Shown piece after piece: positions 1-45,062 of a stretch of 45,062 bases of DNA; position 1 is the first letter of the stretch, and each line of letters begins with the position of its first letter. Where the stretch lies: positions 1 through 45,062 of the forward strand of contig JAFIGG010000026.1 in assembly GCA_020831485.1 (NCBI GenBank). Reading direction: 5' to 3'. The stretch comes from Opitutales bacterium (GTDB lineage: Bacteria > Verrucomicrobiota > Verrucomicrobiia > Opitutales > Oceanipulchritudinaceae). The notes under the pieces are model-generated. The model did no database searches, was not told the origin of the DNA, and was given only the letters and a program-made list of their open reading frames with translations. The translations under genes were made by a program, and so were the position numbers.

Positions 1-276
1 ACTGCCTTCACACCGCTCTCCCATTGGCTGGGCAATCCATTGGAAAACAAGGCGTCCCCGAAGCCAAAAACGGATGCCAAACAAGTGAAGAAGGACTCCA
101 GCCAAGACAACTCGGATTGCCGCTCGACGATCGAGGTGGAACGCGTCGGCCAGACTATCTCACGTATTCATATCACCTGCAGTTGCGGTGACCGGCACAG
201 CATTGAACTGCACCAATTGCCGGGAGAAGACGCGGAAGTTTCTTCCCCTGGCTCGGGCACAAACGCCGAAAGGTAA
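1..276 (+). CDS. C-terminal part of an unidentified protein upstream of flgF
   Basis: The reading frame is open from the first base of the window, so the gene very likely starts upstream; a TTG at 40 is a possible internal start. The visible 91 residues have a lysine/serine-rich hydrophilic stretch (about residues 14-42 of the visible part). A compact segment follows, containing ITCSCGDRHSIEL, with a Cys-x-Cys pair and a third Cys upstream. I do not recognise the family. The Cys-x-Cys next to a histidine could bind metal, but that is a guess. It sits 65 bases before flgF on the same strand, so it may be part of the flagellar locus, where genes such as fliA or flhG are common neighbours. Confidence 0.55.
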   Translation, partial: TAFTPLSHWLGNPLENKASPKPKTDAKQVKKDSSQDNSDCRSTIEVERVGQTISRIHITCSCGDRHSIELHQLPGEDAEVSSPGSGTNAER

Positions 277-311
277 ACATATCCATCTGCTAAACATGCA
301 CTTGTAGATTA

Positions 312-327
312 TGGCATTTAGTTTGCT
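312..327 (+). promoter_or_regulatory. Candidate sigma-54 (-24/-12) promoter before flgF
   Basis: TGGCATTTAGTTTGCT matches the RpoN consensus TGGCAC-N5-TTGCW. GG is at 313-314 and GC at 325-326, with exactly ten bases between them. Only the last base of TGGCAC differs. Flagellar rod and hook genes are RpoN-controlled in several phyla. The predicted transcription start, near 338, would leave only about four bases before the flgF ATG at 342. The flgF mRNA would then be almost leaderless, which is the main argument against the site. Confidence 0.45.
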
Positions 328-341
328 TTGATCACAGGTGT

Positions 342-1079
342 ATGGACTACGGAATCTATTCGAGCGCTGCTTATCTCCACACCCTGGAGCAATGGCAGAG
401 CTCCGTCACACAAAACCTGTCGGCGAGTTCGACGCCAGGCTTCCGTGGTCAGGCATTTGCGGTAGAGGGTAAACAGCCCAGCCACACGGTAAGCCGTCAA
501 TCCAATACGCCCAAGGTTTCCATGCCGGAACCGGTTGCGAAGCGGAATTTTCATCCGGCGCAAACCCGGCAAACCAACAATCCCTACGACTTCGCCATTC
601 CCAACGGCAATTTTTTCGCCCTGCAGCACCCGGATGGACGTACCATCTATACGCGTGACGGGGAGTTCCAACGCAATGCCGATGGGCAGTTGGTTTCCAA
701 ACAGGGCTATCCAGTCATTGGCACTGAGGGCAACATCAACATCCCGCCTGCGGAAGGACCGCTAGGTGTCGCCACGGATGGAACCCTTAGCCAGAACGGT
801 GAGCGTATTGGCGCACTTGCACTCTACCAATTCGACTCTCCCGATCGACTGGTTGCGCTTGGCGGCAGCACATTTGAAGATGCCGAGGGCTTGGCAGGGG
901 CACAGCTTTCCGAGGACCCACGAGTCCTGCAGGGCTTTATCGAAGGCTCCAACATCAATCCCCTGTCCGAGATGGTTAACATGATAATGATCTCCCGTTC
1001 CTACGAAGCCGCTCAAAAAGTCATTACTACATTTGATGAATTGAATGGAAAAGCCATTCAAACATTTGGATCCCGCTGA
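342..1079 (+). CDS. flgF: Flagellar basal-body proximal rod protein FlgF
   Basis: Forms part of the proximal rod of the flagellar basal body in the periplasm and is exported by the flagellar type III apparatus. The 245 residues show the axial-protein layout. The N-terminal heptad region (DYGIYSSAAYLHTLEQW, then QNLSASSTPGFRGQ) resembles the flg_bb_rod motif. The middle is FlgE/F/G-like, with AIPNGNFFALQ and YTRDGEFQRNADGQLV. The C-terminus (GSNINPLSEMVNMIMISRSYEAAQKV) is the conserved coiled-coil end. The length is normal for FlgF. Being directly followed by flgG supports FlgF rather than a generic hook-basal body protein. The ATG at 342 has a modest AGGTG just upstream. Confidence 0.93.
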   Translation: MDYGIYSSAAYLHTLEQWQSSVTQNLSASSTPGFRGQAFAVEGKQPSHTVSRQSNTPKVSMPEPVAKRNFHPAQTRQTNNPYDFAIPNGNFFALQHPDGRTIYTRDGEFQRNADGQLVSKQGYPVIGTEGNINIPPAEGPLGVATDGTLSQNGERIGALALYQFDSPDRLVALGGSTFEDAEGLAGAQLSEDPRVLQGFIEGSNINPLSEMVNMIMISRSYEAAQKVITTFDELNGKAIQTFGSR

Positions 1080-1107
1080 TTAACTCTTTTAAAACGTATA
1101 ACTGGCC

Positions 1108-1890
1108 ATGAACTTATCCCTCTACAGTGCCGCTTCCGGGATGGAAGCCCAACAGTTGAACCTCAACGTTATTTCCCACAATCTGGCAAATGCCAACACA
1201 ACGGGCTTCAAACGCAGCAAGATCGAGTTTCAGGATCTACTTTACCACAATCCCAAACAGGCCGGTGCCGAAGCCGGTGACGGAGGCATGCTGCCGACAG
1301 GCATTGAGATCGGTCACGGCACCGATGTTGTATCAACCGCAAAGGTCTTCACCCAGGGGATGATGAAACAGACCGGCGAAATGCTCGACATAGCAATTGA
1401 GGGCGATGGCTTCCTCGAAGTCCAGATGCCGGACGGCAACCTAGCCTACACCCGTGCAGGGGCTCTGAAAATAAGCCCGGACGGCCAGATCACCACCAGC
1501 GACGGTCTCCCCGTTCTCAGCGGATTTGAACCGCTGCAACAGGGCTTCTCTGCGATCACCATCTCGCCAAATGGAGAAGTGAGCGTCGAAACGCCCAACG
1601 GCCAACAGAATTTCCGCATCAACCTCGTCCGGTTTAACAACCCGGCCGGCTTACGCAGCATGGGGGGCAACCTTTTCACAGAAACCCAGGCCAGCGGTGT
1701 CCCGGACCAAGGCCTGCCGCGCGAGAATGGATTTGGCGGCATAATCCAATACCACCTCGAGATTTCAAACGTTAATGTTGTGGAGGAAATGGTGAACATG
1801 ATTATGGCGCAACGAGCTTACGAACTGAACTCAAAATCTATCCAGACCTCAGACTCCATGCTGCAACAAATCGCCCAATTGAAACGCTAA
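1108..1890 (+). CDS. flgG: Flagellar distal rod protein FlgG
   Basis: Builds the distal rod that passes through the P and L rings. The 260 residues match the usual FlgG length. The N-terminus MNLSLYSAASGMEAQQLNLNV followed by ISHNLANANTTGFKRSK is the classic rod signature. The central D1 region has IEGDGFLEVQMPDGNLAYTRAG. The C-terminus (NVNVVEEMVNMIMAQRAYELNSK, then IQTSDSMLQQ) is the conserved helical end. It lies 28 bases after flgF, and flgA follows one base after its stop, so these genes are surely co-transcribed. Clear family assignment. Confidence 0.97.
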   Translation: MNLSLYSAASGMEAQQLNLNVISHNLANANTTGFKRSKIEFQDLLYHNPKQAGAEAGDGGMLPTGIEIGHGTDVVSTAKVFTQGMMKQTGEMLDIAIEGDGFLEVQMPDGNLAYTRAGALKISPDGQITTSDGLPVLSGFEPLQQGFSAITISPNGEVSVETPNGQQNFRINLVRFNNPAGLRSMGGNLFTETQASGVPDQGLPRENGFGGIIQYHLEISNVNVVEEMVNMIMAQRAYELNSKSIQTSDSMLQQIAQLKR

Positions 1891-1891
1891 A

Positions 1892-2704
1892 ATGCGCACT
1901 TTTCTCTGCACACTTTGCTTCTGCTTCGCGACGGCTTCCCTCGCCGCCGCGCCCTCCTTGAGTAATGTCCTGCGACCGGTAGAGGAACCGTCTGCAAAGC
2001 CTTCAACCACCAAGGCGGAATCCACCGAGAAAGCAGAAACTCCGGTGGTCAAGGAACGCGTTCAACCCCGGCGTCTCGAGGATTCGGAAATTCTGGAGGA
2101 ATTGGTCTTCCTGCTTGCTGAAGTGATCGATTGGGAAGGCGATCTGCGGATCGCTCCGGTCCGTCCCCTGCCCCGGGTCCATGTCTTGCCCGACTGGGAA
2201 CTGCGCTACACAGGCACGCCCCCGCCCCTGCTGAACAACCGCATGAACCTGCATTTTGAAATATGGTCCAATGGCCGCAGTCTTGGATCCTGGCGTTTGC
2301 CCTTCCGGGTTGAACTGTGGAAGGAAACCTGGACAGCCCGACAGAGAATACGCCGGGGAGAAGCCCTTCACCGCGACGTTCTCGAACGCGCACTCACCGA
2401 TGTCCTCAGCGAGCGCAACCCACCGATTACGTCCGACACTCCTTTGCAGGGTCTCGAAGCCACCAATACGATCATGGAGGGTCGGACCCTTTCATGGGGC
2501 GATGTTCAGCAACGGCCTGCAGTGCGCAGAGGCGAACGCATTGAGGTGTTTGTCCGCAACGGCAGCCTGTCCATTTCCATGCCCGCACAATCCACTGAAG
2601 ACGGTCATGTTGGGGACTTGATTACAGTCCGCAATATCCAGTCCAAACGTGAGATTCAAGCAGTCATAACTGCCACCGGCCGCGCCGAAGTCCAACTGAA
2701 CTGA
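1892..2704 (+). CDS. flgA: Flagellar P-ring assembly chaperone FlgA
   Basis: Periplasmic chaperone that helps FlgI assemble into the P ring. The 270-residue protein opens with a Sec signal peptide (MRTFLCTLCFCFATASLAAA). A poorly conserved segment follows, rich in charged residues. The C-terminal half is the SAF-type FlgA domain: RIRRGEALHRDVLE near residues 150-165, then VRRGERIEVFVRNGSLSISM and a closing segment ending GRAEVQLN. The domain order and the position between flgG and flgH are typical. The ATG is one base after the flgG stop, so translation is probably coupled. Confidence 0.92.
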   Translation: MRTFLCTLCFCFATASLAAAPSLSNVLRPVEEPSAKPSTTKAESTEKAETPVVKERVQPRRLEDSEILEELVFLLAEVIDWEGDLRIAPVRPLPRVHVLPDWELRYTGTPPPLLNNRMNLHFEIWSNGRSLGSWRLPFRVELWKETWTARQRIRRGEALHRDVLERALTDVLSERNPPITSDTPLQGLEATNTIMEGRTLSWGDVQQRPAVRRGERIEVFVRNGSLSISMPAQSTEDGHVGDLITVRNIQSKREIQAVITATGRAEVQLN

Positions 2705-2706
2705 TC

Positions 2707-3348
2707 ATGAAAGCCTGCACAATGCCTATTCGATTACTCATTGCCCTAACTGCTTTTGTCATCGGAACCGCGGAGTTGACCGCATCCGCAGGATCGTTGT
2801 GGAACAACGGATACAGGGAGTCCCGCAATATGTTCTCGGATCGCCGGGCGGCCTCTATCGGCGACATCGTCACCATCACGGTTTCTGAAAACACTCAGCT
2901 CACCGCTTCCCAACGTCTGAGTTCGGACCGCAATAACGCCCTCAATGACGAAATCGGGCAACTGCTCTACAGTTCGGCCGTATCCAGAAACTTTACCCGG
3001 GGTGGAGAAATGCCAGCCATGAACTGGAGCGGCCAGAACCAGTATTCCGGTGGCGGCGAAGTCAACAACAGGCACAATTTGAATGCCCGCGCTGCGGTAC
3101 TCATTACGGACCGTCTGCCCAATGGCAACCTGGTCGTTGAAGGAGTTCGCACCGTAATCTTTTCCAACGAAGAAACGAATGTTTACATCCGGGGAGTTAT
3201 ACGTCCCGACGACATCCGCGCAGACAATACCATCCTCTCCTCCAACATCGCCCACGCTCAGGTAGAATTCATCTCCGAAGGATCGATCTCCAATACCCAT
3301 CGCAAAGGCTGGCTCACCCGCATTTACAACGCCATCAACCCTTTCTAA
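2707..3348 (+). CDS. flgH: Flagellar L-ring protein FlgH
   Basis: Forms the outer-membrane L ring around the rod. The 213 residues contain the family core: SLWNNGYRESRNMFSDRRA, IGDIVTITVSENTQLTASQR, and NLVVEGVRTVIFSNEETN with VRPDDI-like IRPDDIRADNTILSSNIAHA. It differs from textbook FlgH in lacking a lipobox cysteine. The N-terminus reads as an ordinary signal peptide ending ELTASA-GSLW, and the only early Cys (residue 4) lies before the hydrophobic core. The start may be the first Met or Met6 (MPIRLL). It sits two bases after flgA and three before flgI. Confidence 0.92.
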   Translation: MKACTMPIRLLIALTAFVIGTAELTASAGSLWNNGYRESRNMFSDRRAASIGDIVTITVSENTQLTASQRLSSDRNNALNDEIGQLLYSSAVSRNFTRGGEMPAMNWSGQNQYSGGGEVNNRHNLNARAAVLITDRLPNGNLVVEGVRTVIFSNEETNVYIRGVIRPDDIRADNTILSSNIAHAQVEFISEGSISNTHRKGWLTRIYNAINPF

Positions 3349-3351
3349 GCC

Positions 3352-4464
3352 ATGCAACGGCACCGCAATCCCATTTTCCTTCTGGCAATCCTGATTATCA
3401 CTATCAGCTTGCTTCCCGACGCCGGCGCAAACTCCCGCATCAAGGATATGACTACGGTTGTCGGCGACCGCGACAACCAGTTGGTTGGCTATGGACTGGT
3501 GGTCGGACTTGCCGGAAACGGTGACAGCAACCAGGCAACCTATACCATTCAGAGCATCGCCAATACCTTGCGCCGCTTCGGCATAAACGTTCCGGCAGAA
3601 TCCTTGCGCTCGTCCAATGTAGCTGCGGTTATGGTCACGGCCGACATTGCTTCCTTTGCTCAAGTAGGGCAACGCATCGATGTCGTGGTTTCAGCGATGG
3701 GCGACGCCGCCAGCCTGCAGGGAGGTGTGCTGCTCCAGACACCCATGCTGGGTGCCGATGACAATGTCTACGCTGTCGCCCAAGGCCCGCTGATGGTCGG
3801 GGGCATGATAGGAGGCACCGGTGGCGCGACAGTTCAACGCAACCATCCAACTGTCGCCCTTATCAGCGGGGGCGCACTGGTGGAGCAAACAGTCCCCACC
3901 GATATCGTTCGCCCGGACGGAACCGTCCATCTCTCGCTGATCAATCCGGATTACGTGACTGCCTCGCGCATGGCGGAGACCATCAACCGCTTTTTCCCCC
4001 AATCGGCCCTGGCCCGCAGTCCTTCCCACATCGATATCCGCGTCCCCGAAAACTTCCTCGATTACCCGGTGGATTTCGTTGCAGCGCTGGGATCGATCGA
4101 AGTGGAACCCGACTCTATTGCCAGGGTTGTACTCAACGAACGGACAGGCACCATTGTCGCGACCAGTAACGTGCGAATCTCCGAAGTTGCAATCAGCCAC
4201 GGCAGCCTGACCATTACCGTTGCCTCAAGTCCGGTGATCAGCCAGCCAGGGGCTTTCTCCGAAGGGGAGACCGTTGTCGAAGACATCACCGACGTTAGTA
4301 TTGAGGAAATCGACAGCGGTTTCGGTCACCTGGAATATCTACCAACTCTGGAAGCACTCACCGCATCCCTCAACGCCTTGGGCCTCAGCACCCGGGACAT
4401 GATGGCAATTTTCCAGACACTGAAGCGCGCCGGCGCCCTCCAAGCCGAACTCATTATCAATTAA
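3352..4464 (+). CDS. flgI: Flagellar P-ring protein FlgI
   Basis: Periplasmic P-ring subunit surrounding the rod at the peptidoglycan layer. The 370 residues match the family length. A signal peptide (about residues 1-26, ending DAGA) precedes the hallmark SRIKDMTTVVGDRDNQLVGY and GLVVGLAGNGDS. Later blocks are IDVVVSAMGDAASLQGGVLL and the C-terminal LTASLNALGLSTRDMMAIFQ with LKRAGALQAEL. It lies between flgH and the rod-binding flgJ-like gene, in the standard order. A P ring implies a diderm cell with periplasmic peptidoglycan. Confidence 0.97.
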   Translation: MQRHRNPIFLLAILIITISLLPDAGANSRIKDMTTVVGDRDNQLVGYGLVVGLAGNGDSNQATYTIQSIANTLRRFGINVPAESLRSSNVAAVMVTADIASFAQVGQRIDVVVSAMGDAASLQGGVLLQTPMLGADDNVYAVAQGPLMVGGMIGGTGGATVQRNHPTVALISGGALVEQTVPTDIVRPDGTVHLSLINPDYVTASRMAETINRFFPQSALARSPSHIDIRVPENFLDYPVDFVAALGSIEVEPDSIARVVLNERTGTIVATSNVRISEVAISHGSLTITVASSPVISQPGAFSEGETVVEDITDVSIEEIDSGFGHLEYLPTLEALTASLNALGLSTRDMMAIFQTLKRAGALQAELIIN

Positions 4465-4468
4465 AGCC

Positions 4469-4810
4469 ATGGAAATTTCCGCCCTCCAAGCCGCTTCGAT
4501 TCAGCCGGGAAGCTCGCAGAACAGTCCTCCCATGGCTGCTCCTGATCCCGAGGAACTGCGCAAAGCCAGCCAACAGTTCGAAGCGATATTCATTCGCCAG
4601 TTCATCGAAAAGTCCCTCACCCCATTGCTGGCGGATCCGATGTCAACGCCGGATGGCTCGGCTGATATCCATCGCCACATGATCGCCGATGTACTGGCCG
4701 AATCCCTGTCCCAACAAAGCGTGTTCGGGCTCTCGGATATTCTCGAACTGCAACTCCGTCCACAGGACGGAATGGATCCAAATGCAGCCCACAATATTTC
4801 CCGCCGATGA
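4469..4810 (+). CDS. flgJ: FlgJ-like rod-binding protein lacking the muramidase domain
   Basis: Likely rod scaffold or cap. The 113 residues correspond only to the N-terminal rod-binding domain of FlgJ (ELRKASQQFEAIFIRQFIEK, then the C-terminal helix DVLAESLSQQSVFGLSDILE). Enterobacterial FlgJ is about 310 residues, with a C-terminal peptidoglycan hydrolase domain that is absent here. Single-domain forms are common in other phyla, where a separate enzyme opens the cell wall. The stop overlaps the start of the next gene by ATGA. The symbol is used in the domain sense. Confidence 0.85.
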   Translation: MEISALQAASIQPGSSQNSPPMAAPDPEELRKASQQFEAIFIRQFIEKSLTPLLADPMSTPDGSADIHRHMIADVLAESLSQQSVFGLSDILELQLRPQDGMDPNAAHNISRR

Positions 4811-5304
4811 ATACTTCCAACGCCTATTGGTCCGACCTGATCCAAGCCCTGCGCAACGAGCTCGAAGCTTACGGCGAGCTCCACCGCTTAATAGATCTCC
4901 AAAAGGAGATCCTGCTCCAACGGGATCCACAGAATCTATTCGATTCCGTAGAAGCCCTGGAAAAGCACATCCAGGTTATGCGCCCTGTTTCCGATCATCG
5001 GAAGTCTCTTCAGGATCAGCAAACATCAAATCCTGAGGTCAGTCTGAAAGTCCTTATCCAGTCGGCGCCGTACGATCTCCAACCGCTGCTTGATGCGCTT
5101 CACGACGAAATCAGCCGCCTGCTGGAAAGCTCGCGCAACCATATGCGTCGCAATCAGTTGATGATGAACCGGGCTCGCCAGATCAATGAACAGATGCAGC
5201 AGGCGCTGTTCCCCACCCAGGCCGCCCCCTCGGTCTACGGCACGCGTGGCAATCTGCGCAAGCGTGGGCCGGTATCCGGCTCCCAATACACGGCACTCAG
5301 CTAA
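4807..5304 (+). CDS. flgN: FlgN-type export chaperone for hook-junction proteins
   Basis: Predicted cytoplasmic chaperone that holds FlgK and FlgL before export. The 165 residues are almost entirely helical and hydrophilic, with the FlgN-like pattern of an N-terminal helix (YWSDLIQALRNELEAYGELH, RLIDLQKEILLQRD) and a long C-terminal helix (NHMRRNQLMMNRARQINEQM). Sequence conservation in this family is weak, so the call rests partly on position: it overlaps the flgJ-like gene by four bases and lies 18 bases before flgK, its expected client. The basic tail (RGNLRKRG) is poorly ordered. Confidence 0.8.
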   Translation: MNTSNAYWSDLIQALRNELEAYGELHRLIDLQKEILLQRDPQNLFDSVEALEKHIQVMRPVSDHRKSLQDQQTSNPEVSLKVLIQSAPYDLQPLLDALHDEISRLLESSRNHMRRNQLMMNRARQINEQMQQALFPTQAAPSVYGTRGNLRKRGPVSGSQYTALS

Positions 5305-5322
5305 CCCTCTAAGCGATCCTCC

Positions 5323-6738
5323 ATGTCAGGCATATTCAGCAGTCTCCAGGCAACCGCAACCACGATTCAGGCTCACAGCAAATCGGTCGAGCTTGCGGGA
5401 CGAAATATTGCCCACATGAACGATCCGAACTATGCCCGCCAAAGGGTGATATATGGATCGACTGTAACCATCCAGACACAACAGGGACCGCAAAGCTCCG
5501 CTCTCACGGCCCTGGGCTTTGAACAGATTCGTGACTCCCTGCTGGACACCCAGGTGCTGGCTGAAATATCTCACCAGAAAGGCCTTGAGTCGGGTCTTTT
5601 GAACCTCAAACGGGCATTGGCAGCACTGGGCGACAACATCGACCGTATGAACGATGCACAGTTCATCGATGACATAACTTCATCCGGCGGCAGCCTGCGC
5701 GAATCCATCGGCAATTTTTTCAATGCCTTTGAAGGGTTTTCCGCCCGCCCCAACGATCCGACGACCAAGCAGATCCTGCTGCAACAGGCGCAATCCCTCA
5801 CCGAAGAATTCAACCGCGTCAACGGACGCATGGAGAATATCGAACGAGCCATTGAAGAACAGATTGATGACGATGTTATTCGCATCAATCGCCACCTCAG
5901 CGATCTCGACAACCTGAACAAGGAAATCGCCAAACTCGAACTGGCACGCCCGAATTCAGCCCTCGATCTGCGCGACCAGCGCCAGGCGAAACTGGAACAG
6001 CTGGCCGAATTGATGTCGTTTAACGTCGTCGAGGAAGCGGGCAACCACGGCATGGTCTCCATTATAGTGGGCGCAGACGACGGAACCCGCCACGCGCTCG
6101 TTGCACCTGGAAAGCAAGTCAACCGGGTCGCCGTCAACGAAGACGGGCAGATCACCACTGTGCTCAACAGAGACCTTGTATTGGATATTCAGTCGGGGTC
6201 CCTGCAATCCGCCATTGATATTCGCGACAACCACATTCATACCCTGCGCTCCAACATGGACAAGCTCGTGGAAAGTCTGGTAACGGAAGTCAATGCGGTT
6301 TACTCCGCAACAGGCAACGACTTTTTCGAAGCGACCGGCCTGACATCCGCCAGCTTCAGACTCGCCAGTGATCTCAACTTCAACACCCTGCTGGCTTCAG
6401 CCACAGGACTCAGCGGTGCAAATGAAATCGCCCGGGATATAGCAGACCTCACCGGCAACGAAATCGCTGCCCTCGATGGCAATACATTCACCCAATACGC
6501 AGCGCGTCTCGTCACTGACCTTGCCCAGAATGTTCAGGACCAGGGCAATCGCTTGAATGTTCAAACCTCCGTCCGTGAGCTGATCCAGTCGAGAAGAGAC
6601 GAAATCAGTGGCGTTTCTCTGGACGAGGAAATGTCTCACATGCTCCTCTTCCAGCGTGCGTTCCAAGCCTCTTCCCGGGTCTTCAATACCCTCGACGAAA
6701 TGCTCAATCAATTGGTCAACCAAGTCGGAATCCGTTAA
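5323..6738 (+). CDS. flgK: Flagellar hook-filament junction protein 1, FlgK
   Basis: First adaptor between hook and filament, exported through the flagellar channel. The 471 residues have the FlgK pattern. The N-terminal axial helix contains SIFSSLQATATTIQAHSKSV followed by AGRNIAHMNDPNYARQRV. The central region has long coiled-coil segments (about residues 80-220; for example the DLDNLNKEIAKLELAR helix). The C-terminus is VSLDEEMSHMLLFQRAFQAS followed by SRVFNTLDEMLNQLVNQVG. It is shorter than the enterobacterial protein (about 550), consistent with reduced surface domains. It is followed by flgL. Confidence 0.95.
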   Translation: MSGIFSSLQATATTIQAHSKSVELAGRNIAHMNDPNYARQRVIYGSTVTIQTQQGPQSSALTALGFEQIRDSLLDTQVLAEISHQKGLESGLLNLKRALAALGDNIDRMNDAQFIDDITSSGGSLRESIGNFFNAFEGFSARPNDPTTKQILLQQAQSLTEEFNRVNGRMENIERAIEEQIDDDVIRINRHLSDLDNLNKEIAKLELARPNSALDLRDQRQAKLEQLAELMSFNVVEEAGNHGMVSIIVGADDGTRHALVAPGKQVNRVAVNEDGQITTVLNRDLVLDIQSGSLQSAIDIRDNHIHTLRSNMDKLVESLVTEVNAVYSATGNDFFEATGLTSASFRLASDLNFNTLLASATGLSGANEIARDIADLTGNEIAALDGNTFTQYAARLVTDLAQNVQDQGNRLNVQTSVRELIQSRRDEISGVSLDEEMSHMLLFQRAFQASSRVFNTLDEMLNQLVNQVGIR

Positions 6739-6775
6739 CCGCATTTTGCAAAAATCGCCCTAGCCCATTTATTCC

Positions 6776-7678
6776 ATGCGCATACCATCCTTCTCCTACT
6801 CCAACTCGCTGATCAATCAGATGCACAAACTGAATGGCCAGCAAATCAAGGCGCAAACGCAACTGGCGACCGGCCAACGCATCTCCAGCGCCGAGGAGGA
6901 TCCCCGTGCAGCTGGGCGCGCGCTGAATACGCTAACGGAGAAGAGCCGTATCCAAGCGCAGAACACCAGCCTGAAGCACGCCAATACGATCGCGGAATTC
7001 ACCATGGCTTCCTACGAGCAGTTGAAGGTGCTCTCCAACGAATCCTCGCGCCTGGCCAATAATTCCGATGGACTGACCAGCAGTTCGGATTACCGTGCCC
7101 GTGCTCTACAAATCGATCAATTACTGGAGCAGAGTCTTCGTATTTTGAATACCAAACTGGGTGAGGACTATGTATTTGCAGGTGCCAACACAGCCGAAAG
7201 GCCCTACGTGGAGAGCCGGGACGGCGATGGCCGAATCATCAGCGTCGATTACACAGGAACATCCGATCCAAACCAGGATGTCAGTATTCGCATCGGCGAA
7301 GGGGCCAATATCGCGCCCTACTCCAAGGGCGCCATCAATGCGGAAATCGGCGAATGGGTGAACCATCTTGTAGCCCTTCGCGACGCGCTGGAAGCTGAGG
7401 ATCTGGATGCAGTAAATGCTCTGGCACCCGAAATGGAATCGGCCGACGAAACGATTTTGATCAACCTGGTTGAATTTGGCTCCATCCAGCAAAGCATGGA
7501 CATCACCCAGAAAATCAATACTGCCCGCTTCAATGAATTGGAACGCATGGCTTCCAGTGAACTGGACCTGGATATCGCCGAAAGCATTGTACGCCTGAAC
7601 CAAATGCAAACCGCCTACTCCGCCGCCTTGCAAAGCAGCAGCAGGATTCTCCAGCAGTCGATCCTCAATTACATCTGA
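6776..7678 (+). CDS. flgL: Flagellar hook-filament junction protein 3, FlgL
   Basis: Second junction adaptor, on which flagellin polymerises. The 300 residues are flagellin-like at both ends: N-terminal MRIPSFSYSNSLINQMHKLN with QTQLATGQRISSAEEDPRAA, and C-terminal ESIVRLNQMQTAYSAALQSS with SRILQQSILNYI. The length fits FlgL (about 300) rather than flagellin. The 37-base gap after flgK contains no strong signal. This is the last gene of the flagellar run, and the next gene is convergent. No flagellin, fliD or motAB gene is in the window, so filament and motor must be encoded elsewhere. Confidence 0.95.
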   Translation: MRIPSFSYSNSLINQMHKLNGQQIKAQTQLATGQRISSAEEDPRAAGRALNTLTEKSRIQAQNTSLKHANTIAEFTMASYEQLKVLSNESSRLANNSDGLTSSSDYRARALQIDQLLEQSLRILNTKLGEDYVFAGANTAERPYVESRDGDGRIISVDYTGTSDPNQDVSIRIGEGANIAPYSKGAINAEIGEWVNHLVALRDALEAEDLDAVNALAPEMESADETILINLVEFGSIQQSMDITQKINTARFNELERMASSELDLDIAESIVRLNQMQTAYSAALQSSSRILQQSILNYI

Positions 7679-7754
7679 GTTGAGCGATCGCCGGACGGGT
7701 GCAATCACACTTGGTAACAACCCAAACTCCAGTCCAATTCTTTTTCTTTCTCCG

Positions 7755-7847
7755 GGGATCAAGATCAAGATTATGAACCAAGATCAAGAATGGTGATGCC
7801 AGAAATCCTCCCTCTTGATCTTTTTCTTGGGTCTTGATCTCGATCTC
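7755..7847. repeat. Imperfect inverted repeat built of GATCAA hexamers
   Basis: The left arm (7755-7793) runs GATCAA, GATCAA, GATTAT, then CCAAGATCAAGAA. The right arm (7811-7847) carries the reverse complement: TCTTGATC, a T-rich stretch, TTCTTGGGTCTTGATC and CGATCTC. The arms pair over most of about 36 bases around an 18-base centre. The repeat lies between the convergent ends of flgL and the ankyrin gene, so a transcript from either side could fold here. Both arms look like degenerated simple-sequence DNA rather than a classical terminator, although a TTTTT run is present. Confidence 0.7.
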
Positions 7848-7859
7848 AAATCTCAGAGA

Positions 7860-8717
7860 TCACAGCTCATAATACCCCTCGGCTTTGAGGGCTTCGGCTT
7901 CCTCTCGAATCTCGTCGTTGAGATACCGGTTCCAGTCCGCATCCAGATAACCTTCATCGATCAGATAGTCCACAACCCGCATGTACCAACTGAACTCTTC
8001 ACTCCTCGGGTCATGCATCACAGCAATCCCGCGATGCCGGTCAGTCTCCAGTCTCTCTATTAGTGACGAAGGACGCGTATAGCGACTTCGATAAGGCTGG
8101 GCCGGATCGGCACCTTGCTGCAGTAGGTAGTAGATCATTTCGTATTCCCGTCCCAATCGAGCAAGTGCGGTCGGTGCCGGTTCCAGACGGAGATCCGCAC
8201 CTGATTCAACCAGAATTTTCACACTTTCAAAATGGCTGACATAGATTGCATAGTGAAGGGGCGCCCAATTGGCTTCTTCCGGTATTGCATCCGGATCGGC
8301 TCCGTGTTCCAAAGCCATTTTGAGGTAACGTGTATCTTTCAACATGGTAGCAAGCGACGTCACTGCAAGTGGGGTCCTATTCGGACGGTTTGCTGCAACA
8401 TCCGGAGAGGCACCTTGCTCCAGCAGGATGCGGAACCCATCCAAACTGCGCTTGGAAATGGCCCAAATGAGCGGGCGCATGCCCTCAGCGCCTTCTTTGT
8501 TCACATCCGCACCGTCCTCTATGGCCTGCAGTATCCGTGCCTCATCTCCACGGGCCACTGCCCGCGCCAGCTCCACCTGAACCGGATCCTCAAAATAATT
8601 CGGAGCCCGCATGAGCATCAGTGCCTGCCGGGCAGCAAAGCCGCCCACCGACTCACAAGAAACCTGTAGCAACGCAAACAGCAAGACCAGGTATTTGAGG
8701 TAATGATTTCCTTTCAT
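7860..8717 (-). CDS. Exported ankyrin-repeat protein, possible lipoprotein
   Basis: Function unknown; ankyrin repeats usually mediate protein contacts. I place the start at the ATG at 8717, because the upstream in-frame extension to 8810 has no signal sequence character. From 8717, MKGNHYLKYLVLLFALLQVSC is a signal peptide ending at Cys21; the lipobox is imperfect (Gln at -3). About residues 50-235 form five to six ankyrin-like units, with phrases such as ILQAIEDGADVNKEG, GFRILLEQGASPDVA, MALEHGADPDAIPE and SVKILVESGADLRLE. The C-terminus (DEIREEAEALKAEGYYEL) is acidic and helical. The 285-residue gene stands alone, convergent with flgL and flanked on both sides by repeat-rich noncoding DNA. 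Confidence 0.8.
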   Translation of the reverse strand: MKGNHYLKYLVLLFALLQVSCESVGGFAARQALMLMRAPNYFEDPVQVELARAVARGDEARILQAIEDGADVNKEGAEGMRPLIWAISKRSLDGFRILLEQGASPDVAANRPNRTPLAVTSLATMLKDTRYLKMALEHGADPDAIPEEANWAPLHYAIYVSHFESVKILVESGADLRLEPAPTALARLGREYEMIYYLLQQGADPAQPYRSRYTRPSSLIERLETDRHRGIAVMHDPRSEEFSWYMRVVDYLIDEGYLDADWNRYLNDEIREEAEALKAEGYYEL

Positions 8718-8938
8718 GGAGACATCCTGGAATAGTTGGAACTGGTGTGACGCCCAAGTGGCCCTCGCCAAGAGCTTCCACCCTGTTCGATGGTTGTGCC
8801 AAGGGCTCAAAATGGTGTCAACGAAGTTCCCGAAATATAGCTTATAAACCCCTACAAAATCGCCAAATCAGATTGGCATCAAGCATCCGGCCATCCGTCT
8901 CAATCCTGTCAAAAAACTAGCCGGACATCCGCTTCCAG

Positions 8939-8956
8939 ATCCTGTTGATCCTGTCC
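8939..8956. repeat. Two 9-base ATCCTGTTG/ATCCTGTCC units, copy A of a ~58-base duplicated element
   Basis: ATCCTGTTG at 8939-8947 is followed by ATCCTGTCC at 8948-8956. The next about 38 bases (AAA-T-CTGC ... GTAACC-AGGT) are matched again after copy B at 9172. A single degenerate unit, ATCCTGTCA, is at 8903-8911. The larger duplicated element here runs to about 8994. Confidence 0.75.
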
Positions 8957-8994
8957 AAATATCTGCCGCGCCCAAAGCTGCGTAACCAAGGTTC

Positions 8995-9030
8995 GTTCGA
9001 TTTCGATCCCGATTTCGATTTCGATTTCGA
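8995..9030. repeat. TTTCGA hexamer tandem repeat, six units
   Basis: Units are GTTCGA, TTTCGA, TCCCGA, TTTCGA, TTTCGA and TTTCGA. Four are perfect and two differ by one or two bases. It begins immediately at the end of copy A of the 9-mer element. Confidence 0.85.
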
Positions 9031-9068
9031 CACTTCTTCGCCGTCTTCAGATCCTTCGCCCCCGGAAA

Positions 9069-9098
9069 ATTAGTGTTAATTAGCGTCCATTAGTGGTT
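9069..9098. repeat. Decamer tandem repeat ATTAGTGTTA-type, three units
   Basis: Units are ATTAGTGTTA, ATTAGCGTCC and ATTAGTGGTT. They share ATTAG-G at the same phase. The array is followed by a TTTTAAAA run. Confidence 0.75.
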
Positions 9099-9171
9099 TT
9101 TAAAACTGGGTCCAAAGCTGACCTCGAGAATCGGTTGCCCAGGCGCCCTCGGGACGAGCGCGCCTACAGCT

Positions 9172-9198
9172 ATCCTGTCGATCCTGTTAATCCTGTCC
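9172..9198. repeat. Three 9-base ATCCTGTNN units, copy B of the duplicated element
   Basis: ATCCTGTCG, ATCCTGTTA and ATCCTGTCC lie end to end. The following bases to about 9233 (AAA-TTCTGC ... GAGTAACCGAGGTCC) match the bases after copy A with a few substitutions and one indel. The duplication is therefore longer than the 9-mers alone. Confidence 0.8.
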
Positions 9199-9283
9199 AA
9201 AATTCTGCGCGACTCATGCAGAGTAACCGAGGTCCAGCTATTCGGCCTAAAGGCCGGGCTCCAACCCACTAAACCAGCACTGC

Positions 9284-9311
9284 CTCACAGCTCACCGCCC
9301 ACAGCCCACAG
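9284..9311. repeat. Heptamer tandem repeat, four units
   Basis: CTCACAG, CTCACCG, CCCACAG and CCCACAG follow one another without gaps. Confidence 0.8.
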
Positions 9312-9400
9312 AATCCCCCGCGCATTGGCCTTCGCGCTCTTGTGGTGAAAAAAATCCTGAACCAACGCACTTCACTTTGTTTACGGATTAATAGTCCGCA

Positions 9401-11458
9401 TCAATACGAACGCGAGCTGAGGCTGTGGTAGTGCAGCTTCTCGTAGTGCTCCTTAGGGATCTCCCGAAGAAAACGGCTCGGTTCCATGTGCTGACTGCCG
9501 CCGCGGGTGTGATGGATCAGCGGAAAGCTCAGATACAGCTCATCCATTGCACGGGTAACGGCAACATAGAACAAGCGCCGCTCTTCTTCGACGTCACCGG
9601 TTTCAATGGTCCGCCGCAACGGAAACAGGTCCTCAGCGCATGAAAGCACAAACACTATCGGAAACTCCAGTCCCTTGGCCTGGTGGATCGTAGACATCCG
9701 CACCAAACCGCTTTCCAGCTCAACACCCTTGTCACCGGTTTCCGAAGTCATCAGGACCAGTTGTGCCAAAAACTCGCTGAGTGTCTCAAATCGGCTGGCA
9801 AAGGCCACTAGCGAATCCAAGTCTTCCTGCCGATCCTGCCAGTCTGGATAGACGTTCGGCAGAAAGTCCCGATACCATCCGTCCAAGGCCTGTGCAACCA
9901 ATGCAGAAGGGGCCGCCGCATCCTTATCACCCTTGCGCATTTGTTCCTGAATCTCCTGCAAGGTGGCGACCAGGGACAAATAGTCCTCCCGGGCATCCGC
10001 CGGCACCTTCGCGGCGACGCTGTCCTCATGCAGCACGTCAACCCAAGTCACATCCTTTCCAAGCTGAGGAGCCCCGAACAGGTCGCCTTCCGAACGCTCC
10101 GCTTCAGCCCGCCGTTTCTGATAGACCTTATCCGCAGCCAACAGGATCTTGCGAATTGTTACCGGGCCCACGCGGGGCAGCAGCCCAAGCAAGCGGTCGT
10201 AGCCGGACTGATCCTCCGGATTCGCGACGACCCGTAACTGGGCAACAAAGTCCTTAATGTGTGCCTGCTCAAAAAAGCGCACACCGCTGGTAATGACAAA
10301 TGGAACGCCCTGGCGCGCCAATTCCAGCTGAACATCCACCGCCTGGTAATGCGCCCGATACAGAATTGCAATCTGATCCAACGCGTAACCTTCGTCATAT
10401 AAGGCAGCAATCCGCGTCGCAATGAACAGCGCCTGCTCGTGAGAACTCATGACAGGAACCACCCAAGGCCGGCTGCGACTCGGTTTGTGTGGCAACAATT
10501 CTTTTTCGTATCCACTGCCCATTGGCTGGGCCTTCAGCACCGCATTGGCAAAGGTCAGGATCTCTGGCGAACTCCGGTAGTTGGTCAAAATCTTGTAGAC
10601 CTGCGTGCCCGGATGCCGTTCAGGAAAGCCGCGGATGTTCTCATAATTCGCGCCCCGCCAGGTGTAAATACACTGAGCGTCGTCCCCCACAGCCATGATG
10701 TTGTGGTGCGCTGCGATCCGATCCACGATCTCCGATTGAAGTGTATTCGTGTCCTGATACTCATCGACAAGCACCCAGCCAAACTGACGTTGAAAAGCTT
10801 CACGGACCTCTGCAACATCGCGCACCAATGTGAGCCAGTCTGTCAGGAGGTCATCATAGTCCGCCACCTGCTGTTCCCGCTTCGCTGTCTGATAAAGCTT
10901 CGCAAAGCCCTCAATCTTCTGCCTCAGCCCGGCATCCCAGGGAAAACGCTCGTCGGTCAGCTCCGACAATGGTTTCTGGGTGTTGCGCCCATAGCTGATT
11001 AGGTTGAGAAGGACCTTTGCTTTCGGATTTTCCTTATTCTTGAGAAACTGTTTGTCCGCTTCCTTGATGACTTTGGTCAAAAGGGACTCGGCGTCCGACT
11101 GATCCAGGATCGTGAAGCTCGGTTTCAGGCCAACGTGTTCACCGTAGCGGCGCAGCATGCGTCCACCGATGGAGTGAAACGTTCCACTCCAGCGCGGCAG
11201 CGGGCCCATGCCAATCAAGGCCCGTACCCGTTCGGTCATTTCCTTGGCGGCCTTATTGGTAAAGGTGAGCAGCAACATGGAATCCGGATGCACCCGTTTT
11301 ACCAGCAGCAGATAGGCCACTCGAAAGGTGAGGGTTCGCGTTTTTCCTGATCCCGCGCCGGCGAGCACCAGGGCCGGGCCGGCATCCGCGGTTACGGCAG
11401 CGTACTGTTCGTCGTTGAGTTCCCGACGAAAATCAATTGGTGACCAGTCCATATTCAT
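9401..11458 (-). CDS. UvrD/PcrA-type superfamily 1A DNA helicase
   Basis: ATP-dependent 3'-5' DNA helicase of the UvrD/Rep/PcrA family, acting in repair or replication-fork processing. The 685 residues carry an N-terminal Q-motif region (ELNDEQYAAV), Walker A GAGSGKT at 34-40, motif Ia LLLTFTNKAAKEM, motif II DEYQDTN at 232-238, motif III VGDDAQCIYTWRGA, motif IV YRSSPEILTFAN, motif V MSTIHQAKGLEFPIVFV and motif VI EEERRLFYVAVTRAMDELYL. The C-terminal Tudor-like tail of PcrA is missing, which makes a Rep-like or lineage-specific paralogue possible. Its ATG overlaps the proB stop by ATGA, so it is translationally coupled to proB. A second Met at 11452 is an alternative start. Confidence 0.93.
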   Translation of the reverse strand: MNMDWSPIDFRRELNDEQYAAVTADAGPALVLAGAGSGKTRTLTFRVAYLLLVKRVHPDSMLLLTFTNKAAKEMTERVRALIGMGPLPRWSGTFHSIGGRMLRRYGEHVGLKPSFTILDQSDAESLLTKVIKEADKQFLKNKENPKAKVLLNLISYGRNTQKPLSELTDERFPWDAGLRQKIEGFAKLYQTAKREQQVADYDDLLTDWLTLVRDVAEVREAFQRQFGWVLVDEYQDTNTLQSEIVDRIAAHHNIMAVGDDAQCIYTWRGANYENIRGFPERHPGTQVYKILTNYRSSPEILTFANAVLKAQPMGSGYEKELLPHKPSRSRPWVVPVMSSHEQALFIATRIAALYDEGYALDQIAILYRAHYQAVDVQLELARQGVPFVITSGVRFFEQAHIKDFVAQLRVVANPEDQSGYDRLLGLLPRVGPVTIRKILLAADKVYQKRRAEAERSEGDLFGAPQLGKDVTWVDVLHEDSVAAKVPADAREDYLSLVATLQEIQEQMRKGDKDAAAPSALVAQALDGWYRDFLPNVYPDWQDRQEDLDSLVAFASRFETLSEFLAQLVLMTSETGDKGVELESGLVRMSTIHQAKGLEFPIVFVLSCAEDLFPLRRTIETGDVEEERRLFYVAVTRAMDELYLSFPLIHHTRGGSQHMEPSRFLREIPKEHYEKLHYHSLSSRSY

Positions 11459-12564
11459 CCTACCAATACCAGACTGTTGCGGTGGACCACCTCACAGCGG
11501 CGCCGTTGCGGAAAAGCCTTGCGAATCTCATCAGAGCCCTTGCCGGCCACAGTAACCATATCCCGACTGGCAAAGCCAGCGAGGCCGCGCGCCAGCAAAC
11601 GCCCGGAACTGGATTCAATGGCCACCACAGCACCTTCCTCAAACTCGCCTTCCACTAGAACCACACCCTTTGCCAGCAGGCTTGAGCCGTCCTTGCGAAT
11701 GGCCTCTTCCGCACCCGCATCGATCCGAATACTGCCGGCCGGGCGCTGAAAGAACGCAATCCAGCGCTTACGGGCCGCCATCGGCAATTTGCGCGGAACA
11801 AAGAAGGTGCCCTCGGCTTCACCTGCGGCCAGATCGATCAACAATGAAGGGTGTGCACCGTCACCAATAAAAACCCCACATCCTGACTGAATGGCAATCT
11901 CGGCAGCATCCACCTTACTGATCATCCCCCCAACCGCTGTCGGGCTGTCGGTTCCGCCGGCCATGGCACGAATTTCAGGAGTTATTTCAGGAATCAAAGG
12001 CACCACAGCACCCGTCCCTTTGAAATCGATCAAGCCGGGGATGGTCGAAAGAATGACCAACAAATCGGCCTGAATGAGACTCGACACCAAGGCACTGAGC
12101 ACATCGTTGTCACCGAATTTGATCTCCGCCGCACTGACTGTATCATTTTCATTGATAATCGGCACGACTCCCAATTTCAGCAGCCGCTCAAGGGTATCAC
12201 GAATCGCCACATGGCGCTGGCGCCCGCGCACATCCTCGCGCGTCAGCAATACCTCCGCTCCGGTGATCTGATGGGATTTCAGGGCGTTCAGCCATGTGGA
12301 GACAAGCAGCGGTTGTCCGATTGCGGCACAAGCCTGCAGGCCCGTCAGGTCCGTCGGACGCTTTTTTAATCCAAGCTGGCCCATGCCCAGGCCGATGGCA
12401 CCGGAGCTGACCACCACGACTTCAATGCCCTGCTTACGCAAATGGGCAATCTGTCGGGTCAGCGTTTCGATCCGGCTGATATCGATGCCTCCCCCGTTGG
12501 CCGTCAGGGTATTCGTCCCTATCTTAACAACCACCCGGCGCACGTTGTGACTAAGAAACTGCAC
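11455..12564 (-). CDS. proB: Glutamate 5-kinase ProB with PUA domain
   Basis: Phosphorylates L-glutamate with ATP in the first step of proline synthesis. The 369 residues have the usual two-domain form. The amino-acid kinase domain (about 1-260) shows VVVKIGTNTLT, VVVVSSGAIGLGMG, VVPIINENDTVSAAEIKFGD and PTAVGGMISKVDAAEIA. A C-terminal PUA domain (about 280-369) includes LLAKGVVLVEGEFEEGAVV and LLARGLAGFASRDM. The start is GTG at 12564. The next gene is a helicase rather than the usual partner proA, which is not in the window. It lies 17 bases after frr. Confidence 0.97.
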   Translation of the reverse strand: MQFLSHNVRRVVVKIGTNTLTANGGGIDISRIETLTRQIAHLRKQGIEVVVVSSGAIGLGMGQLGLKKRPTDLTGLQACAAIGQPLLVSTWLNALKSHQITGAEVLLTREDVRGRQRHVAIRDTLERLLKLGVVPIINENDTVSAAEIKFGDNDVLSALVSSLIQADLLVILSTIPGLIDFKGTGAVVPLIPEITPEIRAMAGGTDSPTAVGGMISKVDAAEIAIQSGCGVFIGDGAHPSLLIDLAAGEAEGTFFVPRKLPMAARKRWIAFFQRPAGSIRIDAGAEEAIRKDGSSLLAKGVVLVEGEFEEGAVVAIESSSGRLLARGLAGFASRDMVTVAGKGSDEIRKAFPQRRRCEVVHRNSLVLVG

Positions 12565-12581
12565 GCTATGAGAGAAAACAA

Positions 12582-13148
12582 TCAGACCGCAAGCAAGTCG
12601 GCCTCTTTGGCCTTCAAAGCCTCGTTGATCTTTTTGATATGGGCATCGGTTTCCTCCTGCACCATCTCTTCGTAACGCTTAACATCGTCCTCGGACACAT
12701 GGCCGTCGTTTTTCAGCTCCTTCAGAGCTTCCATCGCCTGCTGACGCGCCTGACGAATACTGATGCGTCCATCTTCCGCATGTCCGGAAGCGACCTTGAC
12801 CAACTCGCGGCGGCGGTCGCCGGACAATTCCGGAACCGGGACCAGAATGGTCGCCCCCCGTGATATCGGATTCAATCCCAGCCCCGAGCTGCGGATAGCC
12901 TTGTCGATTGGACCCGCGGTGTTGCGGTCCCAGGGAGTGATCTGCAGGGTGCGGTTGTCCGGGCAAGTGATGGCACCCAACTCCTTGATCGGCATCGATG
13001 TCCCGTAGGCTTCGACGTCGACCTGAAGGTGCTCGACCATGGCCGGAGTGGCCTTGCCGGTATGCACGTTGGCAAATTCATGCACCGTGTGTTTCAGCGC
13101 CTTGTCCATCATCTCGGTCGCTTCGAGGAGTATAGTGTCAAAATCCAT
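12582..13148 (-). CDS. frr: Ribosome recycling factor
   Basis: With EF-G, splits post-termination ribosomes in the cytoplasm. The 188 residues are close to the family norm (185). Signature segments include MDKALKHTVHEFANVHTGKA, then PAMVEHLQVDVEAYGTSMPI, ITCPDNRTLQITPWDRN and ELSGDRRRELVKVASGHAED. The ATG at 13148 gives the expected N-terminus. It follows pyrH by 74 bases on the same strand, the widely conserved pyrH-frr pair. Confidence 0.98.
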   Translation of the reverse strand: MDFDTILLEATEMMDKALKHTVHEFANVHTGKATPAMVEHLQVDVEAYGTSMPIKELGAITCPDNRTLQITPWDRNTAGPIDKAIRSSGLGLNPISRGATILVPVPELSGDRRRELVKVASGHAEDGRISIRQARQQAMEALKELKNDGHVSEDDVKRYEEMVQEETDAHIKKINEALKAKEADLLAV

Positions 13149-13222
13149 AATGACCGAGACTTTAGAAGCCTGCGCCTTGCTGTCAGCTGAAAAATGGCAC
13201 GAACTTCGCGCAGAGGCAGGAA

Positions 13223-13975
13223 TTACTGATGAACCAGCGTTCCAACCTCTTCGCCCAGGGCGGCACGGCGGATGGAATCCTTCTCATTCAGGTCAAAAAC
13301 CAGGATCGGCATGGCATTGTCCTGACAAAGCGCAAAGGCAGTGGCATCCATGACCTTGAGCCGCAGCTTCAAAGCATCCATGTAGCGGATCTTATCGTAG
13401 CGAACCGCGTCCGGATGCAGCATGGGATCCTTGTCGTAAATCCCGTCCACCTTGGTGGCCTTAAAAATGACCTCAGCACCGATTTCACTGGCGCGCAGGG
13501 CAGCCGTGGTGTCTGTGGAAAAGTAAGGATTCCCGGTGCCACCGACAAAGATCACAACCCGGCGTTTCTCCAGGTGACGCACCGCACGGCGCAGGATGTA
13601 GGGTTCCGCGACTTTGTTCATCTCAATCGCGCTCATCACCCGAACCGGCACGTTCAGTTTTTCCAGACAATCCATCAGTGCCATGCCGTTGATGATCGTC
13701 GCCAGCATACCCATGTAATCGCCAGTCGTGCGGTCCACACCCCGTTTTTCAGCGCCCGCGAGGCCACGGAAAATATTCCCGCCCCCGACGACGAGGCCGA
13801 TTTCGACCCCTAGTTCATATAAATCGCGAATCTCCGCACACATTCTGTGCAGTATTGCGCCATCAATGGTTTCGCCGGATTCTGAGCTTTTCAGAACCTC
13901 TCCACTCAACTTGAGGACGATGCGTTTGTAGCGGGGTTTGGGCGAGCTGCTTGCTGGATCCATCAAAGGCTGCAT
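13223..13975 (-). CDS. pyrH: UMP kinase
   Basis: Phosphorylates UMP to UDP in pyrimidine nucleotide synthesis; a cytoplasmic hexamer. The family core is complete: YKRIVLKLSGEVL, GLVVGGGNIFRGLAGAEKRG, DRTTGDYMGMLATIINGMAL and VIFVGGTGNPYFSTDTTAAL. A late FKATKVDGIYDKDP is also present. Start choice: the frame opens at a TTG at 14002, but the ATG at 13975 has GGGG a few bases upstream and is preferred; the ATG at 13963 is also possible. The N-terminal 15-20 residues before YKRIVLK are not part of the conserved fold. The gene is divergent from the SNF2 helicase gene and heads the pyrH-frr-proB-helicase run. The usual upstream rpsB-tsf pair is absent here. Confidence 0.96.
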   Translation of the reverse strand: MQPLMDPASSSPKPRYKRIVLKLSGEVLKSSESGETIDGAILHRMCAEIRDLYELGVEIGLVVGGGNIFRGLAGAEKRGVDRTTGDYMGMLATIINGMALMDCLEKLNVPVRVMSAIEMNKVAEPYILRRAVRHLEKRRVVIFVGGTGNPYFSTDTTAALRASEIGAEVIFKATKVDGIYDKDPMLHPDAVRYDKIRYMDALKLRLKVMDATAFALCQDNAMPILVFDLNEKDSIRRAALGEEVGTLVHQ

Positions 13976-14060
13976 TAAGGCCCCGCGAACCACAGCCGTC
14001 AACCCTTATGCTTGATTTGCGCCATGGCCAGGCTTTAGTCTGAACGGTTTTACTTTATAG

Positions 14061-16550
14061 ATGATCCGCACGCCACAACGCATTTACAATCGCCAAGCCG
14101 TCGAACAGTGGTTCGAACGCCTGAACGTGGACTGGGAGAAGTGCTTCCGGACTGACGAACTGATGGTGGGTCGAAGGCTCTACCGGGAGGGCACGATTGT
14201 ATCCTCCGAGGTCACCGAAGAGTGCGTTATCGTCACTTTCCGCGACGGCAAGGAAGAGATTTATTCTGTCATTGAATGGCGTAACAATCAGCCGGAGGTA
14301 CGCGTATCCACTCATCGCATTCAACCGGTTCGGGCGCTGGCCGTCGCCGGGATGTACGAACTGGAGGAGATGATCACCGACCTGCTCCCTCCACTGCCGG
14401 GGGAAGGGGTGGAACAGGAAGCCCGTCAGGCGGACAGTGCGGACGAAGACAAACCGTCCAAACCAGAAGCCAACCGGGAGCCGGCACGGCCGCTGCAGAT
14501 TCAGTTAAAGGCCGCAGAAAACGGCCTCATTCTGCGCGCATTCTGGAAAAATGAGAGTGATGCCCGCGCCACCACGGCAGCACTGCCCACCACACCCCGC
14601 AACGAGGCCGAGCGCGAGCAGATCATCCGCCTGACCTCCCTGCTTCACCGGGCCAGCTTTCAGCAACGCCCGAAGGCACACGGCTTCATGCTAACCAACC
14701 CTTCCGCCGTCCTCAGCTTCCTCCGGGATGAGTGGCCACGCTGGGCGAAAAAATTTGAGCTGGACACCGATCCAAGCCTCAAACCCTGGCTGCGGGGAGT
14801 TCAAACCATCAAGCTGAGGATGCGTATTGAGGGTGACCAAGACGCCGTCCAGATTCATTGGGCCAGCGATCGCATTCGCGACCACCTCGCCCCGGAAACA
14901 CTTTCGGCGCTGACGCTGCACCCCGGCCAGACCCACTTTATCCCAGGACAAGGCGTGTTCCGCCTGGACCCCCGGCAAATCGATACAGTGACCGAATGGA
15001 AAGCTGTGACCGATGCTTTTCGCGGCGACCAACTTCCACCCTACCTGATTTTCCGCTTCATCAATGACCCGCATATTCGCATTGATCTGGACAATCCCCT
15101 CGAGGCCTGGGTCCAGCAGCTGAACAAGGGAAAGAGCCGCCGCCTGGCCCACCCCGACTACCTGCGCGATTACCAGAAGCAGGGCATCGAGTGGATGAAC
15201 CGGGTGCTCGACGCCGACTGCCATCCCCTCCTCGCCGATGAAATGGGCCTCGGCAAAACCCTGCAAACTCTCTGCCTCCTGAACTCCCGCAAAGCATTGG
15301 AAGATGGACTCGTTCTGGTCGTCTGCCCGGCAAGTGTTGTGCCGGTCTGGCAGGAAGAAATTCAGCGATTCTTCCCAGAGATGCCCACCGAAGTTCTGCG
15401 GGCGGACAACCTGCCATCGGCAGACCAACCGGGGGCGATCTGGCTTGCCAGCTATACCCAGTTGCGCCGCAACCGTAAGGTACTGGATTCCATCGATTTC
15501 GCCTATGCGCTGCTGGATGAAGCCCAGTTCATAAAAAATCCGGATGCCAAAACAACCCAGGCCTGTCTCAGCCTGAAAGCCCGTCACCGCATCGCATTGA
15601 CCGGCACCCCTGTCGAAAACCGCCCTCAGGATCTGTGGACCCTGTTCCGCTTTCTAATGCCGGGCCTGCTCGACAACCGGCGCCGGCTCAGTGATCGCTT
15701 TAAAGCAAATGCGGACGAGGCATTGACGCATTTGCGCAGCCAGCTGAAGCCCTTTGTTCTGCGCCGCAGTAAAAAGGCAGTGGCCAAGGACCTGCCGGAA
15801 AAGATGGACGTAGTCCTGCCATGCAGCCTGACACCGATGCAGGAAACCCTTTACCAGCAGCTGGCGGCACAGGGCCTGAACGACCTGAAAAACCCCGCGG
15901 AGGCGAGCAGCCGCATGCACGTCTTCGCCCTGCTTACCCGCCTGCGCCAGGCTTGCTGCGACCCCAGCCTGCTACCGGGTGTCCGGGCTGGGACCGACCA
16001 GAGCGGAAAACTGCGGGTCCTGCTGGAACGCCTGGAAGAGGCTATCGAATCCGGCGCAAAGGTCATCGTTTTCAGTCAATTTGTCCGCTTTCTAGCTCGC
16101 GCCCGCGAACTGTTGGAGGAGCGCTTTCCCGATTTACCCTTGTTCGAGCTAACCGGCCAGACAGCCGACCGATCCAAACCGGTAGCGGGTTTCCGCAAAG
16201 CCAAGGGCTCGGCCTGTTTCCTGATCAGTTTGCGCGCCGGTGGCACCGGGCTGAACCTGCAGTCGGCGGATTACGTCTTCCTCCTCGACCCCTGGTGGAA
16301 TCCAGCGGTGGAAGCCCAGGCTGTAGACCGCGTTCACCGCCTGGGACGCAAGAACCGGGTCTTCATCTATCGATTGATTGCACAGGGCACAATCGAAGAG
16401 CGCATTGAAAAGTTAAAATCCGACAAATCGGCACTTTTCGAACAATTGCTGTCGGATGCATCCCAAGGCTTGCAGCTGAGCGATCATTTGCATGAACTGG
16501 AGGAATGGATTCGCTACCAGTCTCCCAGTCAACAGACGGTGCATTCCTGA
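14061..16550 (+). CDS. SNF2-family DEAD/DEAH helicase with a degenerate SWIM-like N-terminus
   Basis: Predicted ATP-dependent DNA translocase of the bacterial Swi2/Snf2 (HepA-like) group. The 829 residues end in a full SNF2 core. It contains LRDYQKQGIEWMNRVL (Q-motif region), Walker A DEMGLGKT at 393-400, motif II DEAQ at 486-489, motif III ALTGTPVENRPQDLWTLFRF, motif V LISLRAGGTGLNLQSADYV and motif VI AVDRVHRLGRKNRVFIYRLI. The first about 100 residues (VGRRLYREGTIVSSEVTEEC, EEIYSVIEWRNNQPEVRVST) follow the layout of the SWIM zinc-finger domain found in related proteins, but the Cys-x-Cys ligands are not there. An acidic linker near 115-145 separates the two parts. Confidence 0.92.
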   Translation: MIRTPQRIYNRQAVEQWFERLNVDWEKCFRTDELMVGRRLYREGTIVSSEVTEECVIVTFRDGKEEIYSVIEWRNNQPEVRVSTHRIQPVRALAVAGMYELEEMITDLLPPLPGEGVEQEARQADSADEDKPSKPEANREPARPLQIQLKAAENGLILRAFWKNESDARATTAALPTTPRNEAEREQIIRLTSLLHRASFQQRPKAHGFMLTNPSAVLSFLRDEWPRWAKKFELDTDPSLKPWLRGVQTIKLRMRIEGDQDAVQIHWASDRIRDHLAPETLSALTLHPGQTHFIPGQGVFRLDPRQIDTVTEWKAVTDAFRGDQLPPYLIFRFINDPHIRIDLDNPLEAWVQQLNKGKSRRLAHPDYLRDYQKQGIEWMNRVLDADCHPLLADEMGLGKTLQTLCLLNSRKALEDGLVLVVCPASVVPVWQEEIQRFFPEMPTEVLRADNLPSADQPGAIWLASYTQLRRNRKVLDSIDFAYALLDEAQFIKNPDAKTTQACLSLKARHRIALTGTPVENRPQDLWTLFRFLMPGLLDNRRRLSDRFKANADEALTHLRSQLKPFVLRRSKKAVAKDLPEKMDVVLPCSLTPMQETLYQQLAAQGLNDLKNPAEASSRMHVFALLTRLRQACCDPSLLPGVRAGTDQSGKLRVLLERLEEAIESGAKVIVFSQFVRFLARARELLEERFPDLPLFELTGQTADRSKPVAGFRKAKGSACFLISLRAGGTGLNLQSADYVFLLDPWWNPAVEAQAVDRVHRLGRKNRVFIYRLIAQGTIEERIEKLKSDKSALFEQLLSDASQGLQLSDHLHELEEWIRYQSPSQQTVHS

Positions 16551-16557
16551 ATTCTCT

Positions 16558-17511
16558 ATGAAGACGCCACCGACACTCCTGATTCTCGCCGCTGGAATGG
16601 GCAGCCGCTACGGCGGCCTGAAGCAAATCGAACCGATGGGCCCCGAAGGGGAAACCATTCTCGAATACTCCGTCTTCGATGCGATCCGCAGTGGGTTCGG
16701 CAAGGTGGTGTTTGTAATCCGCAGGGACTTCGATCAGGCCTTTCGCGATAATGTGCTGAGTCGCTTCACCAGCACCATCGACATCGAATGCGTATATCAG
16801 GACCCCGACGATTTGCCGGGCGACTTCCGCAAACCCACCGACCGCAGCAAGCCCTGGGGCACCGGACACGCGGTTCTGGCAGCCCGCAAAGCGATCCATG
16901 AGCCCTTTGCGGTAATCAACGCTGACGACTTTTACGGTGCGGAAACCTTTAAGGTACTGGCGCGCTTTTGCGCGGACTGGCAAACATCCGAGCAGGATCA
17001 AAAAGTCCGTGCTGGCCTGGCTGCCTTTCCTTTGGCAAGCACCTTGTCCGCACATGGCGCCGTTTCACGCGGTATTTGCTCGACGGATGCCGAAGGCCGC
17101 CTGCTGTCCATTCGCGAGCAGGGTCACATTCGCATCGCCCAGGAGGGAGCCATGATCGTAGAAGGGCCTGACAAAGGAAAAATGTTCAGCCCCGAGCAGT
17201 TGGTTTCCATGAATGCCTTCGCCTTCGAATCCGGCTTTTTCAAGCATTTGGAAACCGCTTTTGAACATTTTCTTTCTGAACAGGTTGAGGTGGCAGGATC
17301 CGAATTTTTCCTACCTGAAGCATGCACCCGACTGATGCGCGAAGGGAACCTGCGGATCGACGTCGCCCGCAGCGACGCAAGCTGGCTGGGAGTCACTTAC
17401 GGTGCCGATGCGGAAGCCGTTCGTTCCGCACTGAAGATGTTCACCGATCAAGGACTTTACCCGCAGGGGCTCTGGCAAGGAAATCCTTCCGCAGCGGATG
17501 AGCAGGACTGA
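16558..17511 (+). CDS. Sugar-phosphate nucleotidyltransferase-like protein
   Basis: Likely transfers a nucleotidyl group to a sugar phosphate or related acceptor; the substrate cannot be told from sequence. The NTP-transferase fold shows the loop AAGMGSRYGGLKQ at residues 11-23, a Lys-Gln after the loop, GTGHAVLAARKAI, and INADDFYG with the metal-binding Asp pair. The 317-residue length and sequence style match a family usually annotated only as nucleotidyltransferase family protein. I chose the ATG at 16558, eight bases after the previous stop. The longer frame from 16492 overlaps the helicase and adds 22 residues without family character. The 3' end overlaps rarA by 14 bases. Confidence 0.85.
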   Translation: MKTPPTLLILAAGMGSRYGGLKQIEPMGPEGETILEYSVFDAIRSGFGKVVFVIRRDFDQAFRDNVLSRFTSTIDIECVYQDPDDLPGDFRKPTDRSKPWGTGHAVLAARKAIHEPFAVINADDFYGAETFKVLARFCADWQTSEQDQKVRAGLAAFPLASTLSAHGAVSRGICSTDAEGRLLSIREQGHIRIAQEGAMIVEGPDKGKMFSPEQLVSMNAFAFESGFFKHLETAFEHFLSEQVEVAGSEFFLPEACTRLMREGNLRIDVARSDASWLGVTYGADAEAVRSALKMFTDQGLYPQGLWQGNPSAADEQD

Positions 17512-18868
17512 GCAAAGCGACCTGTTTGGCCAGGGACCGGAAGCAGCGCAGCCTGCTGCCTCCAAATCGCCCGGAGGCCACCGACCGCTCGCTGCGCGCA
17601 TGCGGCCACAGAACCTCAGCGAGGTCATCGGCCAGGAACATATACTCGGCGAGCAGGGGTTGCTGCCGCGCCTGGTCCGCACCAACACCTTCGGCAGTTT
17701 GATTTTTTACGGACCGCCCGGCTGCGGCAAAACCTCCCTGGCAGAGGCCATTGCGGCCGAAACCAACAGTGCCTTTCAACGCATCAACGCAGTTCTTTCG
17801 AACGTGGCCGAATTGCGTGATGTACTGCGCTGGGCCCGCTCCCGCCCGGAGCAGCTGCCGATTCTATTCATCGACGAGATTCACCGCTTCAACAAGTCCC
17901 AGCAGGACCTGCTGCTGCCTGATGTCGAGGCCGGCCACATTCGCCTGATAGGTGCGACGACCCACAACCCAGGATTCTACATCAATCCTCCCCTGCTCAG
18001 CCGCAGCCACCTGTTCCGCCTCGAACCCGTGTCCGAAGAGCGAATGGCCGAACTACTGGAAAAAGCTCTCAATGACGACGACCGCGGCCTCGGCGCCCGC
18101 GACATGCGTGCCGAACCCGAAGTGCTGCGCCAGCTGGCGCGCATGAGCGATGGCGACCTGCGCCGTGCCCTGAACGCGCTAGAGACCCTGGCCCTGAGCC
18201 TTTCGCAGGGATCCGAATTGAAGGAATCCGATCTGGAAGCCTTCGCCAAAGAGCGCCACATTCGCTACGATGCAAACGAAGACGAGCACTACGATACCGC
18301 CTCGGCTTTCATCAAAAGCATGCGCGGCAGCGATCCGGACGCCGCACTCTACTGGCTGGGAAAAATGCTCAAAGGCGGTGAAGACCCCCGCTTCATTGCC
18401 CGCCGCCTGGTAATTTTCGCCTCCGAAGACGTCGGCCTAGCCGATCCGCGTGCGCTGCCGCTGGCAGTGGCGACCTTTCAGGCCTGTGATCTGGTAGGCC
18501 TGCCCGAATGCCAGCTGAACCTCGCCCACTGCGTGACATTTCTGGCGACTACCGTTAAGAGCAACAGCACTACTGAAGCAATCGGCCGGGTATTCAAGTC
18601 CATTGAGCGCGATGGTCTGCAAGGCATCCCCCTGTGGTTGCGCGACGCCCACACAAAAACCAATAAGAGCCTCGGCCACGGTGACGGCTACCTCTACAGT
18701 CACGAATTCCCTGAGGGCGTCAGCGGCCAAGACTACATGACCGAGCCGAAATCCTTTTATCAACCAAAATCCAGCGGCGCGGAAGAACGCATCCGCGAAC
18801 GCCTCAAACACTTGAAGGAACTTAAAAAGAAGGCCAAAAACCGGCAGACGCCGCCAAAGTCCCAATGA
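17498..18868 (+). CDS. rarA: Replication-associated recombination ATPase RarA (MgsA)
   Basis: AAA+ ATPase of the clamp-loader-like family, acting at stalled replication forks together with SSB. The 456 residues show LAARMRPQNLSEVIGQEHIL, Walker A GPPGCGKT at 72-79, Walker B LFIDEIHRFNKSQQD with Asp126-Glu127, sensor 1 IGATTHNPGFYINPPLLSR, sensor 2 DGDLRRALNALETL, and the C-terminal RarA tetramerisation region (RFIARRLVIFASEDVGLADP, LPLAVATFQACDLVGLPECQ). The tail is lysine-rich. It overlaps the upstream nucleotidyltransferase by 14 bases and the downstream thioesterase by four. Confidence 0.96.
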   Translation: MSRTEQSDLFGQGPEAAQPAASKSPGGHRPLAARMRPQNLSEVIGQEHILGEQGLLPRLVRTNTFGSLIFYGPPGCGKTSLAEAIAAETNSAFQRINAVLSNVAELRDVLRWARSRPEQLPILFIDEIHRFNKSQQDLLLPDVEAGHIRLIGATTHNPGFYINPPLLSRSHLFRLEPVSEERMAELLEKALNDDDRGLGARDMRAEPEVLRQLARMSDGDLRRALNALETLALSLSQGSELKESDLEAFAKERHIRYDANEDEHYDTASAFIKSMRGSDPDAALYWLGKMLKGGEDPRFIARRLVIFASEDVGLADPRALPLAVATFQACDLVGLPECQLNLAHCVTFLATTVKSNSTTEAIGRVFKSIERDGLQGIPLWLRDAHTKTNKSLGHGDGYLYSHEFPEGVSGQDYMTEPKSFYQPKSSGAEERIRERLKHLKELKKKAKNRQTPPKSQ

Positions 18869-19314
18869 GCACCGCAATCCAATTACCTTTTCGCTGCAGC
18901 CGCCGAGTCGAGTTCGCTGACACCGATGCCGCCGGCATTGTGCATTTCAGCAGCTATTTTCGCTACATGGAGTTTGCCGAAGCAGCATTCTTTCGCCGCC
19001 TGGGCTGGCCATTGCTGGAACAACGGGACGACGGCGCCTATGGATTCCCAAGAATTCATACCGAAGCCCGCTACAAAGCCCCGCTTTTTTTCGAAGATGA
19101 GGTCCATATAGAGCTGAATATTCAGACCCTCGAACACTCCCGCATTCACTATGAATTCAGCTTTGAAAAAGCTGTTGCCGGGTCGCACCTCACCGTCGCA
19201 ACCGGAACCATGAGAGTCGTCTACGTGAAGCGCGGAACGGATCTGGCAAAGTTAGTTCCTGTTGACATTCCGCCAAGTTGGAGGAATCAACTTCAAGCTT
19301 TGATAACGCAATGA
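18865..19314 (+). CDS. Hot-dog acyl-CoA thioesterase, YbgC/4-hydroxybenzoyl-CoA type
   Basis: Predicted to hydrolyse an acyl-CoA thioester. The 149 residues match the 4HBT/YbgC family: VEFADTDAAGIVHFSSYFRY places the catalytic aspartate at residue 21, followed by MEFAEAAFFRRLG, and ARYKAPLFFEDEVHIELNIQ is the central strand pair. Family members act on different substrates (4-hydroxybenzoyl-CoA, short acyl-CoA, DHNA-CoA), and nothing here decides among them. No menaquinone or Tol-Pal neighbours are present. The gene is coupled by ATGA overlaps to rarA upstream and the exonuclease downstream. Confidence 0.87.
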   Translation: MSTAIQLPFRCSRRVEFADTDAAGIVHFSSYFRYMEFAEAAFFRRLGWPLLEQRDDGAYGFPRIHTEARYKAPLFFEDEVHIELNIQTLEHSRIHYEFSFEKAVAGSHLTVATGTMRVVYVKRGTDLAKLVPVDIPPSWRNQLQALITQ

Positions 19315-19943
19315 GACCCGCCAAAGAGCCCAGCACGACCACCGCCGATGAAAGCGGTGAAGAATCGACCCGCCGTATCGACAAGGAGACCATCAACAAG
19401 CTCCCGCTGAAGACCTACGAAGGCCCGATTATCCTGGCCGAAGATCAGGCCGCGATGGAAGCCGCTGTGGCTGACCTCCGCAAGGAAGCCATCCTCGGCT
19501 TTGACACCGAGTCCCGGCCTGCATTCAAGAAAGGCGAAAACTATGGCGTTTCCCTGCTCCAACTCGCCGGAACCCGTGCTGTCTACCTGTTTCAACTGTC
19601 CCGCTACCAGGACCTCGTCCCCTTGTTCCAGCTGCTGGAAGATCCCGCAATCGTAAAAGCCGGCGTCGCCATCCACGATGACATTCGCAAACTCAATGAG
19701 CTTCATCCTTTCACAGCCGCCGGATTCATCGAAATCGCGGACATCACTCAAAAATCCGGCATTGTAAACACTGGGCTGCGCAGCCTGACCGCATTTTTTC
19801 TCGGCTTCCGCATTTCAAAACGCGCCCAGGTATCGAACTGGGCACGGCAAAAGTTGACTCCCGCACAGATTCAATATGCGGCCACCGACGCCTGGACCAG
19901 TCGCCGCCTGTATGAATGTTGCCAGCAACGCGGTTGGGTCTAG
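19311..19943 (+). CDS. DEDDy 3'-5' exonuclease domain protein
   Basis: Predicted nuclease of the RNase D/WRN exonuclease fold. In the 210-residue protein the catalytic set is intact: GFDTESRP with Asp65 and Glu67, IHDDIRKL with Asp124, and QYAATDAW with Tyr189 and Asp193. There is no HRDC domain, unlike RNase D (about 375 residues), so it is a stand-alone exonuclease domain; whether it acts on RNA or DNA is open. The first about 30 residues are polar and low-complexity. The ATG at 19311 overlaps the thioesterase stop by ATGA; an upstream TTG at 19278 is less likely. Confidence 0.9.
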   Translation: MRPAKEPSTTTADESGEESTRRIDKETINKLPLKTYEGPIILAEDQAAMEAAVADLRKEAILGFDTESRPAFKKGENYGVSLLQLAGTRAVYLFQLSRYQDLVPLFQLLEDPAIVKAGVAIHDDIRKLNELHPFTAAGFIEIADITQKSGIVNTGLRSLTAFFLGFRISKRAQVSNWARQKLTPAQIQYAATDAWTSRRLYECCQQRGWV

Positions 19944-19964
19944 AACCAACCCACCCAAAGCAAA

Positions 19965-20816
19965 ATGCGCTACCTCATCGCCGTCTCCCTTATCTGGAGC
20001 CTGTCGTTCGGACTCATCAGCGTTCGTTTTGGGGACATAGACAGCAACTTACTGGGTTTCGCGCGCCTGGCGATCGCTCTGCCGATATTCCTGCCTTTTG
20101 TGAAACTTGGTGGCCTACCCCTCCGCACCCTGTGCTCCCTGCTGCTGATCGGCGCTATCCAGTATGGGGTAATGTACACCGCACTCTTTCACTCTTTCAA
20201 ATACCTCCAGGGACATGAAGTCGCTCTACTGACAGTGTTCACACCCTTTTTCGTGGTGCTCTTCCACTCCCTGATGTCGCACACCTGGAATTCTCTGTTC
20301 TACCTGTCGGCACTATTGGCCCTCGCCGGTGGGGCCTGGATTTACCTCCCCGCAGAGTTCAACGCTCCCCTGCTGGGGATCCTGTGGATGCAGCTCTCCA
20401 ACGCGGCATTCGCGCTCGGTCAGGTATGGTACGTGCGCTGCAAGCCCGCCGACCGAACTGACCTTAGCCTCTACGCAATTCCTTTCGCCGGTGCCGTCGC
20501 ACTGACTGCCGTCACCACTAGCCTTACCGCAGGCTGGGCGGACCTGCGTATTCTGGATACATCCCAGTGGTCAGCCCTCGTTTATCTGGGGGCCATTGCC
20601 TCGGGCCTGTGCTTTTTCTGGTGGAACAAAGGCGCAACATTGGTAAATCCAGGAGTTCTGGCAGCAATGAACAATCTGAAAATCCCGCTTGCCGTACTGG
20701 TATCAGTTATCGTCTTCAGGGAACAGGCCTCGCTTTTAGCCCTGATCGGAGGCTGCATATTGATCCTTGCCGGCATCTATTCCGCTATGCGTGGTAAAGA
20801 TCCCAAAAAGGCTTAG
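19965..20816 (+). CDS. EamA/DMT-superfamily transporter
   Basis: Inner-membrane carrier of the drug/metabolite transporter superfamily; the substrate is unknown. The 283 residues contain about ten hydrophobic helices in two EamA repeats (roughly 1-130 and 140-275). Typical blocks are IWSLSFGLISVRFG, GLPLRTLCSLLLIGAIQYGV, VALLTVFTPFFVVLF and NPGVLAAMNNLKIPLAVLVS. The last helix is followed by a short basic tail. It lies 21 bases after the exonuclease gene and ends the run that began at 14061. Its relation to the DNA-repair genes before it is unclear. Confidence 0.9.
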   Translation: MRYLIAVSLIWSLSFGLISVRFGDIDSNLLGFARLAIALPIFLPFVKLGGLPLRTLCSLLLIGAIQYGVMYTALFHSFKYLQGHEVALLTVFTPFFVVLFHSLMSHTWNSLFYLSALLALAGGAWIYLPAEFNAPLLGILWMQLSNAAFALGQVWYVRCKPADRTDLSLYAIPFAGAVALTAVTTSLTAGWADLRILDTSQWSALVYLGAIASGLCFFWWNKGATLVNPGVLAAMNNLKIPLAVLVSVIVFREQASLLALIGGCILILAGIYSAMRGKDPKKA

Positions 20817-21034
20817 CAACACAGGGGCTAATCCTGCTTAAAACTGTCAATGAAGCGTAAAGTGGGCGATCCTTCCTAGAAGAAACAAGAATTCAGTTGC
20901 TCTCTCGGCAAAAATACCACAACTTAACTAAGAAATATTTTTGTAAGAACCACCGGATTTTGGAACCGTCTCGTCATCCAAGACACCTCTATCAGACTCA
21001 TTATCTAAATCCAGAACATCAACTATCGCTTGTC

Positions 21035-21736
21035 ATGAAACGTTTTATTCAATTCATCGCCTTGGTTGCCCTCGTGAGCTTCATGGCTCCCATCGTCTCC
21101 GAGGCGCAGCAATCCGCTAACCGCGACCGCGCGCAGCAAACAATTCAAGCCAACCTGCCCGAAGGTGTCACCCTCGAGAATGCAACCCTCGAGCAGATCG
21201 AAGCGGCCATCGAAGCCCTCGCCGCCACACTCAGTGACGATGATTACGCCGAACTTTCCGGTGAAATGGCTGCCATCTTTGCCGAATCCCGTCCGGAGCT
21301 CGCAGCTTCCTGCGCAGCGGCAATTGTCCGCTCAGCACCTGCTGCCCGGGTAGCCTCGGTATCTGTTTCCGTAGCTGCCAATGCCGCTGCGTCGTCTGCC
21401 GGCCGCTCCGGTGCGAGCAGTGCCAGCCAGATTGCTCAGCAAGTCAGTGCCGCCGCAGCTCCCCGTGGAGGCGTTCCGACTCAAGCGCTCGCTCAAGCCA
21501 TCGTTAACTCGGTGCCTTCTGCCGCCGCTGAGATCAGTCAAAGCTTAAATGTCCAAGTAACAGCTCCCGCAAATCCAATCGCACCACCGTCCGGCACCGC
21601 TCCTGTGGCGCCGACGCCAGGCACTCCGACCACTCCGGTGGTAAGCGTTCCGATTCCCGGTGAGGTGCAGGACGAGGCGCCTGACGTTGTCGACGTTCCT
21701 GTCGATCCCGAAGATCCATCACCGATGGCAAACTGA
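21035..21736 (+). CDS. Alanine-rich exported protein of unknown function
   Basis: I do not recognise this family. The 233-residue protein has a clear signal peptide (MKRFIQFIALVALVSFMAPI, cleavage near SEA-QQ at residue 24). A helical alanine/serine-rich region (about 30-175) follows, then a proline-rich, increasingly acidic tail (180-233). The helical part repeats a motif A-[IV/F]-x-x-S-x-P three times, at about 79-92 (AAIFAESRPELAAS), 95-108 (AAIVRSAPAARVAS) and 154-167 (QAIVNSVPSAAAEI). Codon-level frame integrity is good and a strong terminator follows, which together argue that it is real. An in-frame extension to a TTG at 20897 adds residues with no signal character. No strong ribosome-binding site is seen. 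Confidence 0.75.
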   Translation: MKRFIQFIALVALVSFMAPIVSEAQQSANRDRAQQTIQANLPEGVTLENATLEQIEAAIEALAATLSDDDYAELSGEMAAIFAESRPELAASCAAAIVRSAPAARVASVSVSVAANAAASSAGRSGASSASQIAQQVSAAAAPRGGVPTQALAQAIVNSVPSAAAEISQSLNVQVTAPANPIAPPSGTAPVAPTPGTPTTPVVSVPIPGEVQDEAPDVVDVPVDPEDPSPMAN

Positions 21737-21760
21737 GATCTCCTCAGTATCGATTTCTTC

Positions 21761-21795
21761 AAAAGACCCGTCTGATTTCTTCAGACGGGTCTTTT
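21761..21795 (+). terminator. Strong rho-independent terminator
   Basis: AAAAGACCCGTCTGA pairs perfectly with TCAGACGGGTCTTTT around a five-base loop, giving 15 base pairs, and is followed by CTTTT. The A-tract/T-tract symmetry lets it work on both strands. It ends the transcript of the exported protein gene 25 bases after its stop and isolates it from the glycosidase gene. Confidence 0.93.
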
Positions 21796-21826
21796 CTTTT
21801 ACCGAATTTCTCTTATCCCAGAATCC

Positions 21827-24232
21827 ATGCCTACCCCTAACCCCCTACCCCTCTTCATCCTCCTCAATGCCTGCTGGCTCCTCCTACCGCTCATCGGCAT
21901 TGCCCAACTCAAGCCTGCCATGCCTCTGATTGACACCTTCCATCTGGACCAAATCCGTCTGCTCGAAAGTCCTTTTAAACACGCCGAATCCAAAGGGCGC
22001 GCCTACATTCTTTCACTGGATCCGGACCGCCTGCTGGCTCCATACTTGCGCGAGGCTGGTCTCGAACCCAAAGCCCAGCCCTATGGCAATTGGGAATCCA
22101 GCGGACTCGACGGACACATTGGTGGCCACCTGCTGACAGCTCTCTCCCTGCTGCACGCGTCCACCGGTGATGAAGAAGCCCTGAAACGGCTGAATTACAT
22201 GCTGGATGAGCTCCAAGCCGTTCAGCTCGCCAATGGCGATGGCTACATCGGCGGTGTCCCCGGCAGCCGTAAGCTATGGAAGCAGGTAGCAAAGGGCAGC
22301 ATCGATGCCGACCTGTTTTCCCTGAATGGCTCCTGGGTGCCCTGGTACAACATCCACAAGGTCTATGCCGGACTCCGCGATGCCTGGACCTATGCGGGAT
22401 CCGAACAGGCCCGCGATATGCTGATCGAATTCAGCGACTGGGCCATCGAACTGGTAGCCGACCTCAGTGACCAGGAGATCCAAACCATGCTGGAGACCGA
22501 ATACGGGGGCATGAACGAAGTTTTTGCGGATGTCGCTGAAATCACTGGCGACGAAAAACACCTGACACTCGCACGCCAGTTCTCCCACGAGCGGATACTC
22601 AATCCGCTGCTGGAGGAACGCGATGAACTGACGGGTCTGCATGCAAACACTCAGATCCCAAAAGTGATTGGCTTCAAACGAGTGGCCGATGCCAGCGGTG
22701 ATAAGGCCTGGGACAAGGCCTCGGACTTCTTTTGGAGCACAGTTGTCGAAAACCGCACCGTTGCCATTGGCGGCAACAGCGTGCGGGAGCACTTCCACGA
22801 TTGCTGCGACTTCCACTCCATGGTGACCGATCCCGAGGGTCCCGAAACCTGCAACACCTACAACATGCTCAAACTCTCCAAGATGCTCTACCAGAGCAGC
22901 GGAGATATGCGCTACCTCGACTACTATGAGCGTGCCCTCTACAACCACATTCTATCAAGCCAACACCCGGAACACGGAGGTCTGGTATATTTCACTTCGA
23001 TGCGGCCAAGCCACTACCGCAAGTATTCCGACTCCCAACAGGCGATGTGGTGCTGCGTGGGCTCGGGCATCGAAAACCACGTCAAATACGGAGAACTGAT
23101 CTATGGACACTCCGCCGATTCCATTTTCATCCACCTCTTCATCCCTTCCGAATTACAGGCGCTGGAGCATGGCATTGCGCTGCGTCAGGAAACGCAGTTC
23201 CCGGAAGACGCGGAAATCCGAATTGAGATGCTCGCAGCGAGTAAGCGGAGTTTGAAAGTGCGCTGGCCCGTATGGGCGGCGTGCAGCAAAGTTACGGTCC
23301 GCATCAACGATGAAGCACACGAAGTCAAAGCAGAAGCTGACGGCTATCTGAAGATCCCCGGACCATGGCAAGCTGGAGACACGGTCTCGCTGGAGCTGCC
23401 ACTGCAAATCCACCTGGAGCAAATGCCCGATGAATCCGACTACTTTGCCATTTTGTACGGCCCCATCGTGCTGGCCGCAGCCACGAATCCCTTCCCTGAC
23501 GAAGATCGCCAGTTCGTGGCCGACGACAGCCGCATGGGCCACATCGCCAACGGCGAGCGTGTTCCCCTGGGAGCGGCTCCTTTTGTCGTCAGCGATACCC
23601 GCGCCTTCGCGGACCAGATTCAACGCATTGAAGGACAAGGCCTGCGCTTCCAGGCCCCCGGTCTGATCAACGATCCCCATTCAAAGGACCTGCTGCTCAA
23701 GCCCTTCCATGAACTCCACGATTCCCGCTATGTGGTCTATTGGCCCTACGCCGATGCGGATGGACTCGAATCGATCCGCGATCGCTACCGCGAATCCGAG
23801 CGCGAACGCCTGGCTCTGGAGCGACGCACCATCGACCAGGTCAGCCCCGGCGAACAACAACCGGAATCCGACCACTCCTTTCAGGGCGAGCGCACCCGTA
23901 CCGGCGTCAACCGAGGACGCCACTGGCGCCACGCCGAAGGCTGGTTCAGCTACGACCTGAACAATCCCTACCGCGAGGGCAGCACGCTGCGTATCACCTA
24001 CTTTGGCCTCGATCGGGACCGCCATTTCAGGATCCTCATCAACGACAACAAAATAGCACAGGTCGAACTGCAGGAAAAGGGAGACCGCTTCTACGATGTC
24101 GACTATCCCGTTCCAGACGAGATCGTAGACAACGCACCGGACGGTATCCTTACCGTCAAATTCGTCGCCGAACCCGACTCAACCGCAGGCGGAATCTACG
24201 GAGTCCGCTTACTGAGATCGAATAATGAGTGA
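21827..24232 (+). CDS. Secreted GH127-family glycosidase (beta-L-arabinofuranosidase type, DUF1680)
   Basis: Predicted to cleave beta-L-arabinofuranosides or a related plant/algal linkage outside the cytoplasm. The 801 residues start with a signal peptide (FILLNACWLLLPLIGIAQ). The GH127 (alpha/alpha)6 barrel includes YGNWESSGLDGHIGGHLLTA, VPWYNIHKVYAGLRDAW, YGGMNEVFADVAEITGD and GHIGGHLLTALS-like helices. The zinc-thiolate site of the characterised enzyme HypBA1 is conserved: PETCNTYN supplies Glu340 and Cys342, and MWCCVGSG supplies Cys409 (nucleophile position) and Cys410. Glu321 in SVREHFHD is a candidate acid/base. The C-terminal about 200 residues form beta-rich accessory modules. No transporter or regulator for arabinose lies next to it; GH146 enzymes are similar, so the exact specificity is open. 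Confidence 0.9.
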   Translation: MPTPNPLPLFILLNACWLLLPLIGIAQLKPAMPLIDTFHLDQIRLLESPFKHAESKGRAYILSLDPDRLLAPYLREAGLEPKAQPYGNWESSGLDGHIGGHLLTALSLLHASTGDEEALKRLNYMLDELQAVQLANGDGYIGGVPGSRKLWKQVAKGSIDADLFSLNGSWVPWYNIHKVYAGLRDAWTYAGSEQARDMLIEFSDWAIELVADLSDQEIQTMLETEYGGMNEVFADVAEITGDEKHLTLARQFSHERILNPLLEERDELTGLHANTQIPKVIGFKRVADASGDKAWDKASDFFWSTVVENRTVAIGGNSVREHFHDCCDFHSMVTDPEGPETCNTYNMLKLSKMLYQSSGDMRYLDYYERALYNHILSSQHPEHGGLVYFTSMRPSHYRKYSDSQQAMWCCVGSGIENHVKYGELIYGHSADSIFIHLFIPSELQALEHGIALRQETQFPEDAEIRIEMLAASKRSLKVRWPVWAACSKVTVRINDEAHEVKAEADGYLKIPGPWQAGDTVSLELPLQIHLEQMPDESDYFAILYGPIVLAAATNPFPDEDRQFVADDSRMGHIANGERVPLGAAPFVVSDTRAFADQIQRIEGQGLRFQAPGLINDPHSKDLLLKPFHELHDSRYVVYWPYADADGLESIRDRYRESERERLALERRTIDQVSPGEQQPESDHSFQGERTRTGVNRGRHWRHAEGWFSYDLNNPYREGSTLRITYFGLDRDRHFRILINDNKIAQVELQEKGDRFYDVDYPVPDEIVDNAPDGILTVKFVAEPDSTAGGIYGVRLLRSNNE

Positions 24233-24244
24233 CTCAAAAGGCAG

Positions 24245-24266
24245 GGTCCTTTAGACGGAAGGGACC
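24245..24266 (-). terminator. Possible terminator between the glycosidase and htpG genes
   Basis: GGTCCTTT pairs with AAGGGACC (one G-U) around a six-base loop. Read on the minus strand the hairpin is followed by CTGCCTTTT, a weak T-tract, so it may end the htpG transcript. On the plus strand there is no T-tract. Confidence 0.4.
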
Positions 24267-24286
24267 ACTCCATCCGATCTGAATTC

Positions 24287-26146
24287 TCAGATCCGCTCCA
24301 ACAGACTGTAGATCCGTTTGACCATGCTGCGTGGGTCTTCGAGAAGACCGGCTGAGGCCATGCTGTTGTCGCAAATCTGTTCGGCTACCAGTTTCGCCAA
24401 ATCGCCATCCTTTTCGCGCAAGCCATTCAGCTTGTGGACCAGAGCGTGGCGCGGATTGATCTCCAGACGCACATTGAACTGTGGGCCCTCTTCCTGATTC
24501 ATCGCCTGCATCATGCGGCGCATACCTGGTGACATGTATGGATCGGCGTTGACGGCGAGCGCAGGACTGTCGACCAGACGGGTCGAAGACTTGACCTCCT
24601 TGACCCGTCCACTCAGAGCCTCCTTCTCCAGCCATTCACACAGCGCCTTGACCGTTTCCTCATCCAGAGTCTCGCCCTCACTGTCGGCGGAAACATCTTC
24701 CGTTTCCGCGTCGGAACTGTCGGCGGCAACTAAACGTTTACCGTCGAACTCACCCAGGTGAGACATCACAAACTCATCCACCGGATCGTAGAGGAACAGC
24801 ACTTCACGCCCACGCGAGCGGAAGGCCTCCAGATAGGGTCCGGATTCAATCAAATCCCGCTTCGGCGCAAACAGGTAGAGAATCTCCTTTTGCTCCTCAG
24901 CCATCCGGCTTACATAGGATTCCAGATCCGTCGTCTTGCCTTTTTCGGTCAGCGAAGATTCGTAGCGCAACAACTTGGCCAATTTCTCCTTATTGGCCGG
25001 ATCCATTGTAATGCCTTCCTTGATGAAGATTCCAAACTGCTTGTAGAACTCTTCGTAGGCTTCAGGACGCTTTTTCGCTTCATCGAGCAGGAATTTGATG
25101 AAGCGTCCGCTGATCACCTTGGACAATTTCTGTACCAAAGCACTGTCCTGCATGGATTCGCGGGAAATGTTGAGCGGCAGGTCCGCGCTGTCGACAACAC
25201 CGCGCACAAAACGCATCCACTCCGGCAGCAGACCTTCCGGCTTTGCGTCGATCAGTACCTTTTTGCAGTAGAGTGAAACTCCCGCATCCATACGACCGAA
25301 ACCAAAACGCTCAATGTTTTCCTTGGGAACAAACAATAGCGAATTGATCAACAGCGGCGCATCCGCATTGAAGTGTAGTGTGTAGCGGGGCTCATCGAAA
25401 GCATTGGACTGGAATTTGTAGAACTCTGTGTATTCTTCTTCCTTGATCTCGCTGCGGTTGCGCATCCACAGCGCTTCGATTTTGTTGACCCGTTCGCCGT
25501 TCAGGTTGACCGGGAAAGGAACAAAACTGGAATAGCGCTTCAGCACATCTTCGACTCTGGATTTGTTGGAAAACTCCTTAAACTCCTCTTTGAGTTTGAC
25601 GACAATGCGGGCACCGCGGCGCTGCGTGTCTTCAGTCTTCGCAATCGTGTAGGAGCCGGCCCCATCGCTGGTCCAGAGCAGGTTTTCGCCTTCCGGACGG
25701 AAAGAATGTGTGTAGACCTTGACCTCCGAAGCCACCATGAAGGCGGAATAGAACCCCACCCCGAACTGGCCGATCAAATTGACTGGATCGCTGCCTTCCG
25801 CACGCGCTTCCTTCAGGGCGCTGGCAAAAGCTTTGGAACCTGAGTGCGCAATGGTACCCAGATTCTCGACCAGCTCTTGCTCGGTCAGACCGATGCCGAA
25901 ATCCTGAATGGTGATCGTCCCGGCCGTGTCGTCCGTGGTGATATTGACTTCCAGCGGCAGCTTGTCATCGAAAACCGTCTCCCCCTTGAGTTGGTGGTGA
26001 CGGAGTTTTTCCAGCGAATCCGCCGCGTTGGATACCAGCTCGCGGATAAAAATCTCTTTATCCGTGTAGAGCGAATTGATAACGATATCCAGCAGTTGCT
26101 GAACTTCAGCCTGAAAGCTGTGTTTTTCCGGTGCTTGTGTACTCAT
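24287..26146 (-). CDS. htpG: Hsp90-type chaperone HtpG
   Basis: Cytoplasmic ATP-dependent chaperone. From the ATG at 26146 the protein has 619 residues, the usual length. The GHKL ATPase domain shows the EIFIRELVSNAADSLEKLRH motif, then IQDFGIGLTEQELVENLGTI and IGQFGVGFYSAFMVASEVKV. Middle-domain blocks are YKFQSNAFDEPRYTLHFNAD and RGVVDSADLPLNISRESMQD. The C-terminal dimerisation region has DPYMSPGMRRMMQAMN and NPRHALVHKLNGL. The frame also offers an ATG at 26167, seven codons earlier; MSTQAPEKHSF looks like the family N-terminus, so the later start is preferred. It is convergent with the glycosidase gene. Confidence 0.97.
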   Translation of the reverse strand: MSTQAPEKHSFQAEVQQLLDIVINSLYTDKEIFIRELVSNAADSLEKLRHHQLKGETVFDDKLPLEVNITTDDTAGTITIQDFGIGLTEQELVENLGTIAHSGSKAFASALKEARAEGSDPVNLIGQFGVGFYSAFMVASEVKVYTHSFRPEGENLLWTSDGAGSYTIAKTEDTQRRGARIVVKLKEEFKEFSNKSRVEDVLKRYSSFVPFPVNLNGERVNKIEALWMRNRSEIKEEEYTEFYKFQSNAFDEPRYTLHFNADAPLLINSLLFVPKENIERFGFGRMDAGVSLYCKKVLIDAKPEGLLPEWMRFVRGVVDSADLPLNISRESMQDSALVQKLSKVISGRFIKFLLDEAKKRPEAYEEFYKQFGIFIKEGITMDPANKEKLAKLLRYESSLTEKGKTTDLESYVSRMAEEQKEILYLFAPKRDLIESGPYLEAFRSRGREVLFLYDPVDEFVMSHLGEFDGKRLVAADSSDAETEDVSADSEGETLDEETVKALCEWLEKEALSGRVKEVKSSTRLVDSPALAVNADPYMSPGMRRMMQAMNQEEGPQFNVRLEINPRHALVHKLNGLREKDGDLAKLVAEQICDNSMASAGLLEDPRSMVKRIYSLLERI

Positions 26147-26221
26147 GGATTTTAAATCAGTAATCATTCGAAGAAGGATACTTACAAAAGCTAAATGACC
26201 ATAGGGCCTCAGCGTAAAAAA

Positions 26222-27892
26222 TCAAGCGGAGACCGACCCGAGCAAAATACCTCCGAGAATCAGAACCATCGGAGCGGCAATCGCGAAAGCCGGACGCACC
26301 TTACCCTGCCGCGCCCATTCGCGCAGCCAGGATGCCAGCAACAAGGCTCCGAAGGTCAACAACGGACCCGTCGGCTCCCAGGGCCATACCCTGCCATGAA
26401 AATACCCCTCGAAGCGGAGCACCAGCCCGATCAAGCCTTCCATCGTCGCTAGCAGCAACCAGGCTGCCTGGTTGTAGAATGCCGACCAGCCGGTGCCAAA
26501 AGCGAATCCGCCGGCCATACTCAGACAGCCTGTCGCCACCACCAATCCAGCCATAGGAACCAAGACCATGTTCAGCAACACAGCGCCGGCAGCAAACAAC
26601 TCAAAATAACTGATAATCAGCGGTGCGCTAAACAAGCTCGCACACAGGCTTAAGGTAAAGAGTTGTTTGCAGAAATCCGCAAATTTAAGCGGCCATTCCC
26701 GCATTCTGCGGCGAAGAGGACGTGGACGCCAGTCGACCGGGTTGTCCGGGTTGCGCCATCGGTCCTGCATCAGCCCCGCAACTGTGATCAGTCCGCCGAC
26801 CACACCGTAAGAAAGCTGAAATCCCGGCAGCCACAACTGTCGTGGATCCCAAAGCAGAACCAACAGGGCCGAATTGACCCAGGCCGCAAACGGATTCGCC
26901 TGTCGTCTCACCATCACCGCAATCCAATAGCACAGAACCATAGAAAAGGCCCGCACAGCAGAAGGGCTGTAACCTGTCACCAGCACATAAAGGAGCACAA
27001 TTCCGAGACCGATAACTCCCTTGGGTAGCGACGGCACCCGCAAAAGAGACAATACCTGTGCCACTGACGCTGCCACCGCCATCACATGCAGGCCACTGAT
27101 GGCAAACAAATGCAGACTACCACTTTCAACGAAACGCCGTTCCCGCTCTGGATCCAGCAGCGCACGCTCTCCCAGCAACATCGCCGCAAACACCGGACCA
27201 AAGCCCAGCTCATCACCAGCCATCAACAATTCCCGGCAGCGGTTTCTCAATTGCATAAGCGCCCGGGCACAGGCAGCTCCCTCATCGCTGCTATCAAAGA
27301 CCTCTCCGCGGCGAAACGAAAGGTGCACATCCTGATTGAGCAGGTAGCGGTCAAAGCCGAAATCCCTCGGAGTCGCCGGCAAATAAGTCAGAATCCCCCG
27401 GCCGGAAAAACGCTTCGTCGGCAACCAATCTGTCGGAGGTACAGAATCCTCCAGGTAAAAGGACACCCGATGCCCCTTCAGTTCCCGCGCAACCTCGGGT
27501 GCATTGACGATGCGGCCCAGACCGCCAACCCGCTGGTCCCGCCGGACCTGAAACAAGCGGTCCACCTGGATTTCAAGATCCAGTTCACGCGCCGGCAGCC
27601 AATGCCAATCGTCCCCAATCCGCTCAGACTGCAGCAATAGCCATGGCCAGCCGCCCGCCAAGCCGAGCAAAGCAAACAGCCAGGCGACCTTGCCGCGCCA
27701 AGCCTTCCAACCTGCAAATAGAAACACCAGCAGCACTGTAGCCAACCCGCACAACAGCGCTGCCAACCACATCCCGCCTCCCCCGCTGCTGCCGACGACC
27801 AAGGAAGTCACAACACCGGCAAGCAAGGGAAACAGAGGGCTGCGAACCGGTTTTAAACGCTCCGCCTCAGTGGCCGATCCAAGGGGTCCCAT
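26222..27892 (-). CDS. comEC: ComEC/Rec2 DNA-uptake channel, core without beta-lactamase domain
   Basis: Inner-membrane channel that passes single-stranded DNA during natural transformation. The 556 residues contain an N-terminal transmembrane and soluble DUF4131 part (about 20-200) and the Competence domain (about 215-490). The latter has GFGPVFAAMLLGERALLDPE, SLHLFAISGLHVMAVAASVA, TGYSPSAVRAFSMVLCYWIA and LWLPGFQLSYGVVGGLI. The C-terminal metallo-beta-lactamase-like nuclease domain of the longer form (about 750 residues) is absent, as in several lineages. The ATG at 27892 lies 26 bases inside the 3' end of thiD. No other competence gene is nearby. Confidence 0.9.
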   Translation of the reverse strand: MGPLGSATEAERLKPVRSPLFPLLAGVVTSLVVGSSGGGGMWLAALLCGLATVLLVFLFAGWKAWRGKVAWLFALLGLAGGWPWLLLQSERIGDDWHWLPARELDLEIQVDRLFQVRRDQRVGGLGRIVNAPEVARELKGHRVSFYLEDSVPPTDWLPTKRFSGRGILTYLPATPRDFGFDRYLLNQDVHLSFRRGEVFDSSDEGAACARALMQLRNRCRELLMAGDELGFGPVFAAMLLGERALLDPERERRFVESGSLHLFAISGLHVMAVAASVAQVLSLLRVPSLPKGVIGLGIVLLYVLVTGYSPSAVRAFSMVLCYWIAVMVRRQANPFAAWVNSALLVLLWDPRQLWLPGFQLSYGVVGGLITVAGLMQDRWRNPDNPVDWRPRPLRRRMREWPLKFADFCKQLFTLSLCASLFSAPLIISYFELFAAGAVLLNMVLVPMAGLVVATGCLSMAGGFAFGTGWSAFYNQAAWLLLATMEGLIGLVLRFEGYFHGRVWPWEPTGPLLTFGALLLASWLREWARQGKVRPAFAIAAPMVLILGGILLGSVSA

Positions 27893-28664
27893 TTACTCGG
27901 ACGGGACGTTCCATTGCGGCTTGCAAATAAGCCAGACCCAACTCCACCGACTGCTCGATTGAGCGCCCAAGCGCAACTTGGGAGGCAATGGCACTTGCCA
28001 GAGTGCATCCACTTCCGTGGGTATTGATTTCGGGTAAACGTCTTTGATTAAATCCACGCTTAAAACCGTTAGGAGAAACAAGCCAATCCGTCAATACCGA
28101 TCCACTTAAATGGCCACCTTTAAGCAGCACTGCAGTGCCAAAGCGCTCCATCAGTTCGACTGCGGCCTTTTCCATTTTCTCTGAAGAATCCGGATTCCAC
28201 CCCAAGAGAACCGCCGCTTCGTCAAGATTAGGGGTAATGAGTGAAGCCAGCGGCAACAACTCTGTTGTCATCGCCTCGATCGCCTCCTCCTCAAGCAAAA
28301 CAGATCCGCTGGTCGCAACCATTACCGGATCCACCACAACCGGCAGCACTCGGTGGGAACGCAGGAAAGCCGCAACGACCGACACAATATCCGCGTTGAG
28401 CAACATTCCAGTCTTCACCACACGCACAGGAAAGTAAGCGTTGACCTGCTGTATCTGCGCTTCGACGAACTCCGCCGGCATCGCCTGAACGGCCGTAACC
28501 CCTCCCGGATTCTGTGCCGTGACACAGGTAATAGCTGTAGCACCGTATACCCCATTCGCTGTAAAGGTCTTTAAGTCCGCCTGTATCCCAGCGCCGCCGC
28601 CGCTGTCAGAACCCGCGATGGACAATGCCAAGGGTCGCTCCTGATGTTTTGCGTTCGAATCCAT
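27867..28664 (-). CDS. thiD: Hydroxymethylpyrimidine/phosphomethylpyrimidine kinase ThiD
   Basis: Phosphorylates HMP and HMP-P in the pyrimidine branch of thiamine synthesis or salvage. The 265 residues show [20 protein letters not shown] near the start, [47 protein letters not shown] and the anion hole [20 protein letters not shown]. The start is uncertain: in-frame ATGs at 28682, 28673 and 28664 and a TTG at 28700 exist, none with a clear ribosome-binding site. The ATG at 28664 gives the usual short N-terminus. It overlaps comEC by 26 bases. No TPP riboswitch is recognisable upstream. Confidence 0.95.
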
Positions 28665-28721
28665 AAAGCCCATCGCAAACATTGCGATGTAAGACGGCAA
28701 CTGAATTCCCCCTCCTCTGGA

Positions 28722-28749
28722 GCAGGGTGTAATCCTGCGGTAAACACCC
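28722..28749 (-). promoter_or_regulatory. Mutually exclusive hairpins upstream of thiD
   Basis: On the plus strand GCAGG (28722-28726) can pair with CCTGC (28734-28738). Alternatively, the overlapping GGGTGT (28725-28730) can pair with ACACCC (28744-28749). The two stems share bases, so only one can form. Imperfect outer arms (GGCAACTGAATTCC at 28696 and AAATTTGAATTGCC at 28751) flank them. The site lies in the divergent gap between thiD and the kinase gene. A regulatory role is only a suggestion. Confidence 0.35.
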
Positions 28750-28824
28750 CAAATTTGAATTGCCTAAGCCACAGCCAACAGCAACTATGCGAGCCATCAG
28801 GCGTGCTTAGCAATTCTCCAGAAC

Positions 28825-30741
28825 ATGACGGAACCCCTTGAAAATCTCCTGCGAAGTCTCCGCGACCCAGAGTGTATTCTACAGCTGGATCCAGATGGCA
28901 ATTTACTTGAAGTCAATGAAACCGGCCTGTCCATGCTCGAGGCCACGGACAGGGCAGATGTTGTCGCCAGAAACCTTTGGGAACGCGTTCACCCTAATGA
29001 CAGAGAGAATGTTAAGCACCACGTGCTAGCCACCCTGAATGGTGCGCAAGGTTCAGTCGATTTTCGCCTGAACACATTCCAGAACAACGAACTGTGGCTC
29101 AATATGCGATCTGCGCTGCGGAGCGATATCCGCAAGGACAACAACCAGATTGTAGCTCTGCTCCGCGACATCACCCAGGAACGACTCCTGCAGCTGGAGC
29201 GGGAATCCGCAGTAAAGGCTCTACAGGAAAGTGAAAGCCGCTTTGAGGTAGCCTTTCACTCAAGCCCGGTCGCGCTGGTGCTGGCAACCTTTGACCGGCG
29301 CTACGTCGAGGCCAACGAAGAATTCTGCAAGCTCGTTGGATACAGCAGAGAAGAGGTCATCGGCCGCAATGTCGCGGACCTCAATCTGGTCACACCCGCA
29401 GAGAGAGAGGAACTGGCCCGCAACCTGATCACCGCGGGAGGAGTCATGCGAAATGTCGAGTTTCGACTTAGAATTAAAGACGGAAGCATCCGAAATGTTC
29501 TCTATTCCGTGGAAACGATCACCTTGCACGGGATCCCCCACCACCTTGCGACCTTCATCGACATCACCGAGCGCAAAACGCTCGAAACTCAATTTCTTCG
29601 CGCCCAGCGAATGGAAAGCATTGGAACTCTGGCCAGTGGAATCGCCCACGACCTGAACAACCTTCTTTCCCCAATCGTCATGGGCGTTGAACTGATCCGC
29701 CAGGTCGAACCCTCGGAAAAGCTGAAGCCAATCCTCAAAACCATCGAAGACAGCAGCAAACGCGGCACTCACTTGGTCCAGCAGGTTCTGTCCTTTGCCC
29801 GTGGGGTAGAGGGTGCTCGCATCCCAATTCAACTGGACGGAATTGTCCGCGAGGTTGAATCCATCGTTCACAAAACTTTCCCAAAAAGCATAAGCTTCGA
29901 AAGCCACAGCACCGAGGGCCTGCAATCGGTCGTGGGGGACCCCACCCAACTAAACCAAGTCCTGCTAAACCTGTGCGTCAATGCCCGCGACGCAATGGAG
30001 CAGGGAGGCCTTCTGAAAGTAACCACCCGCAACCGGTATATAGATGAAGCCTTCAAGCAACTACATGGTGCAAAAACCGCCGGCCCGCACGTGGAGCTTT
30101 CCGTTCAGGACGAAGGCACTGGAATGGACAAGGACGTCATTGAACACGTGTTTGAACCCTTCTTCACCACCAAGGAACGCGGCAAGGGAACGGGACTGGG
30201 TCTCTCCAGCGTAGCTGGCATTGTGCGCAGTCATGGGGGTTTTGTAACAGTTGAAAGCCGCTTAGGCAAAGGCAGCAAATTCAGTATATTCCTGCCGGCG
30301 AAATCAGCCCAACCAGCGCCGGATCCACTCTCAAGCGACTCTATTGAATTGCCGCGGGGTCGCGGTGAAACCATTCTTCTGGTCGACGACGAAGCATCCA
30401 TTCTAAGCATCACCCGGCAGATGCTCGAAAGCTACGGTTACCGGGTCCTCACAGCCGACAAAGGTGCCGCCGCTTTAAAAATCATCGAGGACAACCCAAG
30501 TCAGATAGACCTCGTCCTGACTGACCTGATGATGCCGGGCATGGATGGCTACGCTCTCATCAGCGCCTTGCGCGAGCGAAACATGACGCTCCCTGTCATT
30601 GCAGCCAGCGGACTAACCAGCGAAGACCGCACAAGCCGCAGTAAATGTGCCGGAGCAGACTACTTCCTTGCGAAGCCTTATGCAGTGAATAGCATCCTGT
30701 CTTTGATTCGTGAGGCACTCTCATCTGATAACAAAGCTTGA
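28825..30741 (+). CDS. Hybrid PAS-PAS histidine kinase with receiver domain
   Basis: Cytoplasmic two-component sensor of unknown signal, since no transmembrane segment is seen. The 638 residues contain PAS1 (about 8-118, ending ALLRDITQERLLQLE), PAS2 (about 135-250, with GYSREEVIGRNVADLNL and ATFIDITERKTLE), and HisKA with the phospho-accepting His275 in ASGIAHDLNNLLSPIV. HATPase_c follows (about 370-490) with LNLCVNARDAMEQGG, VQDEGTGMDKDV and GTGLGLSSVAGIVRSHGG. A C-terminal receiver (about 515-635) shows ILLVDDEAS, phospho-Asp567 in LTDLMMPGMDG and Lys in AKPY. This organisation matches NtrB-like hybrid kinases. No response regulator lies next to it, so the output partner is elsewhere. It is divergent from thiD. 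Confidence 0.94.
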   Translation: MTEPLENLLRSLRDPECILQLDPDGNLLEVNETGLSMLEATDRADVVARNLWERVHPNDRENVKHHVLATLNGAQGSVDFRLNTFQNNELWLNMRSALRSDIRKDNNQIVALLRDITQERLLQLERESAVKALQESESRFEVAFHSSPVALVLATFDRRYVEANEEFCKLVGYSREEVIGRNVADLNLVTPAEREELARNLITAGGVMRNVEFRLRIKDGSIRNVLYSVETITLHGIPHHLATFIDITERKTLETQFLRAQRMESIGTLASGIAHDLNNLLSPIVMGVELIRQVEPSEKLKPILKTIEDSSKRGTHLVQQVLSFARGVEGARIPIQLDGIVREVESIVHKTFPKSISFESHSTEGLQSVVGDPTQLNQVLLNLCVNARDAMEQGGLLKVTTRNRYIDEAFKQLHGAKTAGPHVELSVQDEGTGMDKDVIEHVFEPFFTTKERGKGTGLGLSSVAGIVRSHGGFVTVESRLGKGSKFSIFLPAKSAQPAPDPLSSDSIELPRGRGETILLVDDEASILSITRQMLESYGYRVLTADKGAAALKIIEDNPSQIDLVLTDLMMPGMDGYALISALRERNMTLPVIAASGLTSEDRTSRSKCAGADYFLAKPYAVNSILSLIREALSSDNKA

Positions 30742-30893
30742 AGCTCAAACGAGCCGGAAAAATAGTTCACCTTTACTTATCGGTTTCAGGCGCAGGATTC
30801 ACAGGCCTTATGACCCGAAAACCGAAGTCCTAAAACGGTTGTCTTCCAGCTTTGGGCACTTACGGTAAAGCGGAATTGTGGAATAACCGGATA

Positions 30894-33647
30894 ATGAAGA
30901 ATCCTACCTTTGCAACCCGCTGGAATGCGGATCTGATTGATCAACACTATAAGGAGTGGCTCGAAACTCCCGAAAAGCTCGACCCCACCTGGCGGGCATT
31001 TTTCGAGGGTTTCGAACTGGCCTCGGGCAATGGCTCAGCGACCGTAGAGGGCGCTCAGCAGCCCCAGTCCACCGGATCCAGGGCCGAGTCCGCGATCAAA
31101 CAATCTCGATTTACAGGTGCGATTTTTGCCTACCGATCAATCGGCCACACCCAAGCCAGGATCAATCCGCTGATGCGGGAGGCCCCGGAAAACCCGCGCC
31201 TTTCGCTCGAACGCCTTGGCTTTAAAGAGGCAGAACTCGACGAGGTATTCTGGACCGGGAACTATCTGGACGGCACGGAAATGAGCATCCGGAATCTGCT
31301 GGATAGCTTAAAGCAGACCTACTGCGCGTCGATCGGGGTTGAATACCTGCATATTCAGGACACAGCGCAGAGGCGTTGGCTACAATCAAAAATAGAGCCC
31401 AGTCGCAACCAGCCCAAATTCCCCGAAGCCAAACGGCTGCGGATTCTCGACCGTGTTGTCAAGGCCGAGCAATTCGAACGCTTTCTGCACACACACTACG
31501 TGGGCCAGAAACGCTTTGGCCTCGAAGGCGGAGAAACCATCATCGCCGCACTTGACTCGCTGCTTGAAAATGCCCCAGGCATGGGCGTCAAAGAGTTCAT
31601 TCTGGGCATGGCCCACCGGGGCCGCCTGAATGTGCTGGCCAACGTCATGCGCAAATCCTTCGAGTATATCTTTCACGAATTCTCGGAAAACTACATCCCC
31701 GACATGCTCCACGGCGATGGCGACGTGAAGTATCATCTAGGATATGACGCCGAATTGAAAAACACGAAGGAAGAGGAAATTACAGTCCGCCTCGCAGCCA
31801 ACCCCAGCCACCTGGAAGCTGTGAACCCTGTCGTCGAAGGCCGGGCCCGGGCCCGCCAGCGCATTCTCAACAATTCGACCGAACGCGGTAAGGTCATTCC
31901 CATTCTAATTCACGGTGACGCAGCTTTTGCCGGCCAGGGCATCGTTGCTGAAGTACTGAATTTCTCCCAGCTACCCGGATACCGCACGGGAGGAACCATC
32001 CACTTTATCATCAACAATCAGATAGGATTTACCACCGACCCGTCCGAATCCCGCTCATCCCACTACTGCACCGATGTGGCAAAGATGATCGAAGCGCCTA
32101 TCTTTCACGTCAACGGCGACGACCCGGAAGCGGTTGTGTGGGTTACCGAATTGGCCCTCGAATACCGACAGGCCTTCAACTGCGACGTCGTCATCGACAT
32201 GTATTGTTACAGACGCCATGGTCACAACGAGGCCGATGAACCTGCATTCACGCAGCCGGTACTCTATGATCGGATTAAGGATCACCCGCCCGTCAGCACT
32301 GTCTACAGCAAGCGTTTGCAGGAGGCCAATGTAATCGAAGCCAAGCAGATTGAAAAGATGGAGGAGCGCCGCCGGAATGACCTTAAGCAGAGCTATGAGG
32401 AAATGCGCCGCAAGGAAAAGGCCGGCGAAAAGATTATCAAAGCCATTGAAGGTGCAAACTCCATCTATCAGCCACAGTATGCATTCAAGGATATCCAAAC
32501 CCAAGTACCAGCGGACCAACTGGAACATGTGGCCCGGGCCCTCACCCACTTTCCGAAATCATTCAACATCAACCCTAAAATCAAACGCCAGTTACAGACC
32601 AAACTGAAAGCCTTTGAAGCGGGTGAAGGCGTCGATTGGGCCTTCGCGGAATCCCTCGCCTGGGGCACCTTGATGATGGAGGGCTACCACGTTCGCCTCT
32701 CTGGACAAGACAGTGTCCGCGGAACATTTTCTCAGCGACACGCCATTTTCTACGACTCCAAGACTCGCGAGAAGTATGTGCCTCTGCTCGAAATGAAGGA
32801 CCGCAAGGGCTTGCTATGCGTTCACAATTCGACGCTGTCCGAAGCCGGGGTACTTGGTTTCGACTACGGTTATTCTCTCGATTACCCGGAAATGCTCTGC
32901 ATGTGGGAAGCCCAGTTCGGTGATTTCGTCAACGGGGCTCAAGTCATTATCGACCAATTCATCTCCAGCTCGGAATCCAAATGGCAACGAGTCAGCGGCT
33001 TGGTAATGCTCCTGCCCCACGGTTACGAGGGCCAAGGCCCAGAGCACTCATCGGCTCGATTGGAACGATTCCTGCAGGCCTGTGCGGAAGACAACATCCA
33101 AGTGGCCAATCTATCTACACCCGCACAGTACTTTCATATTCTGCGCCGCCAGATGCACCGTGACTTCCGCAAGCCATTGGTGATCATGGCACCGAAGAGC
33201 CTGCTCCGACACAAGCAGGCCACTTCCTCAATTGCAGAATTCACCGATCAGTGCTTCCGCTCCATCCTGGATGACAGCTCGGCCGACACCAAAGCCAAGC
33301 GCTTGGTTTTCTGTTCGGGCAAAGTCTATTACGATCTCGAAGCTTACCGGGTAGAAAAGGAAATTAGGGACACCGCAATTATTCGTGTTGAACAGTTCTA
33401 CCCCTTCAACCGCGAGCTTTGCTCCGAAATTATTGCCCGCTACTCGAAGGCCAAGAGCTTCGCCTGGTGTCAGGAAGAGCCTCAGAACATGGGTGCCTGG
33501 AATTTTATGGAGCGCTACCTGAAAAGCTGCTTAGGTGCGGAAATCGCCTACTCAGGCCGCGATCCGGCAGCCAGCCCGGCCGTTGGATCACTGGCCATCC
33601 ACAAAAATGAGCAGCTCGAACTGGTCAAACGCGCTTTCAATCTCTAA
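30894..33647 (+). CDS. sucA: 2-oxoglutarate dehydrogenase E1 component SucA
   Basis: Thiamine-diphosphate-dependent decarboxylase that starts the 2-oxoglutarate dehydrogenase reaction in the TCA cycle. From the ATG at 30894 the protein has 917 residues, as expected. The N-terminal E1o segment reads [20 protein letters not shown] and [11 protein letters not shown]. Core motifs are [82 protein letters not shown] and [20 protein letters not shown]. An in-frame TTG at 30852 would add 14 unrelated residues. It is followed by sucB after 25 bases. A 7-base inverted repeat (TCGGTTT at 30780, AAACCGA at 30819) lies in the upstream gap. Confidence 0.98.
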
Positions 33648-33672
33648 CATACGTCTCTTTTGAACCTTTCCT

Positions 33673-34950
33673 ATGGCAACTGAAGTCAAAGTTCCCGCTC
33701 TCGGTGAATCCATTTCATCGGGCTACCTTGCAAAATGGCATGTCCAATCCGGCGATTACGTCGAATCAGGCCAAACCCTCTTCGACCTGGAGACCGACAA
33801 GGTGACCTCCGAAGGCACCGCTGAGGTGTCCGGCGTGATCGAGCTGAAAGTCGAAGAAGGCGATGAAGTCGAAGTCGGCGCGGTCATTGCCGAAATTGAT
33901 GAGTCTGCGAAAAAGTCCACCGACGACAAGGGCGCCGGAGACAAAAGCAAGGAGGCAAAAGAGGACAAGGAAGACGACTCTGCAGATTCCGAAGATGAAG
34001 ACGATGAGGGAGCGGGCTCCGACCATCCGTTCTCGCCCGCGGTGCGCCGACTCGCCGAAGAATCGGGAATCGACCCTTCAAAAGTCAAAGGCAGCGGCAA
34101 GGATGGCCGCGTAACCAAAGGCGACATGCTGGAGGCAATTGAAAAGTCCGGTTCCTCGGACTCAAAAGACTCGGATAAAAAGGCGCCCAAATCCGACCCG
34201 AGCGCAGAAAAGCCTGCCGAACCCAAAGCCAAGATCAGCAAGGATCCTTCCGAACGCCAAAGCCGCCGCAAATTGACCCCTCTGCGCCGCACGATCGCGA
34301 ACCGCTTGGTTCAGGCCCAGCAGACGACTGCGATGCTGACGACCTTCAACGAGGTCGACATGAAGGCCGTCATGGACCTGCGCAAGAAACACCAGGAGGC
34401 CTTTGTCGAACAGTATGGTATCAAACTCGGCTTCATGAGTTTCTTCACCAAGGCAGTTGTGCACGCCCTCAAAGCGGTCCCGGCTATCAACGCCCAGCTG
34501 GACGGAGAAACCTTGATTGAAAACCACTACTACGACATCGGCATCGCCGTCAGCACGCCCAAAGGCCTGATGGTTCCGGTTATTCGTGACTGCGATCAAT
34601 TGTCCTTCGACGGGGTTGAAAGCGAAATCCTCGCCTACGCCAAAAAGGCGCGTGACGGCAAAATCGGCATCGACGACCTCCAGGGCGGCGTATTCACCAT
34701 CACAAACGGGGGGATCTTTGGTTCCATGCTTTCCACTCCGATCCTGAACACACCGCAATCGGCAATCCTTGGCATGCACACCATTCAGGAGCGCCCGGTA
34801 GTCCGCAACGGCGAGATCGTAATTCGGCCCATGATGTATCTGGCACTGAGCTACGATCACCGCATCGTCGACGGAAAAGAAGCCGTCACCTTTCTGGTCA
34901 AAGTGAAAGAGCAACTCGAAGACCCGAGTCGCCTGCTGTTTGGAATCTGA
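33673..34950 (+). CDS. sucB: Dihydrolipoyl succinyltransferase E2 component SucB
   Basis: Transfers the succinyl group to CoA and forms the core of the 2-oxoglutarate dehydrogenase complex. The 425 residues contain one lipoyl domain with Lys43 in ETDKVTSEG and a long acidic/lysine/serine linker (about 78-115). The peripheral subunit-binding domain follows at about 116-155 ([20 protein letters not shown]), then a second charged linker. The catalytic domain (about 200-425) has [34 protein letters not shown] and the active site [13 protein letters not shown]. This is the classical one-lipoyl layout. Spacing to lpdA is 19 bases. Confidence 0.97.
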
Positions 34951-34969
34951 TTCCTGCCCATTTCTATTT

Positions 34970-36364
34970 ATGTCTGAATCCACATTTGACATCGCAATTA
35001 TTGGCTCCGGCCCAGGCGGCTACGTCTGCGCCATCCGTGCAGCCCAACTGGGCCTCAAGGTAGCGCTGATTGAAAAAGATCCCTATCTGGGTGGCACCTG
35101 CCTGAATGTCGGTTGCATACCAAGCAAGGCTCTACTGCATTCGACCGAGCTTTACCACGCCATCGAACACGGCGAGGCCCATGGAATTGAAACCGGGCAG
35201 CTGAAGATGGACATTGAGCGCCTGATGAAGCGTAAAACTCAGGTCGTCGAACAGCTTCGCAAGGGAGTAGAAGCCCTCATCAGCAAACGCAAGGTTGAAC
35301 ACATCCAGGGCTGGGCATCCTTCAAAGACGCACAAACAGTCAGCGTGAAGGGTGACAAAAACAGCGAAGTAAAAGCAAAGAACTATGTCATTGCAACCGG
35401 TTCCGTTCCGGTCGAGCTACCCTTCCTGAAGTTTGATGGCAAGCAGATCGTCTCCAGCGACCACGCGATCGCCTTCGACAGCATTCCAAAATCAATGCTT
35501 GTCGTGGGGGCTGGCGCCATCGGACTCGAGCTAAGTTCCGTCTGGGCACGCCTGGGAACCCAGGTAACCGTAGTCGAGTTTCTGCCGAACATTGCCGCAG
35601 GCTCGGACGACGATATCAGCAAGCTGGCAGAACGGATTTTCAAGAAACAGGGGATCAAGTTTTCCACAGCCACCAAAGTGACGTCAGCCGAGCAAAAGGA
35701 GGACGAGGTCATTCTCAAGGCTGAGCGCAAAGGTAAAGAGCTCAGCTTTAGCGCCGAAAAGGTTCTGGTGGCAGTGGGGCGGAAACCTTTCACTGATAAG
35801 CTGGCTCTGGACAAAGCCGGCGTCGAAACCGACGACAAGGGCCGGATCAAAGTCAAAAAGCTGAAGACATCAGCTGACAATATCTGGGCAATCGGTGATG
35901 TCATCGAAGGCCCAATGCTGGCGCACAAAGCCGAAGAAGACGGCGTAGCCGTAGCCGAAATGATCGCCGGCAAGCCCGGGCATGTGGATTATTCCAAGGT
36001 ACCTGGCGTAATCTACACCCACCCCGAAGTCGCTTCTGTTGGCCTCACCGAAAAGGCCGCCAAAAATCAAGGCATTGAGGTAAAGGTCGGCCAATTCAAC
36101 CTGCGTGCCAATGGCCGTGCCATTGCTCAGGATGCAACCGATGGCGTCGCAAAGATCATTGCGGATGCAAAGACCGACCGAATTCTCGGAGCCGCCATAA
36201 TTGCCGCTGGCGCTTCAGAGATGATCGCTTCCATAGTGGCTCACATGGAATACGGTGGCAGCGCCGAAGACATTGCACGCACCATCCACGCCCACCCGAC
36301 GATTTCCGAATCCATCAAGGAAGCTGCGATGGACGTCAGCAAATCCGCGATTCACGCTCTCTAA
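34970..36364 (+). CDS. lpdA: Dihydrolipoyl dehydrogenase E3 component
   Basis: FAD-dependent enzyme that re-oxidises the lipoyl group of SucB, passing electrons to NAD+. From the ATG at 34970 the protein has 464 residues. The FAD-binding start is AIIGSGPGGYVCAIRAAQLG. The redox disulfide is Cys44-x4-Cys49 in GGTCLNVGCIPSKALL. The NAD-binding motif is VVGAGAIGLELSSVWARLG, and the C-terminal active-site base lies in HAHPTISESIKEAAMDV. Its place after sucA-sucB suggests it serves this complex first, although one E3 may serve others. An in-frame ATG at 34940 overlaps sucB and is less likely. Confidence 0.98.
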   Translation: MSESTFDIAIIGSGPGGYVCAIRAAQLGLKVALIEKDPYLGGTCLNVGCIPSKALLHSTELYHAIEHGEAHGIETGQLKMDIERLMKRKTQVVEQLRKGVEALISKRKVEHIQGWASFKDAQTVSVKGDKNSEVKAKNYVIATGSVPVELPFLKFDGKQIVSSDHAIAFDSIPKSMLVVGAGAIGLELSSVWARLGTQVTVVEFLPNIAAGSDDDISKLAERIFKKQGIKFSTATKVTSAEQKEDEVILKAERKGKELSFSAEKVLVAVGRKPFTDKLALDKAGVETDDKGRIKVKKLKTSADNIWAIGDVIEGPMLAHKAEEDGVAVAEMIAGKPGHVDYSKVPGVIYTHPEVASVGLTEKAAKNQGIEVKVGQFNLRANGRAIAQDATDGVAKIIADAKTDRILGAAIIAAGASEMIASIVAHMEYGGSAEDIARTIHAHPTISESIKEAAMDVSKSAIHAL

Positions 36365-36393
36365 GCATTGGCCCCTTGGTCAAATGAAACGCC

Positions 36394-36762
36394 GTGCCCT
36401 TTTCACGCGATGTTGAAAACTTGATCGCAAACCTCCGGAACCTTCCGGAGAAGCGATCCAGGGCGCGCGAGCACCCGACCAAAGATCTGGCCTCGTTGAT
36501 CGAAAATTGCTTTGAACATTATGAGATCGGCAAGGAAACACCCGAATCCATAATCGCGGAGAACTGGACCCAGATCATCGGCGAACGCTTCGCATCGCGC
36601 TGCGCGCTGGAACGAATTGACCGCTCAGGGCGCATGGTCATTCAAGTGGCGAACCCAATCCTCCGCAGAGAGCTTGGTTTTGTCGAAGACCGCATAATGA
36701 CCCGAGTCCGCAGCCTCAATCGCTGCGGTCACATCCGGGGGGTCGTATTCAAAGCCGGCTAA
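36394..36762 (+). CDS. DUF721/DciA-like protein
   Basis: DciA-type proteins load the replicative helicase DnaB in bacteria without DnaC. This 122-residue protein has the DUF721 pattern: ENWTQIIGERFASRCALERI, then the strand-turn DRSGRMVIQVANPILRREL and a closing GHIRGVVFKAG that resembles the family's I-R-I-R-V-end. The N-terminal about 40 residues are basic. It starts with GTG at 36394, since the nearby ATG at 36384 is in another frame with an early stop. It lies 29 bases after lpdA, and its stop is two bases from the end of the convergent exbD. Confidence 0.75.
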   Translation: MPFSRDVENLIANLRNLPEKRSRAREHPTKDLASLIENCFEHYEIGKETPESIIAENWTQIIGERFASRCALERIDRSGRMVIQVANPILRRELGFVEDRIMTRVRSLNRCGHIRGVVFKAG

Positions 36763-36764
36763 GC

Positions 36765-37175
36765 TCAGTTGGTCTGCGTAACGCTGATAATCTGCGCGCC
36801 GCCCAATTTGGCCCTGTCCATAACTTGAACCATCAATCCGGAGAGCGCACCGCTCTCAACCTGCAGAATAACGGGGACCCGTTGCTGCGACAAAGCGTTG
36901 CGGACAATCAACTCGATACGGCCGAGAGGCACCATTTCGCCCTCGTGGACCACTTGATTGTTGGAAGTTAGACGGAACATGACCGGATCGCGGTCATCGT
37001 CATCTTGATCTTCGGGAGGCTGAGGAGTGGGCTTATCCACATCCAGACCTTCTTCCTCGACGAACACTGTCGTGACGATAAAGAAAATCAGCAGGATAAA
37101 GACCATGTCAATCATCGGGGAAATGTTGATATCGGTCTTTTCTTCAGTCTTTTTTACGTGCCTTCGGCTACTCAT
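36765..37175 (-). CDS. ExbD/TolR-family protein, lone
   Basis: Subunit of a proton-driven energy transducer of the inner membrane (ExbB-ExbD-TonB or TolQ-TolR type). The 136 residues show a basic N-terminus and one transmembrane helix, SPMIDMVFILLIFFIVTTVF, carrying the essential Asp23. An acidic proline-rich linker (PQPPEDQDDDDRDP) leads to a periplasmic domain ending MDRAKLGGAQIISV. No exbB/tolQ partner is adjacent. The gene upstream is divergent, and the one downstream is convergent and two bases away. It is therefore monocistronic or its partner is elsewhere. Confidence 0.9.
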   Translation of the reverse strand: MSSRRHVKKTEEKTDINISPMIDMVFILLIFFIVTTVFVEEEGLDVDKPTPQPPEDQDDDDRDPVMFRLTSNNQVVHEGEMVPLGRIELIVRNALSQQRVPVILQVESGALSGLMVQVMDRAKLGGAQIISVTQTN

Positions 37176-37371
37176 GAAAGTGAAATTAGGTAATTGTAAG
37201 GATGGGCTGAGCGAATCTCGAATTCACCGCAGCTACTGACAAAGATGCTTTCAAGCTTCACATCGTTCAAGAAAAAAGCATTCAGCAGAAAAAACAGATC
37301 AATGTCCTACTTCGGCAAAGATGCCTGATCCTTGCATTTTTCAGGGTTTCTGTGATGCTACCTCCCCTTTC

Positions 37372-38478
37372 ATGAGATTTCAACCCACCAAGCCATTTAT
37401 CTACGGCGAAAGCCCAGAACGTCTCGGGGCTTCCCTGAAAGCTGCCGGACAGCCCGCTTTCCGCGCAAAGCAGATACTGGAATGGCTTTATAAACAATGG
37501 GTTAGCTCATTCGAAGAGATGACAAACCTGCCGCTTTCTCTGCGCGAATGGCTCGATAAAAACTACCATCTGGCACCCTCCAACACCGTCATTGTCAAAC
37601 GCTCCAGCGACATCACCGAAAAGCTGTTGATCGAACAACAGGACCGGTCGCTCATTGAAACGGTCCTGATCCGCTATCCGCAGCGGGGCGTCGGCCAGGA
37701 GGATTCCCGTAAAACCATTTGTGTCTCCAGTCAAATCGGCTGCGCCTACGGCTGCAAATTCTGCGCATCCGGCCTCGACGGCTGGCGACGGGACCTGCAC
37801 GCAGGAGAGATTGTCGCCCAGTTCCTGCACGTGGCCCGATTGGAGGCCGAACGGGAGAGGCGGGAACCAAAAGACGGCGTTCCTTTTGATAACATCGTCT
37901 TTATGGGCATGGGTGAACCCCTGGCCAATTACGACAATGTCGTGCAGGCTATTCGCACTCTGAATGCCGACTGGGGACTGCATTTCGGCGCGCGCCGGAT
38001 CACAATCTCAACCTCGGGTCTAGTCCCGGAAATTCGCAAACTGGCGGATGAACCGATTCAGTTCCGTCTGGCCCTTAGCCTCCACGGAGCGACGAATGAG
38101 GTTCGCAGCCGAATAATGCCGATCAACCGTCGCTACCCGCTTGAGGAACTGCTCCCTGCGGTCGCCTATTTCGCCGAGAAACACGGCCGGATGCTGACCC
38201 TCGAATACATTCTAATCGAAGATGTGAACGACAGCTTTGATCAGGCCGAAGCGCTGTCCCGAATCGCCCGGGATTTGCATGCCCATGTCAATGTCATCCC
38301 CTACAACCGCGTTGAAGGGCTCAACTGGAAACGCCCCAATATCAAACGCCAAATGGCGTTTTCACAGGTCCTGCGCAGCAACCAGGTCAGCCACACGGTG
38401 CGCAAGGAAAAGGGGCACGACATCGACGCTGCCTGCGGCCAACTGCGCCTGCGGACCGAAAAAGAACGCGCCTCCTGA
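37372..38478 (+). CDS. rlmN: Dual-specificity RNA methyltransferase RlmN
   Basis: Radical SAM enzyme that methylates C2 of A2503 in 23S rRNA and A37 in some tRNAs. From the ATG at 37372 the protein has 368 residues. The iron-sulfur ligands are Cys124, Cys128 and Cys131 in CAYGCKFC. The mechanistic cysteines are Cys117 (KTICVSSQ) and Cys355 (IDAACGQL), close to the numbering of the Escherichia coli enzyme (118 and 355). Other family blocks are FRAKQILEWLYKQWVSSFEE, FMGMGEPLANYDNV and RLALSLHGATNEVRSRIMPI. An ATG at 37321 would add 17 residues without family character. It is divergent from exbD and precedes uppS by 78 bases. Confidence 0.97.
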   Translation: MRFQPTKPFIYGESPERLGASLKAAGQPAFRAKQILEWLYKQWVSSFEEMTNLPLSLREWLDKNYHLAPSNTVIVKRSSDITEKLLIEQQDRSLIETVLIRYPQRGVGQEDSRKTICVSSQIGCAYGCKFCASGLDGWRRDLHAGEIVAQFLHVARLEAERERREPKDGVPFDNIVFMGMGEPLANYDNVVQAIRTLNADWGLHFGARRITISTSGLVPEIRKLADEPIQFRLALSLHGATNEVRSRIMPINRRYPLEELLPAVAYFAEKHGRMLTLEYILIEDVNDSFDQAEALSRIARDLHAHVNVIPYNRVEGLNWKRPNIKRQMAFSQVLRSNQVSHTVRKEKGHDIDAACGQLRLRTEKERAS

Positions 38479-38556
38479 AAAGGCACTAAAACATTGCGTT
38501 TGCCGCTTCCAAAGCTTTCGATTCTCGCCTTTTGAACGCCGCTGTAAATCTTTGTC

Positions 38557-39296
<740 letters not shown>

Positions 39297-39300
<4 letters not shown>

Positions 39301-40103
39301 AACAACGTGTCATCAGTACTCTCCTGCTCTGGGCCATTGTCATTCTCCTGCCATTGACGCTCGGTCTCCCCGGAGCCACAATCCTTGTCGCCGTCTTTGG
39401 ACTACTCTCAATGATCGAGCTGCGCGATTTACTCAATCGCAGCGGTTTCTCCCTTTCGGCCATCTGGGCTCCTTTGGGCGGTATGGCCCTGCTAGCCATC
39501 GCAGCAATCTATCCAACCCAACCCGAATGGCTGCTCGCCGGCTTTTTCAGCTTACTGGTGGCCGGAACCTGCTGCGTGCTCCTGACAGGGACAGTCGAAC
39601 GCTTTCCCCAGCAGGCCGCAGCCTGGCTGCTGTTTCTCTGTCTGATTCCGCTTCCGTTTGCCATTGCCGCGCAGATGCTGGTCATGCCAGGCATCTGGGT
39701 CTTTGTTTGGATCCTCGCGGTCGCAAAATTCACCGATGTTGGCGCCCTGCTGACCGGCCTGATGATTGGCAAACACAAGATGGCGCCACGCCTCAGCCCA
39801 AAAAAAACCTGGGAAGGTCTCGCCGGTGGACTGGTCACAGCCGTCTTGATTTCCGCGCTTTTCATCACCTTGTTCGACGAATACCTGCCGTCGTGGCTCA
39901 ACCTGGTCAACGGCCTCTGGATGGCCGTTCCTGTCGCCATCGCGGGAGTGCTTTCAGACTTGCTCGAATCCGCCCTGAAGCGGGCCGCAAAAGTCAAAGA
40001 TTCAGGCAATCGGATCCCTGGCATCGGCGGCATCCTCGACCTGACCGACAGCCTCATCCTGTCACTGCCGGTAGCCTATATCCTTTTCCTTATTGTTATC
40101 TGA
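39297..40103 (+). CDS. cdsA: Phosphatidate cytidylyltransferase CdsA
   Basis: Membrane enzyme that makes CDP-diacylglycerol for phospholipid synthesis. From the ATG at 39297 (overlapping the uppS stop) the protein has 268 residues with about seven to eight transmembrane helices. The conserved C-terminal core is KKTWEGLAGGLV, then SDLLESALKRAAKVKDSGNR and IPGIGGILDLTDSLI. In the textbook signature the last part is GHGGxxDRxDS; here His is Ile and Arg is Leu, while both aspartates remain. A longer frame from 39189 runs inside uppS and is not favoured. dxr starts one base after its stop. Confidence 0.95.
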
Positions 40104-40104
40104 T

Positions 40105-41250
40105 ATGACCGCCCGCAAGCGCATTTTGTTGATTGGAGCCACAGGCTCTATCGGCACCAGCACGATTGAAGTGATCGCGGAGCACCTGGATGAGCTTGAA
40201 CTCGTTGGCATTGCTGCCAGGCAGAATGCGGCTCAGTTGGAGCACATCCAGCAAAGTATGCAGGTGAAGCACTGTGTTCTAACGGAACGCGACGGAGATG
40301 AAGCGCTGATTGAGATGCTGCGCAACGTTCCGGCGGACATTGTGGTCATGGCTATGGTTGGCAGTGCTGGTCTGCGCCCTACCCTCACAGCTATCGAAGC
40401 TGGTATGGATGTCGCATTGGCAAACAAAGAAGTTTTGGTCATGGCCGGTGAGTTTGTCATGCGAGCCGCACGCACCAGCGGAGTGCGCATCCTGCCGATA
40501 GACAGTGAACACAACGCTATTTTCCAGTGCCTCGAAGGCGTGCCCCGCAAATCCGATATTCGCCGCTTGGTGCTGACCGCATCGGGCGGCCCCTTCCGCG
40601 ACTGGACGCTGGACCAAATGGCCAATGCAACAGTCGCTGACGCCATGAAACACCCCAATTGGAGCATGGGCCGAAAAATCAATGTCGACTCCGCCAGCAT
40701 GGCCAACAAAGGCTTGGAAATGATCGAAGCCCGCTGGCTGTTCGACATGCCTCCAGAACGCATCGACGTGGTCGTGCACCCGCAGAGTATTGTCCACAGC
40801 ATGGTCGAGTGCATCGACGGCTCATTGCTGACTCAATGGTCTCCCCCCTCAATGACCTACGCGATCCGCCATGCACTCTTTTATCCTCAAAGACGACCGA
40901 GCTCTACACCCGGCGTAGATTTCAACCAGGCGCTGGATTTGAATTTCAGTCCTCCGGACAACCAGCGCTTTCCCTGCCTGCGGCTCGCTAAGGAAGCGCT
41001 TCAAAAAGGTGGCACCGCTCCGGCCCGCTTCAATGCAGCCAACGAAATAGCGGTCGAACACTTCTTGCAAAAACGCCTGCCCTTCCTTGCGATCCCTCAA
41101 GTGATCGAACACTGTTTAACAAATGGGGTCCAAGAATGGACGGCCAACCGTCTCGAAGATATCCTCGCAGCAGATCAAACCTGCCGCAAACAGGCCGCTG
41201 TTTTTATTGCAGACAAATTTCCAAGCAATCCACTGACGCATGACAACTGA
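40105..41250 (+). CDS. dxr: 1-deoxy-D-xylulose 5-phosphate reductoisomerase
   Basis: Converts DXP to MEP with NADPH, the first committed step of the non-mevalonate isoprenoid pathway. The 381 residues show the NADPH loop LIGATGSIGTSTIEVI, MAMVGSAGLRPTLTAIEAG, ALANKEVLVMAGE, PIDSEHNAIFQCLEG, SMGRKINVDSASMANKGLEM and HPQSIVHSMVECIDGS. The C-terminal FNAANEIAVEHFLQKRL is typical. It starts one base after the cdsA stop and overlaps rseP by 11 bases. Together with ispG it shows that this organism uses the MEP pathway. Confidence 0.98.
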   Translation: MTARKRILLIGATGSIGTSTIEVIAEHLDELELVGIAARQNAAQLEHIQQSMQVKHCVLTERDGDEALIEMLRNVPADIVVMAMVGSAGLRPTLTAIEAGMDVALANKEVLVMAGEFVMRAARTSGVRILPIDSEHNAIFQCLEGVPRKSDIRRLVLTASGGPFRDWTLDQMANATVADAMKHPNWSMGRKINVDSASMANKGLEMIEARWLFDMPPERIDVVVHPQSIVHSMVECIDGSLLTQWSPPSMTYAIRHALFYPQRRPSSTPGVDFNQALDLNFSPPDNQRFPCLRLAKEALQKGGTAPARFNAANEIAVEHFLQKRLPFLAIPQVIEHCLTNGVQEWTANRLEDILAADQTCRKQAAVFIADKFPSNPLTHDN

Positions 41251-42715
41251 CATTTTAATCAACATTCTGAAAAACCCCTGGGCCCTGTTCCTGGTGGTGC
41301 TCTTTTTCGGTGCGTCCATTTTTATCCACGAACTCGGCCACTACCTCGCAGCGCGTTGGCGTGGACTCAAAATCGAGCGATTCTCAATCGGCTTTGGCCC
41401 AAGGCTGTTTGGCTGGACCGACCGCCAAGGTGTCGATTGGCGCGTCTCTCTGATCCCTTTGGGAGGCTACGTTGCTCTGCCACAGATTGGAAACCTGAGT
41501 CAGGTAGAGGGAGATAGCGATGGCCGCCCTTTACCGCCCCTGAGTTACTCCGACAAAATGATCGTTTCCGTGGCGGGTGCGGTCTTCAACGTTTTGTTCG
41601 CTTTGGTGATTGGGTCTGTCCTCTGGAGCATTGGCACAAATGTGGATGAATCTCAGGAAACCCGCACCGTCGGCATGGTGGTTGAGAACATGCGCGACAA
41701 CAGTGGTTCAGTGCGTCAGGGGCCGGCCTATAGGGCTGGCATTGTTCCCGGCGACCAGATTATAGAAATTGATGGCCGCAGCATCCAGAAGTGGGAAGAC
41801 GTTCTCTACGCGGTGACAACCGGAAGCGGCCGCAGCGAACATGGCAGCCCGCTCACGGAAATCGTTATTGAGCGCGACGGAGAACAAAAGTCTTTTACGC
41901 TCTATCCATTGCTCGACGAGCATGAGCGCATTCGTAGAGTCGGCCTCGTCCCCGCAAACACTTTGCTGGTCGGGGGCACCTTCGAGAATTCCCCAGCCGC
42001 AGCAGCCGGTCTGAAAAACGGAGATATTATCACTCACGTAGATGGAATGCCGGTCTACCACACTGGCAGCTTTGCCCGCATTGTGCAGGAAAGGCCTGAA
42101 GACCGGTTCGAACTGACCGTTAAACGCGGAGAAGAGACTTTCACCACTTACATCGCCGCCGAAGAAGTGGTCTACAATCTGGCTGGCGAAACTCGCCCGA
42201 TGATTGGGGTAATGTGGCAGCCTGTGCGCGAACTGCGGCACATCGGCCCCTTCCAGCAGATCAACGATGCCTTTACGCTAACCACTCGAATTCTGGCAGC
42301 ACTGATCAATCCCCGAACAGACGTCGGAATCAGCAACCTCAGCGGACCGGTTGGAATTGGCTACACAATATATATTTTCTCTCAGATAGGAATTCGAGAC
42401 GTGCTGGGGATCGTTTTACTGATAAACATCAACCTGGCCATCCTTAACCTGCTGCCAATCCCGGTTCTGGATGGAGGACACATGGTAATTGCGACCATCG
42501 AGAAACTACGGCGCAAACCAGTGCCGACCAACCTGATAGCCTCTGCTCAGGGAATCTTCATGTTGCTTTTCCTCGCTTTGTTCATCTACGTCACCTTCTT
42601 TGACGTTGGACGGGTTCAACGCAGCGAAACAGCCATCATAGAAGCAGATCGGGCGGAGCAGCAACGCGTGCCATTGGAATTCAGCCGCGAAAACGGTAAC
42701 TCGGGCGAAGAATAA
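41240..42715 (+). CDS. rseP: Site-2 zinc metalloprotease RseP family
   Basis: Intramembrane protease that cuts anti-sigma factors or signal-peptide remnants at the inner membrane. The 491 residues have the first transmembrane helix with HELGH at 30-34 (FIHELGHYLAARWRG) and two PDZ domains (about 140-200, with AYRAGIVPGDQIIEIDGRSI, and about 235-310, with AAAAGLKNGDIITHVDGMPV). The second metal motif is NLLPIPVLDGGHM with Asp411. A final transmembrane helix and a hydrophilic tail follow. Two PDZ domains fit the Escherichia coli type. No rseA or rpoE is in the window, so the substrate is unknown. Confidence 0.95.
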   Translation: MTTDILINILKNPWALFLVVLFFGASIFIHELGHYLAARWRGLKIERFSIGFGPRLFGWTDRQGVDWRVSLIPLGGYVALPQIGNLSQVEGDSDGRPLPPLSYSDKMIVSVAGAVFNVLFALVIGSVLWSIGTNVDESQETRTVGMVVENMRDNSGSVRQGPAYRAGIVPGDQIIEIDGRSIQKWEDVLYAVTTGSGRSEHGSPLTEIVIERDGEQKSFTLYPLLDEHERIRRVGLVPANTLLVGGTFENSPAAAAGLKNGDIITHVDGMPVYHTGSFARIVQERPEDRFELTVKRGEETFTTYIAAEEVVYNLAGETRPMIGVMWQPVRELRHIGPFQQINDAFTLTTRILAALINPRTDVGISNLSGPVGIGYTIYIFSQIGIRDVLGIVLLININLAILNLLPIPVLDGGHMVIATIEKLRRKPVPTNLIASAQGIFMLLFLALFIYVTFFDVGRVQRSETAIIEADRAEQQRVPLEFSRENGNSGEE

Positions 42716-42732
42716 CTTCTATCCCTGCGATC

Positions 42733-44775
<2,043 letters not shown>

Positions 44776-45062
44776 CCAATCCCAGCCTTTTCCAAAACCA
44801 GCCAAGTTATTGAACTGAGAACAATAGCCATCCCCATGAGTGGTGCCAGGCACCCTTTCTATCCTTCCCAATAGGTGTCAGGCACTATTCAGTGAATACC
44901 CTTTGGTGCCAGGCACTTATTTGCGGCAAATCAGTCCGAGAACTTCATTTTTGCGTTCTGACGACATTTCAGGGTCCTTTTATCCCGATCGAAGGCCTCT
45001 AAGTGTGCCTATTCCTCCTCAATCCGACTTTTTCCGCGATACCCGTACAGGGCAAAGCCAGC
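44776..45062. other. Noncoding end of the window after ispG
   Basis: Apart from the three palindromic elements I see no gene with support. On the minus strand a frame is open from the window edge (45062) to a TAG at 45009-45011, giving 17 residues. This could be the end of a gene outside the window, but it is too short to judge. No clear terminator follows ispG. Confidence 0.5.
44842..44917. repeat. Three GGTGYCAGGCACY near-palindromes at 31-32 base period
   Basis: Copies are GGTGCCAGGCACC (44842-44854), GGTGTCAGGCACT (44874-44886) and GGTGCCAGGCACT (44905-44917). Start-to-start distances are 32 and 31 bases. The first is a perfect 13-base palindrome around a central A. The second and third are followed by different small palindromes, ATTCAGTGAAT (44888-44898) and TTTGCGGCAAA (44921-44931). 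They lie in the noncoding stretch after ispG. Confidence 0.8.

Follow-up and report, generated by a model that had tools for sequence, protein, structure and literature searches.

The intervening sequence (IVS) in the 23S rRNA gene of Coxiella burnetii is a 428-nt element with one S23 ORF, and its termini form a 28-bp stem (PMC4990558). S23 IVSs are described in that account as sporadic and thought to be horizontally acquired, and their function and origin are called unclear. Warrier et al. (2016; PMC4990558) reported excision of the Coxiella S23 element by RNase III in vitro. In CPR bacteria, S23 is found in 16S and 23S insertions alike (PMC11270868). S23 genes are also reported from cas loci, where cas4 or cas6 often accompanies them (PMC3936711).

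Short iterated repeats are described from several groups. The STRRs of filamentous cyanobacteria are usually 7-bp, hairpin-capable repeats. They occur between hupS and hupL, and their function is given as not known (PMC2670836), in agreement with the preliminary description of this locus, which held that such motifs have no accepted function. The TAACTGA repeats of the Beggiatoaceae are abundant, short, direct and intergenic, and the author weighs a repeat-binding protein as the mobile part (PMC4679880). In Borg elements, which belong to methane-oxidizing archaea, short tandem direct repeats pervade the intergenic DNA (PMC9879509). In the open-licence literature we found no link of S23 or GxxExxY genes to iterated repeats.

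The window is the whole stretch of DNA analyzed here, 45,062 nt from an Opitutales bacterium. Its longest gap separates an ankyrin-repeat gene from a UvrD/PcrA-like helicase gene (Table 1). The gap contains four tandem arrays found by Tandem Repeats Finder (TRF) and a two-unit 9-mer array that was read directly from the sequence and is absent from the TRF list. Dinucleotide shuffles of the gap (n = 500) gave a mean of 0.10 arrays and a maximum of 2; neither four arrays nor the observed total score was reached by any of the 500, which confirms that the arrays first described here are real. The accompanying statement described nearly all other gaps as short and free of arrays, but the next gap has an array of its own (7757-7789).

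Table 1. Positions of features in and around the array-bearing gap of the window
Feature	Positions	Strand	Details and basis
Ankyrin-repeat gene	7860-8717	-	One side of the gap; ankyrin Pfam hits
Intergenic gap	8718-9400		683 bp; mosaic of dispersed repeats; ORF model, own-genome BLAST
Dispersed repeat block with ATCCTGT units	8880-8992	+	Putative GxxExxY-type word; nhmmer, BLAST coverage
Two-unit 9-mer array ATCCTGTNN, end ATCCTGTCCAAA	8939-8956	+	Sequence; own-genome pattern count
Hexamer array TTTCGA (TRF: TTCGAT)	8996-9030	+	x5.8; TRF score 56
Decamer array	9069-9098	-	x2.8 (TRF 9068-9095); minus strand AACCACTAATGGACGCTAATTAACACTAAT
GTAG-tagged palindrome, REP-like	9141-9167	-	Tag at 9164-9167
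Three-unit 9-mer array ATCCTGTNN, end ATCCTGTCCAAAA	9172-9198	+	TRF 9172-9197, x2.9, score 38
Candidate S23-type arm: GGCCTAAAGGCC palindrome plus heptamer array	9234-9311	-	Palindrome at 9243-9256; alignment, TRF
Heptamer array CCCACAG	9284-9311	-	TRF 9286-9311, 7-mer x3.7
UvrD/PcrA-like helicase gene	9401-11458	-	Other side of the gap; named from motifs by eye
Miniature hairpin element, head-to-head GATCAA arms	7752-7848		Next gap of the window

Arrays are plentiful in the source genome, and this gap stands at the top end of its range. Twenty stretches (362 kb) were picked by contig number or from mid-contig, not for arrays. Their gaps (37 kb) contain 36 arrays, compared with 7, 5, 2, 10 and 5 in five shuffles, so arrays exceed the shuffled expectation that the preliminary description had named as its null. 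The coding sequence of the same stretches (324 kb) contains 86. Of the gaps in these stretches, 38 are at least 300 bp long; 3 of them have at least three arrays, and none has four. A larger sample gave 109 arrays against 11 in one shuffle, a figure that is biased by ten stretches selected for ATCCTGT.

An inverted partner within 250 nt is lacking for all four gap arrays; the 9-mer array has a direct partner. Among arrays with 6- to 12-bp units in the own-genome sample, 16 of 82 have an inverted partner and 7 a direct one. No ORF framed by inverted arms is present at the window locus, which has solo arms only. The region 7600-9500 has no Rfam match at E values up to 1. Phage records match neither the gap nor the GxxExxY protein, and a phage origin of the gap was set aside.

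Read against the comparisons below, the window arrays are probably what is left, as solo arms, of very small mobile elements. Such an element, when intact, would consist of a single gene of about 120 codons flanked by a pair of inverted arms in head-to-head orientation, each made up of a few direct iterations of a short word that is typical of the element's lineage. Two gene families appear to use this plan, GxxExxY with words mostly of 8-10 bp and S23 with words mostly of 7-8 bp. Permissive gaps like this one would gather one insertion after another; the genes would decay while the arms persisted. Of the three origins first proposed for the arrays (slippage products, protein-binding arrays or a mobile-DNA landing zone), the last comes nearest to this reading, and the earlier interpretation as a whole is partly supported.

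When the gap was compared by BLAST with 494 kb of the source genome, several dispersed families emerged, the heptamer region among them, with copy numbers that are not genome averages since ten stretches of the sample were picked for the 9-mer. The ATCCTGT block contains a single ATCCTGT unit near 8902-8909 and the two-unit array. It has 28 nhmmer matches in the sample, with itself and its second window copy counted, and all matches outside the window lie in the ten stretches picked for ATCCTGT. The second copy is partial (8938-8992 to 9180-9233, 80% over 55) and contains the three-unit 9-mer array. A 130-bp block (9039-9168) with the decamer array and the GTAG palindrome recurs on contig C51 at 91.5%. 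In the whole genome, ATCCTGTNNATCCTGT has 29 matches, compared with 0 for the reversed control. The decamer pattern, with one mismatch permitted, has 17 compared with 0. The arrays are both distinct and dispersed, as had been claimed.

The palindrome has a self-inverted match at 9141-9165 and short matches elsewhere in the genome, and the fold of 9130-9175 has a z of -2.3. The GTAG tag at the foot of a palindrome, by which GTAG REPs are recognized, was found here and at no other feature of the gap. The locus resembles the GTAG REP/RAYT systems of PMC3733652, as far as that source describes them, in having such a palindrome among its arrays, but the arrays themselves are not GTAG palindromes.

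Relatives of the UvrD-like helicase are present in 28 of 28 genomes drawn, none of them from the source's genus. The 700 nt downstream of uvrD were compared at 24 loci, the window's own included. At least three arrays occur only in the own locus and in L084, an order-level relative; eight other loci have one array each, and one of the 24 (L087, at a contig end) is probably misplaced. In this comparison of the same gap in relatives, which the preliminary description had proposed, array richness recurs in a single relative, and the words there are unlike the window's. This filling by different words suggests that the site is permissive to repeated insertion. The L084 gap also has a GTAG-like palindrome by eye.

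Two gene families were examined for inverted arms: GxxExxY (PF13366), which we take to be PD-(D/E)XK nuclease-like, and the four-helix-bundle family S23 (PF05635). The left flank was compared with the reverse complement of the right flank over 150 nt beyond the HMM match. A z above 4 over 60 shuffles was counted as a pass, and the loci were the best-scoring of longer lists. In the phylum and the own genome, 28 of the 31 best-scoring GxxExxY loci pass (32 loci, one cut). Outside the phylum, 17 of the 28 best-scoring pass and 11 fall short (30 loci); the 25 genomes concerned were reached through 9-mer loci, that is, chosen for holding the 9-mer. For S23, 19 of the 29 best-scoring loci pass and 10 fall short (30 loci). 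Passes include two loci from archaeal genomes (L381 and L383). The UvrD control gave 0 of 24, with one locus above all its own shuffles, and 1 of 68 neighboring ORFs in the tested loci passes. Passes in direct orientation numbered 7 for PF13366 in the phylum, 10 for PF13366 elsewhere, 4 for PF05635 and 0 each for UvrD and PF01797. The test scores inverted similarity and not iteration, and L348, for example, passes through a plain palindrome.

The best arm period is 8-10 bp in 39 of 45 GxxExxY arms and 7, 14 or 8 bp in 17 of 18 S23 arms. Self-match at a single period exceeds the 95% point of the shuffles in only 16/45 and in 14/18 arms, respectively, which makes the iteration strict for S23 and looser for GxxExxY. 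On plasmids, 9 of 11 S23 loci pass (11 of 21 records, all cyanobacterial), as does 1 of 6 GxxExxY loci (6 of 8 records), with five below the threshold. The words of the cyanobacterial S23 arms are about 7 bp by eye, and in this and in their inversion they resemble STRRs. The cited account of STRRs (PMC2670836) ties them to no gene, whereas the repeats described here resemble cassette arms.

The source genome contains two PF13366 genes, both on contig C8 and neither on the window's contig. The first has decamer arms on both sides, and the second retains one arm. The window decamer array matches the left arm (32 nt) of the first cassette at 80% and the right arm (31 nt) at 77%, over 30 positions each. 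Among the decamer matches elsewhere in the genome are a head-to-head pair without an ORF, on C29, and a pair on C38 that encloses 9-mer and other arrays, apparently nested. Both the window decamer and the 9-mer have the word and the outer end of an intact GxxExxY cassette. There is a strong case that the decamer array is a solo arm of a GxxExxY-type cassette. There is a good case that the 9-mer arrays are solo arms with another GxxExxY word, within a dispersed block.

Two S23 genes of the source genome score above the family cutoff (L425 and L426). L426 has inverted arms of the TGGAATG type with a GGCC palindrome at their ends (z 10.5). Its left arm aligns with window positions 9234-9288 (72.7% over 55; E 1e-5 with a 683-base subject), and its right arm with 9241-9279. 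The match is largely the common GGCC palindrome, and the words differ. The heptamer region can be read with moderate confidence as an S23-type arm. L425 lies between two GATCAA hairpin copies; it fails with 150-nt flanks (z -1.5) and passes at 250 nt only through the whole hairpin copies. The hexamer array matched no cassette. We suspect that it is S23-type on the sole ground of the 6-mer words around L425. The original remark that the four units are unrelated to each other therefore needs correction for the 9-mer and decamer, which would both be GxxExxY-type arms, and for the heptamer region with its resemblance to an S23-type arm.

The left arm is missing from the second GxxExxY copy of the source genome (L046, 13706-14128; also L334), and its 3' end runs, by eye, into an RHS-like gene. 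A 1.7-kb gap (L030, 7348-9057) has segments repeated about 450 and 580 bp apart that are composed of several of the array words. Many of the stretches rich in arrays are close to the ends of contigs, so the assembly may break there.

The miniature element in the next gap lies between a flagellar gene and the ankyrin gene and is complete. The array at 7757-7789 is its first arm. The inverted partner scores z 6.0, and the element folds at -38.4 kcal/mol (z -4.2). Its GATCAA word is also that of the repeats around L425. Terminal inverted repeats, which are characteristic of MITEs, are present in this element and absent from the four gap arrays. The likeness to MITEs is in the short ORF-less form with inverted ends, which is also seen in L323 of genome G166. 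Unlike MITEs, these elements have ends made of iterated words, and their full-length partner encodes no known transposase. Both miniature forms that lack an ORF and single arms occur with the same words as the cassettes.

The 9-mer word is widespread. At least 118 stretches with the triple pattern are present among 84,980 genomes. The matches listed include Methanoperedens- and ANME-2-labeled archaea, Verrucomicrobia, Planctomycetota, Chloroflexi, Acidobacteriota, proteobacteria and others, which bears out the preliminary statement that similar motifs occur in other phyla. Borg repeats are direct, recent and virtually absent from the host Methanoperedens in the cited account (PMC9879509), whereas the 9-mer occurs in Methanoperedens-labeled records. 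The first 80 loci contain 93 arrays. The base after the last unit is C in 83 of these, and C, then C, T or A, then A follows in 63. An inverted ACAGGAT lies within 150 nt upstream of 46 of the 93 arrays and downstream of 4. Some 9-mer arrays lie inside long ORFs (e.g., L149).

Orientation was scored for 358 ATCCTGT arrays at 200 loci, which partly overlap, so a few places are counted twice. Neighbors within 200 nt are head-to-head in 56 cases, tail-to-tail in 2 and in the same direction in 43. The 9-mer triple is present in 91 viral-contig stretches, of which 80 were pooled in this test; viral-contig stretches were pooled in the ORF test as well. Seven head-to-head pairs are 300-5000 nt apart. 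In L127 and L327 a GxxExxY gene fills the space between the arms (PF13366, E 1e-40 and 2.5e-42); the L127 ORF also matches TIGR04256. The pair in L031 has an interior without an ORF. The ORFs inside other long pairs (L137, L150, L253 and L329) have no family in common, and the arrays on both sides of a rhodanese gene in L042 are probably chance neighbors.

A profile built from other GxxExxY proteins matched only three ORFs in 209 9-mer loci, and every one touches an array. The S23 profile matched one, 578 nt from the closest array. The 9-mer flanks GxxExxY ORFs on both sides in L127, L207 and L327 and on the single side covered in L184. Among the matches listed, 9-mer arrays lie within about 100 nt of PF13366 matches on both sides in G058 and G146, and within the same distance in G094, G116, G124 and G152.

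These data bear on slippage, by which the arrays would be microsatellites of local and independent origin. Intergenic DNA tolerates slippage. The copy numbers of the arrays are low and variable, and the hexamer exceeds the other three arrays in regularity, as slippage would allow. However, the 9-mer arrays have a recurring end, and their word is common to archaea and many bacterial phyla. The two free bases differ between adjacent units, a point that is biased because the search pattern required the core. Inverted arms frame ORFs, and empty sites exist (see below). Slippage alone, as offered in the preliminary description, leaves the polarity, the recurring ends, the head-to-head second arm around an ORF and the cross-domain word unexplained, and we consider it highly improbable.

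The arrays could also be protein-binding or regulatory sites, such as operators or RNA stability hairpins, that do not derive from mobile DNA. Unit lengths are near one helical turn, and the hairpin forms fold well, both in the element of the next gap and in a whole cassette, whose fold (z -5.4) has a 29-bp panhandle helix. Such roles are discussed for TAACTGA repeats by MacGregor (2015; PMC4679880), and for STRRs the hoxW paper (PMC2670836) mentions transcript stability or translational coupling. The TAACTGA repeats differ from the present arrays in their word, in being mostly direct and in lying upstream of start codons, and the cited text notes no framed ORF. Against a regulatory role, the 69 of 93 arrays that lie outside ORFs with genes on both sides have no strong preference in gene-relative orientation (21, 17, 17 and 14). 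Presence is patchy as well. In the phylum, the two-unit pattern was found in 35 of 145 genomes and the reversed control in 6 of 145; the control had 23 matches, 18 of them from G043 alone. One and the same junction has different words in different relatives. A purely regulatory origin is very unlikely on this evidence.

Filled and empty sites are consistent with the reading of the arrays as remnants of mobile elements. A GxxExxY cassette in G058 lies at a junction where the genes abut in six relatives (G195, G055, G155, G107, G202 and G029). Its genus provided 13 relatives, five of which showed no such junction. In G198 and G194 the junction has different short iterated inserts, and G194 has an 80% identical copy of the cassette elsewhere on the contig. 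An S23 cassette in G107 lies between two sugar-nucleotide genes, named by eye. This junction is empty or short in G194, G202 and G198. In G196 it is occupied by a miniature element without an ORF and in G029 by a related S23 gene, and the words of both are similar to that of the G107 cassette. The S23 protein found there in G055 is clearly different, and so is its word. In G058, the one copy of two that was read contains ORF-less GxxExxY-type arms.

Nostoc plasmids provided a third case, a locus of three genes (A-B-C). S23 is present at A|B in L472, L503 and L504. The same site is empty in L465, L499, L500, L501 and L502 and has another small ORF in L505. At B|C only L465 has a cassette, one with another word, and the site is empty in seven others. 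Within the single strain ATCC 53789, filled and empty copies occur on three plasmids. The junctions fit short repeats (TTCTA or ATG) of the sort that a target-site duplication would leave, but TTCT is also in the arm word, and the ATG case is imperfect beyond 3 bp. Sites resolved to the base lie at or near stop or start codons of adjacent genes, which may reflect survivorship and not targeting. By sequence comparison, then, relatives differ in whether a cassette of either kind occupies a gene junction that is otherwise intact. The S23 ORF of L503 is annotated short (240 nt), and longer copies occur at the same junction; this cassette has possibly been caught decaying.

The arms vary with the protein. 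Arm similarity within one element is 0.66 for GxxExxY and 0.52 for S23, a figure that is partly by construction as the set was picked for inverted similarity; between elements it is 0.19 and 0.16. Protein identity correlates with arm similarity in Mantel tests (GxxExxY, r 0.48, n 41; S23, r 0.70, n 17; permutation p 0.0005 for both). Co-inheritance could produce this correlation. The GxxExxY copies of G058 and G194 have a pN of 0.08 and a pS of 0.78, values that point to purifying selection on this one pair. Free DNA would be scrambled at such divergence, so we infer that the arms are kept for use. The cassette protein, or something that travels with it, is likely the reader of the arms.

An unrelated transposase acting in trans, for example a RAYT/IS200-like one, might instead move the cassettes, with GxxExxY and S23 as passengers. 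This is a variant of the reading of the arrays as cassette remnants and is not exclusive with it. Neither S23 nor GxxExxY is a known transposase, and the source genome has four PF01797 (RAYT-like) matches, one of them (L053) beside a perfect palindrome. On the other hand, the arm words follow the cassette protein. The PF01797 flanks gave 0 of 3 with inverted arms (4 loci), although flanks based on gene models did show the L053 palindrome. RAYT as the mover is disfavored by the PF01797 result, and we regard movement in trans as rather unlikely. The L053 gene (10761-11243; PF01797 E 3e-4, just under the cutoff) sits between perfect 23-bp palindromes, as a REP system would predict.

The encoded protein, or a complex with it, may recognize its own arms as DNA or as folded RNA and may take part in movement. 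The arms would pair as a panhandle, in line with the 29-bp helix in the fold of one cassette, and this pairing would maintain the similarity of the two ends. By analogy with the S23 element of 23S rRNA, the panhandle may allow host RNase III to excise the element from transcripts. S23 structures have been solved (2gsc and 2rld), and a reference in PMC3936711 is titled as describing Xcc0516 as an assembly of five four-helix bundles. For GxxExxY, sequence search found no relative with a solved structure, and the structure model (pLDDT 47) was too poor for use.

The cassettes resemble the 23S rRNA IVS described in PMC4990558 in having an S23 ORF and complementary termini. They differ from it in location: the IVS lies inside rRNA genes, whereas the window gap and the plasmid loci, where annotated, lie between protein genes. 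They also have iterated arms with lineage-specific words, and GxxExxY uses the plan too. These comparisons raise a broader proposal that falls a little short of probable. Single-gene cassettes that lack a transposase may form a broad class of very small mobile elements in bacteria and archaea. Their mirrored arms would repeat an element-specific word, to be read by the encoded GxxExxY or S23 protein, possibly through RNA or a single-stranded panhandle. STRRs, rRNA intervening sequences and many intergenic repeats would then be its cassettes, miniatures and scars. The proposal would link a scattered set of short repeats that lack an explanation with two gene families that are common but poorly understood, and it bears on the long-open question of how S23 intervening sequences spread.

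An S23 gene that is found next to other genes may have been inserted there rather than being their partner. In plasmid loci L471 and L474, S23 lies between cas6 and cas4. The L471 gene has inverted arms (z 12), and the L474 gene fails the test. This suggests that S23 in these cas loci is an insertion and not a CRISPR partner. In a Sphingomonas plasmid or chromid (L480), a GxxExxY gene lies between fabD and fabG, 2 nt from fabG, and one of its arms appears to be inside the 3' end of the ORF.
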